DNA of 59,980 bases from an uncultured Ruminococcus sp. (GTDB lineage Bacteria > Bacillota > Clostridia > Oscillospirales > Ruminococcaceae): assembly GCA_902788785.1 (NCBI GenBank), contig CADALT010000019.1, positions 1-59,980 on the forward strand, read 5' to 3'. How positions within the stretch are numbered: the first letter of the stretch is position 1; every line of letters begins with the position of its first letter. This document shows positions 1 through 59,980 of this stretch, piece by piece. Position numbers and translations under genes: made by a program. The notes under the pieces are model-generated. The model was not told where the DNA came from and did not search any database. It was given only the letters and a program-made list of their open reading frames with translations.

Positions 1-95
1 TTTTTCTTGTCTTCTGCTTGACTTGCGAATACTTTAATTACTCAAAGTATTTTCAAGGGTTTTCGTATTCTTGGTTGTTCAATTTTCAAGATGCC
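1..95 (-). other. rRNA operon leader (partial)
   Basis: Read on the minus strand, 75-92 gives CTTGAAAATTGAACAACC. Motifs of the form CTTGAAAANTGAA are typical of pre-16S leaders and spacers in Firmicutes. Together with the two consensus promoters just upstream it suggests that an rRNA operon begins here and runs off the left edge. No mature 16S sequence is in the window, so the identity is inferred. Confidence 0.6.
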
Positions 96-129
96 TTTTC
101 GTTATCCGTTCTCGTCGGACAACTCATTT

Positions 130-158
130 ATTATACCACATTTTCTTTCGTTTGTCAA
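130..158 (-). promoter_or_regulatory. Sigma-A promoter P2 (proximal) of leftward rRNA-like operon
   Basis: On the minus strand there is a perfect TTGACA (153-158) and a perfect TATAAT (130-135) separated by exactly 17 bases. Full-consensus promoters of this kind are typical of rRNA operons. Confidence 0.8.
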
Positions 159-233
159 CCCCTTTTCAGAAGTTTTTTTGAAAGTTTTTTGTGGAGCTTT
201 CTGTGAGGTGTTGTCCTCACTGACAGCTTAATT

Positions 234-262
234 ATTATACCGCAATTTAACTTAAATGTCAA
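234..262 (-). promoter_or_regulatory. Sigma-A promoter P1 (distal) of leftward rRNA-like operon
   Basis: A second perfect TTGACA (257-262), 17-base spacer and TATAAT (234-239) on the minus strand, 104 bases upstream of the proximal promoter. Tandem P1/P2 promoters are the classic rRNA arrangement. From 263 to 465 I see only AT-rich sequence with no gene. Confidence 0.8.
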
Positions 263-465
263 CCCCTTTTTACCTTTTTATTTTAAACAAATAGTTAATA
301 TTCTTCGTAAATAATTTGACATAACTCCCTATAAAGCTTACTTTGATGTCTTAAATCTCTATTTTACAACATTAACCATAAGTTCAGAATTGCTGTACCC
401 CATTTTATTGTTCAATTTTACATATTTCTACCATAAACGGTCAACCTTATTTATAGAATAAGCTA

Positions 466-494
466 TTGAAAATCTACCTAAATAGTGTTATAAT
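466..494 (+). promoter_or_regulatory. Promoter of cls
   Basis: TTGAAA (466-471), a 17-base spacer and TATAAT (489-494) lie 66 bases upstream of the cardiolipin synthase start. Confidence 0.65.
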
Positions 495-559
495 TCAATT
501 GAACTCATTTTATACTATTATAAAGAGAAATTTTTTCTTCAGGAAAGGGGGCTTGCTTC

Positions 560-2179
560 ATGGGTCAGCGCTATGTTTCCCACGACGGCTTTGCCATAAA
601 TTCCAGAAAGCCAAAGTCTAAATACGCAAAACGCCGTAAAAAACCCAGAAAACTTATAAACATAATTTTTTCCCAGAAGACCACCATCATCCTGCTGCTG
701 CTCATGCAGTTCGCTCAGATATTCCTGGCTTTCACTTTTCTCAACGAAAACTACAGCTACCTTTCCGTTATTTTTTCAACAATGGGCATCGGCGTTGCTA
801 TATATGTCGTTAATACCGACCGCAACCCCGCCTATAAGCTTGCCTGGATAGTCCCCCTGCTGATATTTCCCGTGTTCACCACGATACTTTACATCATTCT
901 CTCTAATCAGCCCTATAAGCGTAAAGTTTCAAATGCATATGTTCAGAAAAATCTTGATACCCGTTATCTTTTGCCTGAGGATAAACGTCTTTCCGATAAG
1001 CTTGAGATCCGTGATCCCGAGCTTTACAGGATAGTCAGGTACCTCGATGACAGCGCAGGCTTCCCGGCTTACCGCTGTGAAAGTGCCGAGTATTTTCCCC
1101 TTGGTGAAGATAAGTTCGCTGCGATGCTTAAAGAGCTTAAAAAGGCGAAAAAATTCATCTTCATGGAATATTTCATCGTTGACGACGGCGAAATGTGGGG
1201 CGAGATACTCGATATACTCATTGATAAAGCTTTTTCGGGTGTCGAAGTCAGGCTCATCGTCGATGGTATGGGCTCGCAGTTCACCATGCCCCCCCGTGAT
1301 ATAAAAGCCATCGAAAAAGCAGGCGGAAAAGTGCTTATCTTCAATAGGTTCCGCCCCATGATCTCGACTATCCAGAACAACCGTGACCACCGCAAAATAC
1401 TTGTTATTGACGGAAATGTAGGTTTTACGGGCGGTGTAAATATCGCAGATGAATATATAAACCGCCTTCTCCGTTTTGGTCATTGGAAAGATACCGCTGT
1501 TATGATACGTGGTCAGGCTGTCTGGAATTTCACCATGATGTTTATCCAGATGTGGGAGGTCATCTCAAAAGATACCACCGACTATGATAAATACCGCCCC
1601 GATGAACCCGATCATGTCCCGAAAACACAGGGCATTGTCATTCCCTACAGTGATACTCCCCTTGATTCCGAAAAGATAGGCAGAATGGTATATACTTCCA
1701 TTATAAATACTGCCAAGGACTATCTTTATATAACCACCCCCTATTTTATCCCCGATAATGAGATCCTTACTGCCCTCGAACTTGCCTCAAAATCGGGTGT
1801 CGATGTGCGCATAATCACACCCCATATCCCAGATAAATGGTACATCCAGTGCATAACCCGTTCTTATTACAGGGAACTTCTCCAAAATGGCATCAAGGTC
1901 TATGAGTATGTTCCCGGTTTCATTCATGCGAAGAATTTTCTTTCCGATGACAAACGTGCTGTGGTCGGCACGATAAATCTCGATTACAGGAGTCTCTATC
2001 TGCATTTTGAAGATGCCGTGTTTATGGACTCTACCAAGTGTATCCCCGATATCAAGGCAGATTTTGACGACCTTTTTGAGAACAAATGTCACCTCATCAC
2101 CCATGAGGACGTTAATAACCTCAGCTTTATCAGCCGTTTCGCATCAATAATTTTAAGGATCTTCGCACCTATGCTTTAA
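560..2179 (+). CDS. cls: Cardiolipin synthase
   Basis: Phospholipase D superfamily enzyme that joins two phosphatidylglycerol molecules into cardiolipin plus glycerol at the inner face of the membrane. Three hydrophobic segments lie at about residues 38-60, 66-84 and 94-114, followed by two catalytic HKD motifs: HRKILVIDG near residue 277 and HAKNFLSDD near 456, each with the H-x-K-x4-D spacing. Length (539 residues) is normal for the Cls family. ATG at 560 is preceded by a GGGGG ribosome site. The N-terminal 30 residues are strongly basic (Lys/Arg-rich). It probably shares a transcript with the phosphoesterase gene 10 bases downstream. Confidence 0.95.
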   Translation: MGQRYVSHDGFAINSRKPKSKYAKRRKKPRKLINIIFSQKTTIILLLLMQFAQIFLAFTFLNENYSYLSVIFSTMGIGVAIYVVNTDRNPAYKLAWIVPLLIFPVFTTILYIILSNQPYKRKVSNAYVQKNLDTRYLLPEDKRLSDKLEIRDPELYRIVRYLDDSAGFPAYRCESAEYFPLGEDKFAAMLKELKKAKKFIFMEYFIVDDGEMWGEILDILIDKAFSGVEVRLIVDGMGSQFTMPPRDIKAIEKAGGKVLIFNRFRPMISTIQNNRDHRKILVIDGNVGFTGGVNIADEYINRLLRFGHWKDTAVMIRGQAVWNFTMMFIQMWEVISKDTTDYDKYRPDEPDHVPKTQGIVIPYSDTPLDSEKIGRMVYTSIINTAKDYLYITTPYFIPDNEILTALELASKSGVDVRIITPHIPDKWYIQCITRSYYRELLQNGIKVYEYVPGFIHAKNFLSDDKRAVVGTINLDYRSLYLHFEDAVFMDSTKCIPDIKADFDDLFENKCHLITHEDVNNLSFISRFASIILRIFAPML

Positions 2180-2189
2180 GGGAGAAACT

Positions 2190-3056
2190 ATGAAACTGTA
2201 CAGAAAACCTGAACTATCAAAAAAGAAGGTCATCATCCTTCTGACTGTCATAATCTTGCTTGCGATATTCTGTTTTTACCAGAATAAGCACCTTACAGTC
2301 AGCGAGTATACCTTCCCCACTTATAAATTATCCACCGATGAAAATTCTCTTCGCATAGTTCAGATATCCGACCTGCATAACGCAAAGTTCGGCAAAAACA
2401 ATAGCCGTCTTATCGAAAAAATATCTGCCAATTCTCCCGATATCATCGTTATAACGGGAGATATCGTCGATAGCAACCACACAAATATCGACACCGCAGT
2501 TGATCTCTGCACCCAAGCCGCAAAGATAGCCCCGTGCTATTATGTCACGGGCAATCATGAAACGTGGCTGACTAATTCCGATAAAACTAAACTTTTTGAC
2601 GGTATCAAATCCGCAGGAGTGCATATCCTTAATGATGAGTCCATTACCCTTAATGAAGATGTCGTCCTCACAGGTCTTGATGATTCAAGCCTTTATAACG
2701 GCACTCTTGCCGCACTTTCACACGATATCCCCGAGGATAAGCTTCATATCGTCCTCGCCCACGAACCCCAGTATCTCGAAGAGGAATACGTTCTTTCTTC
2801 TCCCGACCTTATAATAACAGGTCATGCCCACGGCGGACAAGTCAGGCTGCCCTTTATAGGCGGACTTGTTGCCCCCGATCAGGGCTTTTTTCCCGAATAT
2901 ACCTCGGGCGAATATAACGCCTTATCATCTTCTGCTGACGGCACCGAACTTAAAACCACCATGTACGTCTCCCGGGGTCTCGGCAACAGCGTGATACCCC
3001 TGCGAGTTTTCAACTATCCCGAGATAAATGTGTTGAATATCCAAAAAGAAAACTGA
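2190..3056 (+). CDS. Membrane-anchored metallophosphoesterase (calcineurin-like, YkuE/YaeI type)
   Basis: Binuclear metal phosphoesterase with one N-terminal membrane anchor (about residues 14-31). The family motifs appear in order: SDLH, GDIVDS, GNHE, a lone AHEP and GHAHGGQ, which supply the Asp, Asn and His metal ligands. Relatives such as YkuE and YaeI act on phospholipid or cell-envelope phosphoesters, which would fit its position 10 bases behind cls. The substrate here is not shown by the sequence. GGGAGA ribosome site immediately after the cls stop. The stop codon lies inside the terminator stem. Confidence 0.88.
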   Translation: MKLYRKPELSKKKVIILLTVIILLAIFCFYQNKHLTVSEYTFPTYKLSTDENSLRIVQISDLHNAKFGKNNSRLIEKISANSPDIIVITGDIVDSNHTNIDTAVDLCTQAAKIAPCYYVTGNHETWLTNSDKTKLFDGIKSAGVHILNDESITLNEDVVLTGLDDSSLYNGTLAALSHDIPEDKLHIVLAHEPQYLEEEYVLSSPDLIITGHAHGGQVRLPFIGGLVAPDQGFFPEYTSGEYNALSSSADGTELKTTMYVSRGLGNSVIPLRVFNYPEINVLNIQKEN

Positions 3057-3086
3057 CCGAGGAAAATTTCCACGGTCAGTTTTTTC
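3051..3086. terminator. Bidirectional terminator
   Basis: AACTGACCG (3051-3059) pairs with CGGTCAGTT (3073-3081) and is followed by T residues on both strands. It serves the phosphoesterase gene rightward and the peptidase gene leftward. Confidence 0.8.
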
Positions 3087-3804
3087 ATATAATTATCTTC
3101 TCCCCCACATCGCTGATCTTTTCGCATACCCCGTCTTTTATGAGCCATGCTTCGCCTCTCAGCTCCTGCCTGCCATCTTTTATAAAGATGTAGCTCCCGT
3201 CGGGTATCGCATAGAACTCTCTGCCCATACTGTCGGGATATGCAATATCTTCAAATACCCTCAGCCCGTCCAGCACATCGTCCTTTTTGTCCTGATAATG
3301 CGGCAGTATCATCGCTTTAGTCAGACCCAGCCCTTTCAAAAACCTTCTGTACTCGGGGTCGGTCGCTTCACCATCAAGCTCGGGGTGCGCATATACGACC
3401 TCTGCGCTGTTCATCGTCCCTGCGCTCATGCCCATCAGCACACCGTCAAAATTCCCCAGCAGACCTTTCAGCCCTATCTCTTCAAAGAACTTGTTCTGCG
3501 TCGGCACATGACCGCCTGTCAATATTATAAAGTCCGAGTTTTCAACAAGCTGACCTGCACATTGTTTATTTCTCCCGTCCAGTATCTCCATCTGCGAAAA
3601 TCTTATCCCCGATTTTTCAAAACTCTCCCTTACTTCTGTTGAAAATTTGTCCGTCTTTTCATGACAGTCGGGGTCCGAGCATATAAACAGCGCTCTAAAA
3701 TTATCTTTAACCTCATTTTTCATCTCTGTCAGAAAACCGTTTACATCTTTAAATCCAAAAGTTACCCTATCTGTCAAGGGCACACTCGTCAGAAAACATA
3801 CCAT
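3085..3804 (-). CDS. Peptidase E-like (S51) serine peptidase
   Basis: Member of the S51 family (dipeptidase E / cyanophycinase-like, class I glutamine-amidotransferase fold). The nucleophile elbow is GMSAGTMN, and an upstream LTGGH strand matches the family layout. I place the start at ATG 3804 because AGGAG lies at 3813-3817, 8 bases before it. An upstream in-frame ATG at 3840 sits inside the terminator hairpin of jag and has no ribosome site. The resulting 239 residues suit the family. S51 enzymes cleave Asp-X dipeptides or related substrates in the cytoplasm; the exact substrate is unknown here. Confidence 0.85.
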   Translation of the reverse strand: MVCFLTSVPLTDRVTFGFKDVNGFLTEMKNEVKDNFRALFICSDPDCHEKTDKFSTEVRESFEKSGIRFSQMEILDGRNKQCAGQLVENSDFIILTGGHVPTQNKFFEEIGLKGLLGNFDGVLMGMSAGTMNSAEVVYAHPELDGEATDPEYRRFLKGLGLTKAMILPHYQDKKDDVLDGLRVFEDIAYPDSMGREFYAIPDGSYIFIKDGRQELRGEAWLIKDGVCEKISDVGEKIII

Positions 3805-3817
3805 GTCATCATCTCCT

Positions 3818-3850
3818 AAAAAAACTGCCGAAGTTCTCACTCCGACAGTT
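3818..3850 (-). terminator. Terminator of the rpmH-rnpA-yidD-yidC-jag block
   Basis: A 12-base-pair stem (3823-3834 with 3839-3850) closes a 4-base loop and is followed by a run of T on the minus strand. Two pairs are G-U in minus-strand RNA. It ends just before the peptidase E ribosome site. Confidence 0.8.
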
Positions 3851-3860
3851 TTGATTTTTA

Positions 3861-4676
3861 TTAGATATCTATCTTGGAATAAAGTCCCGAACCCAGCATT
3901 GAATCCTCTGGCTTTGGCTTCTTGTATTCCTTCTCGAAGCTTGTGGTGAAATCAAAACCGCTGCTCTGAGGACGTCTGCCGCCCTTTCTTCCGCCGCCGT
4001 TTCTCCTGTTTCCGCCCTTGCCGCCACGCTTGAAGTCACGTCTGTCATCACGTCTTCTGGGATTTGTAGAGCTTATGATGACCTTTCTGTAAGGCTCTTC
4101 ACCCTTAGACTGTGAAGTTACGCCCTCGATCTCGGATACAGCCGCATGGATTATGCGTCTCTCATATGGGTTCATAGGCTCCAGTGCGCTTGATCTGCCG
4201 TTCTTCTTAACGTTGTTTGCGATCTTTACAGCCAGCTCTTCAAGCTGCTGCTTTCTTCTCTCTCTGAAACCGTTTGAATCTGTGGTTATCCTGAAATACT
4301 CTCTGTCAACCCTGTTGCATACCAGTGATGCCAGATACTGTAACGAATCCAGCAGTTCACCCTTTGAACCAATGACATCCTGAAGTCCGTCGCCGTTTAT
4401 CTCCAGAGAAATACCGTTCTCGATCTCGGTCACTTCGATAGTTATATTCCCGATACCCATACCTGTGAGTACCTTGTTGATATACCTAACTGCAATATCG
4501 GTCTTAGTCTCGATGTATTCCGCTTCGACCCTTGCATCGCCCTTTACTTTACCGAAAAGGGATTTCTTAGGCTCCTCTATCACAGTGAATGTGATCTTGT
4601 CCTCGCTTACGTTGAATTCTTTTGCTGCCAGAGCCTTTGCCTCCTCAATAGTGGGGGCAGTAAATTCCTGCTTCAT
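3861..4676 (-). CDS. jag: RNA-binding protein Jag/KhpB (EloR)
   Basis: Three-part Jag protein: a Jag_N domain (about residues 1-52), a type II KH domain (about 75-150, with IGSKGELLDSLQYL) and an R3H domain (about 155-215, with NPYERRIIHAAV). KhpB binds RNA with KhpA and affects cell elongation and division in other Firmicutes. The C-terminal 60 residues are rich in Arg, Gly and Asn, an RGG-like tail longer than usual that may add RNA affinity. Ribosome site AGGAG upstream. Last gene of the rpmH block, followed by a strong terminator. Confidence 0.93.
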   Translation of the reverse strand: MKQEFTAPTIEEAKALAAKEFNVSEDKITFTVIEEPKKSLFGKVKGDARVEAEYIETKTDIAVRYINKVLTGMGIGNITIEVTEIENGISLEINGDGLQDVIGSKGELLDSLQYLASLVCNRVDREYFRITTDSNGFRERRKQQLEELAVKIANNVKKNGRSSALEPMNPYERRIIHAAVSEIEGVTSQSKGEEPYRKVIISSTNPRRRDDRRDFKRGGKGGNRRNGGGRKGGRRPQSSGFDFTTSFEKEYKKPKPEDSMLGSGLYSKIDI

Positions 4677-4739
4677 TAGTCCAGCTCTCCTCTCGTATAT
4701 AAAATTATCTCATCAGGTCGCAGCCTGTGATAAGCAAAT

Positions 4740-6140
4740 TTAGTCGCCGTACTTTGCTGCCATCCTTGCTCTTGCGGCGCTGAGCTTGTCCTTCTCATCC
4801 TGAGTAAGGTCAGCATCTTCGTCGCCCATTTCCTCGGCAGCCTTTTTTCTGGCTTCATTTATTTTTTTCCTCTGCTCCTGCTTTATCTCGCTTTTGCTGA
4901 GTTTCTTGGGTTCTTCATAATCGTCCCCTGCCAGTGCTTTTCTGATAGCCTCGGGGTCCTTGCCTGCGCTCATCAGCTGTGCATCAGCCATTTTTTCCAT
5001 AAGGGTCTTTTTGCCGCTGGCTTTTTTCTTAGCCATTTCCTTCTCGACCATTTCAGCCACACGATCGGGAGTATACACCTTGTTGAGCACGATGGTCTGC
5101 AACAAGCTGAACAGCGAGCTGAAGCACCAGTACATACCCAGACCGATAGGATACTTGAATGTGATCCACAGTGAGAATACAGGTGTAAAGTACAGCATTG
5201 CAGCGGTGCTGCCTGTCATCTTCGCCATGCTGGGGTTATTCTTCTTAGTGTAGTGCTGTGAAACAACGGTTACCAGTATCTGCAACAGGAAGCTGAGTAC
5301 AGGAACAAGGCAAGTGATGGGGTTATCCTTCCAGGAAGGTGTAGTACCCAGATAAATGCCGAACATACTGTAATTGAAGTCTTCGGAGAAATTCTTCACT
5401 TCATTTGAAATAACACCGAGAACATCGGAATAATCTCCCGATGACTTATCCTGTGCGAACACGAAAGTCATAAGCTCCGGTCTGCCCTCGATGAGGTTCT
5501 GTGCAAAGTGAGATTCATCCAGTACAAAGGTATCTATATCGTTATGCAGCTTGATGGCAGCGATAACGTTAGCCATACCCTCTTCCTTCTTAAAACTCTT
5601 GGCAGACTTGGGGTATTCCTCTTCATTGGTAAACAGAGTTTCCAGCTCCGCATAAGGATCCTTGCCCTCAGCCTCATAGCCTTCTATCAGCTGTGCAAGA
5701 GTCGTATCATGGCTCTTTACCTCGCTGCTGACGATATGCAGCTGCTTTATCATCTTGTTCGATGCATTTACATCATCTTTGTCCAGTCCCGAAACGTAAG
5801 TCAGAGGACCATAGATAACAGGGATCATGGCAAAAAGTATCACCATCATTACCAGCAGCGGCAGACAGCTTGCCATAGGGTTTATACCTGCCTCATTATA
5901 AAGAGCCATCTGCTCTTCCTGAAGCTTCTGTTTATTTTTTCCGTATTTCTTTTCAAGCTGTTCAAGCTTAGGCTTTAGCATAGCAGTCCTTGCTGTGCTC
6001 TTCTGCTGCTTGATGTTCAGCGGGAACACTATAGCCCTTGTTATGAACGTAAATACCAGCAGTGCCACGCCGTAGTTCTTAAAAATGTAATAACAGCCTT
6101 TCATTATCCATCCCAATGGGATAGCTACAAGATTGAACAA
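4740..6140 (-). CDS. yidC: Membrane protein insertase YidC/OxaA
   Basis: Inserts and folds membrane proteins alone or with SecYEG. The first core membrane segment carries the conserved groove arginine (FITRAIVFPLNIKQQKS), followed by the cytoplasmic coiled hairpin LEKKYGKNKQKLQEEQ and the GINPMASCLPLL segment; further membrane spans lie in residues 285-365. Compared with Bacillus YidC there is a large extra extracellular stretch between spans 2 and 3 (about residues 130-275) and a long Lys/Glu-rich tail, giving 466 residues. The start appears to be TTG at 6140, with AGAGGAAG just upstream. No lipobox is visible. Confidence 0.92.
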   Translation of the reverse strand: MFNLVAIPLGWIMKGCYYIFKNYGVALLVFTFITRAIVFPLNIKQQKSTARTAMLKPKLEQLEKKYGKNKQKLQEEQMALYNEAGINPMASCLPLLVMMVILFAMIPVIYGPLTYVSGLDKDDVNASNKMIKQLHIVSSEVKSHDTTLAQLIEGYEAEGKDPYAELETLFTNEEEYPKSAKSFKKEEGMANVIAAIKLHNDIDTFVLDESHFAQNLIEGRPELMTFVFAQDKSSGDYSDVLGVISNEVKNFSEDFNYSMFGIYLGTTPSWKDNPITCLVPVLSFLLQILVTVVSQHYTKKNNPSMAKMTGSTAAMLYFTPVFSLWITFKYPIGLGMYWCFSSLFSLLQTIVLNKVYTPDRVAEMVEKEMAKKKASGKKTLMEKMADAQLMSAGKDPEAIRKALAGDDYEEPKKLSKSEIKQEQRKKINEARKKAAEEMGDEDADLTQDEKDKLSAARARMAAKYGD

Positions 6141-6229
6141 TTTACTTCCTCTTTTCTTTGATCCATTTTACTTATACTAAAAGACAATGTTCAAACATCT
6201 ATCTTTTGATCTTACAAGAAAGCCGCAGC

Positions 6230-6499
6230 TCACTTTTTCCTTACCTTTTTTATCCTGAAATAATCCACCGTTACCCTTTCGGGTACATAGTCTACACCGC
6301 CAAGCGACCAGGGATTGCATCTTAACAATCTCCAGACCGTCAGCACAGTACCTTTTATTAAACCGTGTTTTTCATACGCATCCAGCGCATATGAAGAACA
6401 GCTCGGATAATACTTGCAGCTCGGCGGCAGCAGCGGACTTATGAATTTTCGATAAAACATTATCGGCAGCTTAGCTATCCATATGAATGGCGATCTCAT
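6230..6499 (-). CDS. yidD: Membrane protein insertion efficiency factor YidD
   Basis: Small (89-residue) YidD/HlyA-type protein that aids YidC-dependent insertion. Family hallmarks are visible: [20 protein letters not shown] with paired cysteines, the [10 protein letters not shown] stretch, and [17 protein letters not shown]. The start ATG at 6499 directly abuts the rnpA stop, so the two are translationally coupled, as in most bacteria. Confidence 0.95.
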
Positions 6500-6883
6500 C
6501 TATCTGCCCTTCTTCTTAGGCTTATCGAAAGCGCCTTTTTCGGCAGACTTGTTTATCTCACCGATCAGCCTTTCACTTATAAACCTCTCGATATCACAGC
6601 TGGTCCTTTCGGGCGCATCATTCCTCCCCACGAATACTATGTCGTATCCCATGGGCAGATCCTTCTCGCATGACCTGTATGCCGCCCTGACTATTCTTTT
6701 TACCCTGTTTCTCTTAACAGCATTGCCCAGCTTCTTGCCGGCTGTTATGCCCAGCCTGTTGAAGGGTGTGCCGTTAGGATAAAAATATGCACACACATAT
6801 CCGCATACTGCAAATCTGCCGCTGCGGTAGCATCTCTGGAAGACCTTATTGTCCTTTATGACTTGTGTGAACAGCATATCCAA
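6500..6883 (-). CDS. rnpA: Ribonuclease P protein component
   Basis: Protein subunit of RNase P, which assists the catalytic RNA in removing tRNA 5' leaders. The RNR signature is clear in KRNRVKRIVRAAYR, preceded by AGKKLGNAV. Length is 127 residues, typical. GGTGATTGGAT precedes the ATG at 6883. The gene is separated from rpmH by about 300 bases that hold a structured RNA, whereas in most Firmicutes the rpmH-rnpA gap is short. Confidence 0.95.
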   Translation of the reverse strand: MDMLFTQVIKDNKVFQRCYRSGRFAVCGYVCAYFYPNGTPFNRLGITAGKKLGNAVKRNRVKRIVRAAYRSCEKDLPMGYDIVFVGRNDAPERTSCDIERFISERLIGEINKSAEKGAFDKPKKKGR

Positions 6884-7050
6884 TCACCGTTATATCTCTA
6901 TAAGCTCTGAATATCGTCGTACAGTGTACCTTCTTTCGACGCTGTATGCGCCTTTCATGACTTTTTCACTGCCGCCCGACATAATATAAATATTTTTACA
7001 ATTTACCTCAATAAAAAGATAAAGACCTTATACCAAGCAAAAAACACTCC
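6884..7050. other. Intergenic, possible rnpA promoter
   Basis: No gene seen. On the minus strand a weak promoter-like pair occurs, TTGAGG then TATATT with a 17-base spacer, near 6981-7009, which could give rnpA its own transcript. A run of six T on the minus strand at 7039-7044 follows the hairpin described next. Confidence 0.3.
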
Positions 7051-7153
7051 ACAAAACGCTATTATCCAAAAGACCATCACAAAGCCTTACAAAATCCGAA
7101 CACGTCTGATTTTGCAGAGCTTGTACATATATGATCTTGCAATAGCGTTTCGT
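7051..7153 (-). ncRNA. Candidate structured RNA between rpmH and rnpA
   Basis: The region folds into one nested hairpin: 7051-7063 with 7141-7153 (13 pairs), 7070-7077 with 7131-7138 (8 pairs), 7079-7086 with 7118-7124 (7 pairs, one bulge) and 7089-7096 with 7108-7115 (8 pairs). Four positions are A-C mismatches if read as plus-strand RNA but become G-U pairs in minus-strand RNA, so the fold suits the rpmH transcript. A T6 run follows 6 bases after the stem. It may be an attenuator, a processing site or an independent RNA; I do not recognise a known family. Confidence 0.6.
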
Positions 7154-7189
7154 GTAAGACTGTTGCCGGTATACGGTCATTACTTTTCC

Positions 7190-7324
7190 TTAGTGACAAA
7201 GTTTTGCTCTGCCTCTTGCTCTTCTGCGTGCAAGTACCTTTCTGCCGTTGGAAGTAGACATTCTCTTTCTGAAGCCGTGGACCTTCTTTCTCTGAAGCTT
7301 CTTGGGCTGGTATGTTCTCTTCAT
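7190..7324 (-). CDS. rpmH: 50S ribosomal protein L34
   Basis: The 44-residue protein begins [18 protein letters not shown] and ends RGRAKLCH, an unmistakable bL34, a basic structural protein of the large ribosomal subunit. ATG at 7324 follows a CTCCT complement (7336-7340) that reads AGGAG on the coding strand. First gene of the leftward origin block. It is too short for many gene finders and lies within longer spurious frames on both strands. Confidence 0.98.
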
Positions 7325-7431
7325 CCTTATTCACTCTCCTTTTACACCGAGCAGCACCGCTCTAAAATTTCATTGGCACGTCCGAAACAGTAAAAATTAC
7401 CCGTTTTCAGACATAGCCCTTGTAATATAAC

Positions 7432-7461
7432 ATTATACCTTACTTACATATAGTTTGTCAA
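7432..7461 (-). promoter_or_regulatory. Promoter of rpmH operon
   Basis: Minus-strand TTGACA (7456-7461), an 18-base spacer and TATAAT (7432-7437), about 110 bases before the rpmH start. Confidence 0.75.
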
Positions 7462-7736
7462 GTCAGTTCACATTTTTTTTATATAATTTCTGATATTTAT
7501 TATTATTTACCTTATCAAACTTCAAACACCCACCCTTTTCCCCTGTTTTTTCGAGCTTTCCGTCACTCTCATCACTTCCGTTTGACCCGAATATCACCTC
7601 AATCATAGTCCATTATCCGAATAAAGTAAATTTTTTATTAATTTAACATAGCTTTTGCCTGCTGACTTCTCTTTTTCCCCCGAAATATTACTTATTTTAA
7701 CTTAATTTTCCCATACTATTATATATATAGGGGGTC
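7462..7736. other. AT-rich gap between divergent rpmH and dnaA
   Basis: No gene. It is a possible upstream half of a bipartite origin, but I find no 9-mer closer to a DnaA box than TTATCAAAC (7512-7520), so I do not call boxes here. Confidence 0.4.
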
Positions 7737-7765
7737 TTGAAATTTCAAGGGGAATGTGATATAAT
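7737..7765 (+). promoter_or_regulatory. Promoter of dnaA
   Basis: TTGAAA (7737-7742), 17-base spacer and TATAAT (7760-7765). The predicted leader of about 140 bases contains two small hairpins: 7845-7849 with 7857-7861, and 7866-7873 with 7879-7886 (one A-C mismatch), the second ending 12 bases before the ribosome site. They could tune dnaA translation; this is inference. Confidence 0.65.
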
Positions 7766-7914
7766 AAATTATATATTTGTGCCCATTTGTATATTTGGAA
7801 AAATATGTAATTTTATTATATATGAAGAATACCCGAAAGGTAAAGCCGTCAGGGATACGGCAGGGTGTACCGCAAGGTGCGGCACATCGGTAAGTTTAAG
7901 GAGGTTATATTTAG

Positions 7915-9300
7915 ATGAACTCATTCAATGAGGTTTTTGAGGAAGTATTGAAATACTGCTACCGTCTGGTCAATGACAAGACCACAGGCAGGGGTATAAG
8001 TGAGAGCGGTTATAACAGGTGGATAAAGGTACTCAAGCCCTATAAGCTTGAAAATAATACCGCCTATCTTCTGGCAGATACTGAGTTCGTTAAAGATACC
8101 ACCACACAGGCTTACGGTGATCTTCTTAATGCAGCTTTTGAGGAAGTCATGGGCTTCCCTATCGAAGTCAAGATAATGGTCAGTACCAAAGAGGAAGAAG
8201 TCAAGGACGAGAGGACTGTAAATGTACAGCCTGCGGATTTCTCCGAGGAGGCTAAGGACAGCTATACTTTCGAGAACTTTATCAAGGGCAGCTCAAATGA
8301 ACTTGCTTACGCTTTCTGTAAAGCAGTTGCCGATAAGTATGATAAAGAGATCAAGAGTGCTGAGGATATCGACCCAAATAAGGTCTTCAACCCCCTGATA
8401 ATCTACGGCGATTCGGGACTTGGCAAAACTCATCTGATGAAAGCCATCGAGAATGAGGTAAGCAGGAACCATCCCGAGCTGAAAATAATCTATACCACAG
8501 GCGAAAGCTTTATAAATGAACTGGTAAGAGCACTTGAATATAAGGATACCATAAGCTTCCATGAGAAGTACCGCAATGCAGACCTTCTGCTCGTGGACGA
8601 TATCCAGACCATTGCAGGCAAAGAGAGAATGCAGGAAGAATTTTTCCATACCTTCAACGATCTCTATAATGCAGGCAAACAGATCGTCCTCACATCCGAT
8701 GTGCTGCCTACCAAGATAACCAAACTCCAGGACAGGATAGCTACCAGACTCAGTCTCGGTGTACAGGCAGATGTAATGCCGCCCGATTTTGAGACCAGAA
8801 TGGCTATCGTCAACAGAAAAGCCGAGGGTCTTGATCTGAAGCTTTCAGATAGTGTAACAAGACTTATTGCAGAGAAGATAAAAGCAAATATCAGACAGCT
8901 TGAAGGTACCGTCAAGAAGATAAAGGCGCTCACTACCTTTACTAATGAGTCGCCCTCCGTATCCATGGCACAGCGTGTTATAAAGGAAGTTATGATATCC
9001 AATCAGCCTTCCGAGATAACCGTTGACAGGATAATCTCCGAGGTCGCAAATTCCTTCGATGTCACCGTGGAGGATATAAAGTCCAATCACAGACATTCAA
9101 ATATATCCATCGCACGTAAGATAACCATATATGTTCTTAAAGAAGTAAAGGGCATGACCTACACCCAGATAGGTGCCGCCCTCAACAAGAACCATTCTAC
9201 CATGACCATACACTACAGGGACGTGGAGAATATGCTTAGGAACAATAAGGAAATGAAAGATACTGTAAATGATATAATCAAAAATCTTAAAGAAAAGTAA
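7915..9300 (+). CDS. dnaA: Chromosomal replication initiator DnaA
   Basis: AAA+ initiator that binds DnaA boxes and melts the origin. Domain I/II covers about residues 1-110. The AAA+ domain carries Walker A GDSGLGKTH (about residues 164-172) and Walker B LLVDDIQ. C-terminal domain IV contains the DnaA signature around AALNKNHSTMTIHYRDVE, used for box recognition. 461 residues, normal. AAGGAGG at 7898-7904 sets the ATG at 7915. Divergent from rpmH and followed by the putative origin; DnaA normally represses its own promoter. Confidence 0.98.
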   Translation: MNSFNEVFEEVLKYCYRLVNDKTTGRGISESGYNRWIKVLKPYKLENNTAYLLADTEFVKDTTTQAYGDLLNAAFEEVMGFPIEVKIMVSTKEEEVKDERTVNVQPADFSEEAKDSYTFENFIKGSSNELAYAFCKAVADKYDKEIKSAEDIDPNKVFNPLIIYGDSGLGKTHLMKAIENEVSRNHPELKIIYTTGESFINELVRALEYKDTISFHEKYRNADLLLVDDIQTIAGKERMQEEFFHTFNDLYNAGKQIVLTSDVLPTKITKLQDRIATRLSLGVQADVMPPDFETRMAIVNRKAEGLDLKLSDSVTRLIAEKIKANIRQLEGTVKKIKALTTFTNESPSVSMAQRVIKEVMISNQPSEITVDRIISEVANSFDVTVEDIKSNHRHSNISIARKITIYVLKEVKGMTYTQIGAALNKNHSTMTIHYRDVENMLRNNKEMKDTVNDIIKNLKEK

Positions 9301-9741
9301 GTCTGCTAAACTTATTAAAAATATTTGCAGTTATCAACATTTTCAACAGATTTTTCAACATAACTGTTATAGACTTAATGTCGGATATAACATTGAAAGC
9401 GAATGACCCCGGTCAAGTTTTCAAAAAACAAACACCCTGTCGGAATTTGTTTTCAAACGCAAAAAGTTGAAAATCTGACCCTATTTACATTTTCAACATT
9501 TTTTGAGGAAGTTTTTCATTTTCAACCAACATTTTTCCAACAATTCAACACCCCAAAATTTTATCAAGATCCACTCAACACCCCACCACTAAAAACTCAC
9601 CTCCCAAATCATGCTGAAAAAATACCATACAGAACTTTTCAAACAAATCAACACCCCCTACTATTACTACTATAATTTTTCTTAACTTATGTTTTGTTTT
9701 TTGAGATAAAAATCGAGCGTTCATAGTGAAAGGATGATACG
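9301..9741 (+). other. oriC candidate (dnaA-dnaN intergenic)
   Basis: The 441-base gap lacks genes and contains DnaA-box-like 9-mers: TTATCAACA at 9331-9339 and TTTTCAACA at 9340-9348, 9352-9360 and 9490-9498, plus degenerate copies near 9519 and 9533. A 10-mer TCAACACCCC occurs three times in the same orientation (9545-9554, 9575-9584, 9648-9657). The boxes differ from the canonical TTATCCACA by A for C. Divergent gene orientation around dnaA supports origin function. Confidence 0.8.
9645..9690 (+). other. Basal origin unwinding system (DnaA box, GC cluster, DnaA-trio)
   Basis: AAATCAACA (9645-9653) is followed by CCCCC (9654-9658), then CTACTATTACTACTATAA (9658-9675) and an AT-rich tract. 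This order, box then GC cluster then repeated 3'-GAT-5' trinucleotides on the opposite strand, matches the known Bacillus subtilis unwinding element, whose trio reads very similarly. Confidence 0.8.
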
Positions 9742-10848
9742 ATGAAATTCATATGTTCAAAGCAGTCGCTTTATGATGCACTGGTAAATGTATCCAAAGC
9801 GGTGTCCGAGAGATCTACGCTTCCTTCGCTGGAGGGTATAAAGTTTTACCTGAAGGATTCCCTGCTTGAGATGACAGGCTATAACCTTGAAATGGGTATA
9901 AGAACAGTTATTTCCGTAAGAAGCGATGATAAGGGTTCGTGTATAATAAATGCGAAGCTTTTCTCCGAAATGATAAAGAAGATGCCTGCTGATGAGGTAT
10001 TGATAGACGTTTCGGAAAGCTATCAGGTAACTATCTCGGGCGGTGTCACAAAGTTCAATATGTTCGCAGCTTCCGCTGAGGACTACCCCGAACTCCCCGA
10101 AAAGGACAGCGAGACAAAAATACCTATCTCTCAGCCCGTGCTGAAAGAAATGATAACCCAGACCAAGTTCGCTGTGGCTGTGACAGAAGATAAGCCCATA
10201 CTCAAAGGCGAACTCTTCGATATCGAGAACGGTACGCTTACCATGGTCGCTATCGACGGCTACAGAATGGCTGTGCGCTATGAACCCGTTAAGTATGCCG
10301 AGAATATCAAGTTCGTAGTCCCCTCAAAGACCCTTTCCGAGATACAGGGACTTCTCAGCGATAATGATGAGGATGTGGTAAATATACATCCTTCAAGAAA
10401 ACATATAATCTTTGAGATAGGCGGATATATGGTCTATTCAAGACTTCTCGAGGGCGATTTCCACCCCTATAAGTCCGCTATACCCAATTCTTCAAATACC
10501 GATGTGGTAGTTGACAGAAAAGAACTTATCTCCACACTGGAAAGAGCGATGCTGCTTATCAACGACCGCTCGCCTTCTCCAGTAAGATGCTATTTCGAGA
10601 ATGACCACGTCAAGATAAATTGTTCCACCGCACTGGGTAAGATCTCCGATGAGATCAGCGCAGATGTGGCAGGTCCCGTTATCGAGATAGGCTTTAAGTG
10701 TAAATATCTGCTGGATCCTCTGAAAGTTATCGAGGATGATAAAGTCACTCTGAAAATGGGCGGCAGCCTGCTGGCTATGAAGATAGTTCCTCCCGAGGGC
10801 GATAAGTATACATATCTGGTACTTCCCGTTCGTCTGCCAAGAGAATAA
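9742..10848 (+). CDS. dnaN: DNA polymerase III beta subunit (sliding clamp)
   Basis: Forms the dimeric ring that tethers DNA polymerase III to DNA. Full-length 368-residue protein with the three clamp domains; it opens MKFICSKQSLYDALVNVSKAV and ends with the conserved clamp C-terminus LVLPVRLPRE. AAAGGATG precedes ATG 9742. It lies directly downstream of the origin, the standard dnaA-dnaN order. No strong promoter is visible in the gap, so it may depend on dnaA read-through. Confidence 0.97.
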   Translation: MKFICSKQSLYDALVNVSKAVSERSTLPSLEGIKFYLKDSLLEMTGYNLEMGIRTVISVRSDDKGSCIINAKLFSEMIKKMPADEVLIDVSESYQVTISGGVTKFNMFAASAEDYPELPEKDSETKIPISQPVLKEMITQTKFAVAVTEDKPILKGELFDIENGTLTMVAIDGYRMAVRYEPVKYAENIKFVVPSKTLSEIQGLLSDNDEDVVNIHPSRKHIIFEIGGYMVYSRLLEGDFHPYKSAIPNSSNTDVVVDRKELISTLERAMLLINDRSPSPVRCYFENDHVKINCSTALGKISDEISADVAGPVIEIGFKCKYLLDPLKVIEDDKVTLKMGGSLLAMKIVPPEGDKYTYLVLPVRLPRE

Positions 10849-10902
10849 TATCTCTGGGTCAAAGAAAAAAACCGGGATCAGACCGATACCGAAAGGAAAT
10901 AT

Positions 10903-11136
10903 ATGGATTATAAACAAAAAGAGATCGGCATAAAGTCCGAGTTCATAAAGCTCGATTCTCTGCTGAAATTTGCAGGGATAGTTGAAACAGGCGGCATCGG
11001 CAAGGAGATAATCCTTGAAGAACGCATCAAAGTCAACGGCGAGACCTGTACCATGCGAGGCAAAAAAATACGTCCGGGCGATAAGGTGCAGATAGATGAG
11101 ATAAAGACTGAGCTGGTCATAGTCTCAAAAGTGTAA
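10903..11136 (+). CDS. S4-domain RNA-binding protein (YaaA/RlbA type)
   Basis: A 77-residue protein consisting of one S4 RNA-binding domain, seen in [19 protein letters not shown], the VNGE turn and KIRPGDKV. In Firmicutes this small gene (yaaA) sits between dnaN and recF, exactly as here, and is linked to ribosome assembly in Bacillus. GAAAGGAAAT ribosome site before ATG 10903, and only 14 bases separate its stop from recF, so the two are cotranscribed. Confidence 0.92.
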
Positions 11137-11150
11137 TAAGGAAAATGTAA

Positions 11151-12308
11151 ATGTTCATCACAGAGCTTTCCGTCAACGGATTTAAAAATCTAAAGGATAT
11201 AGATATCAAACCTCATGATAAGATAAATATATTCTGCGGCAGGAATGCCCAGGGCAAGACCAATCTGATAGAGGCGGTCTGGCTGTGCAGCGGTGCACGG
11301 AGTTTCCGCAGCACCAAGGATAAGCGCATGATAGGCGATGATGAGCAGGTCATGGATATAGATATAAACTTCAAGAACAGTTTCAGGGAGCAGGATATCA
11401 GGTATGCCATGGCAAAGCCCAATATCAAAGAGAAAAGCGTGAGCCTTAACGGCGTAAAGCTGAAAGCTCCCTCAAAGCTTTTCGGCAGCCTTAACTGCGT
11501 GATATTCACTCCCGAGGATCTGGAGCTTTCAAAGGGTTCGCCCGAAAACAGGCGGCAGTTTCTGGATCTGTCGGTGTCTCAGATAAAGAATTCCTATAAC
11601 GCTGTTATATCCAAGTATGAAACACTTATAGATCAGCGCAATATGCTGCTTAAAAATATAAACTACGGCAGAAGTAAGCGTGAGGAACTCGAAGCCTGGG
11701 ATATCCAGCTTGCCCAGATGGGCGCATATATCTCACTTTTGCGTTTCAGCTATACACGTAAGCTCGGGATATTTGCAGATAAGCTCTATAATGAGATATC
11801 AGGCGGCAGCGAAAAGCTCGACCTCAGCTATTATTCCACTGTCTATGACAGTTCAATGCTGGGGGCTGCATCTGTTTATACAGGTGAACTTACCGAGCAT
11901 TATCTGAATGTGCTGCATGATAATATAGAAGACGATCTGCGTGCAGGGTTCACGCAAAAAGGCGTACACAGGGATGATATGGTCTGTCGCATAAACGGTA
12001 TGCTCGTCAGAGAGGATGCCTCCCAGGGACAGCATAGGTCGGTCGCACTCGTGCTGAAACTTGCACAGGCTTATATACTCCATGAGGAGATAGACGATTA
12101 TCCCGTTATACTCCTTGACGATGTTCTCAGTGAACTTGACCCCTCAAGACAGAAATTCGTCATATCAAAAATACATGATATGCAGGTCTTTATAACTTGC
12201 TGTGATATGAATATCCCCTTCGATGAGAACTCTCACGGGAAGATATTCAATATCGAAAAGGGTCGTATATCGAAACAAGACCCTACCGAGAAAGGCAAAA
12301 CAAAATGA
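11151..12308 (+). CDS. recF: DNA replication and repair protein RecF
   Basis: SMC-like ATPase that loads RecA at gaps and stalled forks. Walker A is GRNAQGKTNLIEA (about residues 30-42), the ABC-type signature is GQHRSVALVLKLAQ (about 290), and Walker B is VILLDDVLSELD (about 320). 385 residues, normal. Its last codons overlap the start of the next gene (ATGA), so the downstream zinc-ribbon protein is translationally coupled to it. Confidence 0.96.
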   Translation: MFITELSVNGFKNLKDIDIKPHDKINIFCGRNAQGKTNLIEAVWLCSGARSFRSTKDKRMIGDDEQVMDIDINFKNSFREQDIRYAMAKPNIKEKSVSLNGVKLKAPSKLFGSLNCVIFTPEDLELSKGSPENRRQFLDLSVSQIKNSYNAVISKYETLIDQRNMLLKNINYGRSKREELEAWDIQLAQMGAYISLLRFSYTRKLGIFADKLYNEISGGSEKLDLSYYSTVYDSSMLGAASVYTGELTEHYLNVLHDNIEDDLRAGFTQKGVHRDDMVCRINGMLVREDASQGQHRSVALVLKLAQAYILHEEIDDYPVILLDDVLSELDPSRQKFVISKIHDMQVFITCCDMNIPFDENSHGKIFNIEKGRISKQDPTEKGKTK

Positions 12309-12838
12309 AACTTGTAAGATGCGAAAAACATCATCTCTACCCTGCTGACCTTTACTATGAGTGCCCGTTCTGCAGCGGTGAACTTGATGAGGACAGCGAG
12401 GATATAAAACTCCCCGAGATAGAATATCTCTCGCAGGAAATGCCGCAGGAAGATGATGAAGATATAGAGTACGGTATCGAAGAGATAAGATCCGAGGAGA
12501 CCGCCGAGATAGATAAGATCATCTATTCCGGAAGAATAACTGCTGAAAGACCGTATTATTCTATAGATACTGCCGATCCCGACGGTGAAAAATATACCGA
12601 TAAAATAATCGGCAAAGCCGAAAAAGAGGCTATGATAAAAAAAGCCAATGCGGAGTATAACCGTGAGCATGAGCTCCATATAAATTCCAAGATGGAAAAT
12701 GCAGAGCTTTGGCTAAGAGAAAATACCGAGGGTCTGCGTGATGCTGTCGATGAGATCATTGATATGATAGGCAATGCTCCCGAATCTACCGATGTTATAA
12801 TGGGCAGCAGTTTCTGGCATGATTATTTTAAGAAATAA
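12305..12838 (+). CDS. Acidic protein with N-terminal zinc-ribbon-like motif, function unknown
   Basis: I do not recognise a named family. The first 24 residues contain C-x2-H (CEKH), then HLYPADLYYE and CPFC, a ribbon resembling those in front of some FHA-domain signalling proteins. The rest is strongly acidic (many Asp/Glu), contains no membrane segment and ends with a helical stretch. The start overlaps the recF stop, showing translational coupling. Between recF and remB it could be a partner in replication or repair, but that is only positional inference. Confidence 0.7.
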   Translation: MKLVRCEKHHLYPADLYYECPFCSGELDEDSEDIKLPEIEYLSQEMPQEDDEDIEYGIEEIRSEETAEIDKIIYSGRITAERPYYSIDTADPDGEKYTDKIIGKAEKEAMIKKANAEYNREHELHINSKMENAELWLRENTEGLRDAVDEIIDMIGNAPESTDVIMGSSFWHDYFKK

Positions 12839-12859
12839 TAAGCATGATACGGAGGAAAT

Positions 12860-13123
12860 ATGTATCTTCATATCGGCAATGACTATATAGTCAACGTAAA
12901 GAATATCGTGGGCATATTCGATATAGAGAACAGCTCCACATCAGCCATTACCCGAGATTTTCTCTCGGCGGCAGAAAAAAATAAACGTGTCACATATTGT
13001 ACCTATGAGCTCCCAAAAAGCTTCATAGTGTGCTTTGATGATAAAACTTTGGAGGAAAAGGTCTATGTCAGCCAGCTAGGCGTTGCGACACTCCTCAAAA
13101 GGTATAAGAAGAATAATTTGTGA
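12860..13123 (+). CDS. Extracellular matrix regulator RemB-like (DUF370)
   Basis: 87-residue protein starting MYLHIGNDYIV, the typical opening of the RemB/YaaB half of the DUF370 family. The related RemA is a DNA-binding activator of matrix genes in Bacillus; RemB is its conserved origin-proximal paralogue between recF and gyrB, the same place as here. CGGAGG ribosome site 22 bases after the previous gene. The function of RemB itself is poorly defined. Confidence 0.88.
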   Translation: MYLHIGNDYIVNVKNIVGIFDIENSSTSAITRDFLSAAEKNKRVTYCTYELPKSFIVCFDDKTLEEKVYVSQLGVATLLKRYKKNNL

Positions 13124-13180
13124 TCCGTGAAATGTCATGGCTATGCAGATGGCAGTGATATTATAAATGCTTATTATTAA

Positions 13181-15217
<2,037 letters not shown>

Positions 15218-15246
15218 TGCCATCAATCTGAGAGGAGCGAACTTGA

Positions 15247-15963
15247 ATGAAGATCGATATCTCAAAGAATAACGGCGGTACCGATAACGAGGAGCTTGTG
15301 GAAAAATTTTACGAGCGTGATATCCCCGGTATGGAAGAGCCCGAAGTCGATGAGGATATGATAAGTGAAGCCGAAGAGGAGCAGGATTATAAGCCGGCAG
15401 GCAAACTGCTTACCAGCTTTCAGTATAATGTTACCAATGAAGAAGAGGAAAAGGCTTTCACCGTTTTCCAGCAAAAATATGTCTATAAGCGCAATTGGGT
15501 AATAACAGGACTTTTCGCAGTGGTCGCACTGATGTTCATAATATCCATTGCCAAAAACCCAGGCGGTTATATCAATTGGGTGCTGTTTTTCGTGTGCCTT
15601 GTTATGATATTCACTACCTGGTTCAATACATTCAGGGTGAAAAAATACCTGATGGCTGCACTGAAATCTCTGGAAGATGATAAATACAGGTTCACCCTGT
15701 ATGAGGACTGCTTCAAGATCGAAACAGTATTCTCCGAAGAAGAAATGGCAGCAGAGGACTTCGTCCCTGTAAAACCAAGGATAGTCAGATTTGATGATAT
15801 ATCGCTGAACGTTGTTGAAAATCCTAAGATGTTCGTTATAATTCTTCGTAAGGAGACCATCTACGTGCTTTCAAAGCGTGTCATCAGCGAAAAGGATCAG
15901 ACAATGCTGCGTGGCAAGCTCATAGAAGTCCTCGGCGAGGATTACGAGACTAAGGAGCTGTAA
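15247..15963 (+). CDS. YcxB-like membrane protein
   Basis: 238 residues: an acidic cytoplasmic N-terminus (1-75), two membrane segments (about 83-102 and 107-125) and a C-terminal domain resembling YcxB-like proteins (FTLYEDCFKIET, then RFDDISLNVVENPKMFVIILRKETIYVLSKR). YcxB-like proteins have no established function. AGAGGAG ribosome site. It ends 1 base before the next membrane protein gene; both sit between gyrB and gyrA, where most Firmicutes have nothing. Confidence 0.65.
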   Translation: MKIDISKNNGGTDNEELVEKFYERDIPGMEEPEVDEDMISEAEEEQDYKPAGKLLTSFQYNVTNEEEEKAFTVFQQKYVYKRNWVITGLFAVVALMFIISIAKNPGGYINWVLFFVCLVMIFTTWFNTFRVKKYLMAALKSLEDDKYRFTLYEDCFKIETVFSEEEMAAEDFVPVKPRIVRFDDISLNVVENPKMFVIILRKETIYVLSKRVISEKDQTMLRGKLIEVLGEDYETKEL

Positions 15964-15964
15964 T

Positions 15965-16573
15965 ATGAATGAGATAAAGAACAAGATAAGCAGAAGCGGC
16001 GTGATATTTCTTATCGGCGGGCTTATGTTCGTTGTTATCGCAGTCCTTATGATGATAGCCGATGCGGATTATATATTTCACGGCGAGATCACTGATCTTA
16101 ATGCTGTTATCGAAAACGGCGAGTCTATGCCCTATGACAGAGATTCTCTTTCCTCGACCTATGTGACATATACGCTGTATATGCCTCTTGATGCCTACGG
16201 ATATAAGACAGATTTCTCAATTATCGGCAGTAAGACTTATAACTACGCTGTCGTTGATGAAAGCGGTATGATACTTTCGGTAAAGGTCAAGGATAAGAAG
16301 ATAATGGAGAAGCTCGAAAGTCTGAGCGGTGATAAAAATGATACCATGACCGTAACAGGCAGACTTTCAAAGAATGGTACCAATATGACCCATTTTCTCA
16401 AAGATAATTACAGCACTTTTGCACAGAATGAAGGCCTTGAGCTTACTCAGTATGTTATAGATACCACAGCAACAAGAGGCCATACAGCATTTCTTTACTG
16501 CTTCGGTATAGTTATGGGAATAGCAAATCTCATAATATTCATTTCAAGAGTTATAAGGCTGCGCCGAAGATAA
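15965..16573 (+). CDS. Membrane protein of unknown function between gyrB and gyrA
   Basis: 202 residues with one hydrophobic segment near each end (about residues 12-33 and 174-194) and an extracytoplasmic-looking domain of about 140 residues between them; a short basic tail RLRRR closes the protein. I do not recognise the family. Ribosome site TAAGGAG lies inside the end of the previous gene, so the pair is cotranscribed and probably coupled. It may work with the YcxB-like neighbour. Confidence 0.7.
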   Translation: MNEIKNKISRSGVIFLIGGLMFVVIAVLMMIADADYIFHGEITDLNAVIENGESMPYDRDSLSSTYVTYTLYMPLDAYGYKTDFSIIGSKTYNYAVVDESGMILSVKVKDKKIMEKLESLSGDKNDTMTVTGRLSKNGTNMTHFLKDNYSTFAQNEGLELTQYVIDTTATRGHTAFLYCFGIVMGIANLIIFISRVIRLRRR

Positions 16574-16637
16574 GTTCAGCACATAATAAATAAACGATGA
16601 GGTATAACATTACCTTTGAATAAAAGGAGTTGATCAA

Positions 16638-19148
16638 GTGGACGAATATAATCTTATCGATCAGGACGTGGAAAGCATAATGAAGGAATCTTTCCTTCAG
16701 TATTCCATGGCGGTAATCGTATCAAGAGCCCTTCCTGATGTAAGAGACGGCTTGAAGCCTGTTCACAGAAGAATTCTATATACTATGCATGAGAACGGTC
16801 TTACCCCCGATCAGGCATACCGTAAGTGCGCCGATACCGTAGGTTCGGTGCTGGGTAGATATCACCCTCACGGCGATGCTTCCGTGTATGATGCACTGGT
16901 AAGACTTGCCCAGAGCTTTTCTCTGCGTTATCCTCTGGTAGACGGCCACGGTAACTTCGGTTCCGTCGATGGCGACCCCCCGGCTGCTTACCGTTATACC
17001 GAGGCTAAAATGGCTAAAATGGCTGTTAATATGCTCACCGATATCAAGAAAGATACGGTGGACTTCCAGCCTAACTATGATGACAGACTTCAGGAACCTG
17101 TTGTACTGCCGTCAAGATTTCCGAATATACTCTGTAACGGCGCAGTAGGTATCGCCGTTGGTATGGCTACCAATATCCCTCCCCATAACCTCCATGAGGT
17201 CATCGAGGGCATGAAGATAGTCATGCAGAACCCCGATTGTACCCTTGATGAACTGATGGGCGCTATACATGGCCCTGACTTCCCCACAGGCGGTATAATC
17301 ATGGGCAGGAGCGGTATACGTGCCGCTTACGGTACGGGCAGAGGTAAGATAATACTGCGTTCAAAGACCTCCATCGAGGAGATAAAGGGACGTAACTGCA
17401 TCATCGTTACCGAGATACCCTATATGGTCAATAAGGCAAGACTCGTTCAGTCCATTGCCGACCTGGTCAAGGATAAGCGTGTCGACGGTATACACGATCT
17501 GCGTGATGAAACAGGCAGAGATGGTATGCGTATCGTTATCGAGCTCAAAAAGGACGCTAATCCTCAGGTCGTTCTGAATAAGCTGTTCACATATACCCAG
17601 CTTCAGGACTCAGTAGGCGTTATACTGCTCGCACTTGTAAACGGTGTGCCCAAGGTACTTACTCTTAAACAGATCCTTCAGGAATATATAGATTTCCAGG
17701 TAAGCGTTATCCGCAGAAGGACCGAGTTCGACCTGAAAAAAGCCAAGGAAAGAGAGCATATATTGCAGGGTCTTGTAATAGCCCTCGATAATATCGACGA
17801 AGTCATCGAGATAATGAAGGCTTCCAAGAACGTTCCCGAGGCTAAGCAGAAACTGTGTACAAGGTTCGGTCTCTCCGATGTTCAGGCTGAACATATCGCT
17901 CAGATGACACTGGGTCGTCTGACAGGTATGGAACGCCAGAAGATCATGGACGAGTTGGCTGAGATCACAGCCCGTGTGGCAGATCTGGAAGATATTCTCG
18001 CTAATCATCAGAGAGTTCTCGATATCATTATCGAAGAAGTCGAAGCTATACAAGAAAAGTACGGCGACGAAAGAAGAACTCAGATCGAGAATGTCAGCGG
18101 TGAAGTTGATATCGAAGACCTTATCCCCGTGGAGGAAAGCGTCGTTACCTATACGAATGTCGGCTATATCAAGCGTATGCCTATCAGCGTATACAAGGCG
18201 CAGCACCGTGGCGGTAAGGGCGTAACAGGTATGAAGCAGCGTGAAGATGACTGCATCACCGAAATGAGCGTTTGCTCGTCCCACGATAATATACTCTTTA
18301 TCACCACAAAGGGTCAGGCATATAAGATGAAGTGCTATGAGCTCCCCGAGGGTTCAAAGGCATCCCGTGGCGTTAATATCAAAAATCTGCTGGAACTCAG
18401 CGATGATAACCTGATAGCCGCCATGATAAAGGTCGAGGACTTCGATGAAGATAAGTTCATCGTCATGGTGACAAAGCGTGGTAAGATCAAGCGTACTCCC
18501 CTGTCGGCTTATAAGAATGTGCGCAAACACGGTCTTATAGCCATAGGTCTTGACGAAGGCGATGAGATCGCAGGCGTAAGACTCACAGGCGGCAGCAACG
18601 AACTGCTCATTGCTACCCATAAGGGTATGGTCATCCGCATCAACGAGACCGATGCAAGAGTAATGTCACGTACAGCCCACGGCGTAAGAGCCATCAAGCT
18701 CAAAGGCGATGACTACGTGGTATCCATGGCAAGAGTCCGTGAGGGCGCAAGCGTCCTGACCGTCAGCGATAACGGTCTCGGCAGACGTGTCGCACTGGAT
18801 CATTATCCTGTACGTCACAGAGGCGGCTGCGGTGTACTCAACTATAAGAACGGCGAAGTCTGCGGCATAAAGGTAGTCGATGAAGAGGACGATATCATCA
18901 TGATATCCTCCGATGGTATAGTTATCAGAATGAGAGCCTGCGATATCAGCATGATGGGCAGGTATTCAAGAGGTGTAAGACTCATGAGACTCACAGGTGA
19001 TAATAAGGTCGTTACCTTCACAAGAACCGAGCACGATGACGAAGCTGAAATGGCTGAGATAGAAAAGGCAAGTGAAGAAGATATCCTTGCTTCCGAAGCC
19101 GAAGAAAAAGCAGAGGTACTTGAAGAAGATACCATTGCCGAGGATTAA
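16638..19148 (+). CDS. gyrA: DNA gyrase subunit A
   Basis: Breaks and rejoins DNA during supercoiling. The catalytic tyrosine lies in [11 protein letters not shown] (about residue 121). The C-terminal beta-pinwheel carries the GyrA box as QHRGGKG, one change from the usual QRRGGKG, which still marks it as GyrA rather than ParC. The quinolone-determining loop reads [10 protein letters not shown], so the residue equivalent to E. coli Ser83 is Ala. 836 residues with an acidic tail. The start is GTG at 16638 with AAGGAG 8 bases before it. Confidence 0.97.
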
Positions 19149-19155
19149 AAACATC

Positions 19156-19182
19156 AAGGGGAACCTTTGCGTTCCCCTTTTC
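19156..19182 (+). terminator. gyrA terminator
   Basis: AAGGGGAAC (19156-19164) pairs with GTTCCCCTT (19171-19179) around a 6-base loop, followed by a short T tract. Confidence 0.8.
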
Positions 19183-19236
19183 AATTCATAACGATAGGCA
19201 CACAGAATATGTATAAGTTAAAAATATATCCTGTTT

Positions 19237-19320
19237 TGCCGACCAACTATTGATTGCTACCGAGCGCCTATTTAATCTTTTAAACAAAACAACGTAACGA
19301 ATAGGCGTCCCGGGCTAGGG
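19237..19320 (+). repeat. Tandem structured element, copy 1
   Basis: 84-base unit beginning TGCCGACCAACTATTG and ending CCCGGGCTAGGG, repeated with a 95-base period. CGCCTATT (19265-19272) pairs with AATAGGCG (19300-19307) around a 27-base loop; CTA/TAG (19257-19259, 19316-19318) and CC/GG can extend the stem. No coding potential and no recognised riboswitch family. Confidence 0.75.
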
Positions 19321-19331
19321 TCTACTACCTG

Positions 19332-19415
19332 TGCCGACCAACTATTGATTGCTACCGAGCGCCTATCTAATCTTTTAAACAAAACAACGTAACGAATAGG
19401 CGTCCCGGGCTAGGG
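19332..19415 (+). repeat. Tandem structured element, copy 2 (abuts rqcH ribosome site)
   Basis: Same 84-base unit, with one difference from copy 1 (T at 19272 becomes C at 19367, removing the pair next to the loop). Its 3' end merges with GGGGGAG (19413-19419), the ribosome site of rqcH, so folding at the base of the stem could affect initiation. Confidence 0.75.
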
Positions 19416-19427
19416 GGAGATGATGAA

Positions 19428-21206
19428 ATGGCTCTTGACGGAGTATTTTTAAGTACCATAAGAAAAGAACTGCTGTCTCTGATAGGCGGCAGAGTCGATA
19501 AGATACATCAGCCATCAAAGGGTGAGCTGCTTATTGCGCTTAGAACCGTTGACGGACTGAAAAAACTAATAATAAATACTGTCTCGGGTACGGCGAGACT
19601 GCACCTTACCAAAGCCGATATAGAAAACCCGAAACAGCCGCCCATGTTCTGTATGCTGATGAGAAAGCACCTTTCTTCCGCAAAACTTGTGGATATCAGA
19701 CAGCAGGGCTTTGAGCGAGTTATCATGCTTGATTTCGATGCGGCAAACGAATTGGGTGATATAGTAAGGCTCACCCTTGCTGTGGAAATGATGGGCAGAA
19801 GATCAAACCTTATGCTGCTCGATAAGGATAATAAGATCATCGACAGCATAAAGCGTATCTCCACCGAAACTTCCGAAACTCCCGTACTTCCGGGCGTTAT
19901 CTATACCCTGCCCGAAATCGACGGAAGAATATCCTTGACTGAATGTTCCCGTGAAGAATTTACCGATAAACTTTTTCAGTTCCCTAATATGGAGCTTTCA
20001 AAGTCGATCATGAAAACGTTCCAGGGCATATCGCCCGTGTTTGCAAGAGAGTGCGCCTTCGTGCTGTCACCTTCCGAGGAGATCATCACCGCCGACCTCA
20101 CCGAAACACAGCAGGACAGACTGTGGGACTATATCCAAAGCGTCAGATCACAGCTTGAACATAACGAAAATGATTTCGTAGTGTTGAAAACTCAGACAGG
20201 CGAGCTGAAAGATTTCTGCTTTACAAATATAGGTCAGTACGGCGGATTGATGGAGGTCAAAAAATTCGACTCCCCCTCCCTGCTGCTCGATTATTTCTAT
20301 TCCGAGAGAGATACGATCTCCCGTACCAGACAAAAAGCGCAGGATCTCTTCAGACTGCTGACCAATACCATCGACCGTACCGAACAGCGTGTACATAATC
20401 AGGAACTTGAGCTTAAAGACTGCGAACGCCGTGAACAGCTCAAACAGTACGGCGACCTCATCACTGCTAACCTCTATGCCCTCGAAAAAGGCATGACCGA
20501 AGCGAAACTCGTAAATTTTTACGACCCCGAACAGCGTGAAGTCACAGTCAAACTCGATAAGCGCCTGACTCCTGTCCAGAACGCTCAGAAGTATTTCAAG
20601 GAATACCGTAAACTCGATACAGCCGAAAAAATACTCCATGACCTGATAGCCAAAGGTACGGAAGAAGCCAAGTACCTCGATACCGTGCTCGATGCGCTGA
20701 CCCGTGCACGTACCGAGGGCGATATAGCCGCCCTACGTGAGGAACTTACCGAGCAGGGCTATATTAGCCGCAGCCGCCAAAAAGGCAAGCCACCCAAGGC
20801 ACTGCCCCCCATGAAGTTCCGTTCCAGCGAAGGCTACGATATCAGGGTCGGCAGGAATAATTCCCAGAATGACCGCCTTACCTGTAAAGAAGCCCGCAAG
20901 ACTGATGTGTGGCTGCATACCAAGGACATCACAGGCAGCCATGTCATAATCAGCTGCCCCGAACCTCCCGAGGGCGCAAAGTTCACTCCCGATGAACTCC
21001 CCCCCGACAGAACTATCGAAGAGGCTGCAATGATAGCCGCTTATAACTCCAAGGGCAGGAATTCTTCCCGTGTCGATGTGGACTATACCTTCGTAAAGTT
21101 CGTAAAAAAGCCCGCAGGCTCAAAACCGGGCATGGTCATCTTCACCCATAATTATACCATCACCGTTAAGCCCGATGAGGATATCGTGAAGTCCCTAGAA
21201 GTATAG
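19428..21206 (+). CDS. rqcH: Ribosome-quality-control protein RqcH (NFACT family)
   Basis: Rqc2 homologue that binds stalled 50S-peptidyl-tRNA and adds C-terminal alanine tails for degradation. The NFACT-N domain opens ALDGVFLSTIRKELLSLIGGRVDKI; a coiled-coil region lies at about residues 285-440; the NFACT-R domain holds IRVGRNNSQND and DVWLHTKDITGSHVII (about 480-520). 592 residues, normal. Older annotations call it fibronectin-binding protein. ATG 19428 follows a GGGGGAG ribosome site formed at the edge of the tandem repeat. The leader is unusual for this gene. Confidence 0.93.
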   Translation: MALDGVFLSTIRKELLSLIGGRVDKIHQPSKGELLIALRTVDGLKKLIINTVSGTARLHLTKADIENPKQPPMFCMLMRKHLSSAKLVDIRQQGFERVIMLDFDAANELGDIVRLTLAVEMMGRRSNLMLLDKDNKIIDSIKRISTETSETPVLPGVIYTLPEIDGRISLTECSREEFTDKLFQFPNMELSKSIMKTFQGISPVFARECAFVLSPSEEIITADLTETQQDRLWDYIQSVRSQLEHNENDFVVLKTQTGELKDFCFTNIGQYGGLMEVKKFDSPSLLLDYFYSERDTISRTRQKAQDLFRLLTNTIDRTEQRVHNQELELKDCERREQLKQYGDLITANLYALEKGMTEAKLVNFYDPEQREVTVKLDKRLTPVQNAQKYFKEYRKLDTAEKILHDLIAKGTEEAKYLDTVLDALTRARTEGDIAALREELTEQGYISRSRQKGKPPKALPPMKFRSSEGYDIRVGRNNSQNDRLTCKEARKTDVWLHTKDITGSHVIISCPEPPEGAKFTPDELPPDRTIEEAAMIAAYNSKGRNSSRVDVDYTFVKFVKKPAGSKPGMVIFTHNYTITVKPDEDIVKSLEV

Positions 21207-21263
21207 TTATATATATTTACCAATTTTTACTATGATAAAGCTCGGCATAAAGTGAAAAAATGC

Positions 21264-21292
21264 TTGACAAAGTGTGAAAAATGCGTTATTAT
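21264..21292 (+). promoter_or_regulatory. Promoter of zinc-ribbon membrane protein
   Basis: TTGACA (21264-21269), 17-base spacer and TATTAT (21287-21292), about 75 bases before the start codon. Confidence 0.7.
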
Positions 21293-21366
21293 ATTGGTAT
21301 GGTGTATTTTCAGATATAAAAAGATATTACTATATATGCAAGTAAAACTTGAAAGGAGTGGCTTTT

Positions 21367-22293
21367 ATGCCAAATTGTCCCGAATGTAATTTTCCCTATG
21401 AAGAGGGTCAGAAATTCTGTAATACCTGCGGTACTAAACTGCCATCATTTATAAAGCAGAAGGTGTGCCCCGTATGCGGAAATACCCTGCTGGAAAATAC
21501 CAAGGTCTGCAATATCTGCGGCACTCCCGTTAACGTTCCGCAGGATACTACTGCTGCCGAGGAGATAGCCAAGCAGAAAGAAGCACTGGCAAACCCCACT
21601 ATGGATGAAATAGAGATACCCGAGATAACCGATGAGATGCTGGGTCTTACCGAGGAACCTGTGAAGACAGATGATATGCCTACTATGGATAGTATCTTTA
21701 TGCCGGGACAGGAACCTGCAAAGAAGCCCAAGCCCGTGGCAATAAGCAAGCCTGCACCTGCACAGCCCACTCCCATGCAGACTCCCAACGTACCACCCAC
21801 ACCACAGGTACAGCAGCCTTATCAGCAGACAAATCAGATGCCGCAAAATCAGTATCAGCAGCCTCAGATGGCTCAGAATACGGCACCTAATAATCAGTAT
21901 GTTCAGACTAATATGCCTGCACAGAATCAGATACCACAGCCTGTGATACAGCCCGGTGCAAATAACTATTCTCAGCCGCAGATGCAGCCTAATCAGGGCT
22001 TTGCGCAGAATAATATCCCGCAGAACAATATGCAGCAGAATAGTATCCCTATGAATAGTATCCCCCAGAACAACATACCCCAGGGTATGCCACGTAACGG
22101 CGCTAACGGACAGTCGGGTCAACCCGGCAAGAGTTTTAAAGACCTACTTCCGTTAATTCTCATAGGTGCAATAGTCCTTGTGATACTTATTGATGTGTTC
22201 GTGCTTTTCAGAAATCAGATCTTCGGAAATAAGGCGAACTCAAATGCATCGGTCATCACCATTGAGGACGATACAGTAAATTATATCGAATAA
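21367..22293 (+). CDS. Double zinc-ribbon, Gln/Pro/Asn-rich single-pass membrane protein
   Basis: Two zinc ribbons at the N-terminus (CPEC..CNTCG and CPVCG..CNICG, residues 4-55) are followed by an acidic stretch, a long low-complexity region rich in Gln, Pro and Asn (about residues 120-250), one membrane segment near residue 268 (LLPLILIGAIVLVILIDVFV) and about 30 external residues. The start is ATG 21367, 8 bases after AAAGGAG; an upstream TTG overlaps that ribosome site. 308 residues. No catalytic domain. Such ribbon-linker-anchor proteins are common but uncharacterised in Clostridia. Confidence 0.75.
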   Translation: MPNCPECNFPYEEGQKFCNTCGTKLPSFIKQKVCPVCGNTLLENTKVCNICGTPVNVPQDTTAAEEIAKQKEALANPTMDEIEIPEITDEMLGLTEEPVKTDDMPTMDSIFMPGQEPAKKPKPVAISKPAPAQPTPMQTPNVPPTPQVQQPYQQTNQMPQNQYQQPQMAQNTAPNNQYVQTNMPAQNQIPQPVIQPGANNYSQPQMQPNQGFAQNNIPQNNMQQNSIPMNSIPQNNIPQGMPRNGANGQSGQPGKSFKDLLPLILIGAIVLVILIDVFVLFRNQIFGNKANSNASVITIEDDTVNYIE

Positions 22294-22296
22294 TAC

Positions 22297-22329
22297 AAAA
22301 GCTCTTCGGTTTTTCCGAAGAGCTTTTTT
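22297..22329. terminator. Bidirectional terminator between zinc-ribbon gene and noc
   Basis: A 13-base-pair stem (22297-22309 with 22315-22327) around TTTTT, with T or A runs on both sides. Confidence 0.85.
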
Positions 22330-22331
22330 TA

Positions 22332-23186
22332 CTATTTGTTTGTCCCGTTTCGTATGAGTATCGTGTATTCGATGCAGTCCTCTTTGTCCACACGGTTTGC
22401 CGTGGCATCTACCCCTGCCAGCTTCATGACTTCCAGCGCTTTGTTCACCGAGTTGAAAAACAGCCGCACGTCCCGAAGCATCACCGCACGCTTCTCGTAG
22501 CTGCTTTTTTTCGCCTCTTCCCTTTCCAGTTTTTTTATGTATTTTTCCAATGTATCCACCGTCCAGCCGCCCTCAATGGAGCGAGCCAGTATCTCACGCC
22601 GCAGACTATCGTCCGCTATGCGCAAAAGCGCCCTTGCGTGGCGTTCTGTCAGTCCGTGCTCGATTATGAGCTGTTGCTCTTCCCTGCTCAGCTTCAAAAG
22701 CCTGAGCTTGTTCGCCACCGTTGAACCAGCAAGCCCCAGCTTTAGCGCAGCCTCTTCCCTCGTCACCTGTCCGCTTTCGATCAGCGCATTTATGGCGCAG
22801 GCTTCCTCAAAACAGTTCAGGTCGCTGCGCTGTATGTTTTCGAGCAGTGCCAGTACAGCAGACTTTCCGTGGTCCGCCTGGATTATTATGCAAGGCACAC
22901 TTCGCAGCCCTGCCAGCTTTGCTGCCCTCAGCCTGCGCTCACCCGAAACAAGTTCAAACCCGACCTCGGAACGCCTGACCGTCAGCGGCTGAACTATGCC
23001 GTTCTCCGAAATACTTTTTGCAAGACTTGTAAGCTCCGCCGAATCAAAATGCTTTCTCGGCTGTGACGGATTTGGCGTTATCTCGCCAATGCGCACATCA
23101 ACTATCCTGCCCAGCTCACGCAGTTCGTCCTCGGGCTCCTGCACCTCCACAAAGGCTTTAGTTATCAGCCCCGTTAGCTTTCCCAT
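22332..23186 (-). CDS. noc: ParB-family nucleoid occlusion protein (Noc-like)
   Basis: 284-residue ParB-family protein with the N-terminal ParB/Srx domain (PNPSQPRKHF, GIVQPLTVRR, SGERRLRAAK CTP-binding box, LLENIQRSDLNCFEEA), the HTH region (EEAALKLGLAGSTVANKLRLL) and a C-terminal dimer domain. It differs from the true ParB nearby in the box SGERRLRAAK versus AGERRWRASR. The N-terminus KLTGLITKAFVEV could form an amphipathic helix like the membrane-binding helix of Noc. AAGGAGGTGA precedes ATG 23186. Divergent from parA. The Noc role is inferred; a second ParB is the alternative. Confidence 0.8.
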   Translation of the reverse strand: MGKLTGLITKAFVEVQEPEDELRELGRIVDVRIGEITPNPSQPRKHFDSAELTSLAKSISENGIVQPLTVRRSEVGFELVSGERRLRAAKLAGLRSVPCIIIQADHGKSAVLALLENIQRSDLNCFEEACAINALIESGQVTREEAALKLGLAGSTVANKLRLLKLSREEQQLIIEHGLTERHARALLRIADDSLRREILARSIEGGWTVDTLEKYIKKLEREEAKKSSYEKRAVMLRDVRLFFNSVNKALEVMKLAGVDATANRVDKEDCIEYTILIRNGTNK

Positions 23187-23345
23187 GCACTCACCTCCTT
23201 TACACGATTATTTTACCACCTGTTTACTGCGATTTTAAGTAAAATATGTCAGTTGAAATTTTTCTGTTTTCGTCCTGATAAGAGATATATCTCGTATTTT
23301 AGACATAGTTTTTTATTTTTCTATTTTTGGTTTGTCGAATAAAAA

Positions 23346-23361
23346 TGTTCCATGTGGAACA
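23346..23361. promoter_or_regulatory. parS-like site 1
   Basis: TGTTCCATGTGGAACA, a 16-base near-palindrome matching the Firmicute parS form TGTTNCACGTGAAACA at most positions. It lies in the noc-parA gap. Confidence 0.8.
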
Positions 23362-23384
23362 TTTTTTGCAGCACTTTATAGAAT

Positions 23385-23400
23385 TGTTCCACGTAGAACA
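23385..23400. promoter_or_regulatory. parS-like site 2
   Basis: TGTTCCACGTAGAACA, 39 bases after site 1 and upstream of the parA promoter, so ParB or Noc binding could also affect parA transcription. Confidence 0.8.
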
Positions 23401-23438
23401 TTTACATTGGAAATTCTATTTTAAATCTGCACGATGAC

Positions 23439-23467
23439 TTTACATTTGTAAAAATGTGTGTTATAAT
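23439..23467 (+). promoter_or_regulatory. Promoter of parA-parB
   Basis: TTTACA (23439-23444), 17-base spacer and TATAAT (23462-23467), 40 bases before the parA start. The rest of the 320-base noc-parA gap is AT-rich. Confidence 0.7.
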
Positions 23468-23506
23468 AATTATATTAACGACATAAATTTGAAATGAGGA
23501 GATAAA

Positions 23507-24283
23507 ATGGGAAAAGTCATTGCCGTTTCAAATCAGAAAGGCGGCGTTGGAAAATCCACTACAGTCTGCAACCTGGCGGCTGTTTTTGGAGCAAAGGGCT
23601 CTAAAGTCCTGATAATAGATTTTGACCCCCAGGGCAATACGACCACCAGTTATGGTATACAGAAAAAAAGCATACGCAATACCGTGTATGATGTAATAAT
23701 GGATGAGTGTAAATTGTTTGAGGCTGTCTGTGCCACTGCGTTCAGAGGTGTGTCCGTCGTACCGACTACACAGCACCTTGCAGGTGCGGCAGTTCAGCTG
23801 ATGAGTATGGAAGACAGAACAAGAAAACTGCGCAAGGCACTGGATGAAGCTCGTAATTTCTATGATTACATCTTCATTGATTGTCCGCCGACACTGGATA
23901 TGCTCACGATAAATGCCCTCGTTGCGGCAGATTCTGTGCTTATACCTTTGCAGTGCGAATTTCTCTCGCTGGAAGGTCTTGTGGAACTTCACAACACTAT
24001 TGACAGAGTGCGTCTTGATCTCAACAAAAAACTGTACATTGAGGGCATACTTTTTACGATGTGTGTCGAGCGTTATAAGATAACAGGGCAGATAATCAGT
24101 GACGTTAAAAAGCATTTTCCAAAGGAAGTTTTCAGCACTGTTATACCTCGTAATGTGGCACTTTCCGAGGCACCCAGCTTTGGTCAGCCTGCCATCTACT
24201 ACGATAAAAAAGCCAAGGGTTCCAAGGCTTATGAGGAGCTTGCAAAGGAAATGGTCAAGCGTAATAAGAAGCGAAACAAATAA
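23507..24283 (+). CDS. parA: Chromosome partitioning ATPase ParA/Soj
   Basis: Deviant Walker ATPase that drives origin segregation with ParB. Walker A is the ParA type, QKGGVGKSTT (residues 10-19), followed by DFDPQGNTT, the A-prime motif, and IDCPPTLDMLTINAL. 258 residues, usual for Soj-type ParA without an N-terminal HTH. It begins about 100 bases after parS site 2, and its TAA stop touches parS site 3. Confidence 0.96.
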   Translation: MGKVIAVSNQKGGVGKSTTVCNLAAVFGAKGSKVLIIDFDPQGNTTTSYGIQKKSIRNTVYDVIMDECKLFEAVCATAFRGVSVVPTTQHLAGAAVQLMSMEDRTRKLRKALDEARNFYDYIFIDCPPTLDMLTINALVAADSVLIPLQCEFLSLEGLVELHNTIDRVRLDLNKKLYIEGILFTMCVERYKITGQIISDVKKHFPKEVFSTVIPRNVALSEAPSFGQPAIYYDKKAKGSKAYEELAKEMVKRNKKRNK

Positions 24284-24299
24284 TGTTCCACGTGGAACA
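24284..24299. promoter_or_regulatory. parS: parS site 3 (perfect palindrome)
   Basis: TGTTCCACGTGGAACA lies directly after the parA stop codon. If translated from the overlapping ATG at 24283 it gives MFHVEHS, a well-known false N-terminus of ParB. Confidence 0.92.
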
Positions 24300-24321
24300 T
24301 TCTGACATAAAGGAGAATATA

Positions 24322-25233
24322 ATGGGAAAGAAAAACAGGATGGGCAGCGGTCTGGACGCACTTTTTGCAGATGACAGCCACGCTGCTGTTGAAAATACAA
24401 CAGAAAATAACGATGCAGTGACTATGGTCAAGATAACGCTGCTTGAACCCAACAAGGGTCAGCCGAGAGGGATCTTTGATGACGATAAGCTTTCCGAACT
24501 GGCTGACAGCATCAAGGAAAACGGCATTATTCAGCCGATACTTGCACGACCTCTGGAAAACGGCGGATACCAGATCGTGGCAGGTGAGCGCAGATGGAGG
24601 GCTTCAAGGCTGGCGGGGCTGACCGAGGTGCCCGTATATATCAAGGAGCTTGATGACAAGCAGACTATGCAGATGGCGCTTATCGAGAATATCCAGAGAC
24701 AGGATCTGTCGCCCGTCGAGGAGGCTCTTGCTTATAAAAATCTGATGGACAGCTATGGCATGACCCAGCAGCAGGTGGCGCAGGCTGTGGGCAAATCACG
24801 CCCGTCGGTTGCGAATTCGCTGAGGTTGCTGGAGATGGATGAGAGTGTCCGTGACATGGTGGACAGGGGAGATATATCCTTTGGCCATGCTAAATTATTG
24901 CTCGGTATAGATAAGAGTATGCAGGCAGATTTTGCCAAGATGATAGTTAAAGAGGGCTATACTGTGCGCCAGCTGGAGGCGGCTATCGAAGAGGCTGAGC
25001 GTGAGTATGCAAGACAGAATGATGCCGAGAAAAAGGCGCTGCGCAAGCGTTCCGTTAAGAAGGAAAGACCTTTCCTGAAAGAATTCGAGATGGCGGTGAA
25101 CGCTAATTCTCAGGTCAAGGTCAAGGCAAAGTCCGAAAGCAGCGGCGGAGTTAAAGTCGAACTGAAGCTGCCCAAAGAGGCTGACGCTGAAAAGCTGCTG
25201 TCAAAGCTAGCTGAACTTCTGACCGAAAAATAA
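24322..25233 (+). CDS. parB: Chromosome partitioning protein ParB/Spo0J
   Basis: CTP-dependent DNA clamp that loads at parS. It opens with the classic GSGLDALF box, has the CTP-binding AGERRWRASR motif, ENIQRQDLSPVEEALAY and the HTH QQQVAQAVGKSRPSVANSLRLL that reads parS, then a basic linker and C-terminal dimer domain. I choose ATG 24322, six bases after AAAGGAG, over ATG 24283, which is made of parS and overlaps the parA stop. Gives 303 residues with the conserved box at the very start, as in the family. Confidence 0.95.
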   Translation: MGKKNRMGSGLDALFADDSHAAVENTTENNDAVTMVKITLLEPNKGQPRGIFDDDKLSELADSIKENGIIQPILARPLENGGYQIVAGERRWRASRLAGLTEVPVYIKELDDKQTMQMALIENIQRQDLSPVEEALAYKNLMDSYGMTQQQVAQAVGKSRPSVANSLRLLEMDESVRDMVDRGDISFGHAKLLLGIDKSMQADFAKMIVKEGYTVRQLEAAIEEAEREYARQNDAEKKALRKRSVKKERPFLKEFEMAVNANSQVKVKAKSESSGGVKVELKLPKEADAEKLLSKLAELLTEK

Positions 25234-25255
25234 TGAGTCAAAAGGAGAGTGCGCT

Positions 25256-25645
25256 TTGAGTATGAAGAAGCTTACCGGCATACACGGTATGGATAAGGTG
25301 CTAGAAAAGCTGCCTGATGATCTTCAATACTTTTATAAGTTTGGCAGCAACATAGAAAGCCTTAACTACGAGAAAAAGTTCGACTATGAAAACAGCTTTG
25401 ATGAGATCTCGGTCATCGGCATGATACTGGCGGATAATTCGGGAAAGTACAGGATAAAGCTCGAGCTTTTCAACGTAACAGGGGAGATCGCATTTGATAT
25501 GCTCAACGGCTTCTTTTTGGGATTTACCATCGAAGATAATTTCGACCTTGGATATGAGATTATAAAACGCTACCGTATAACAAGTGCCGAGCAGGATATC
25601 AGTTTTGAGGTGTTCTGCGAGGATATAAGTATTGAACTGTTATAA
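25256..25645 (+). CDS. Hypothetical protein downstream of parB
   Basis: 129 residues, soluble, acidic, with a predicted beta-rich core (FDEISVIGMILADNSGKYRIKLELFNVTG) and hydrophobic surface patches; no motif I recognise. AAAAGGAG (25240-25247) favours the TTG at 25256; an ATG two codons later (25262) is possible. It lies 22 bases after parB and before a strong terminator, so it is the last gene of that transcript. It somewhat resembles small immunity-type proteins, but this is weak. Confidence 0.6.
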   Translation: MSMKKLTGIHGMDKVLEKLPDDLQYFYKFGSNIESLNYEKKFDYENSFDEISVIGMILADNSGKYRIKLELFNVTGEIAFDMLNGFFLGFTIEDNFDLGYEIIKRYRITSAEQDISFEVFCEDISIELL

Positions 25646-25684
25646 AAAACGTCCGTAACAAGCTGAATGTTACGGACGTTTTTT
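25646..25684. terminator. Bidirectional terminator
   Basis: A perfect 14-pair stem (25646-25659 with 25669-25682) with A and T runs on either side, serving the parAB transcript and the leftward dockerin operon. Confidence 0.9.
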
Positions 25685-26705
25685 AGTTGTATATTATATA
25701 TTCTGTCAGCTTTTTCAGTGTGCTGTCGCTGTAGTGCAGACCGTCGTCGATGAAGCTTGCGCCGCCTGTGATCTCATGAACGGTGGTGAAGCTATCAAGC
25801 AGATCGCTTGATCTTACCGCCTGTGAAAGCTTGTCGTTATAGTCTGATACATATTGGTTGAAAACTTCCTGCGGTGTTGAATAGATCGGTCCGTCAGCTC
25901 TGCCGCCCTCAATGCCTATCATCTTCACTGTGGGCTTATAGGTGGTGCCGTTATATTCATAGGTCATGGAAGCTATATCTTCCGCCGCAGATATTGCAGC
26001 TGCGATGTAATTGCTGTTGTAGTTGTAGCTGAAATCGTAGTCGTTCACGGTGGCAAAGAAATACACGGTACATTCGCCCTTGGTGCGTATCTGTTCATGG
26101 AAGCAAGCTTCGACATCCGCCTTGTGAGACTCCGACAATATGGGGTAAGATGTGCCGCCCGCATAATGTCCTGCCCAGACTGCGAACACCGCATGATCGC
26201 TGCGGTCAGCCCTTTGCTGATAAACACCCAGCTGACAGCAGCGGCTGTCACCTATGACTATCTTACCCGAGGTATACGCTTTAGAGCTTGCAGGGGTGTG
26301 GAGATAGTCCATATTCATGCCGTAGTTGCCCTGCGGTTCAAGCAGACCGTTGGGGTAGCCCACTGAAAATGCCCAGTCATCATAATCTTTCCAGGACACG
26401 TAAGCAGGGTAGGGCTCGGTGATCGGCTCTTCTTTGGTGAGCGCTTTGATGCCCTTGATGTGGGAGGCTATCAGTGCGATATCAGCAACGTCGATCTTGC
26501 CGTTTTCGTCCGCATCAGCCTGCGACTGTCCGTTCTCGTCCAGTGCCTTGATACCCTTGATGTGAGAGGCTGTAACGGCTATATCTGCCACATTTATAAC
26601 GCCGTCGCTGTTTGCATCGCCAAGCTCGGCAGCTGATGCGCAGATGGTCTGCGATGCGGCTATGACTGCTGCAAATATGGCTACGGCTCTTTTTGTTATG
26701 GTCAT
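25683..26705 (-). CDS. Secreted SGNH-type hydrolase-like protein with N-terminal dockerin
   Basis: Signal peptide at residues 1-26 (TITKRAVAIFAAVIAASQTICASAA), then a type I dockerin with two calcium-binding repeats (GDANSDGVINVADIA and ADADENGKIDVADIA, each ending HIKGIKAL) at about 28-88. The catalytic-like part starts near 105: block I reads IGDSRCC, with Ser in the SGNH position, and DGLHYSD near the end supplies the Asp-x2-His pair. A dockerin placed before the enzyme is less common. The start is ATG 26705; an upstream ATG at 26768 lies inside the previous gene and lacks a signal peptide. Ester bond target unknown. Last gene of a three-gene operon. Confidence 0.82.
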   Translation of the reverse strand: MTITKRAVAIFAAVIAASQTICASAAELGDANSDGVINVADIAVTASHIKGIKALDENGQSQADADENGKIDVADIALIASHIKGIKALTKEEPITEPYPAYVSWKDYDDWAFSVGYPNGLLEPQGNYGMNMDYLHTPASSKAYTSGKIVIGDSRCCQLGVYQQRADRSDHAVFAVWAGHYAGGTSYPILSESHKADVEACFHEQIRTKGECTVYFFATVNDYDFSYNYNSNYIAAAISAAEDIASMTYEYNGTTYKPTVKMIGIEGGRADGPIYSTPQEVFNQYVSDYNDKLSQAVRSSDLLDSFTTVHEITGGASFIDDGLHYSDSTLKKLTEYIIYN

Positions 26706-26706
26706 A

Positions 26707-27450
26707 TCAGTACATCCTTCTCTGGGTAGAAGGTCTTGAACCTGACATTCTGCCGTCCATGGAAACATCTACGCCCGATGTTCTCTCCTCGGGCTGGATT
26801 ATGACGGTAGCAGGTGCCTGAGGCGGCCACTCGAACATATAGGATTCGCCCGAGCTCTGACCTATGAAGTTTCTCCATGAGATATCGGTGCGCAGGGTGG
26901 GGTCTGCACCTATCCAGCAGACGGTAGCATCGGGGTCGGCTTCAAGGGTCGTGCCTGACTGGATATTGCTGAGTACCAGCGGATTGCCGTCCACGAGTAT
27001 GGCAACATAGGAGTCATTGCCCTGACCTGTCAGTGTGGAAGTCGCAAGACCTTTCTGTGAGATAACGCCTTGACCCAAAAAGCGAACGCCGTACTTACAT
27101 TCTCTGGAAAAAGCCAGTATATTCTCGCTTTCGATGGAAATAGTCTCGTTGGGTTCAAGCTTGTATACGACTACGTGCTGCTGGTCGTTTGCATAATAGG
27201 TCACGCTGTCGCCCTGAAAATCAACTTTCATAAGGGGCAGATTTTCGCCCGTTACACGCCTTGCCAGCTGACCCAGCAAAGCCTGTCCGAAGTTCTCCTG
27301 AGGACCCAGCATGACTTTGGTGAAGGTATAGTTTTTCTGACCGACACATTCACCGCCGATGAAAGCGCCTGCTTTTGTATATATGAAATCTCCGCCGCCA
27401 CGACAGGTTATCTTGAGGCAAAGCTCGTTTACTGTTTCAAACATTACCAT
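26707..27450 (-). CDS. AIM24-family protein
   Basis: 247-residue AIM24/TIGR00266-like protein with a repeated beta-strand fold (GGDFIYTKAGAFIGGE, ESENILAFSRECKYGVRF, VAILVDGNPLVLS). No signal peptide, so cytoplasmic or membrane-associated. In bacteria the family often travels with TerD/stress proteins, as it does here. AGGAGAG ribosome site; its stop is one base from the dockerin gene start, and its start is 19 bases from the TerD-like gene. Function unproven. Confidence 0.8.
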   Translation of the reverse strand: MVMFETVNELCLKITCRGGGDFIYTKAGAFIGGECVGQKNYTFTKVMLGPQENFGQALLGQLARRVTGENLPLMKVDFQGDSVTYYANDQQHVVVYKLEPNETISIESENILAFSRECKYGVRFLGQGVISQKGLATSTLTGQGNDSYVAILVDGNPLVLSNIQSGTTLEADPDATVCWIGADPTLRTDISWRNFIGQSSGESYMFEWPPQAPATVIIQPEERTSGVDVSMDGRMSGSRPSTQRRMY

Positions 27451-27469
27451 GATGATCTCTCCTTATAAG

Positions 27470-28798
27470 CTATTCCAGCGCCACGCCATACATTCCGCAG
27501 AACTGCGCCAGATCTTTGTTTACTCCCGAACCTACTGCGTTGAACTTCCATTCGCCTTTATAGCGGTAAAGTTCGCCCAGCACCATTGCAGTGACCGTGC
27601 TGTAGCACTCGTTCATCTTGAACGACGCTATCTCACGGTTTGTGCGGCGGTCAAGGATACGTGCATAGAGGTTCTCGACCATACCGAAATGGAGTGCGCT
27701 GCGTGAAGCTTCGTATATGGTCACTGCGAATGCTATCTTCTCGATCCTCTGATCCACACGGGCAAGATCAAGTTCGATCATTGCATCATCGGGGGAGTTG
27801 GGGTCGTCTTTGAAGACCTTGTAGTGCACACTGTTTTCGGGGCTGTCGGGCTGACCGTAGAATATGAACCATTCGTCCCCGGGGACTTTGCCGTTCTGCC
27901 CAAGCATGAAAGCTGATGCATCGAGTTCGCATCTGCCGTCTTTAATATCCCAGCCCAGACAGATCTTCAGATCATTCACAGGTCTGCCGTCACGGTCTTT
28001 TATGGAATATTTCTGACCTTTTGAAAGGGTATCGCCTGTAGTTGCGGCACGTCTGCGTTTTACCACAGGCTGTGAATTTACGGGGTTTGAAGCGTAGCTG
28101 GCGTTGCTGTTATTTACAGGCTGAACTACGCCGAAATTGTTATTTGGGGTATTGCGCACGGGCTGATAGTTGTTGTTTGGAATGTTGTTCTGCGGCTGAT
28201 TGTTGTAGTTATTGTTGGGGAAGTTGTTCTGGGGCTGATTGTTGTAGTTATTGTTGGGGAAGTTGTTTTGCGGTTGGTTGTTGTAGTTGTTGTTTGGGAA
28301 GTTGTTTTGTGGCTGGTTGTTGTAGTTGTTGTTAGGGAAGTTGTTTTGTGGCTGGTTATTGTAGTTGTTGTTGGGGAAGTTGTTTTGGGGTTGGTTGTTG
28401 TAGTTGTTGTTAGGGAAGTTGTTTTGTGGCTGGTTGTTGTAGTTATTGTTAGGGAAGTTGTTCTGTGGTTGGTTGTTGTAGTTGTTATTGGGATAATTAT
28501 TCTGAGGGTGGTCAATTATATTTCCGCCGTTAAGACCGCCGTTCTGCATGGCATTGCCTGCAATGGCACCCACTGCCGCACCTGCCACAAAGCCGTTTAC
28601 CGTACTTTGGTTGATGCCGCCCATCATACCGTTCATCATTCCGCCGTTCATGCCGCTGCCCATCATAGCTCCGGGACCTGACATCAGCATCCCAAGGTCG
28701 TTTATAGGCGGGCGCACAAAATTCTGTGTGCCGTAATTATCTATCAGATCGTTTCTGCCCAGTGCGGCTCTTGTTATCATAGGGACCATAAGACCCAT
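27470..28798 (-). CDS. TerD-domain protein with Asn/Gln/Pro-rich repeat region
   Basis: 442 residues in three parts: a Met/Gly-rich N-terminus with a glycine-zipper-like hydrophobic stretch (VNGFVAGAAVGAIAGNA, about 69-85), eight 13-residue repeats of PQNNFPNNNYNNQ, and a C-terminal TerD domain (about 255-440; LKICLGWDIKDGRCELDASAF, GDEWFIFYG, RIEKIAFAVTIYEA). TerD domains bind calcium and occur in tellurite and stress-response clusters. AGGAGG precedes ATG 28798. First gene of the operon with the AIM24 and dockerin-SGNH genes. The repeats make copy-number variation likely. Confidence 0.85.
   Translation of the reverse strand: MGLMVPMITRAALGRNDLIDNYGTQNFVRPPINDLGMLMSGPGAMMGSGMNGGMMNGMMGGINQSTVNGFVAGAAVGAIAGNAMQNGGLNGGNIIDHPQNNYPNNNYNNQPQNNFPNNNYNNQPQNNFPNNNYNNQPQNNFPNNNYNNQPQNNFPNNNYNNQPQNNFPNNNYNNQPQNNFPNNNYNNQPQNNFPNNNYNNQPQNNIPNNNYQPVRNTPNNNFGVVQPVNNSNASYASNPVNSQPVVKRRRAATTGDTLSKGQKYSIKDRDGRPVNDLKICLGWDIKDGRCELDASAFMLGQNGKVPGDEWFIFYGQPDSPENSVHYKVFKDDPNSPDDAMIELDLARVDQRIEKIAFAVTIYEASRSALHFGMVENLYARILDRRTNREIASFKMNECYSTVTAMVLGELYRYKGEWKFNAVGSGVNKDLAQFCGMYGVALE
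28199..28510 (-). repeat. 39-base minisatellite (8 units) inside the TerD-like gene
   Basis: Eight contiguous 39-base units coding for PQNNFPNNNYNNQ or close variants; a degenerate ninth (PQNNIPNNNYQP) follows at the C-terminal side. Differences are mostly synonymous third-position changes, which suggests selection on the peptide. Confidence 0.95.
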
Positions 28799-28831
28799 AA
28801 GTATGCCTCCTTTTTCTGTTTATTCAGAATA

Positions 28832-28860
28832 ATTATAACATACTTCTTTGATTTTTTCAA
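28832..28860 (-). promoter_or_regulatory. Promoter of TerD-AIM24-dockerin operon
   Basis: Minus-strand TTGAAA (28855-28860), 17-base spacer and TATAAT (28832-28837), 34 bases before the first gene. Confidence 0.75.
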
Positions 28861-28890
28861 GACCAAAATAAAGGGGTCATCTATACAATA

Positions 28891-28960
28891 AAGATGCCCA
28901 TATAAAAAAGATGCCCATATAAAAGTTTTGCCCCCAAGCGATAAAAAGCGCTCGGGGGCA
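28891..28960. repeat. 17-base direct repeat and G/C hairpin
   Basis: AAGATGCCCATATAAAA occurs at 28891-28907 and 28908-28924. A hairpin follows: TGCCCCC (28929-28935) with GGGGGCA (28954-28960), extended by AGCG/CGCT. It may terminate one of the flanking transcripts, but no long T run follows. Confidence 0.5.
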
Positions 28961-28999
28961 TTGTATTTGTCTGTTGAGATGGACCGTCAACTAAAGCTA

Positions 29000-29299
29000 T
29001 CATACATCTTCTTCAGGTTCCCATGTATTAAAGATAGCGGATATCCCGTATTTACAGGCTGAATCATAGCAAGAGAGCAGATCGGGTTCATTTTCATAAT
29101 TATCCCTGCACGATAAACCGACCTCTTCGATACTGACAGTTTCCCAGCCTTCCGAATCAATATAATTTTTAGCCGAATCTATTGCAGAACGCTGATCTTT
29201 GGCTTTTACCCAGCAATTTATAAATGCGCCTTCAAATTCTTTTGATTCGTCATTGTCTGCACAAGGTCTTGCTTCGACCATTAAATAATATATACTCAT
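29000..29299 (-). CDS. Small acidic hypothetical protein
   Basis: 99 residues starting MSIYYLMVEARPC, with a mixed alpha/beta pattern (INCWVKAKDQRSAIDSAKNYIDSEGW) and five cysteines; no family recognised. The start is ATG 29299 preceded by GGGAGAAG; the longer open frame upstream has no ribosome site and would begin in the cupin gene. It has its own consensus promoter. Likely cytoplasmic. Confidence 0.7.
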   Translation of the reverse strand: MSIYYLMVEARPCADNDESKEFEGAFINCWVKAKDQRSAIDSAKNYIDSEGWETVSIEEVGLSCRDNYENEPDLLSCYDSACKYGISAIFNTWEPEEDV

Positions 29300-29336
29300 T
29301 TTTCTTCTCCCAAAAATTCGGATCATGTTGGAAACA

Positions 29337-29365
29337 ATTATAGCACGGCATAGAGGTATTGTCAA
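29337..29365 (-). promoter_or_regulatory. Promoter of small acidic protein gene
   Basis: Perfect minus-strand TTGACA (29360-29365), 17-base spacer and TATAAT (29337-29342), full consensus for a gene of unknown function. Confidence 0.8.
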
Positions 29366-29393
29366 TAGAAATATGGTCTGTGGTCGGTGTTGT

Positions 29394-29780
29394 TCAGCAC
29401 AGGGCAGGGATGAATTTTGCGAAGATATAGAGTCCGTCGCTGCCTGCGGTGACTGAGTGGGGAGTGCCTTTTTTGAGTATGGTGACAACACCGCATTCGT
29501 AGTTTATGGCAGTACCCTCGTTTATGCAGATGCCGTCGCCTGCAATGACCTCATGTGTTTCAAGCTGAGTTTCGTGGATATGCTCGCCTATGGACTTGTT
29601 TGGTGCTATACGCACAAGGTGGTAGCTGAACTCGCCGCCCGTATCTTTTGCGCTTAGCAGATGCTTTAGCTCGACACCCTCAAATATGGGGTGAGCGTTC
29701 CACTCAAGGTCTTCAAAGTTTTTTCTGCCATAGGGAGATACGAATGTACCTCTGTCAAATTTTTCAAATGATGCTTTCAT
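29394..29780 (-). CDS. Cupin-domain protein
   Basis: 128-residue single-domain cupin. Cupin motif 1 is GEHIHETQLETHEVIAGDG (two His and Glu metal ligands), and motif 2 is GTPHSV. The start is set at ATG 29780, 8 bases after AGGAG (29789-29793). It lies 45 bases downstream of an AraC regulator on the same strand, so it is probably in that transcript and may handle a small ligand or sugar. Substrate unknown. Confidence 0.82.
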   Translation of the reverse strand: MKASFEKFDRGTFVSPYGRKNFEDLEWNAHPIFEGVELKHLLSAKDTGGEFSYHLVRIAPNKSIGEHIHETQLETHEVIAGDGICINEGTAINYECGVVTILKKGTPHSVTAGSDGLYIFAKFIPALC

Positions 29781-29825
29781 ATAAACATCTCCTTTCATGA
29801 GAACATTATACATGAAAGCATCGGT

Positions 29826-30572
29826 TTATTCTTGTAAAAAATTGCGCAGTGAGCGGATGTAATCGCCCGGGGCTATGCCGACAATGCGCTTGAAGTATTT
29901 GTTGAAATGGCTCTGGTCGTAGAAACCCATATCAAGGGCAGTCTCGGTCAGGTCTTTGCCGTTTCTCAGCATTTGCTGGGCTTTTCGGATACGGTTCTGT
30001 ACCCGAAAACGGTTGGGGGTAAGCCCTGCTATACTTTTAAATCTTCTTATATAGTGATATTTGCTCATATAGGAATTTTCGGCAAGGCTTTCTATATCTT
30101 CTTCGGTCTCGGGAGCGGTCTCAAGTCTGTTTCTGTCGCAAGTAAGCAGTTCGTCCTGTTCGCAGACTATATCCTGTGCCGCACTGCATACGGTCAGTGC
30201 GGTGCTGATAAGCAGCTGTTTTATATCATCGCAGGCAAGCTTTTCCTCTGACCAAAGACCATTTACCGCAGAGGTAAATAGCGCAGATAAGCGGTCTTCA
30301 TCGACCGTGAGAAGTTCTTTTGAGATGCACATGGATACCATATCCACAGGGGAAGAGGACTTGATAGAATGATTTTCATAGGGCAGGAGAGAGAACACCT
30401 CGCCTTTTGAAAGGGTGCGTTCCTTTTTGTTCAGAGTGAGTTTTGCTGTACCCGAAAGAATGGCGGAGATCACCAGATTCTTAGTATGGCAGTGCTCATC
30501 AAACCGCAGTATGCCTTGTGTTATGACTACAAATTCCAAATGCTCGGAGATATAAAAGCGTATCTCGTTCAT
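29826..30572 (-). CDS. AraC-family transcriptional regulator
   Basis: 248 residues: an N-terminal cupin-like ligand domain (LVISAILSGTAKLTLN, LPYENHSIKS) and a C-terminal double HTH (about 155-245; MSKYHYIRRFKSIAGLTPN, then DLTETALDMGFYDQSHFNKYFKRIVGIAPGDYIR), the AraC signature. GAGGTGA ribosome site before ATG 30572. It probably controls the downstream cupin gene or itself; ligand unknown. Confidence 0.92.
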   Translation of the reverse strand: MNEIRFYISEHLEFVVITQGILRFDEHCHTKNLVISAILSGTAKLTLNKKERTLSKGEVFSLLPYENHSIKSSSPVDMVSMCISKELLTVDEDRLSALFTSAVNGLWSEEKLACDDIKQLLISTALTVCSAAQDIVCEQDELLTCDRNRLETAPETEEDIESLAENSYMSKYHYIRRFKSIAGLTPNRFRVQNRIRKAQQMLRNGKDLTETALDMGFYDQSHFNKYFKRIVGIAPGDYIRSLRNFLQE

Positions 30573-30590
30573 GCTGTCACCTCGTCGGGG

Positions 30591-31247
30591 TCAGTCGTCA
30601 TCGAAGAATGAGAAATTTGCAGCTTCTTCTGCACGGCGGAGGAGTTCCTGCAACGATCTCAGATCTTTTTCGGCGCCATCGAATTTATCGGAGAAATAGT
30701 CTGCCAGAGGGTCACCCTCATCATCGTCCCACATGGAGGGGGGACGGTGTTCGCTGCGCCATTCTTCGCAGGTAAGGTCTTCGAGGGAGGAGTATGAGTA
30801 TGAAGATATATCCTCGGGGGCAAAAATTCTTGCGTCGGTACGGTCGCAGATAAGCACGATGCGCCAGCTGTCAAACTCGGCGGTGCAGAAAGGCAACTCG
30901 AACACACGCAAAAGCTCGGCACCGAAACGCTTGCTTATAGTGGGTGCAAAGCGGCTGTTCTCGGTCATATAGGCATAGCCCTTATCAAAGTCCGCAGAGG
31001 GGAATATCATGACCTGCACAGAGCCTTTATGCGACAGGTCGATGCCGCCCGTCATGGCGAAGCGGAACACGTAGTCGGTATATTTCTGCAAATGCATATC
31101 GCTGACGAGCAGAGTGCGGCTCCTGCGGCTGCCGCTTATATCCCAGACCTCGGTATCAGGGGATATGAATGTCCGTGCGGCAGAACTGTTCTTTGAGCGT
31201 TTATCTATCTCAAACACACTTGGGTCGAATTCTATTATCTTGCTCAC
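30591..31247 (-). CDS. Hypothetical protein with acidic C-terminus
   Basis: 218 residues, not recognised. A compact N-terminal part with alternating strands (TEVWDISGSRRSRTLLVSDMHL, VQVMIFPSADF, WRIVLICDRTDARIF) is followed by an acidic tail ending FSFFDDD. No signal peptide or membrane segment. The start is GTG at 31247, 7 bases after AAGGAGC. It is the first gene of the leftward set with the AraC regulator, 18 bases upstream of it. Confidence 0.7.
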   Translation of the reverse strand: MSKIIEFDPSVFEIDKRSKNSSAARTFISPDTEVWDISGSRRSRTLLVSDMHLQKYTDYVFRFAMTGGIDLSHKGSVQVMIFPSADFDKGYAYMTENSRFAPTISKRFGAELLRVFELPFCTAEFDSWRIVLICDRTDARIFAPEDISSYSYSSLEDLTCEEWRSEHRPPSMWDDDEGDPLADYFSDKFDGAEKDLRSLQELLRRAEEAANFSFFDDD

Positions 31248-31279
31248 GGGACAGCTCCTTTCTTTATATGTTGAATATA

Positions 31280-31308
31280 AGTATAACTCATTTTATTTGA
31301 TTTTTCAA
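31280..31308 (-). promoter_or_regulatory. Promoter of leftward hypothetical/AraC/cupin set
   Basis: Minus-strand TTGAAA (31303-31308), 17-base spacer, TATACT (31280-31285). Confidence 0.65.
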
Positions 31309-31320
31309 GGGGAGAATGAG

Positions 31321-31349
31321 TTGACAATATTATCCATTTAATGTATAAT
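31321..31349 (+). promoter_or_regulatory. Promoter of acetyltransferase gene
   Basis: Perfect TTGACA (31321-31326), 17-base spacer and TATAAT (31344-31349), 53 bases before the start. It is divergent from the preceding promoter. Confidence 0.8.
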
Positions 31350-31401
31350 CAAATTCAAGGCAAAACATCATTATAATGATCTGAAGAAGGAGGGGGTCTG
31401 T

Positions 31402-31887
31402 ATGAATATTGTTTTTGAACAGCTCAATCCCGAAAACTTTGAAAAAGCAAGGGCAATAGATCGCAGTGACATTCCTGAAAATTTTGTTGATACAGCAGAT
31501 ACTATAATGGATATTACAAACTATGGGCTTGAAAACGGTCTCATCGGTCATACATATCTTATCAGATCTGACGGAGAGTACATCGGGCTTATAATGATAG
31601 GTGAAGCGCTGGTATGGGATACCGACCCACCGCAGCTGAGGGAAGAACCGTTCTATCGGCTGATGGGCTTTGTGCTTGATAAAAAATGCCGTGGGCAGGG
31701 TATCGGAGGAGAAGCTATGGAGAAAGCTATAGATAAGGTATATGAAGATTTCGGAGTGCGTCCGATAATACTTGGCTGTCACAAGGATAATACGAGGGCA
31801 GTCAGGTTCTATATAAAACACGGATTTAAAAAGACTGAATTTAAAGAGGGCAATGATGTGGATTATTTGCGGTATCCCAAAAAATAA
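31402..31887 (+). CDS. GNAT-family N-acetyltransferase
   Basis: 161 residues with the GNAT acetyl-CoA loop in KCRGQGIGGEAMEKAI (about residues 95-110, motif A) and the late motif NTRAVRFYIKHGFKKTEF. The substrate is not evident. AGAAGGAGGGGG ribosome site before ATG 31402. Followed after 17 bases by a nine-codon remnant with its own ribosome site. Confidence 0.88.
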   Translation: MNIVFEQLNPENFEKARAIDRSDIPENFVDTADTIMDITNYGLENGLIGHTYLIRSDGEYIGLIMIGEALVWDTDPPQLREEPFYRLMGFVLDKKCRGQGIGGEAMEKAIDKVYEDFGVRPIILGCHKDNTRAVRFYIKHGFKKTEFKEGNDVDYLRYPKK

Positions 31888-31904
31888 TATACGGAGATAA
31901 CATC

Positions 31905-31934
31905 ATGGAGAACAAGTATGAGTTTGGCGGCTGA
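31905..31934 (+). pseudogene. Nine-codon gene remnant (MENKYEFGG)
   Basis: ATG 31905, preceded by ACGGAGATAAC, opens MENKYEFGG and meets TGA at 31932. The frame after the stop stays open to the metF ribosome-site region but is not recognisable. It looks like the start of a lost gene, or a short leader peptide. An 8-base inverted repeat, TATAGTTT/AAACTATA (31938-31954), follows. Confidence 0.35.
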
Positions 31935-31976
31935 TGGTATAGTTTAAAACTATATTATGGTATCAAAAAAATATGC

Positions 31977-32005
31977 TTGACTATATTAAAATTTTCTGAT
32001 ATAAT
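31977..32005 (+). promoter_or_regulatory. Promoter of metF
   Basis: TTGACT (31977-31982), 17-base spacer and TATAAT (32000-32005). The leader is about 65 bases, too short for a SAM riboswitch. Confidence 0.7.
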
Positions 32006-32078
32006 CCATATAGGTTTAGTAGAAAATGATATAATGACGGTCCACGACCTCATACATATACGGAAGGAAAGATAAAAA

Positions 32079-32933
32079 TTGAAAACTAACGAGTTATTTA
32101 AGGATAAGACCACACTCTCTTTTGAGGTTTTCCCTCCAAAGAGCGATACACCCATAGAGAGCATATACAATACCATAGACGGACTTGCGCCCCTTAAACC
32201 TGATTTTATCAGCGTGACCTACGGTGCAGGCGGCAACGGCAGCAATGCGACCATCGGCATTTGCGGAATGATAAAGGAAAAGTACGGCATCGAGCCTGTG
32301 GCACACCTGGCGTGCATAAACCTGACCCGTGAGAAAGTCCTGTCGGAGCTTACGGAGATGAAGGCGGCAGGCATAGAGAACATACTGGCGCTGCGTGGGG
32401 ATATAAATCCCGATATACCGCCCCATGAGGATTTCCACTATGCCAGCGAGCTGATACGCCTTATCAAGGAGCAGGGGGATTTCAACATAATTGGTGCGTG
32501 CTATCCCGAGTGCCATCCCGAGGCGGGGTCGATGGTGGAGGACATCAAGCACCTGCGTGAAAAGGTCGATGCAGGCTGCACACAGCTGATCTCACAGCTG
32601 TTTTTCGACAACGAGGATTTCTACGCTTTCCGTGAGAAGGCTGCCATAGCAGGCATAAATGTGCCCATAGAAGCAGGTATAATGCCTGTGACCAATCCCA
32701 AGACCATTGCACGTATGGCGACCCTTTGCCATGCAAGGCTGCCAAAGAAGTTTTTGACCATCATGTCGAAGTACGAGAACGACCCTGTTTCCATGAGGGA
32801 AGCAGGCATCGCTTATGCGGTATCGCAGATAGTTGACCTCATAGCAAACGATGTGGACGGCATACATCTGTACACGATGAACAATCCGTACATTGCCACG
32901 AAGATATGCGATGCGGTCAAGACGTTGTTCTGA
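32079..32933 (+). CDS. metF: Methylenetetrahydrofolate reductase
   Basis: Reduces 5,10-methylene-THF to 5-methyl-THF for methionine synthesis; TIM-barrel flavoenzyme. Hallmarks: SFEVFPPKSD at the N-terminus, FISVTYGAGG, HLACINLTR, NILALRGD, GACYPECHPE and QLISQLFFDNE. 284 residues, the bacterial length. The start is TTG at 32079 after GGAAGGAA. No methionine synthase lies in the window. Confidence 0.95.
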   Translation: MKTNELFKDKTTLSFEVFPPKSDTPIESIYNTIDGLAPLKPDFISVTYGAGGNGSNATIGICGMIKEKYGIEPVAHLACINLTREKVLSELTEMKAAGIENILALRGDINPDIPPHEDFHYASELIRLIKEQGDFNIIGACYPECHPEAGSMVEDIKHLREKVDAGCTQLISQLFFDNEDFYAFREKAAIAGINVPIEAGIMPVTNPKTIARMATLCHARLPKKFLTIMSKYENDPVSMREAGIAYAVSQIVDLIANDVDGIHLYTMNNPYIATKICDAVKTLF

Positions 32934-32943
32934 TAAAGATCAG

Positions 32944-32979
32944 ATCCCGCTCTCCTGAAAATGGGGGGCGGATTTTTTT
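32944..32979 (+). terminator. metF terminator 1
   Basis: Imperfect G/C stem ATCC...GGAT (32944-32955 with 32963-32973) followed by seven T. Confidence 0.65.
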
Positions 32980-32988
32980 GCAAAAAAT

Positions 32989-33034
32989 AAAGACTGTGAC
33001 ATTTATCTACTGAACTGTCATAGTCTTTTTTTTT
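32989..33034. terminator. Terminator between metF and XRE gene
   Basis: A 13-pair stem (32989-33001 with 33016-33028, one G-U pair in plus-strand RNA) followed by T runs on both strands. The stop codon of the leftward XRE gene lies in its loop. Confidence 0.8.
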
Positions 33035-33327
33035 AATATATTTATTGTGTGTTGAAGCAGGTCGATCTCATCATCGGCGAGGTCGCTTACGTCGATATAA
33101 CGCTGTTTATCTTCAAGACCAAGGAGGTAATCGGTGGTGACATGGAAAGCTTTTGCTATCTTTATCAAGATCTCGGGGGAGGGGTCTCTTTCGGAAAGTT
33201 CATAGTAGCTTATGGTTGCTTTTGTTACCCATATCCTATCGGCAAGCTGCTGCTGAGTCAGACCTGCATTAAGGCGAAGTTCTTTAAGTTTTATACTGAA
33301 ATCAACTATATCAATACCTCCGTTCAA
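33007..33327 (-). CDS. XRE-family HTH regulator
   Basis: About 100 residues: HTH_3 domain (LKELRLNAGLTQQQLADRIWVTKATISYYELSER) and a short tail. The only conventional in-frame start is TTG 33327, with no ribosome site in front, while GGAGG (codons 3-4 of that frame) sits 7 bases before an ATA codon at 33309 that would give IVDFSIKLKELR, the usual opening. So the true start may be a non-canonical ATA or ATT. Divergent from the dockerin surface protein, which it probably represses. Confidence 0.85.
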   Translation of the reverse strand: MNGGIDIVDFSIKLKELRLNAGLTQQQLADRIWVTKATISYYELSERDPSPEILIKIAKAFHVTTDYLLGLEDKQRYIDVSDLADDEIDLLQHTINILKKKTMTVQ

Positions 33328-33363
33328 CTGTTAGTTTACCACAGACGGGAAATAATATTGTTG

Positions 33364-33411
33364 ACTATTTATAATAAAATAGTTGACAAACATATTTTTT
33401 TATGATATTAT
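33364..33411 (+). promoter_or_regulatory. Promoter and candidate XRE operator of dockerin gene
   Basis: Perfect TTGACA (33383-33388), 17-base spacer and TATTAT (33406-33411). An inverted repeat, ACTATTT (33364-33370) and AAATAGT (33377-33383), ends on the first base of the -35 box, a position suited to repression by the divergent XRE protein. Confidence 0.65.
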
Positions 33412-33445
33412 GTAATTACTATAAAAATCACAAGGAGGTTAACCT

Positions 33446-35539
33446 ATGAAATGTAGAAAACTAACAGCGTTTTTGACGGCTTTTGCTTTGCTTTTTGGGG
33501 TGGGCGGAACAGCTAATGGAAAATTTACAATTTTTGATGGTGGATTGAGAGTGGGGGCGGAAACTAACAACTCAAAGGTTTCTTTATCAGGGTATATATG
33601 GAGAGATGGTCTATCAGGAAAGACTATAACTGCTAGGGATGGGATATGTGATCTGATTGGAGACAATGATTACAGAGTCGATGTTCCTATAAGTGGAAAA
33701 TCAGTGCAATTAATTAATAATAAGACACATGTATCGTATACAACCTATACAGATGAAAATGGTTTATATGTATTTGGAAATGTAAATGTTGCAGAGTTGC
33801 AGAATTATTCCATAAGAATTGACTATAACGGACTGGATTATGAAGCAGTAGATCCTAACATAGATTTTAATGTAGATGATTTCAACAAAGTTTCAAAAGG
33901 TAACGAAGATATTGACAGAAGAAACTCATTAAACCAAATGGGGCTAAATGTTAGTACCGGTAGACCAACGGATATAGATTTTACTATTTCTACAAGTATA
34001 TCCGGAGAGTTTATTGAGGAATACTATAAATCTTTATGTAGCAATGAAAATACAAATATAAATGAGATAGAGTATTTGAATATAGGATTATATGCAAGAG
34101 AGATGCCAGATTTTTCTCTTATTGGTAATACAATAAAAGTAGATTTAATAAATGACGGAAATAAATATAGTTTTATACATTCTGGAAGAACGCCAGACGA
34201 TGCAGTCGATAATGACTTACCTTACAGTATTCAGTTTAAAGACTATTTTTATCCTATTAATGAACGTATAGTGAGTAGTGTAAATGATAATGATTTATCC
34301 GAAGTTGACTTGTTTTATAGAATAGGATTTAGTAACTTAAGTACAAATCTATATGGTGAGATAAACTCAATTAATCTTTTTTATCCCGATAGCGTTGAAT
34401 TGGAAGAAATGTATTTATCAGATAAATATTTCATATATGATATGAGCGGATGTGAAAAAATCAATTATTCACAAACTGATATCAAGAATGATTCTACCAA
34501 TAGTTCTTTAAAGGGATTTATATTTAAAAACATTGTTTTTGAGGATTCAGTTGTACTTGCTCCCCACCATAACAAAAATGCAGAATCTAATACAAAGTAT
34601 ATATATATAAAATATAAATTAAAAAACACATTGGAAGAGATAGTGGAAAAAGACATAGGTATTAGTATTTGTAGTGAAATAAGTAGCTATTCCGTTTTTT
34701 CTGATGAAAACTATACTAAACCATATCTTGCATATGACAGAACTTCTACACCGAATAACTATGTAGAAGGAGTATTTGATGAAGATGATGGAGATCCTCG
34801 ATCTGAAAAATTTATAGATAAAGGTGGAGATGGGTTTAAAGTACAATTACGAACCGAACTACACGGTGATCCTGATGTTCACACATATACACCGATAATT
34901 AAGAAACAACCGACTTGTGACGAGCCGGGAATCAGAAAGTATAAATGTAAATGCGGTGATTTCTATACAGAAGAAATACCGGCACTTGGTCATAAATGGA
35001 GCGATTGGGAAGTGACTAAGTTTGCGACCGAAGACGAAGAAGGTACAGAAACTCGTGAATGTTCGGTGTGTCATACCAAGGAAAACAAAGAGATACCGAA
35101 AATTAAAAAGGCTACAAGTTCTTATGAATACGAAAGTAGCTCATCAAGGATAATTGGAGGGACAAATTCAAAAAAATCAGAATCATCTTCTTCCAGACCC
35201 GATGTATCTTCAAAGGCTGATAATAGCAGCAAGGCGGACACATCTTCAAAAATGCCTGACAGTTCGTCTGCAGCGGACAAGGCTAAGGACGACAGCTCAA
35301 AGGCTGACGACAAGACCACCACGCCCGAGGAAGACAAGCCCGTCATTAAGGGCGATGCTAACGGTGACACGGAGATAAATGTGGCGGATATTGCGGTCAC
35401 AGCGGCGCATATCAAGGGCATTAAGGCTCTTAATGAAGCGCAGGAATTATCGGCAGATGTGAACGGTGATAAAAGCGTAAATGTGACAGATATTGCCATG
35501 ATAGCTTCTCACATAAAAGGCATAAAAGCTTTATCATAA
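33446..35539 (+). CDS. Secreted SdrD_B-like surface protein with C-terminal dockerin
   Basis: 697 residues. Signal peptide about 1-25; SdrD_B/Cna-B-like beta domain at about 47-115 (VSLSGYIWRDG, VQLINNKTHVSYTTYTDENGLYVFGNV); a long unrecognised region to about 475; a cysteine-rich module at about 480-555 (CDEPGIRKYKCKCG, IPALGHKWSDWEV, CSVCHTK) common in gut Firmicute surface proteins; a Ser/Lys/Asp linker; a type I dockerin at 630-697 with two HIKGIKAL halves. The first three-quarters are very AT-rich (17 of 60 G+C in the line from 34621) whereas the linker-dockerin end is not (36 of 60 from 35281), suggesting a chimera. AAGGAGG ribosome site. Confidence 0.82.
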   Translation: MKCRKLTAFLTAFALLFGVGGTANGKFTIFDGGLRVGAETNNSKVSLSGYIWRDGLSGKTITARDGICDLIGDNDYRVDVPISGKSVQLINNKTHVSYTTYTDENGLYVFGNVNVAELQNYSIRIDYNGLDYEAVDPNIDFNVDDFNKVSKGNEDIDRRNSLNQMGLNVSTGRPTDIDFTISTSISGEFIEEYYKSLCSNENTNINEIEYLNIGLYAREMPDFSLIGNTIKVDLINDGNKYSFIHSGRTPDDAVDNDLPYSIQFKDYFYPINERIVSSVNDNDLSEVDLFYRIGFSNLSTNLYGEINSINLFYPDSVELEEMYLSDKYFIYDMSGCEKINYSQTDIKNDSTNSSLKGFIFKNIVFEDSVVLAPHHNKNAESNTKYIYIKYKLKNTLEEIVEKDIGISICSEISSYSVFSDENYTKPYLAYDRTSTPNNYVEGVFDEDDGDPRSEKFIDKGGDGFKVQLRTELHGDPDVHTYTPIIKKQPTCDEPGIRKYKCKCGDFYTEEIPALGHKWSDWEVTKFATEDEEGTETRECSVCHTKENKEIPKIKKATSSYEYESSSSRIIGGTNSKKSESSSSRPDVSSKADNSSKADTSSKMPDSSSAADKAKDDSSKADDKTTTPEEDKPVIKGDANGDTEINVADIAVTAAHIKGIKALNEAQELSADVNGDKSVNVTDIAMIASHIKGIKALS

Positions 35540-35543
35540 GTTT

Positions 35544-35576
35544 AAAACAGAGTCTCACGGCGAGGCTCTGTTTTTT
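35544..35576 (+). terminator. Terminator of dockerin gene
   Basis: AAAACAGAG (35544-35552) and CTC pair with GAG and CTCTGTTTT (35566-35574), followed by T. Confidence 0.8.
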
Positions 35577-35624
35577 CAACACTTCGGACTTTAAAAAGTT
35601 AATATTTTTTTAGTATTATACCGG

Positions 35625-37185
<1,561 letters not shown>

Positions 37186-37259
37186 TATTTGCACCGCAGA
37201 GCTTGTATGTGATATTAGGTGCTGTGGTTTGGTAATAGTCAAAAAAAATTATATGGAAT

Positions 37260-37292
37260 AATAAGGCAGGGTCTTATCTCTGCCTTATTTTT
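37260..37292 (+). terminator. guaB terminator
   Basis: ATAAGGCAG (37261-37269) pairs with CTGCCTTAT (37280-37288), followed by TTTTT. Confidence 0.75.
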
Positions 37293-37324
37293 GCCTTGAC
37301 AATACAGTTAAAATGGAGTAAAAT

Positions 37325-37843
37325 ATGATTAAGACTAACAGACTGATACTGCGAGAGTATACCATGGATGATCTTGATGCGCTTTATGAGATACTTTCCG
37401 ATGAGGAGACTATGGCGCACTATCCCAAGCCCTTTGATATGGACAGGGTAAGGGGTTGGATACAGTGGAATATAGAGAATTATGCAAAGTACGGTTTCGG
37501 TCTGTGGGCGCTGGTGCTCAGGGAAACGGGCGAGATGATAGGCGACTGCGGTCTGACAATACAGGATATAGACGGTGAACAGCTGCCCGAGATAGGCTAT
37601 CATGTTCACAAGAAATATTGGCGCAGGGGGCTCGGGAAGGAAGCCGCAAGGGCGGTGCGTGACTGGGCTTTTGAGAATACCTGTTATGATATACTGTACT
37701 CGTACATGAAGTATACGAATATTGCGTCATATTCGACTGCCATAGCAAATGGAATGAAGAAGGTGAAGGAGTATCCTGATGAGAAAAACGGGATATCCTA
37801 CGCATATGCCATCACTCGTGATGAGTGGGAGAAAATACGCTGA
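37325..37843 (+). CDS. GNAT acetyltransferase, RimJ/RimL type
   Basis: 172 residues: TNRLILREYTMDDLDALYEIL opening, IGDCGLTIQD strand and the acetyl-CoA loop YWRRGLGKEAARAVRDWAF, the pattern of Rim-type acetyltransferases that modify protein N-termini or small molecules. GGAG 6 bases before ATG 37325. Substrate unknown. The next gene follows closely. Confidence 0.9.
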   Translation: MIKTNRLILREYTMDDLDALYEILSDEETMAHYPKPFDMDRVRGWIQWNIENYAKYGFGLWALVLRETGEMIGDCGLTIQDIDGEQLPEIGYHVHKKYWRRGLGKEAARAVRDWAFENTCYDILYSYMKYTNIASYSTAIANGMKKVKEYPDEKNGISYAYAITRDEWEKIR

Positions 37844-37865
37844 AAGCTGTTTTATGGAGAATAAT

Positions 37866-38396
37866 ATGGGCAACCTTATAACTTTAGGTGACGATGACTT
37901 CAAGATGTCAAACGGGCTGACGGACGTATTTATCGACTATATGCTGATAAGCGGTTCAGAGCTTGCGAAAACCGACAGCGAAAAAAGGCTGACGGCTTTT
38001 CTGGCTGAATGCGATCAGAATTACCGTGGACTGGGTACAATTGGTTTTCATATTGACAAAATGCCCTGGGACAAAGAAAGCTTCGACGCTGACAAGCGGT
38101 TCATGCTGGGTGCGATAAAGCACGCCCGTGAGCTAACTTACGATGAGAAGATATGGGATATGTTAATGTATCAGCCGAACCATGAACATATAGAATATGC
38201 ACTTGACGGCTTTGAAAGGCTCATATCAAAAATGTGCAAGGCTGACATAAAGGACGATATACTGAAAGAATGGCTGCACGACTATGGTAACTATGGCGGC
38301 TCGGTGAAATGCCTGAGGCACGATACTATAATGTCCGTATGCGGCTGCAAGCTGTGCGGTGATGGCTGTAAAGACAGACATCCGATAACATATTGA
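37866..38396 (+). CDS. Hypothetical protein with Cys-rich C-terminus
   Basis: 176 residues, not recognised. Mostly helical, with a cysteine cluster near the end (CGCKLCGDGC) that could bind metal. TGGAGA lies 5 bases before the ATG at 37866, which I prefer; an ATG at 37854 overlaps that ribosome site, and the longer open frame from 37779 runs inside the acetyltransferase gene. Probably cotranscribed with its upstream neighbour. Confidence 0.65.
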   Translation: MGNLITLGDDDFKMSNGLTDVFIDYMLISGSELAKTDSEKRLTAFLAECDQNYRGLGTIGFHIDKMPWDKESFDADKRFMLGAIKHARELTYDEKIWDMLMYQPNHEHIEYALDGFERLISKMCKADIKDDILKEWLHDYGNYGGSVKCLRHDTIMSVCGCKLCGDGCKDRHPITY

Positions 38397-38452
38397 GTGA
38401 GAGAAATTGAAGAAAACAGACATATATACCAAGGACAACAAGGAGGGAACAT

Positions 38453-39247
38453 ATGCTGCCATTTATACAGACAGCCTATTTGTTTGCATTGGGCAGCATA
38501 ATAGGCTGGGTACTGGAGTTTTTTTACAGAAAATTCTTTGACCCTGTGAACGTTGAGCGAAAATGGCTCAACCCGGGATTTTTGACGGGTCCTTATTTAC
38601 CGCTTTATGGGTTTGCGCTGCTGCTTTTGTTCTGGCTCAGGCGGCTGGAAGGATTCATACCTATCGAGAACAGTTATATTCGCAAAGCGGTGCTTTTTCT
38701 GATAATGGCAGCGTGCATAACGGCGCTGGAATATTTCACGGGGCTGATATTTATAGTAAGGCTGAAAATAATGCTTTGGGACTATACGCAGTTCTGGGGG
38801 AACATACAGGGCATAATCTGCCCGATGTACAGCTTTTTTTGGCTGGTGCTGAGTTTCGGGTACTGTTTCTTCCTTGACCCGACCATCACGCAGACGGTGG
38901 AAATGCTGATGAAAAACTTGCAGTTTACGTTTTTTGTGGGACTTTTCTACGGGGTATTTTTCATCGACCTATGGATATCCATAAACAACATGGTAAACAT
39001 CTCGGAGTTTGCAAGGGAACACAACATAATCGTCAAGATAGACGAACTCAGGGCGCAGATAGAGGCTTTCCGAGAGAAGACGAAGGGCGGTGCTGCACAT
39101 TTCTTCGTGCCGCTGAGATTTTCGGACACGCTGCACAACAGCCTTGAAAGGTACAGGGAGTTCCGTGAAAATCTGAGCCTTGGAAATATCCGTGAGAATT
39201 TAAAGGATAATATCAACAAGAACATCGACAAGATCAAGAAAAAATAA
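38453..39247 (+). CDS. CmpB-type putative ABC transporter permease (PF06541-like)
   Basis: 264 residues with about five membrane segments (residues 6-22, 45-66, 80-100, 120-145, 160-180) and a cytoplasmic charged tail rich in Arg/Glu/Lys. FALGSIIGWVLEFFYRKF followed by WLNPGFLTGPYLPLYGF is the hallmark of this family, named after ABC permeases but without a proven transport role. AAGGAGG ribosome site. No ATPase gene is nearby. Confidence 0.8.
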   Translation: MLPFIQTAYLFALGSIIGWVLEFFYRKFFDPVNVERKWLNPGFLTGPYLPLYGFALLLLFWLRRLEGFIPIENSYIRKAVLFLIMAACITALEYFTGLIFIVRLKIMLWDYTQFWGNIQGIICPMYSFFWLVLSFGYCFFLDPTITQTVEMLMKNLQFTFFVGLFYGVFFIDLWISINNMVNISEFAREHNIIVKIDELRAQIEAFREKTKGGAAHFFVPLRFSDTLHNSLERYREFRENLSLGNIRENLKDNINKNIDKIKKK

Positions 39248-39312
39248 AATGGGCAGGCAGTATCAAAAAATGGTGCTGCCTGTTAATATAATCAGAGAAA
39301 GCAGGTGGCGGA

Positions 39313-40263
39313 ATGAACAAAAAGGTATTGATCCTACACAGGATACTGTTCTGGGCAAATGTGCTGATGCTTGCAGCGACACTGGTTTATTATCTCATAA
39401 GATGGGGAAGTCTTGGGGAAAATATAGGCATACACTTTGGACCTGACGGGAGTTTTGATGTGATCGCATCGAAGGTATACGGTTTTTATCCGCACCTGAT
39501 AGGCGGACTTATCATAGGCGGTATAGCGGCGGCTGACCATTTCATAATAAAAAAGGATATGGGGCTGAGGATCAGTGAAAAGGGCGAGAGGCTGTTAAGG
39601 GCGGAAGCTGCTTTGTCGCTGGACGTATTTTTGTGTTTATGGTGCGTATATTTCGCTGCATGGTCATGGTCGGTATCGACACAGAGACCGATGGTAAAAG
39701 CTGTGTTGCCGATAATAAATGTTTTAGGCAACGTTTTGCTATTTGGTTTGACAGCACAGGTAGTTACGTGGATAAAGTTCAGGGAAAAGGGCGTAAAAAA
39801 GTCCGAGGACACAGGGGCAGCGCACAGGATGTGCAGACTGGTGGCTTGGTTAATGACCGCAGGCAGTATAGGATTTATGCTTGAGGCTTGGGACAGGCTG
39901 CCGGGTGATGAAAAGCTGTATTTCGACCCTGCATATGATGGGCTGGCATATATTGCCAACTTCGGGGAATATATGGACAAGAGGCTGCTGGTGATACCGC
40001 ACGCATTATGTATCGTGCTGCTGGCGATATTCGAGATATTGGGCAGAAGGGCAGAAAAGGCGGAAAAACGACAGCTTATGTCGCTGTTTGACAAGCTGAA
40101 ATTATTATGCGGTCTGTTCTTCTTCTGGTGGGAATTGACTTTATGGACGGAACAGCCCATAGGCATAGTATCGGTGGGGATATTCACGGTGCTGTGTGCG
40201 GCGGCTTTGGCAGTTTACATTGTACAGAAGCGCAAAGTGGAGAAACAGTCGGAAAATAATTAA
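39313..40263 (+). CDS. DUF1648-type multi-pass membrane protein
   Basis: 316 residues with about seven to eight membrane segments. The external motif IGIHFGPDGSFDVIASK between the first two spans matches the DUF1648 pattern found in SdpI-like and related membrane proteins. ATG 39313 follows a weak GGTGGCGGA ribosome site. It lies 65 bases after the CmpB-type gene, same strand, so possibly cotranscribed. Function unknown. Confidence 0.65.
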   Translation: MNKKVLILHRILFWANVLMLAATLVYYLIRWGSLGENIGIHFGPDGSFDVIASKVYGFYPHLIGGLIIGGIAAADHFIIKKDMGLRISEKGERLLRAEAALSLDVFLCLWCVYFAAWSWSVSTQRPMVKAVLPIINVLGNVLLFGLTAQVVTWIKFREKGVKKSEDTGAAHRMCRLVAWLMTAGSIGFMLEAWDRLPGDEKLYFDPAYDGLAYIANFGEYMDKRLLVIPHALCIVLLAIFEILGRRAEKAEKRQLMSLFDKLKLLCGLFFFWWELTLWTEQPIGIVSVGIFTVLCAAALAVYIVQKRKVEKQSENN

Positions 40264-40304
40264 CGTACATAATAAAAGGAGCGGCTGCGTGCTGCTAAAT
40301 GAAA

Positions 40305-40389
40305 AGTGAATAATGAATAACTAATAGTGAATAGTTAAGGTATCGCCTTTGGCGATATATTTAAATATGTCCGCAAAGCGGACACCTTA
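40305..40389. repeat. Interspersed-type structured repeat (mobile-looking)
   Basis: A degenerate GTGAATAATGAATAA-like run (40306-40335) is followed by two perfect hairpins, TATCGCC/GGCGATA (40341-40347, 40351-40357) and TGTCCGC/GCGGACA (40368-40374, 40378-40384), both with three-base loops and enclosed by TAAGGT/ACCTTA (40336-40341, 40384-40389). No coding content. The design looks like a non-autonomous intergenic repeat. Confidence 0.7.
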
Positions 40390-40397
40390 TAACGCAA

Positions 40398-40430
40398 AGA
40401 CACTTCTGCTGTGATACAACAGAAGTGTCT
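40398..40430 (-). terminator. cbiB terminator hairpin
   Basis: A perfect 11-pair stem, AGACACTTCTG (40398-40408) with CAGAAGTGTCT (40420-40430), about 50 bases past the cbiB stop; the T run is short. Confidence 0.55.
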
Positions 40431-40482
40431 GAATAAAACTTCTTTACAGAGCCTGCGCTATGCGACCGCTCCTTTGAAAGTA

Positions 40483-41475
40483 TTATAGAAATTTAATGAG
40501 CTGTAATGAGATAAGGTACGCTGCAACCCTCATGAAGGCTGCGAGCAGGATACCGCCTGCGGAAACGCCTGTGATGAGCTGATTTACCCAGAAGACATCA
40601 TCTGCGGTAACGGGGTGGAGATCATCGCCTATACGCTGGCGGCGGACAATGATACCGTTGCGGGACTCATCACCGCCAAGCCTGATATTGAGCGCACCTG
40701 CGCAGGCTGAAAGGGTACAGCCCGAATTGGGGCTGGGGGAACGTCTTTTATCACGGGTATAGACCTCGTCAGCGCCCTTTTTATCAAGTTTGAGGAATGC
40801 TGCGTCCCAGCGGATAAGCATAGCTGCAAGTCTTGCGGGGATAAACATGACCACATCATCGAGCTTTGCGGCGACCTTGCCGAAATGTATATTGCTGTCA
40901 TCTTTAAAGCCCACGGTATTATCCATGATATTGACACATCTGCAGAACACAGCGCCCAGACCTCCGCACAGGCAAGCCCAGAACATTGGGGCGATTATCC
41001 AGTCGGCGGAATTTTCCGCAGCGGTCTCAACAGCGCATTTAGCGCAGCCCTCGTTATCAAGTTCGTCCACATCACGGTCGGTGATGTGTTTAAGGTATCT
41101 TCTGGCGGAATTTACATTATTTCCTCGTACAGAACGGAAAATGCTCTGTAAGTTGCGGCGCAGGTCTCTTCCCGACATGGAGAGCCAGCACAGCACACCT
41201 TCTGCAATGATGCCTAAGATAACGCTTATCTTATAGCAGAGAAACAGCACAGCCACGCTTACACCCATGCATATGAGCAAAGTCATGACGACCAGCATTA
41301 TGCCTGCCATATTCTGTGCCTCGGGGGAATCGAGGTAAGCTTTTTTCAGGGCATTCTCAAGGAGTTTGACCAGACGTTTGACTGCATTTATCGGGTAGAA
41401 CTTGCCGCCTAAGTCGCCGAGCATCATATCCAGTACGAAGCCCAGCGCCAAGGCGCACAGCGAATTCATTATCAT
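40483..41475 (-). CDS. cbiB: Adenosylcobinamide-phosphate synthase CbiB/CobD
   Basis: Integral membrane enzyme that attaches aminopropanol (phosphate) to adenosylcobyric acid in cobalamin synthesis. 330 residues with several spans; family markers include DMMLGDLGGKFYPINAV (usual GD..HPV reads YPI here), SVRGNNVNSARRYLKHITDRD, ETAAENSADWIIAPMFW, NIMDNTVGF, and RRSPSPNSGCTLSACAGAL. GGAGA precedes ATG 41475. No other cobalamin gene is in the window, so it stands alone. Confidence 0.9.
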   Translation of the reverse strand: MIMNSLCALALGFVLDMMLGDLGGKFYPINAVKRLVKLLENALKKAYLDSPEAQNMAGIMLVVMTLLICMGVSVAVLFLCYKISVILGIIAEGVLCWLSMSGRDLRRNLQSIFRSVRGNNVNSARRYLKHITDRDVDELDNEGCAKCAVETAAENSADWIIAPMFWACLCGGLGAVFCRCVNIMDNTVGFKDDSNIHFGKVAAKLDDVVMFIPARLAAMLIRWDAAFLKLDKKGADEVYTRDKRRSPSPNSGCTLSACAGALNIRLGGDESRNGIIVRRQRIGDDLHPVTADDVFWVNQLITGVSAGGILLAAFMRVAAYLISLQLIKFL

Positions 41476-41528
41476 ATCTATTCTCCAATCGTTAAATGAT
41501 AAATGGTTTTAAATAAACGTACATGGTA

Positions 41529-41557
41529 ATTATAACATATCTTTTAAAAAATGTAAA
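41529..41557 (-). promoter_or_regulatory. Promoter of cbiB
   Basis: Minus-strand TTTACA (41552-41557), 17-base spacer and TATAAT (41529-41534). No cobalamin riboswitch fits in the 54-base leader. Confidence 0.7.
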
Positions 41558-41570
41558 GACAAAAGTGCAG

Positions 41571-41602
41571 AAAAAAACAGGCGTTCAGATACAAACGCCT
41601 GT
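41571..41602 (-). terminator. Terminator of zinc-ribbon gene
   Basis: ACAGGCGTT (41577-41585) pairs with AACGCCTGT (41594-41602); seven T follow on the minus strand. Confidence 0.8.
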
Positions 41603-41621
41603 AAAATATACTAATAGATCA

Positions 41622-42398
41622 TTATATCGAACTTTCGGTGACACCTTTACCCAGGGCGGAAGCGTGTTGGATAACGCCCTTATCGGTGAATATGACTATT
41701 ATATAATCGTTCATTATGTCGCCGTCGAGCTCGGTCTTCTTGACACCGTCGATGGAAAGCTCCTTAACAGCGGTCTGACCATCGGGTGATCTGCCGAAGA
41801 CCATCGAATATTCAACACCGTCACGGTTTTTGCCCTTGAAAGTGACGGCATTTTTACTGAGGTCGAAGCCCCAGTGTTTTTCTTCAAAATAGTTATTAAA
41901 AGCTTTGCTGTAGCTGCTTGCTACTTCGACATCTTTACTCAGCTTGAAATTATATCCTGTGTTCATGATCCTGAATATGCTGCCTGCGATATACAGTCCC
42001 ATGCCTACGATGATTATGATTATGAACTTGATAAAGTTTGCAAAACCCGGACCCACAATACTGCGTGTCTTATCTTTACCGCTGCCGACTGAAGCGGTAA
42101 AGGCACGGGTCTTATCCTTATCTATCTCGATATTATCCAACGAATGGACTTTATGAGCCTTTGGTGTGCCATAATTTTCGTCGAGCTTGTCCATCATCCT
42201 GCCCGAACGGTTTGCGGCATACGGTGTCTGTGCCTTTAATCTTGACGCTGTGAGACCGTCGCCTCTGTCTCCGCTGGAGAACTGACTTTTGAATACTGCT
42301 TCCGAACCTCTGTAGGCTGGCATAACTTTACCACATCCCGGACATAATTTTTCTGAGCTGTCTACTGATGCTCCACAGAATTTGCACGTGGTATTCAT
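41622..42398 (-). CDS. Zinc-ribbon single-pass membrane protein
   Basis: 258 residues: one N-terminal zinc ribbon (CKFCG..CPGCG, residues 5-23), a polar basic region, one membrane segment (about 123-143; FIKFIIIIIVGMGLYIAGSIF) and an external domain of about 110 residues (WGFDLSKNAVTFKGKNRDGVEYSMVFG). Same plan as the zinc-ribbon protein at 21367, but with an ordered outer domain instead of a Gln/Pro linker. AAAGGGG precedes ATG 42398. Function unknown. It follows lexA on the same strand. Confidence 0.75.
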   Translation of the reverse strand: MNTTCKFCGASVDSSEKLCPGCGKVMPAYRGSEAVFKSQFSSGDRGDGLTASRLKAQTPYAANRSGRMMDKLDENYGTPKAHKVHSLDNIEIDKDKTRAFTASVGSGKDKTRSIVGPGFANFIKFIIIIIVGMGLYIAGSIFRIMNTGYNFKLSKDVEVASSYSKAFNNYFEEKHWGFDLSKNAVTFKGKNRDGVEYSMVFGRSPDGQTAVKELSIDGVKKTELDGDIMNDYIIVIFTDKGVIQHASALGKGVTESSI

Positions 42399-42471
42399 TC
42401 AGTCATCAGCCCCTTTCATAATTCCCTTATAACAGATCTGTCCCTATACAGACCTTGACATCCCTATAATT

Positions 42472-43056
42472 TTATATATATCTGATAACACCGACAACTT
42501 TACCGAGTATTTCCACATCGTCGGCAATAATAGGTTCCATAGTATCATTTTCGGGCTGGAGCCTGAAATGCCCGTTTTCTTTATAAAATGTTTTTACCGT
42601 AGCGTCCTGACCATCTACCATAGCCACGACCATATCGCCGTTCTCGGCATAGCTGCCTTGTTCGACCACCACGATATCGCCATCGAGTATGGCTGCGTTT
42701 ATCATGGACTCGCCCCTGACTTTCAGCGCAAAAAGCTGTGAAGCGTAGCTTCTTGACGGCTGGAAGCTGATATATTCGCTGACATATTCTATAGCCGTTA
42801 TGGGAGTACCTGCTGTTACGGTACCCACAAGCGGTATCAGCATTCCGTTGCCGCCCACAAGTTTGATGGCACGGTTGCGGTTATCGCTTTTTTCAAGGAA
42901 GCCCTTTGCCGTAAGGGTCTTGATATAGCGATGGGCGGTGGAGGTGGACTTGAAGCCGAAGTGTGTGCAGATCTCTCTGACCGTAGGGGGGTACCCTTCT
43001 TCGACTCTGGTCTTTATGAAATCGAATACTTTGCGTTCGTTCTCAGTTACCTTCAT
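42472..43056 (-). CDS. lexA: LexA repressor
   Basis: SOS repressor, an S24 self-cleaving protein. N-terminal winged HTH (RVEEGYPPTVREICTHFGFKSTSTAHRYIKTL), cleavage site Ala-Gly in TVTAGTP, catalytic Ser in RGESM and Lys in ATVKTF. The start is ATG 43056 after AAAGGAGAG; the upstream ATG at 43092 has no ribosome site. 194 residues. I found no GAAC-N4-GTTC box upstream, so autoregulation is not shown. murC lies 58 bases upstream on the same strand. Confidence 0.94.
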   Translation of the reverse strand: MKVTENERKVFDFIKTRVEEGYPPTVREICTHFGFKSTSTAHRYIKTLTAKGFLEKSDNRNRAIKLVGGNGMLIPLVGTVTAGTPITAIEYVSEYISFQPSRSYASQLFALKVRGESMINAAILDGDIVVVEQGSYAENGDMVVAMVDGQDATVKTFYKENGHFRLQPENDTMEPIIADDVEILGKVVGVIRYI

Positions 43057-43114
43057 CGGATCTCTCCTTTCGTCGGTCATCTTTTTATGCAAACGACATG
43101 GAATTTTCCGCCGT

Positions 43115-44539
43115 TTATTTCAGCTTTGCAGCCAGCATTTTAGCCAGCTTATAGACATCGCCGCAGCCGAGGGTGATAACTATATCGCCCGCCTCGCAGT
43201 TTTTAACGATATAATCGACACATTCTGCGAAGTTTTTCTCTTTCTGTTCTGCGGTCTGCATATCAGCTATTTCGTGGGGGGTATCGAACCAGACTGCATT
43301 AGCGGTCTTTTCGCCCAGCATCTCGCTGTAGATGCCGTGGATATTTTTCTCACGGCTGCCCATTATATCGGTGATGACGGAGATATCTGCTATTTCCAGC
43401 GCCCTTGCGAAATCATCCATAAGTATCTCTGTCCTGGAGTAGGTCAGAGGCTGGAAGACTGCCCAGACTCTTTTAAAATCAAGACCCTTTGCCGCACGCA
43501 GAGTTACCTCGATCTCCTTGGGGTGATGAGCGTAGTCATCGACGATGGTAACGCCGCCCACCTTATCTATCAGCTGAAATCTTCTGATAGCGCCATGGAA
43601 GTTTGAGAGTCCCTTAGCGGCAGCTGCGAAGTCAAGACCTGAATATCTTGCGGCAGCTATGGCAGCCAAAGCGTTGAGGACATTATGGTCGCCCGGAACA
43701 TTTATCTCCATCTCAGCGACTTCATCGCCTTTAAAGAAAACCTTGAAGGTAGTCACAAGACCCTCTTTTTTCACTATCTCGGCGGAATAATCATTCTTCT
43801 TATCCCAGCCGAAGGTAATGAGCTGTTTGCCCGAGATGCCCTCGACAGCTTTAAGGGTATTGGCATCATCGCCGTTATATATCACGGCTTTGGTTGCCAT
43901 TTCGGCGAATTTATGGAAACTCTTGATAATATTCTCGATAGTTTTGAAATACTCCAGATGGTCGGCATCGACATTGAGTATAACAGCGCAATCCGGGTAG
44001 AGTTTAAGGAAATGGTCCTCGAACTCGCAAGCCTCACAGATCATGGTCTGTGAGCTGCCCGATCTGCCCGAACCGCCTATGCTTGGCAGTTTGCCGCCGA
44101 TAACGCAGCTTATATCCTCATTTGCATCTACGAATATCTCGGTTATCATGGAAGATGTGGTGGTCTTGCCGTGGGTGCCGCATACGCAAACGGCATTTTC
44201 GTACCAGCTTGTGATAACGCCCAATATCTCTGCCCTTTCGCAGACGATGGCATCGCTGGCTTTTGCGGCGATGAGTTCGGGGTTATCCGCCATGATGGCA
44301 GCTGTATATATTATAAGTTCCGCACCCTCGATATTTTCAGCCTTTTGACCCAAGAAAACTTTTATGCCAAGTTTTCTTACGGCTTCGAGAGTTTCGGTCT
44401 CGTTATTATCAGATCCGGTGATCTCATAACCTTTAGAGTGGAAGATCTGTGCCAGCGGATACATACCCGATCCGCCGATACCTATAAAATGAACTCGTTT
44501 TATACTATTAAGCTGTTCTTCTGTCAGCTTTGGACTCAT
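43115..44539 (-). CDS. murC: UDP-N-acetylmuramate--L-alanine ligase
   Basis: Adds the first amino acid of the peptidoglycan stem peptide using ATP. N-terminal Rossmann motif GIGGSGMYPLAQ, ATP loop GTHGKTTTSSMI, and C-terminal DDYAHHPKEIEVTL, all Mur-ligase hallmarks specific to MurC. 474 residues. GGGAGG precedes ATG 44539. It is isolated from other mur genes and precedes lexA, an unusual pairing. Confidence 0.96.
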   Translation of the reverse strand: MSPKLTEEQLNSIKRVHFIGIGGSGMYPLAQIFHSKGYEITGSDNNETETLEAVRKLGIKVFLGQKAENIEGAELIIYTAAIMADNPELIAAKASDAIVCERAEILGVITSWYENAVCVCGTHGKTTTSSMITEIFVDANEDISCVIGGKLPSIGGSGRSGSSQTMICEACEFEDHFLKLYPDCAVILNVDADHLEYFKTIENIIKSFHKFAEMATKAVIYNGDDANTLKAVEGISGKQLITFGWDKKNDYSAEIVKKEGLVTTFKVFFKGDEVAEMEINVPGDHNVLNALAAIAAARYSGLDFAAAAKGLSNFHGAIRRFQLIDKVGGVTIVDDYAHHPKEIEVTLRAAKGLDFKRVWAVFQPLTYSRTEILMDDFARALEIADISVITDIMGSREKNIHGIYSEMLGEKTANAVWFDTPHEIADMQTAEQKEKNFAECVDYIVKNCEAGDIVITLGCGDVYKLAKMLAAKLK

Positions 44540-44757
44540 GATGATCGGACCCTCCCAGACTGCCGAACCATTTGCTTAAACATTTGAAATTTTTCCATTT
44601 ATGTTTACAAACTTTAAGGAACGGCGAATAATACAAACATATTTTCTATTATATTATACTGCAAATTCTTTCAAAAATAAAGGCTTTTAAAGAATATTTA
44701 TTATAAATGTGGGAAAAATTTAAACAATCGCAATAAATACATGAAAGGATGCGCTTT

Positions 44758-45024
44758 ATGAATATTACAGGGATCAAAATAAGGAAACTTATGGAAAACG
44801 GAAGACTCAAGGGCATAGTCAGTGTGACGTTCGACGATGTATTTGCGGTACACGACATCAAGATAGTACAGGGGGACAAGCGCCTGTTTGTGGCGATGCC
44901 CAGCCGCAGGGACGAGTACGGGGAATACCGTGACATAGTACATCCCATAACCCATGAGGCACGCACCGAGATCGAGGAGCGCATACTTGAAGCTTTCCGT
45001 GAGGAGAAAGAGCGAATGCAGTAA
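44758..45024 (+). CDS. spoVG: Septation regulator SpoVG
   Basis: 88-residue nucleic-acid-binding regulator starting MNITGIKIRKL, with the conserved ASVTFDD-like strand (VSVTFDDVFAVHDIKIVQG) and VAMPSRRDEYGEYRDIVHPI core. In Bacillus it affects septation and sporulation. I choose ATG 44758, 8 bases after GAAAGGA; the ATG at 44749 is part of that ribosome site. Monocistronic, divergent from murC. Confidence 0.95.
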   Translation: MNITGIKIRKLMENGRLKGIVSVTFDDVFAVHDIKIVQGDKRLFVAMPSRRDEYGEYRDIVHPITHEARTEIEERILEAFREEKERMQ

Positions 45025-45030
45025 ACAGGT

Positions 45031-45058
45031 AAAAAGACCCCGTAGAGTATACGGGGTC
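45031..45058 (-). terminator. glyS terminator
   Basis: GACCCCGT (45036-45043) pairs with ACGGGGTC (45051-45058); five T follow on the minus strand. Confidence 0.8.
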
Positions 45059-45066
45059 AGCTCATC

Positions 45067-46452
45067 TTAGAATGCGATCTTCTTGCTGATATAATCGACC
45101 AGCTCGTCGATCTTTACTCTTTCCTGCTCCATAGTATCTCTGTCACGGACAGTTACGCAGCCATCCTCAGCTGTATCGAAATCGTAGGTGATGCAGTAAG
45201 GAGTACCGATCTCGTCCTGACGGCGGTATCTCTTACCGATGGAACCTGTTTCGTCATAATCAACGCTGAAGTGCTTAGCGAGTGTATCATACAGCTCGCC
45301 TGCCTGTTCGCCCAGCTTTTTGGAGAGGGGCAGTACGCAAGCCTTGAAAGGTGCAAGAGCAGGGTGCAGGTGCATAACTGTTCTTACATCGGGCTTTTCG
45401 GGAGTACCGATATCTTCCTCGTCATAAGCCTCTACGACGATGGACAGGAACAGTCTCTCAACGCCCAGAGAAGGCTCGATAACATAGGGGATATATCTCT
45501 CGTTAGTCTCGGGGTCGAAGTAATCAAGGCTCTTGCCCGAGGTATTGATATGCTGGGTCAGGTCATAGTCTGTTCTGTCAGCTACGCCCCAGAGTTCGCC
45601 CCAGCCGAAGGGGAAGAGATACTCGAAGTCTGTGGTAGCCTTGGAATAGAAGCAAAGCTCCTCAGCGGAGTGGTCTCTCAGCCTGATATTCTCCTCCTTG
45701 ATATTCAGGCTCAGCAGGAACTCCTTACAGAAGTTTCTCCAATACTGGAACCATTCGAGGTCGGTGCCGGGCTTGCAGAAGAACTCAAGCTCCATCTGCT
45801 CGAACTCTCTTACTCTGAATATGAAGTTACCGGGAGTGATCTCGTTACGGAAGCTCTTACCCACCTGAGCTACGCCGAAGGGAACCTTCTTACGGGTAGT
45901 TCTCTGGATATTAGCGAAGTTTACGAATATACCCTGTGCAGTTTCGGGACGCAGGTAGAGCTCTGCCTTGGAGTCCTCGGTGATGCCCTGGAAAGTCTTG
46001 AACATCAGGTTGAACTGACGGATATCTGTGAAGTTATGCTTGCCGCAGTTAGGACAGGGGATATTCTTCTCCTTGATATAGTCCATCATCTGCTCATTGG
46101 ACCAGCCTGCAACGTTAGTGCCGTCGAAATCCTCGATGAGGTTATCTGCACGGTGTCTTGTCTTACACTCACGGCAATCCATCAGAGGGTCGGAGAAGCC
46201 GCCCAGATGACCCGAAGCCACCCATGTCTGGGGATTCATGAGTATAGCGGAGTCAAGACCCACGTTATACTTATTCTCCTGAACGAATTTCTTCCTCCAG
46301 GCATCCTTTATATTATTTTTCAGCTCAACGCCGAGGGGACCGTAATCCCAGGTATTTGCCAGACCGCCGTAGATCTCACTGCCCGGGTAAACAAAGCCTC
46401 TGCCCTTACAGAGAGCGACGATCTTTTCCATTGTCTTTTCGGTATTTTTCAT
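45067..46452 (-). CDS. glyS: Glycine--tRNA ligase (single-chain, dimeric type)
   Basis: Class II synthetase of the alpha2 type. Motif 2 lies in [21 protein letters not shown] and motif 3 in [10 protein letters not shown]; a zinc-like insert has CRECK and CPNCG. 461 residues. The start is ATG 46452 after AAGGAG (TTAAGGAGAATGTCACC), matching the family N-terminus [20 protein letters not shown]; the longer upstream frame runs through the promoter. No T-box leader is present. Confidence 0.96.
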
Positions 46453-46492
46453 GGTGACATTCTCCTTAAATAAAATATATACATACACATAT

Positions 46493-46521
46493 ATTGTATA
46501 ACATATTTCCCCCGATGTCAA
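46493..46521 (-). promoter_or_regulatory. Promoter of glyS
   Basis: Minus-strand TTGACA (46516-46521), 17-base spacer, TACAAT (46493-46498), about 40 bases before the start codon. Confidence 0.75.
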
Positions 46522-46536
46522 GACCTTTCGGGTGAA

Positions 46537-46570
46537 AATATCCGCAGGACACGATAAAGCATCCTGCGGG
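46537..46570 (-). terminator. Terminator of DUF285 dockerin gene
   Basis: CCGCAGGA (46542-46549) pairs with TCCTGCGG (46562-46569); a short T tract follows on the minus strand. Confidence 0.65.
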
Positions 46571-46592
46571 ATAAGATATATCACTGTACGTA

Positions 46593-48233
46593 TCAGCTGA
46601 GAGCTTTGATGCCCTTGATATGTGAAGCTATCATAGCGATATCGGTAACGGTGAGGTTATTATCGTTATTGACATCGGCAGCCTTGAACTTATCGCCTGT
46701 CAGGGCTTTGATGCCCTTGATATGGGAAGCGACTACAGCGATATCGGCGACGTTTATTTTTCCGTCGGAGTTCGCATCGCCGTTCAGGGCAGTATTTGAG
46801 TTTTTATCCGATGCTTTTGCTGTGAAGTAGCCCGGGGTCTTGGGGGTATCTATACGAGCATACTCTCTGCCGATCTTATCATAATTTGTGCTGTCATCGT
46901 TTTTGGTACCGTTGCCGCCCACAAGCTTGCTGCTGTTGCGGAAAGCCTCATAGGTTTTATCGATATTATCAGAGTTCCACTTATCTGATACTATGATGGT
47001 AGTAAGAGAGGTACAGTCAGCAAACATATGATTTATATCGATCAGTTTATTGGTATCAAAACTGCTCAGATCAAGTTTGGTAAGAGCGCTGCAGCCTGAA
47101 AACATATATTCCATATGCAATACCTTTGAGGTATTGAACTTGCTCAGGTCGATGGACTTGAGAGAAGAGCAGTGATCGAACATATACTCCATAAATGCTA
47201 CATTTGAAGTATCAAAGCTGCTCAGGTCGATATTGGCAAGCGAACTGCAATAAGAGAACATACCGCCCATACCATCTGTCTTTTCAGTATCAAATGAACT
47301 GAGGTCGATGGACTTTAGCGAAGTGCAGTGATCGAACATATTTGTCATGCTGAATGTATTTGATGTATCGAACTTGCTAAGATCGAGAGAGGTAAGTGAG
47401 CTGCAGTGACCGAACATACCGGACATATTCGTTACATTTGAAGTATCAAAGCTGCTCAGATCGAGGGAGGTAAGCTTATCATTATCTTCAAACATACCTG
47501 CCATGCTTGTTACCTTTGATGTATTGAAAGCGCTCACATCAAGGTCGGTAAAATCACAGCCATCGAACATAGCTGTCATATCCGTTACGTTTGAGGTATC
47601 GAACTTGCTAAGATCAATGCTCTTTAACGCACAGCCTGCGAACATCTGAGCCATGTTAGTTACCTTTGAAGTATCAAACTTGCTGACATCGACCGAGGCA
47701 AGTGAATTACAGCTATGGAACATACCTTCCATATTTGTTACTTTTGAGGTATCAAAGCTGCTCACATCAATATTGGCAAGTTTACCGCACTTATCGAACA
47801 TATAGGACATATCGGTTACTTTTGAAGTATCAAAACCGCTTATGTCGATGGACTGAAGATCGAAGCAGAAACCGAACATATTGGACATATTGGTCACTTT
47901 TGAAGTATCTGCCTTGGACAGGTCGATCTCTGTACACTTAGGAAAATCAAAGAAAAACTTGGTGCAGTCCGCAGGCAGGACGGTGCCTTCCTTGGCGATT
48001 ATTTTTTTGACCTTTTCATGCACATCATTGCCATTGGATACGGAGTATGGCAGGATATCTTCAGCGGTCACGTTTCCGCTGAGGACAAGGGTATCACCAT
48101 CGAGCTTTACATTTTCGCTTGCGGCACTTGCCACGACAGCGCTGTCAACATTCGGCAGAACAGGCAGGATCACTCCGTTTGAGAACACGAGTGTCAATGC
48201 GAGTGCGCCGGCTAAAAGGTTTTTCGTTTTCAT
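46593..48233 (-). CDS. Secreted DUF285 (BspA-like) leucine-rich repeat protein with C-terminal dockerin
   Basis: 546 residues. Signal peptide at about 1-38; then twelve repeats of about 23 residues built on SxFDTSxVTNMxxMF and LxSIDLSxFDTS (about 108-400), the DUF285 form of leucine-rich repeat used for surface binding; then a short linker and a type I dockerin ([20 protein letters not shown] and [20 protein letters not shown], each ending HIKGIKAL). No enzyme domain. It would be a non-catalytic adhesin-like partner of a cohesin scaffold. AGGAGG ribosome site before ATG 48233. Confidence 0.9.
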
Positions 48234-48283
48234 TAAATATCCTCCTTAGAATATTAAAATTCCACCAAAACAACACCAAATTC

Positions 48284-48312
48284 ATTATATCACGAAAAAA
48301 TACGGTTGTCAA
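48284..48312 (-). promoter_or_regulatory. Promoter of DUF285 dockerin gene
   Basis: Perfect minus-strand TTGACA (48307-48312), 17-base spacer and TATAAT (48284-48289), located immediately after the groEL terminator. Confidence 0.8.
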
Positions 48313-48346
48313 CAAAAAAGCCGCCGATGAGACCACCGACGGCTTT
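48313..48346 (-). terminator. groEL terminator
   Basis: AAAGCCG (48317-48323) pairs with CGGCTTT (48340-48346), extended by partly paired bases; six T follow on the minus strand. It ends at the -35 box of the next gene. Confidence 0.75.
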
Positions 48347-48366
48347 GGATATTCAGTTTGGTGATA

Positions 48367-50025
<1,659 letters not shown>

Positions 50026-50060
50026 TTATATAAAATTCATTCTATTTCCGTACTTTGATA

Positions 50061-50498
<438 letters not shown>

Positions 50499-50536
50499 TT
50501 AGCCTAATGTGTATGTTAATAAGTCGAAATATGTGT

Positions 50537-50714
50537 TATAATAATATGAAGAAGTTGATATATATAATTATGTCCTGCGGGTTAATATTCCGTAAGACGG
50601 ATGGTTGAAGCGAATACGTTTCGTTTATCGGCAGCTATCCGACAAGATTTGCAGTTTTGTGAACTCTGGCTATAAATTTTGTACTTTTCAATAAAAATTT
50701 ATGGTGAGTTAACA
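50537..50714 (+). ncRNA. Candidate structured RNA upstream of two-component operon
   Basis: TATAAT at 50537-50542 (TG at -14) could start a transcript near 50550. Downstream are two strong hairpins. The first pairs 50599-50607 with 50632-50640 (9 pairs, two wobble) and 50608-50614 with 50620-50626 (7 pairs, one wobble). The second pairs 50658-50666 with 50706-50714 (one mismatch) and 50672-50680 with 50694-50702 (9 pairs). All wobble pairs form in plus-strand RNA. No known family recognised; no ORF. Confidence 0.5.
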
Positions 50715-50742
50715 GAATAGACACACATTGTGATTGTAAATT

Positions 50743-50838
50743 TGTTATAATTATTGCAACAATTTAATTTCTTTTAATTTGCTGTCTTTTGGTGAACAAG
50801 GCAGCGCTAGTAAAGTGCTACAGTCCGGGTCGTGGCTG
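50743..50838 (+). promoter_or_regulatory. Promoter and leader of two-component operon
   Basis: Extended -10 promoter TGTTATAAT (50743-50751) with a poor -35. The leader of about 100 bases forms small hairpins AGCGCT/AGTGCT (50803-50808, 50814-50819) and CAGTC/GGCTG (50821-50825, 50834-50838), ending just before the ribosome site. Confidence 0.5.
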
Positions 50839-50860
50839 AGCCGATGAAAGGAAGATGGAT

Positions 50861-51562
50861 ATGTCACTGGGAAGAGTCTTGGTAGTTGATGATGATAAGA
50901 ATATCTGTGAGCTGCTTCGTCTTTATCTCGAGAAGGACGGCTACGGCGTTATCCTGGCGCATGATGGTGAAGAGGCTGTCGTTAAGTTCAACGCACTCAA
51001 GCCTGATATCATTCTGCTGGATATAATGCTGCCCGGTATCGACGGCTGGCAGGTATGTCGTGAGATCAGAAAGAAGTCTAATGTGCCGATAATCATGATA
51101 ACAGCTAAGGTAGAGACCTTTGATAAGGTACTGGGTCTTGAGCTGGGTGCGGATGACTACATAGTCAAGCCCTTCGACACAAAGGAAGTTATTGCGAGGA
51201 TCAAGGCAGTTTACAGAAGAGTTGGTCAGTCCTCTGCGGAGAGCGAGATCAAGGAAGTCAAGTATGACAAGCTGTCTGTAAACATGACAAGATATGAGCT
51301 GAGAGTAAACGGTCAGGTACTGGATACACCTCCGAAGGAGCTGGAACTGCTGTTCCATCTGGCATCCAACCCGAACAGAGTTTACACCAGAGATCAGCTG
51401 CTGGACGAAGTATGGGGATTTGAATACTATGGTGATTCAAGAACTATCGACGTTCATGTAAAGAGACTTCGTGAGAAGCTGGAAGGCGTTTCGGACAAGT
51501 GGGCGCTCAAGACTGTCTGGGGCGTAGGCTACAAGTTTGAAGTCGCAGAAAATAATGAATAA
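50861..51562 (+). CDS. OmpR/PhoB-family response regulator
   Basis: 233 residues: receiver domain with acidic pocket DDD (VLVVDDDKN), phospho-acceptor Asp in LLDIMLPGIDGW (about residue 53) and Lys in YIVKPFD, then a winged-helix domain (TPPKELELLFHLASNP, YGDSRTIDVHVKRLREKL). The start is ATG 50861, 6-7 bases after AAAGGAAG; the ATG at 50855 is too close. Its stop overlaps the kinase gene, showing coupling. Regulon unknown; context points to envelope stress. Confidence 0.93.
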   Translation: MSLGRVLVVDDDKNICELLRLYLEKDGYGVILAHDGEEAVVKFNALKPDIILLDIMLPGIDGWQVCREIRKKSNVPIIMITAKVETFDKVLGLELGADDYIVKPFDTKEVIARIKAVYRRVGQSSAESEIKEVKYDKLSVNMTRYELRVNGQVLDTPPKELELLFHLASNPNRVYTRDQLLDEVWGFEYYGDSRTIDVHVKRLREKLEGVSDKWALKTVWGVGYKFEVAENNE

Positions 51563-53177
51563 AGGCAGAAGTATTTTTACAAAGTACTTTGCGATATGCT
51601 CAGCAGTAATACTGATAAGCTTTTGTTGCTTAGGAACAGTATTACTGCTTGTTTCTACAAGGTACTTTCTGGATTCTAAAAAGAGCCTTATGCTGAAAGA
51701 TGCGAAGGCTCTTCGTGATTATACGAAGGAAAAAATGCTCGAAGAGCCCGACGGGTATCTTAATGATGTCAGGTCGGAGCTGAAATACTATTCTATCGCA
51801 AGCAATGCGGATTATCTCATATGCAGCAGCGACGGATATGTTATTGCTAACACAGGCGGCAATAGGGGCAATCCTGATGATAACAGCGAAAATACGGATG
51901 ACAGCGGCGAGAATATCGAAGATGGCAAAAAGAAGTCGGATGAAAGCGAAGTCTGGATAGATAAGGATCTGCTTTCAAAGTTCGACAGCGAGGGCAGGTA
52001 TCAGTATTCAAAGCTGGGCAGTGATCCGGAAGAGGTCTGCCATATCATGGGCGTATCATTCCAGGCGAACGGACCTTTGTACTATGTGCTGGCGTATTCT
52101 CCAAAATCCACTCAGGACAGTTATACGCAGAATATCATGGAGATATTCATGGTGTCTGCCATCGGCGTGCTGGTGGTGGTCATGTTCCTGGTGTATTTTG
52201 CTACGCTGAAGCTGACATCGCCTATAACCGAGGTCGCAGAGATCGCTAAAAAGCTGGGTTCGGGCGACTTTTCGGTGACGCTGCCCGAGTATAACACGAA
52301 AGAGTTCGACCAGTTGAGCACGGCTTTCAACGAGATGGCGGCAAACCTGAAAAGCTATGATACCATGCGTAACAGCTTCCTTGCCAATGTATCGCACGAG
52401 CTGAGAACGCCCATGACCTCCATAGGCGGTTTCGTGGACGGAATGCTTGACGGAACGATACCAAAGTCGCAGCAGACTTATTATCTGAGGATAATCTCCT
52501 CGGAGGTCGCAAGACTTACAAGACTTGTAAAGAGTATGCTCAACCTGGCAAAAATAGAAGCAGGCGAACTTGAGCCTAACAAGACTAATTTTGCGGTGAC
52601 TGAGCCGATACTCGATACACTGCTGACCTTTGAGCCCAGGATAGAGGAAAAGAATATCGAGATACGTGGTCTGGACGTGCAGAGGATAAATCTGTATGCT
52701 GACCTTGACCTGATACATCAGGTGATGTACAACCTTATCGAGAACGCTATAAAGTTCGTGGATAAGGGCGGATATATCGAGTTTTCCTTTGCAGAGGATA
52801 CGGAGGGCACATCGGTAACTATACGAAACAGCGGCGAAGGTCTGGCGGAGGACGAACTTCCGCTGGTGTTCGACAGATTCTATAAGACCGATAAGTCGAG
52901 AGGTATCCATGCGCAGGGTCTGGGACTGGGTCTTAATATCGCTCGTTCGATCATTGAGATACACGGCGGTCAGATAATGGTCAAGAGCCGTAAAGGTGAG
53001 TTTACGGAGTTTACTTTCACCATACCGAAGGCTGATGCGAAACTTACCAAGGCTGATGCCAAGGCAACAAAGGCTGAGGCTACCAAAGCTGAAAGCAAGG
53101 CTGCAAAGGCTGAGGCTAAAGCGACCAAAGCCGAGAGCAAAGCTGCAAAAAGCAAAAACTCTAAGAAGAGCGAATGA
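51555..53177 (+). CDS. Sensor histidine kinase with Lys/Ala/Glu-rich tail
   Basis: About 540 residues: membrane segment 1 (about 10-31), an extracellular sensor region with an acidic Asn/Asp/Ser stretch, membrane segment 2 (about 195-217), HAMP, HisKA with NVSHELRTPMTSIGG and HATPase with NLIENAIKF and GLGLGLNIARSIIEIHGG. The last 45 residues are a repetitive Lys/Ala/Glu sequence (KAEAKATKAESKAAK) resembling histone H1 tails, not part of normal kinases. I take ATG 51555, overlapping the regulator stop; TTG 51537 is an alternative. Confidence 0.9.
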   Translation: MNKGRSIFTKYFAICSAVILISFCCLGTVLLLVSTRYFLDSKKSLMLKDAKALRDYTKEKMLEEPDGYLNDVRSELKYYSIASNADYLICSSDGYVIANTGGNRGNPDDNSENTDDSGENIEDGKKKSDESEVWIDKDLLSKFDSEGRYQYSKLGSDPEEVCHIMGVSFQANGPLYYVLAYSPKSTQDSYTQNIMEIFMVSAIGVLVVVMFLVYFATLKLTSPITEVAEIAKKLGSGDFSVTLPEYNTKEFDQLSTAFNEMAANLKSYDTMRNSFLANVSHELRTPMTSIGGFVDGMLDGTIPKSQQTYYLRIISSEVARLTRLVKSMLNLAKIEAGELEPNKTNFAVTEPILDTLLTFEPRIEEKNIEIRGLDVQRINLYADLDLIHQVMYNLIENAIKFVDKGGYIEFSFAEDTEGTSVTIRNSGEGLAEDELPLVFDRFYKTDKSRGIHAQGLGLGLNIARSIIEIHGGQIMVKSRKGEFTEFTFTIPKADAKLTKADAKATKAEATKAESKAAKAEAKATKAESKAAKSKNSKKSE

Positions 53178-53292
53178 TAGCGTAATGCAGAGACAGGGGG
53201 GTGCTGTATCGGCATCTCCCTTTAATTATACGAAAACAATTTCAGGAAATTCCGTAATAGTGTGATCTTTGAGTCGGGATAGGAGAACGTCC

Positions 53293-53913
53293 ATGAACGA
53301 TTTTATCATGAACTACGGTGCAGGACTGCTGGTCTGTGCGGTGGGGCTGTTCTTTATTATAATGACATATGCCGCACATTTTGCAGGCAGCAGCGGTGTA
53401 CCTCTGTGCGGAGGGCTGCTGATAGCTTTTGGGTTTCTGCTGACACCTAAGAAATATCTGGCGCTGCTGTGTTTTGCTGACCCCGGGTGGATTTCGCTGG
53501 GGTACATGATATACAGTGCCATGAAAAAGCAGGAGATCGAGGAAAAGTTCCAAAAGATATATGCAGAGCGTGGATTTGCGCAGGGCAGGGCGTTTGAGGG
53601 TGTACAGCTCAGGGTGTACATACACGAACGGGACGAGGAGCTTTTGTACAGATTATATACGTGCAGTTTGTTTGAGCTGCGCATACCAAAGCTTTACTAT
53701 GCGCTGTGCTGCGATGAGGACGGGAATTTCATGGTTGTGGCTGACAGGGGCAGAAAGGGTGAAGTGCCCGAGATACTGCCCTTTGAGGACGGCATGAAGA
53801 TCACGGCTAAAGGTGATGGTAAAAAGGACTACACCGTAGAGCTGAGTATGATAGTGGACGATATTTCCGACGAAGAGGACGAGCAGGAAGACGGTATACA
53901 GAACAAGAGGTGA
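53293..53913 (+). CDS. Membrane protein of unknown function
   Basis: 206 residues: two or three hydrophobic segments in the first 75 residues (about 7-28, 31-50, 53-73), then a cytoplasmic or external alpha/beta domain with an acidic end (DDISDEEDEQEDG). No family recognised. The start is ATG 53293, 7 bases after AGGAGA. Its stop overlaps the HtrA start region, so the two genes are coupled; it may assist the protease or sensor. Confidence 0.7.
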   Translation: MNDFIMNYGAGLLVCAVGLFFIIMTYAAHFAGSSGVPLCGGLLIAFGFLLTPKKYLALLCFADPGWISLGYMIYSAMKKQEIEEKFQKIYAERGFAQGRAFEGVQLRVYIHERDEELLYRLYTCSLFELRIPKLYYALCCDEDGNFMVVADRGRKGEVPEILPFEDGMKITAKGDGKKDYTVELSMIVDDISDEEDEQEDGIQNKR

Positions 53914-55274
53914 GGTACTTGGATATAGAGGATAAGATAACAGAGGCGCAGGAAGCACCTGTGAAGGATATTACGGAGGCTGCGGAGGAATTGGCGAAAA
54001 ATTCCGAGGACGCATCGGATTACAGCAAAAACTTTTTCACCATGCCCGAGGGTTCGGTTGATGAAGATGAGATAGTCGATAAGGATTTCTGGAAGGGTCT
54101 GACTTTGCCCGAGGTGGATAAGCGTCCCAAAAAGGGCAGGGGCAGGCGCATTGCCGCAAATATGCTGATGTCGGTGGTGTTCCTCGCAGTGGGCTTCGGG
54201 ATAGCTTGTGTGAGCGCAAGGGGACGAGGCGTTATATCGAACCTTGTCACGGGCGGCAAGCATATGACTTTCACTATGCCTGTAAAAGACCGACCCGAGG
54301 CGGATGACGAACTGAAAGACGAAAAGGGCAGATATACTGCACAGGGCATTGCGGAGATCTGCGGACCTTCGGTGGTATCGCTGGATATATTCTCTGAAAA
54401 ATCCGAGTTGATACCCATGGGAAAGGGCAGCGGAATAATCATCAGCGAGGACGGATATATAGTATCCAACGCCCATGTGGTGGATAAGGGTACACAGGGC
54501 ATAAAGGTGGTGCTCAGCGACGGCAGGGAATATGCGGCTGAGGTCATAGGCTCGGACCCAAAGACTGATATTGCGGTAATAAAGATACCTGCACCTAAGC
54601 TCACCCCTGCGGAGTTCGGCAACTCGGATCAGGTTAAGCTGGGCGAAGATGTGGTATGTGTGGGAAGCCCCGCAGGATACAGACATTCACTGACAAAGGG
54701 CATAGTATCCGGTACCAACAGGATAGTTTCGCCCCAAAGCCCCGGCATACAGGTAAAGTGCATACAGGTCGATGCGGCAGTAAACCCGGGCGATTCGGGC
54801 GGTGCGATGTTCAATATGTGGGGGCAGGTAATAGGCATAACCTCATCGAAGCTGGCTGATGTGGACTATGAGGGCATAGGCTTTGCCATAGCCACCAACG
54901 ATGCAAAGCAGATCGTCGAAGACCTGATGGAGTACGGCGAAGTTCAGGGCAGGGCAAGGATAGGCATAACCTATGTGCCCATATCCAAGGAAACTGCCGA
55001 ATTGACAGGTGCGACTCCCGGACTGAAGATCGACAGCATTGATCCTAATTGTGATGTGTCGAACACAGACCTAAAAGAGGGCGACCTCATCACAGCTATC
55101 AACGGCACAGATGTCACGGAGATAGATGACTTCTCACGATTTGTCAGCGGTTTGAAGCCCGGTGACGAGGCTACTTGTCATGTGGTGCGTGAGATAGACG
55201 GCGGACGCAAGGAGTTTGATATTACTTTCAAGCTGGAGAATGACAGAAGTTCGCTGACAGAAGCGGAAGAATAA
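53910..55274 (+). CDS. HtrA-type serine protease, membrane-anchored
   Basis: S1C (DegP/HtrA) quality-control protease acting outside the membrane. Acidic cytoplasmic N-terminus, one membrane segment (about 85-104), trypsin-like domain with His in SNAHVV (about 188), Asp in KTDIAVIKI (about 219) and Ser in NPGDSGGAMF (about 296), and a C-terminal PDZ domain with LKEGDLITAINGTDV. 454 residues. GTG 53910 overlaps the previous stop; TTG 53919, after GAGGTGAGG, is the other possible start. It follows the two-component system. Confidence 0.92.
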   Translation: MRYLDIEDKITEAQEAPVKDITEAAEELAKNSEDASDYSKNFFTMPEGSVDEDEIVDKDFWKGLTLPEVDKRPKKGRGRRIAANMLMSVVFLAVGFGIACVSARGRGVISNLVTGGKHMTFTMPVKDRPEADDELKDEKGRYTAQGIAEICGPSVVSLDIFSEKSELIPMGKGSGIIISEDGYIVSNAHVVDKGTQGIKVVLSDGREYAAEVIGSDPKTDIAVIKIPAPKLTPAEFGNSDQVKLGEDVVCVGSPAGYRHSLTKGIVSGTNRIVSPQSPGIQVKCIQVDAAVNPGDSGGAMFNMWGQVIGITSSKLADVDYEGIGFAIATNDAKQIVEDLMEYGEVQGRARIGITYVPISKETAELTGATPGLKIDSIDPNCDVSNTDLKEGDLITAINGTDVTEIDDFSRFVSGLKPGDEATCHVVREIDGGRKEFDITFKLENDRSSLTEAEE

Positions 55275-55279
55275 CAGAA

Positions 55280-55310
55280 AAATATCCCATGCGATACGTG
55301 TGGGATATTT
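55280..55310. terminator. Hairpin after htrA gene
   Basis: AAATATCCCA (55280-55289) pairs perfectly with TGGGATATTT (55301-55310); only a short T tail follows on the plus strand. Confidence 0.6.
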
Positions 55311-55328
55311 CTATATGGAGGAGATAAT

Positions 55329-56096
55329 ATGACAAACAAGGAGATAATGGAGACAGCCTTGCAGCAATCTGCATACGATATGAACTGCAAGCCAGAGGAT
55401 TTTTTATCGGGCGGGAACGTGATGACTCTATCGAAAAAGCACCCGAAAGCCAGACGGTATCTTGATCTTCCGCTGGAGTGTGACCTTGTATCATACGGGA
55501 ACAATATAGTGGCGCAGACGAGCGAGCGCACCAGGGCGGCGGTCACGGAATACATAAACAGGTACACTTTTTATAATTGTTTTGAGACACCGCATATGTA
55601 TGCATTAAACGATCTGCTTGCGCCTTTTGATATGAGGGTATGTTTCATGGCGGAATACTTTTTGCCTGATGTGGACAAGCTGAAAGTTCGGGACTGCGGA
55701 CTTGAGCTTAAAGTTCTGCAAAGGGATGGATTTGCAGAGTTATATAATGAGCAGTGGAAAAACTGTCTGACCTTTAGTGACAGGGAAAGAGACGTGCTGG
55801 CGGTCGGTGCATATGACAAGGGCAGGCTAGTGGGACTGGCAGGATGTTCGGCGGATTGTGAGCAGATGTATCAGATAGGGGTAGATGTTATCCCTGAATA
55901 CAGGCGGCGAGGGATAGCTTCTGCGGTGACAAGCAGGCTTGCGCTGGAGGTATTGGCGCTGGGAAAGGTTCCGTTTTACTGCTGTGCATGGTCAAATTTA
56001 CGCTCGGCACGAAATGCGTTGAGCAGCGGTTTAAGACCTGCGTGGGTCGTGATGACTGCAAAGGGTAATGAGTTTGTGGATAAGATGAACAAGTGA
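55329..56096 (+). CDS. GNAT-family acetyltransferase
   Basis: 255 residues. The N-terminal half (about 1-130) is not a standard GNAT and carries DMNCKPEDFLSGGN; the C-terminal half has the GNAT fold with acetyl-CoA loop VIPEYRRRGIASAVTSRLALEVL (about residues 190-212). Two-part proteins of this shape occur across Clostridia with unknown substrates. GGAGGAGA ribosome site. Closed by a strong terminator. Confidence 0.82.
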   Translation: MTNKEIMETALQQSAYDMNCKPEDFLSGGNVMTLSKKHPKARRYLDLPLECDLVSYGNNIVAQTSERTRAAVTEYINRYTFYNCFETPHMYALNDLLAPFDMRVCFMAEYFLPDVDKLKVRDCGLELKVLQRDGFAELYNEQWKNCLTFSDRERDVLAVGAYDKGRLVGLAGCSADCEQMYQIGVDVIPEYRRRGIASAVTSRLALEVLALGKVPFYCCAWSNLRSARNALSSGLRPAWVVMTAKGNEFVDKMNK

Positions 56097-56103
56097 ATAT
56101 GCA

Positions 56104-56135
56104 AAAAAAAAGGACAGCCGAAGCTGTCCTTTTCT
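56104..56135. terminator. Bidirectional terminator
   Basis: AAAAGGACAGC (56108-56118) pairs with GCTGTCCTTTT (56123-56133), with A and T runs on either side. Confidence 0.85.
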
Positions 56136-56154
56136 ATTATACAGAGAAACTGTA

Positions 56155-59100
56155 TTAGTTTTTGATAGGCTTGATGCCCTTGATGTGAGATGCAAGAGTT
56201 GCGATATCAGCAACGTTGATGTTGGTATCACGGTTTACATCTGCACGCTTCTGAGCGTCATCACCCAGAGCCTTGATGCCCTTGATGTGAGATGCTACCA
56301 GAGCGATATCAGCAACGTTGATGTTGCCATCGTTGTTAACATCACCCAGATTTTCTACCTTGCCATCAGGCTGTGAATCGTCATTGCCGGACTTGGAAGA
56401 TGTGTTGTCAGGCTTTGAGCTTGAATTGGAAGGTCTTCTGGATGTGGTACCGCCATTGCTGTTATCAGACTTAGCTTCACCTGTTTCGTTTATCTCAACA
56501 TCGATAGTCTTGGAAGCAGTACCTGCTGCATTCTTAGCAGTGATCTTAGTAGTACCCATACTCTTGATGGTCAGCTTACCATTATTGTCTATAGTTGCGA
56601 CCTCGGGGTTGCTGGACTCCCAAATTATGGTATCAACAGACTGTGCACCGGAACCATCGAACTGGTCGCACAGGAAGGTATAGGAATTCTTCTTCTTTGC
56701 GATAGCGAACTTGCCTGTTATCTCAGCCTCGCCGTCGTTTTTAGACTTCTTTAATACGATAGTCTTAGCGACCTTATCGTTATCAACGAAGGTAACGTTG
56801 CTCTTATTCTTTTCAGCGTACTTTTCAGCTGTACTGCCGGATACACCGTAGAATGTGGTCTTTTCTTTTCTGTTGCAGAGATTCTTCCCAAGCTCAACAG
56901 TATCGTTAGAACCAAAATCAACAAATTCAAGGTTGTGATCGTCGTTGAAAGCATATTCCTCAATAGTTTTGAGTGCGGAAGGCTTGCTGAGATCCTTCTG
57001 CAGATATACATTCTTCAAGAACTGGTTAGCAGCAAGTGCGTAGCCGCCGACAACTTCAACGCTTGAAGGCAGTGTGAATGAGTCACCCTCCATGTAGAGA
57101 GGACGAACCATGATCCTCTTCATATCCTTGGAGTAGAGAATGCCGTCAACGCTGCAGTAATTCTGGTTATTCTTATCAACATTTATCCTTTTCAGGGGAG
57201 TATAGGTATCAACAACCTCCTGCTTCAGTCCTTTCAGGTGGATGTTGAACATAGACAGCCAGATCTGGTCGGTGGTTGCAGGGAAGTTTACGACCTCCAT
57301 GCAGTAGTTCTCTTCAAATGCCTTTTCCTTGATAGCTGTCATGTAGTCGGGGAATGTGAACTCGCCTGCCTTATCGGACTTCTTGCCGAATGTATGCAGA
57401 TAAGAGCACTTGCTGAATGCCTGTGAACCTACCTCTGCCATATGTGCATCAGGCACATAAACAGTCTTAAGGTTAGTACAATTCTGGCAGAAGCCGTCAG
57501 GGATCTTATCGGTATATGTCTCGGACATATCTAATGTTGTAAGAGCCTCGTTGCCCTGAAGCATATTCTTGCCCAGGAAGATCTTGCTGCCGTTTGCAGG
57601 CTTGCCTATCTTGAGGTTAGTGATGGCAGACTTTGTGAAGCAGTTATCACCGATCTTCTCGAGAGTGTCGGGGAATGTGGAGACACTTGCTTTTTCAGCA
57701 GAAGAGATCAGTGCAAGTGAGGTACAGTTTTCAAAGGCTTTATTGCCAAGCTCGGTAAGGCTGGAATCCTTAGCCCACTGTATCCTTTTAAGTGCAGTAC
57801 AGCCGCTGAATGCTTCAGATTCGATATTCTCTACATACTCGGGGATATATACTTCCTGCAGAGCCTTACAATCCTTGAAGGTGCTGCTGTAGATATTCTT
57901 TACATTGGAGAATGCGAAGCCCTTGCCATCAATTGAAAGAGGCATATGTTCAAGGCTTGAGCACTTTAAGAATGCGGAAGGACGGATCTGAGTGATAGTA
58001 TCCTTCATTTTTACTTCTTTAAGGCTTGTACACTCTTCAAATGCATTATCGCCTATGGTCTTTACTTCACCAAGGAAGTATATCTTCTGGAGTGCATTAC
58101 ACTTTTTGAATGCAGCTTTCTGGATCTCGAAAACGCCTTCGGGCATATTGATGGTATCATTTGCCTGACCGTTAACATTGGAACCCAGCAGATGTGTGCA
58201 GCCTTCAAATGAGCTTTCGCCAAGGATGGCAAACTGAGAACCGTCTTCAAATGTGAGATATTTGAATGCCGAGCAGTTTCTGAAAGCTCTTAATCTTATT
58301 GCAGCCAGTGTTTTAGGCATATAGAAAGTATCTTCATATTTAGATGCATCTACACCCTTGGGGACTATTCTTGTGAGGGCTGTGCAGCCATCAAATGCGC
58401 CTTCATGGATATCATTCAGTTCAGGGGATATAGTAACATCAGTAAGTCTTACACAATTAGAGAATACACCCTTTTCGAGTATAGGCACGTTAGCTGTGAC
58501 CTTTGTCAGAGAAACGCAGTTCATAAAAGCTTCCATACCCATATGGGTGATATTTTCACTCTCGACATCGGTGATACCGATACAGCCCTTGAAGGTCTTG
58601 TCCTGGATAACAGTATATGTATCGGGGAATATGAGCTTGTTCTTTTGGTAATCAGATTTTCTGGATCTTGGATACATAGAAAGCTTTTCGCAGTTCTGGA
58701 ATGGACCACCTGTACTCTCCTGTATAGCAGGCCAAATTACATCATCTTTGATTTCATATGGGCTTGCACCGACAAATTCAAGTATATCAGATGTCTCGAC
58801 CAGTTCGAGCATGGTACAATCTTTGAATACGCCCATACCTATAGTAGTATTGACATCGGGGAGAATGATCTCATCCAGTGCTACACATTTTTGAAATGCT
58901 TGGTCGTCAATTACAGCACATCTGGAGTTTTCAACACTTGTACCGAATGCAAAGTCGTTGAGCTTTGAGCAGCCGAAGAATGATCTTCTGGGAAGTACTT
59001 CGATACCATCAGGCAGTCTGAAGTTCTGGAGAGCTTCGCATCCCTCGAATACCCTTGTACCCAGATCTGTTACGCTGTCGGGAATGCTGTTCATATAGTC

Positions 59101-59925
59101 GTCAGCAAATTTGATGTTCTTGAGCTTTTTACAACTCATAAATGCACTGTTTCCGATAGAGGTAAGCTGATTATTGGAACCAAAATCAACATCGCTGAGG
59201 TTCTCACAGCTTTTGAATGCGCTATCATTGATCGTGGTAAGGGTAGCGGGAAAAGCCACATCCAGAAGACCTGTTGCGCCACTGAACGCATTTTTATCGA
59301 TCGTTTCAACGCTATCCATAGTAAGGTGCTGTATTTTTTCGCAGCCCCCGAATGCACCTTCACCGATATATGTTATACCTGAGAGATCCAGTGTGGTGGA
59401 TCCTGTACCCTGGAGGATATTATCGCCTTTGAAGGCGCCATTACCTATACGGGTGATATGTGAGCCGAAATCTACATCCTGAAGAACATTATTGAAACCA
59501 GTTGCAAATTTTTCGCCTACCTCTGTTATCAGATCATCCTCAAAATAGATATGTGAAGCATATTTAGCATAATTGTCCCAATCAGGAGCTGCAAGTATGA
59601 CATTCTTACCTTCAAGGCTGCCGCCGGCTGCTTCTTCACAAGCACTTCTCAAAGGTTCCATATTGATGTGGAGATCAGTAGTATTGTAAGGAACTCCTAG
59701 GAATCTTTGCAGACCATTTGAGCCTTTTGGATCTGAGTTTCTTACCGTGATAGTAATATTTTCGCCATTTACTGTGATCGTTACTGTAGCATCATTCATT
59801 TCGAGCTCTGTTGTAGCTGCCGATGCTGAGATCAATGCAGGTGAGAATACATTATAGCTGTTTGCCGGAGCTATGGAAGCCACCATTAGCAAAGCTGCTA
59901 CACCTGCAATAATTCGTTTTTTCAT
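56155..59925 (-). CDS. Large secreted BspA-like leucine-rich repeat protein with Ig-like domain and C-terminal dockerin
   Basis: 1256 residues. Signal peptide about 1-37 (ending ISASAA). A very long array of LRR_5 (BspA/Treponema type) repeats covers about 130-1010, with units such as IGNSAFMSCKKLKNIKF and IGDNAFEECTSLKEVKM. Next comes a bacterial Ig-like (Big_2) domain (about 1040-1135; WESSNPEVATIDNNGKLTI), a Ser/Asn/Lys linker and a type I dockerin with two calcium repeats (GDVNNDGNINVADIAL; ADVNRDTNINVADIATL), the second ending HIKGIKPIKN. Binding or adhesion role inferred. AAGGAGG before ATG 59925; the promoter is outside or at the edge of the window. Confidence 0.9.
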   Translation of the reverse strand: MKKRIIAGVAALLMVASIAPANSYNVFSPALISASAATTELEMNDATVTITVNGENITITVRNSDPKGSNGLQRFLGVPYNTTDLHINMEPLRSACEEAAGGSLEGKNVILAAPDWDNYAKYASHIYFEDDLITEVGEKFATGFNNVLQDVDFGSHITRIGNGAFKGDNILQGTGSTTLDLSGITYIGEGAFGGCEKIQHLTMDSVETIDKNAFSGATGLLDVAFPATLTTINDSAFKSCENLSDVDFGSNNQLTSIGNSAFMSCKKLKNIKFADDYMNSIPDSVTDLGTRVFEGCEALQNFRLPDGIEVLPRRSFFGCSKLNDFAFGTSVENSRCAVIDDQAFQKCVALDEIILPDVNTTIGMGVFKDCTMLELVETSDILEFVGASPYEIKDDVIWPAIQESTGGPFQNCEKLSMYPRSRKSDYQKNKLIFPDTYTVIQDKTFKGCIGITDVESENITHMGMEAFMNCVSLTKVTANVPILEKGVFSNCVRLTDVTISPELNDIHEGAFDGCTALTRIVPKGVDASKYEDTFYMPKTLAAIRLRAFRNCSAFKYLTFEDGSQFAILGESSFEGCTHLLGSNVNGQANDTINMPEGVFEIQKAAFKKCNALQKIYFLGEVKTIGDNAFEECTSLKEVKMKDTITQIRPSAFLKCSSLEHMPLSIDGKGFAFSNVKNIYSSTFKDCKALQEVYIPEYVENIESEAFSGCTALKRIQWAKDSSLTELGNKAFENCTSLALISSAEKASVSTFPDTLEKIGDNCFTKSAITNLKIGKPANGSKIFLGKNMLQGNEALTTLDMSETYTDKIPDGFCQNCTNLKTVYVPDAHMAEVGSQAFSKCSYLHTFGKKSDKAGEFTFPDYMTAIKEKAFEENYCMEVVNFPATTDQIWLSMFNIHLKGLKQEVVDTYTPLKRINVDKNNQNYCSVDGILYSKDMKRIMVRPLYMEGDSFTLPSSVEVVGGYALAANQFLKNVYLQKDLSKPSALKTIEEYAFNDDHNLEFVDFGSNDTVELGKNLCNRKEKTTFYGVSGSTAEKYAEKNKSNVTFVDNDKVAKTIVLKKSKNDGEAEITGKFAIAKKKNSYTFLCDQFDGSGAQSVDTIIWESSNPEVATIDNNGKLTIKSMGTTKITAKNAAGTASKTIDVEINETGEAKSDNSNGGTTSRRPSNSSSKPDNTSSKSGNDDSQPDGKVENLGDVNNDGNINVADIALVASHIKGIKALGDDAQKRADVNRDTNINVADIATLASHIKGIKPIKN

Positions 59926-59980
59926 TGTTTTTCCTCCTTCTTAGGATTGTTCGTTTATTGGTTAAATTATTTACCTATCC

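Follow-up and report, generated by a model that had tools for sequence, protein, structure and literature searches.

The long hairpin which lies between rpmH and rnpA in the window (the whole 59,980-nt stretch of DNA analyzed here) very probably extends, in a lineage-specific manner, the loop of the intrinsic terminator ending the rpmH message. The hairpin is nested within a further stem followed by a U-run, this terminator is present in the genus genomes read, nearby genomes carry it with a short loop, and no other copy of the hairpin was found where searched. The first-pass annotation of this DNA had caught the inner part only, as the further stem and the U-run enclose the hairpin. The features of the region, all on the minus strand, are the following.

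7432..7461, minus strand: sigma-70-type promoter consensus upstream of rpmH, TTGACA-18-TATAAT (consensus match only, 12/12)
7190..7324, minus strand: rpmH, ribosomal protein L34, 44 aa (ORF list)
7168..7178, minus strand: 5' arm of the outer stem, GACCGTATACC (pairing in the fold; arms found in relatives)
7050..7154, minus strand: self-folding, lineage-specific stretch in the terminator loop (fold z -6.32; single copy; absent from short-loop relatives)
7039..7044, minus strand: run of six T, possible weak inner terminator tail (crude script and sequence reading)
7024..7034, minus strand: 3' arm of the outer stem, GGTATAAGGTC (pairing in the fold; arms found in relatives)
7013..7023, minus strand: terminator U-run, TTTATCTTTTT (identical run in 18 of 26 genus gaps)
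6983..7011, minus strand: weak promoter-like site between the terminator and rnpA, TTGAGG-17-TATATT (9/12 consensus match)
6500..6883, minus strand: rnpA, RNase P protein, 127 codons from a TTG at 6883 (ORF list)

Genomic context

On the minus strand, rpmH (7324-7190) is followed by a 306-nt gap, by rnpA (6883-6500), and then by two genes which we take from their protein sequences to be yidD and yidC. What is presumably dnaA begins on the plus strand, at 7915 (ORF list). In the 25 other genus genomes read, rpmH is 84-94% and rnpA 53-83% identical to the genes of the window. When RnpA was compared, the nearest named records proved to be those of R. albus AR67, R. albus 8, R. albus KH2T6 and several Ruminococcus metagenome-assembled genomes (MAGs); judging by these matches, the window comes from a Ruminococcus belonging to the R. 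albus group. The rpmH-rnpA gap had been noticed as unusually long, and it is in fact the longest of the 26 genus gaps (range 84-306 nt), with the hairpin accounting for about 105 nt of it. Eleven promoter-like sites were found in the region, against 3.6 in shuffles; the one at 6983..7011 is therefore weak evidence of a promoter. Directly before rnpA, a 30-codon frame (ATGTCGGGCGGC... to TAA) runs on the minus strand at 6890-6982 and, judged by eye, is absent from the corresponding gap of a relative (G002).

The inner hairpin

The hairpin is located at 7051-7153, on the strand of rpmH sense, as the first-pass annotation had stated. The minus-strand RNA (7153-7051) folds at -38.4 kcal/mol, compared with a mean of -20.2 (sd 2.88) for shuffled sequences (z -6.32, 0/200 as stable), and the plus strand of the same region at -22.3 kcal/mol (z -3.51, 1/200 shuffles). 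Stability of this order is not rare as such, as 21 of 4792 segments of 103 nt sampled in 25-nt steps on both strands of the 60 kb are equally stable, the hairpin itself counted; it is therefore notable for its stability given its composition and not for its raw energy.

The four helices described earlier are found in the minimum-energy fold, although with 15(+1), 8, 5+3 and 9(+2) pairs instead of 13, 8, 7 and 8. Under a strand-neutral pairing score, the arms comprise 38 Watson-Crick pairs, six pairs that are G-U on the minus strand, one A-C pair and one transversion. The strand-specific wobbles reported before thus do lie on the minus strand, at six sites and not four, and favor that strand for the hairpin, the 6:1 asymmetry not being significant alone (two-sided binomial p = 0.125). 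Five bases beyond the inner hairpin begins the run of six Ts, at a place where the short loops of two relatives, G002 and G019, have five Ts.

The enclosing terminator-like structure

The hairpin is wholly enclosed by the arms 7178-7168 and 7034-7024, in which GACC pairs with GGTC and TATACC with GGTATA, and the stretch from 7189 to 7013 is predicted to form a single structure of 71 pairs (-67.5 kcal/mol). As in intrinsic (Rho-independent) terminators, a G-C-containing stem stands directly before a U-run (TTTATCTTTTT) at the 3' end of a gene, and its position after the stop codon is kept in all of the 26 genus gaps read. It differs from them by its loop, which is not short but 133 nt long and itself a long hairpin. 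A short loop is a search setting or a typical value rather than a mechanistic requirement, hence the structure is a variant and not a standard member of this class.

A scan of the window for terminators with loops of 3-8 nt did not report the outer terminator. A scan allowing long loops gave two matches, the one at rpmH and one at 22217-22324 (plus strand), which was rejected as a false positive and adjoins an ordinary terminator. Ten shuffled windows gave 0 to 2 matches (mean 0.5); such chance matches make the pattern weak by itself, and the argument for a terminator rests on the relatives. TransTermHP as published searched for loops of 3-13 nt and stem-loops of up to 59 nt (PMC1852404), terminators mapped by Term-seq are reported with a median loop of 4 nt, and TERMITe has a loop limit of 20 nt (PMC12207403). 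These published finder settings would exclude the long-loop terminator of rpmH. Large structured-loop terminators lie beyond common finder settings, and such 3' ends, together with whatever RNA they may carry, may go unannotated.

The idea that the insert must fold on itself for the terminator to work was considered but found no support. When the insert was shuffled in silico, the outer stem closed equally well, with a mean pair probability of at least 0.9 in 198 of 200 cases (mean 0.98). Folding therefore does not show that the shape of the hairpin was required.

Distribution of the terminator in the genus

In the genus set, 29 genomes were searched, three of which gave no rpmH match, and the remaining 26 gaps were read directly. 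All 26 contain a terminator stem and U-run between rpmH and rnpA. The common stem-loop has GACC...GGTC closing GTATACC...GGTATA or a variant of it, followed by the U-run, which is TTTATCTTTTT in 18 genomes; the other eight carry CGACCTTTACC... and then GTTTTTAGTT. The stem is preserved despite sequence change, as illustrated by TATAGGG/CCCTATA in G007 against TATACC/GGTATA in the window. The direct reading replaced a crude terminator finder run on 68 gaps (duplicate loci L134 and L135 dropped), which reported loops of more than 40 nt in 14 gaps, several through wrong pairings, and chose the inner hairpin for the window; that finder was used only for the inner T-run.

A stem-loop of 36-49 nt is found in 21 of the 26 genomes, and one of 155-162 nt in the other five, namely the window and four members of an R. 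albus clade: G027 (KH2T6), G005 (AR67), G012 (MAG RUI259) and G022. Between the inner arms, the loop measures 27 nt in G002, G019 and G028 (the last being more distant), 28 nt in G023 (R. albus 8) and G024, 133 nt in the window, and 139-140 nt in the four long-loop R. albus-clade genomes. In a tree built from RnpA, YidD, YidC, DnaA and RpmH pieces (28 genomes, 795 columns, LG+G4; DnaA missing from some), the window falls outside the clade holding both the short-loop genomes G002, G019, G023 and G024 and the long-loop genomes G027, G005, G012 and G022 (support 96), and is placed as its sister (85). The long loop is probably derived rather than ancestral. One gain and one loss would require as many events as two gains. 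We lean, without proof, toward two separate gains, because a loss would need to bring back a 27-nt loop resembling the one in G028.

The stretch was also considered as a small gene. An ATG at 7180, with AGGAAAAG directly upstream, does open a 50-codon frame across the insert (7180-7028). The same ATG in eight relatives opens frames of 24, 24, 25, 27, 24, 24, 8 and 52 codons, which diverge past the first few residues, and G028 has no ATG there, so that a coding function is extremely improbable.

Search for homologs of the hairpin

The hairpin had been presented as what a conserved functional RNA would show, with a lack of conservation in relatives named among the outcomes which would speak against it, and that lack is what the comparison revealed. 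In 60 relatives (28 of the genus, 8 of the family and 24 of the order), matches were obtained in nine only, 17-31 nt long and with E 0.016 or worse, i.e., at chance level, and G002 and G019 have their 27-nt loop instead. A conserved functional RNA is thus not supported for the hairpin of the window. The Rfam search proposed at the same time brought no family to threshold for the hairpin: Rfam 15 gave no gathering match over the whole window and, with E up to 5 across 6400-8000, only a sub-threshold algC match at 7397-7436, outside the hairpin. A tRNA or tmRNA identity was likewise rejected. The titles and abstract openings returned by a literature search do not describe the element, which is not to claim that it is absent from print.

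Within its own genome (90.6% complete), the hairpin is single copy, the ten other matches being 14-22 nt long with E 0.8 or worse. There was no match in plasmids or phages at E 0.01, and none in viral contigs to one exact 23-base word of the hairpin. Bacterial MITEs and REP-like palindromes are short palindromic elements, and the extension could be the remnant of such a mobile element which landed in the loop: it is also short and palindromic, has terminal inverted repeats (CACAAAACGCTATT / AATAGCGTTTCGTG, plus strand), is confined to one lineage, and lies in a loop which is enlarged in another clade as well. Elements of this kind are expected in several copies, though, and neither another copy in the genome nor a convincing relative in the 60 genomes, the plasmids, the phages or, for the 23-base word, the viral contigs was found. 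Moreover, comparison by eye with the short G002 loop shows no target-site duplication, and the pairing spans most of the element and not just its ends. A mobile origin is accordingly improbable.

The loop insert of the R. albus clade

The insert of G027, G005, G012 and G022 occupies the same position in the loop as the hairpin of the window and is of similar length, but its predicted fold is different, being branched around a three-way junction, and is conserved in the four genomes. Between G027 and G022, the insert is 83% identical (114/138), compared with 60% at four-fold sites of rnpA (26/43; Fisher p 0.006). The 70-nt core containing the three-way-junction fold (loci L012, L013, L016 and L017) is 91% identical (64/70), and, as read from the aligned letters, four of its six differences fall in the terminal loops, of which there are two, a fifth is at the junction, and the sixth changes G-U to G-C. 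For the same two genomes, the dnaA-rpmH gap is 56% identical overall, with six 60-column blocks at 26-43% and the three nearer rpmH at 78-96%. Rfam gave no match for the core (L012 and L016 scanned, E up to 5).

These figures suggest that the R. albus-clade insert is constrained and that structured loop cargo may matter. The insert is a more interesting lead than the hairpin of the window itself and, since it occurs in named strains, offers a directly testable case. The core is, however, not significantly more conserved than the spacer between terminator and rnpA (84%, 66/79; p 0.22). RNAalifold on the four sequences predicts 60 pairs, none of which is changed on both sides; four are changed on one side and kept as pairs, and four are broken or gapped in one of the four sequences. 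On these alignments, the support for the structure is conservation only.

It may be asked if the two inserts are diverged copies of one ancestral element, the loop extension then being a functional structured RNA, either an rpmH-rnpA regulatory module or a small RNA derived from the 3' UTR. Both inserts occupy one and the same point in the loop, the clade insert has the conservation described above at a locus where identity over most of the dnaA-rpmH gap is no higher than chance, and global alignments of the window insert with G027, G005 and G012 exceed shuffles (z 3.0, 2.8 and 2.5; 0, 2 and 3 of 500 shuffles as good). As these three genomes are close kin, their scores are nearly one observation, and neither the global alignment with G022 (z 0.3) nor any local alignment with the four clade inserts rises above chance.

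Covariance models point the same way. R1, built on the whole structure of the four clade sequences, gives 46.7 bits for the window and 51.1 and 50.8 bits for the short-loop terminators of G019 and G002; as short-loop terminators score no lower than the window, the window insert adds nothing. R2, built on the insert only, gives 7.3 bits on the window (E 0.085). Over 396 family genomes and under stricter filters, R2 gave weak matches in 11 other genomes, the best with a per-genome E of 0.0014; they were read as chance, and only G027 of the four clade genomes was among the matches listed. There is no convincing link by sequence or model, and we lean toward the two inserts being unrelated. Together with the lack of two-sided changes in all 60 pairs and the conservation of the neighboring spacer, this leaves a functional RNA shared through common ancestry unlikely. 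A broader idea is speculative and somewhat less probable still, namely that structured RNA cargo has landed repeatedly in the loop of the Ruminococcus rpmH terminator, which would then host a separate functional RNA (either a regulatory small RNA or a sensor tuning read-through into rnpA). On this view, the clade's three-way junction would be a conserved undescribed RNA and the hairpin of the window its sister-lineage counterpart.

In G027, G012 and G005, a gene starting MEKRYELTAAQKMHYRW is found (L194, L195 and L196, respectively), whose early codons are complementary to 19 nt of the G027 and G005 inserts. The exact 19-mer is absent from the inserts of G012, which has the gene, and of G022. 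With a per-genome E of about 8e-4, this complementarity may indicate a small RNA target or be due to chance.

Proposed mechanism and comparison with other genera

A mechanism can be proposed for the hairpin as an extension of the terminator loop. RNA polymerase that has started at the rpmH promoter would first produce the inner hairpin, after which the outer stem (7178-7168 with 7034-7024) would close over it and the U-run (7023-7013) would release the transcript. Expression of rnpA would then likely proceed via read-through and/or the weak downstream promoter. The extension leaves the arms and the U-run intact and would end the rpmH mRNA in a long double-stranded stretch that may slow decay from the 3' side or serve as a substrate for RNase III. 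The rpmH-rnpA pair links the supply of ribosomes and of RNase P, and a changed terminator could shift their balance. The resemblance of the entire structure to an rpmH terminator makes a role in the ratio of L34 to RNase P protein plausible.

In other genera, several of the genomes examined by eye have a short rpmH-rnpA terminator (e.g., GACCACA...TGTGGTC and a U-run) at the same place and on the same strand, and further ones have almost no rpmH-rnpA gap. Compared with these short terminators, it is the very long loop that sets apart the window and four more of the 26 genus genomes.

Other structured rpmH-rnpA gaps

Eight Ruminococcus genomes (L019, L020, L022, L025, L027, L028, L030 and L033) carry about 115-160 nt of extra structured 3' UTR from the rpmH stop codon to the terminator. 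Common to these regions are a GGGGTA...GGT stretch and a hairpin with three pairs that are changed on both sides in some genomes. The version present in G006 occurs in one copy each in four of the 29 genus genomes. Finally, in another family of the order (G073, L169), a 300-nt rpmH-rnpA gap is predicted to fold at -121 kcal/mol, largely as one long hairpin.
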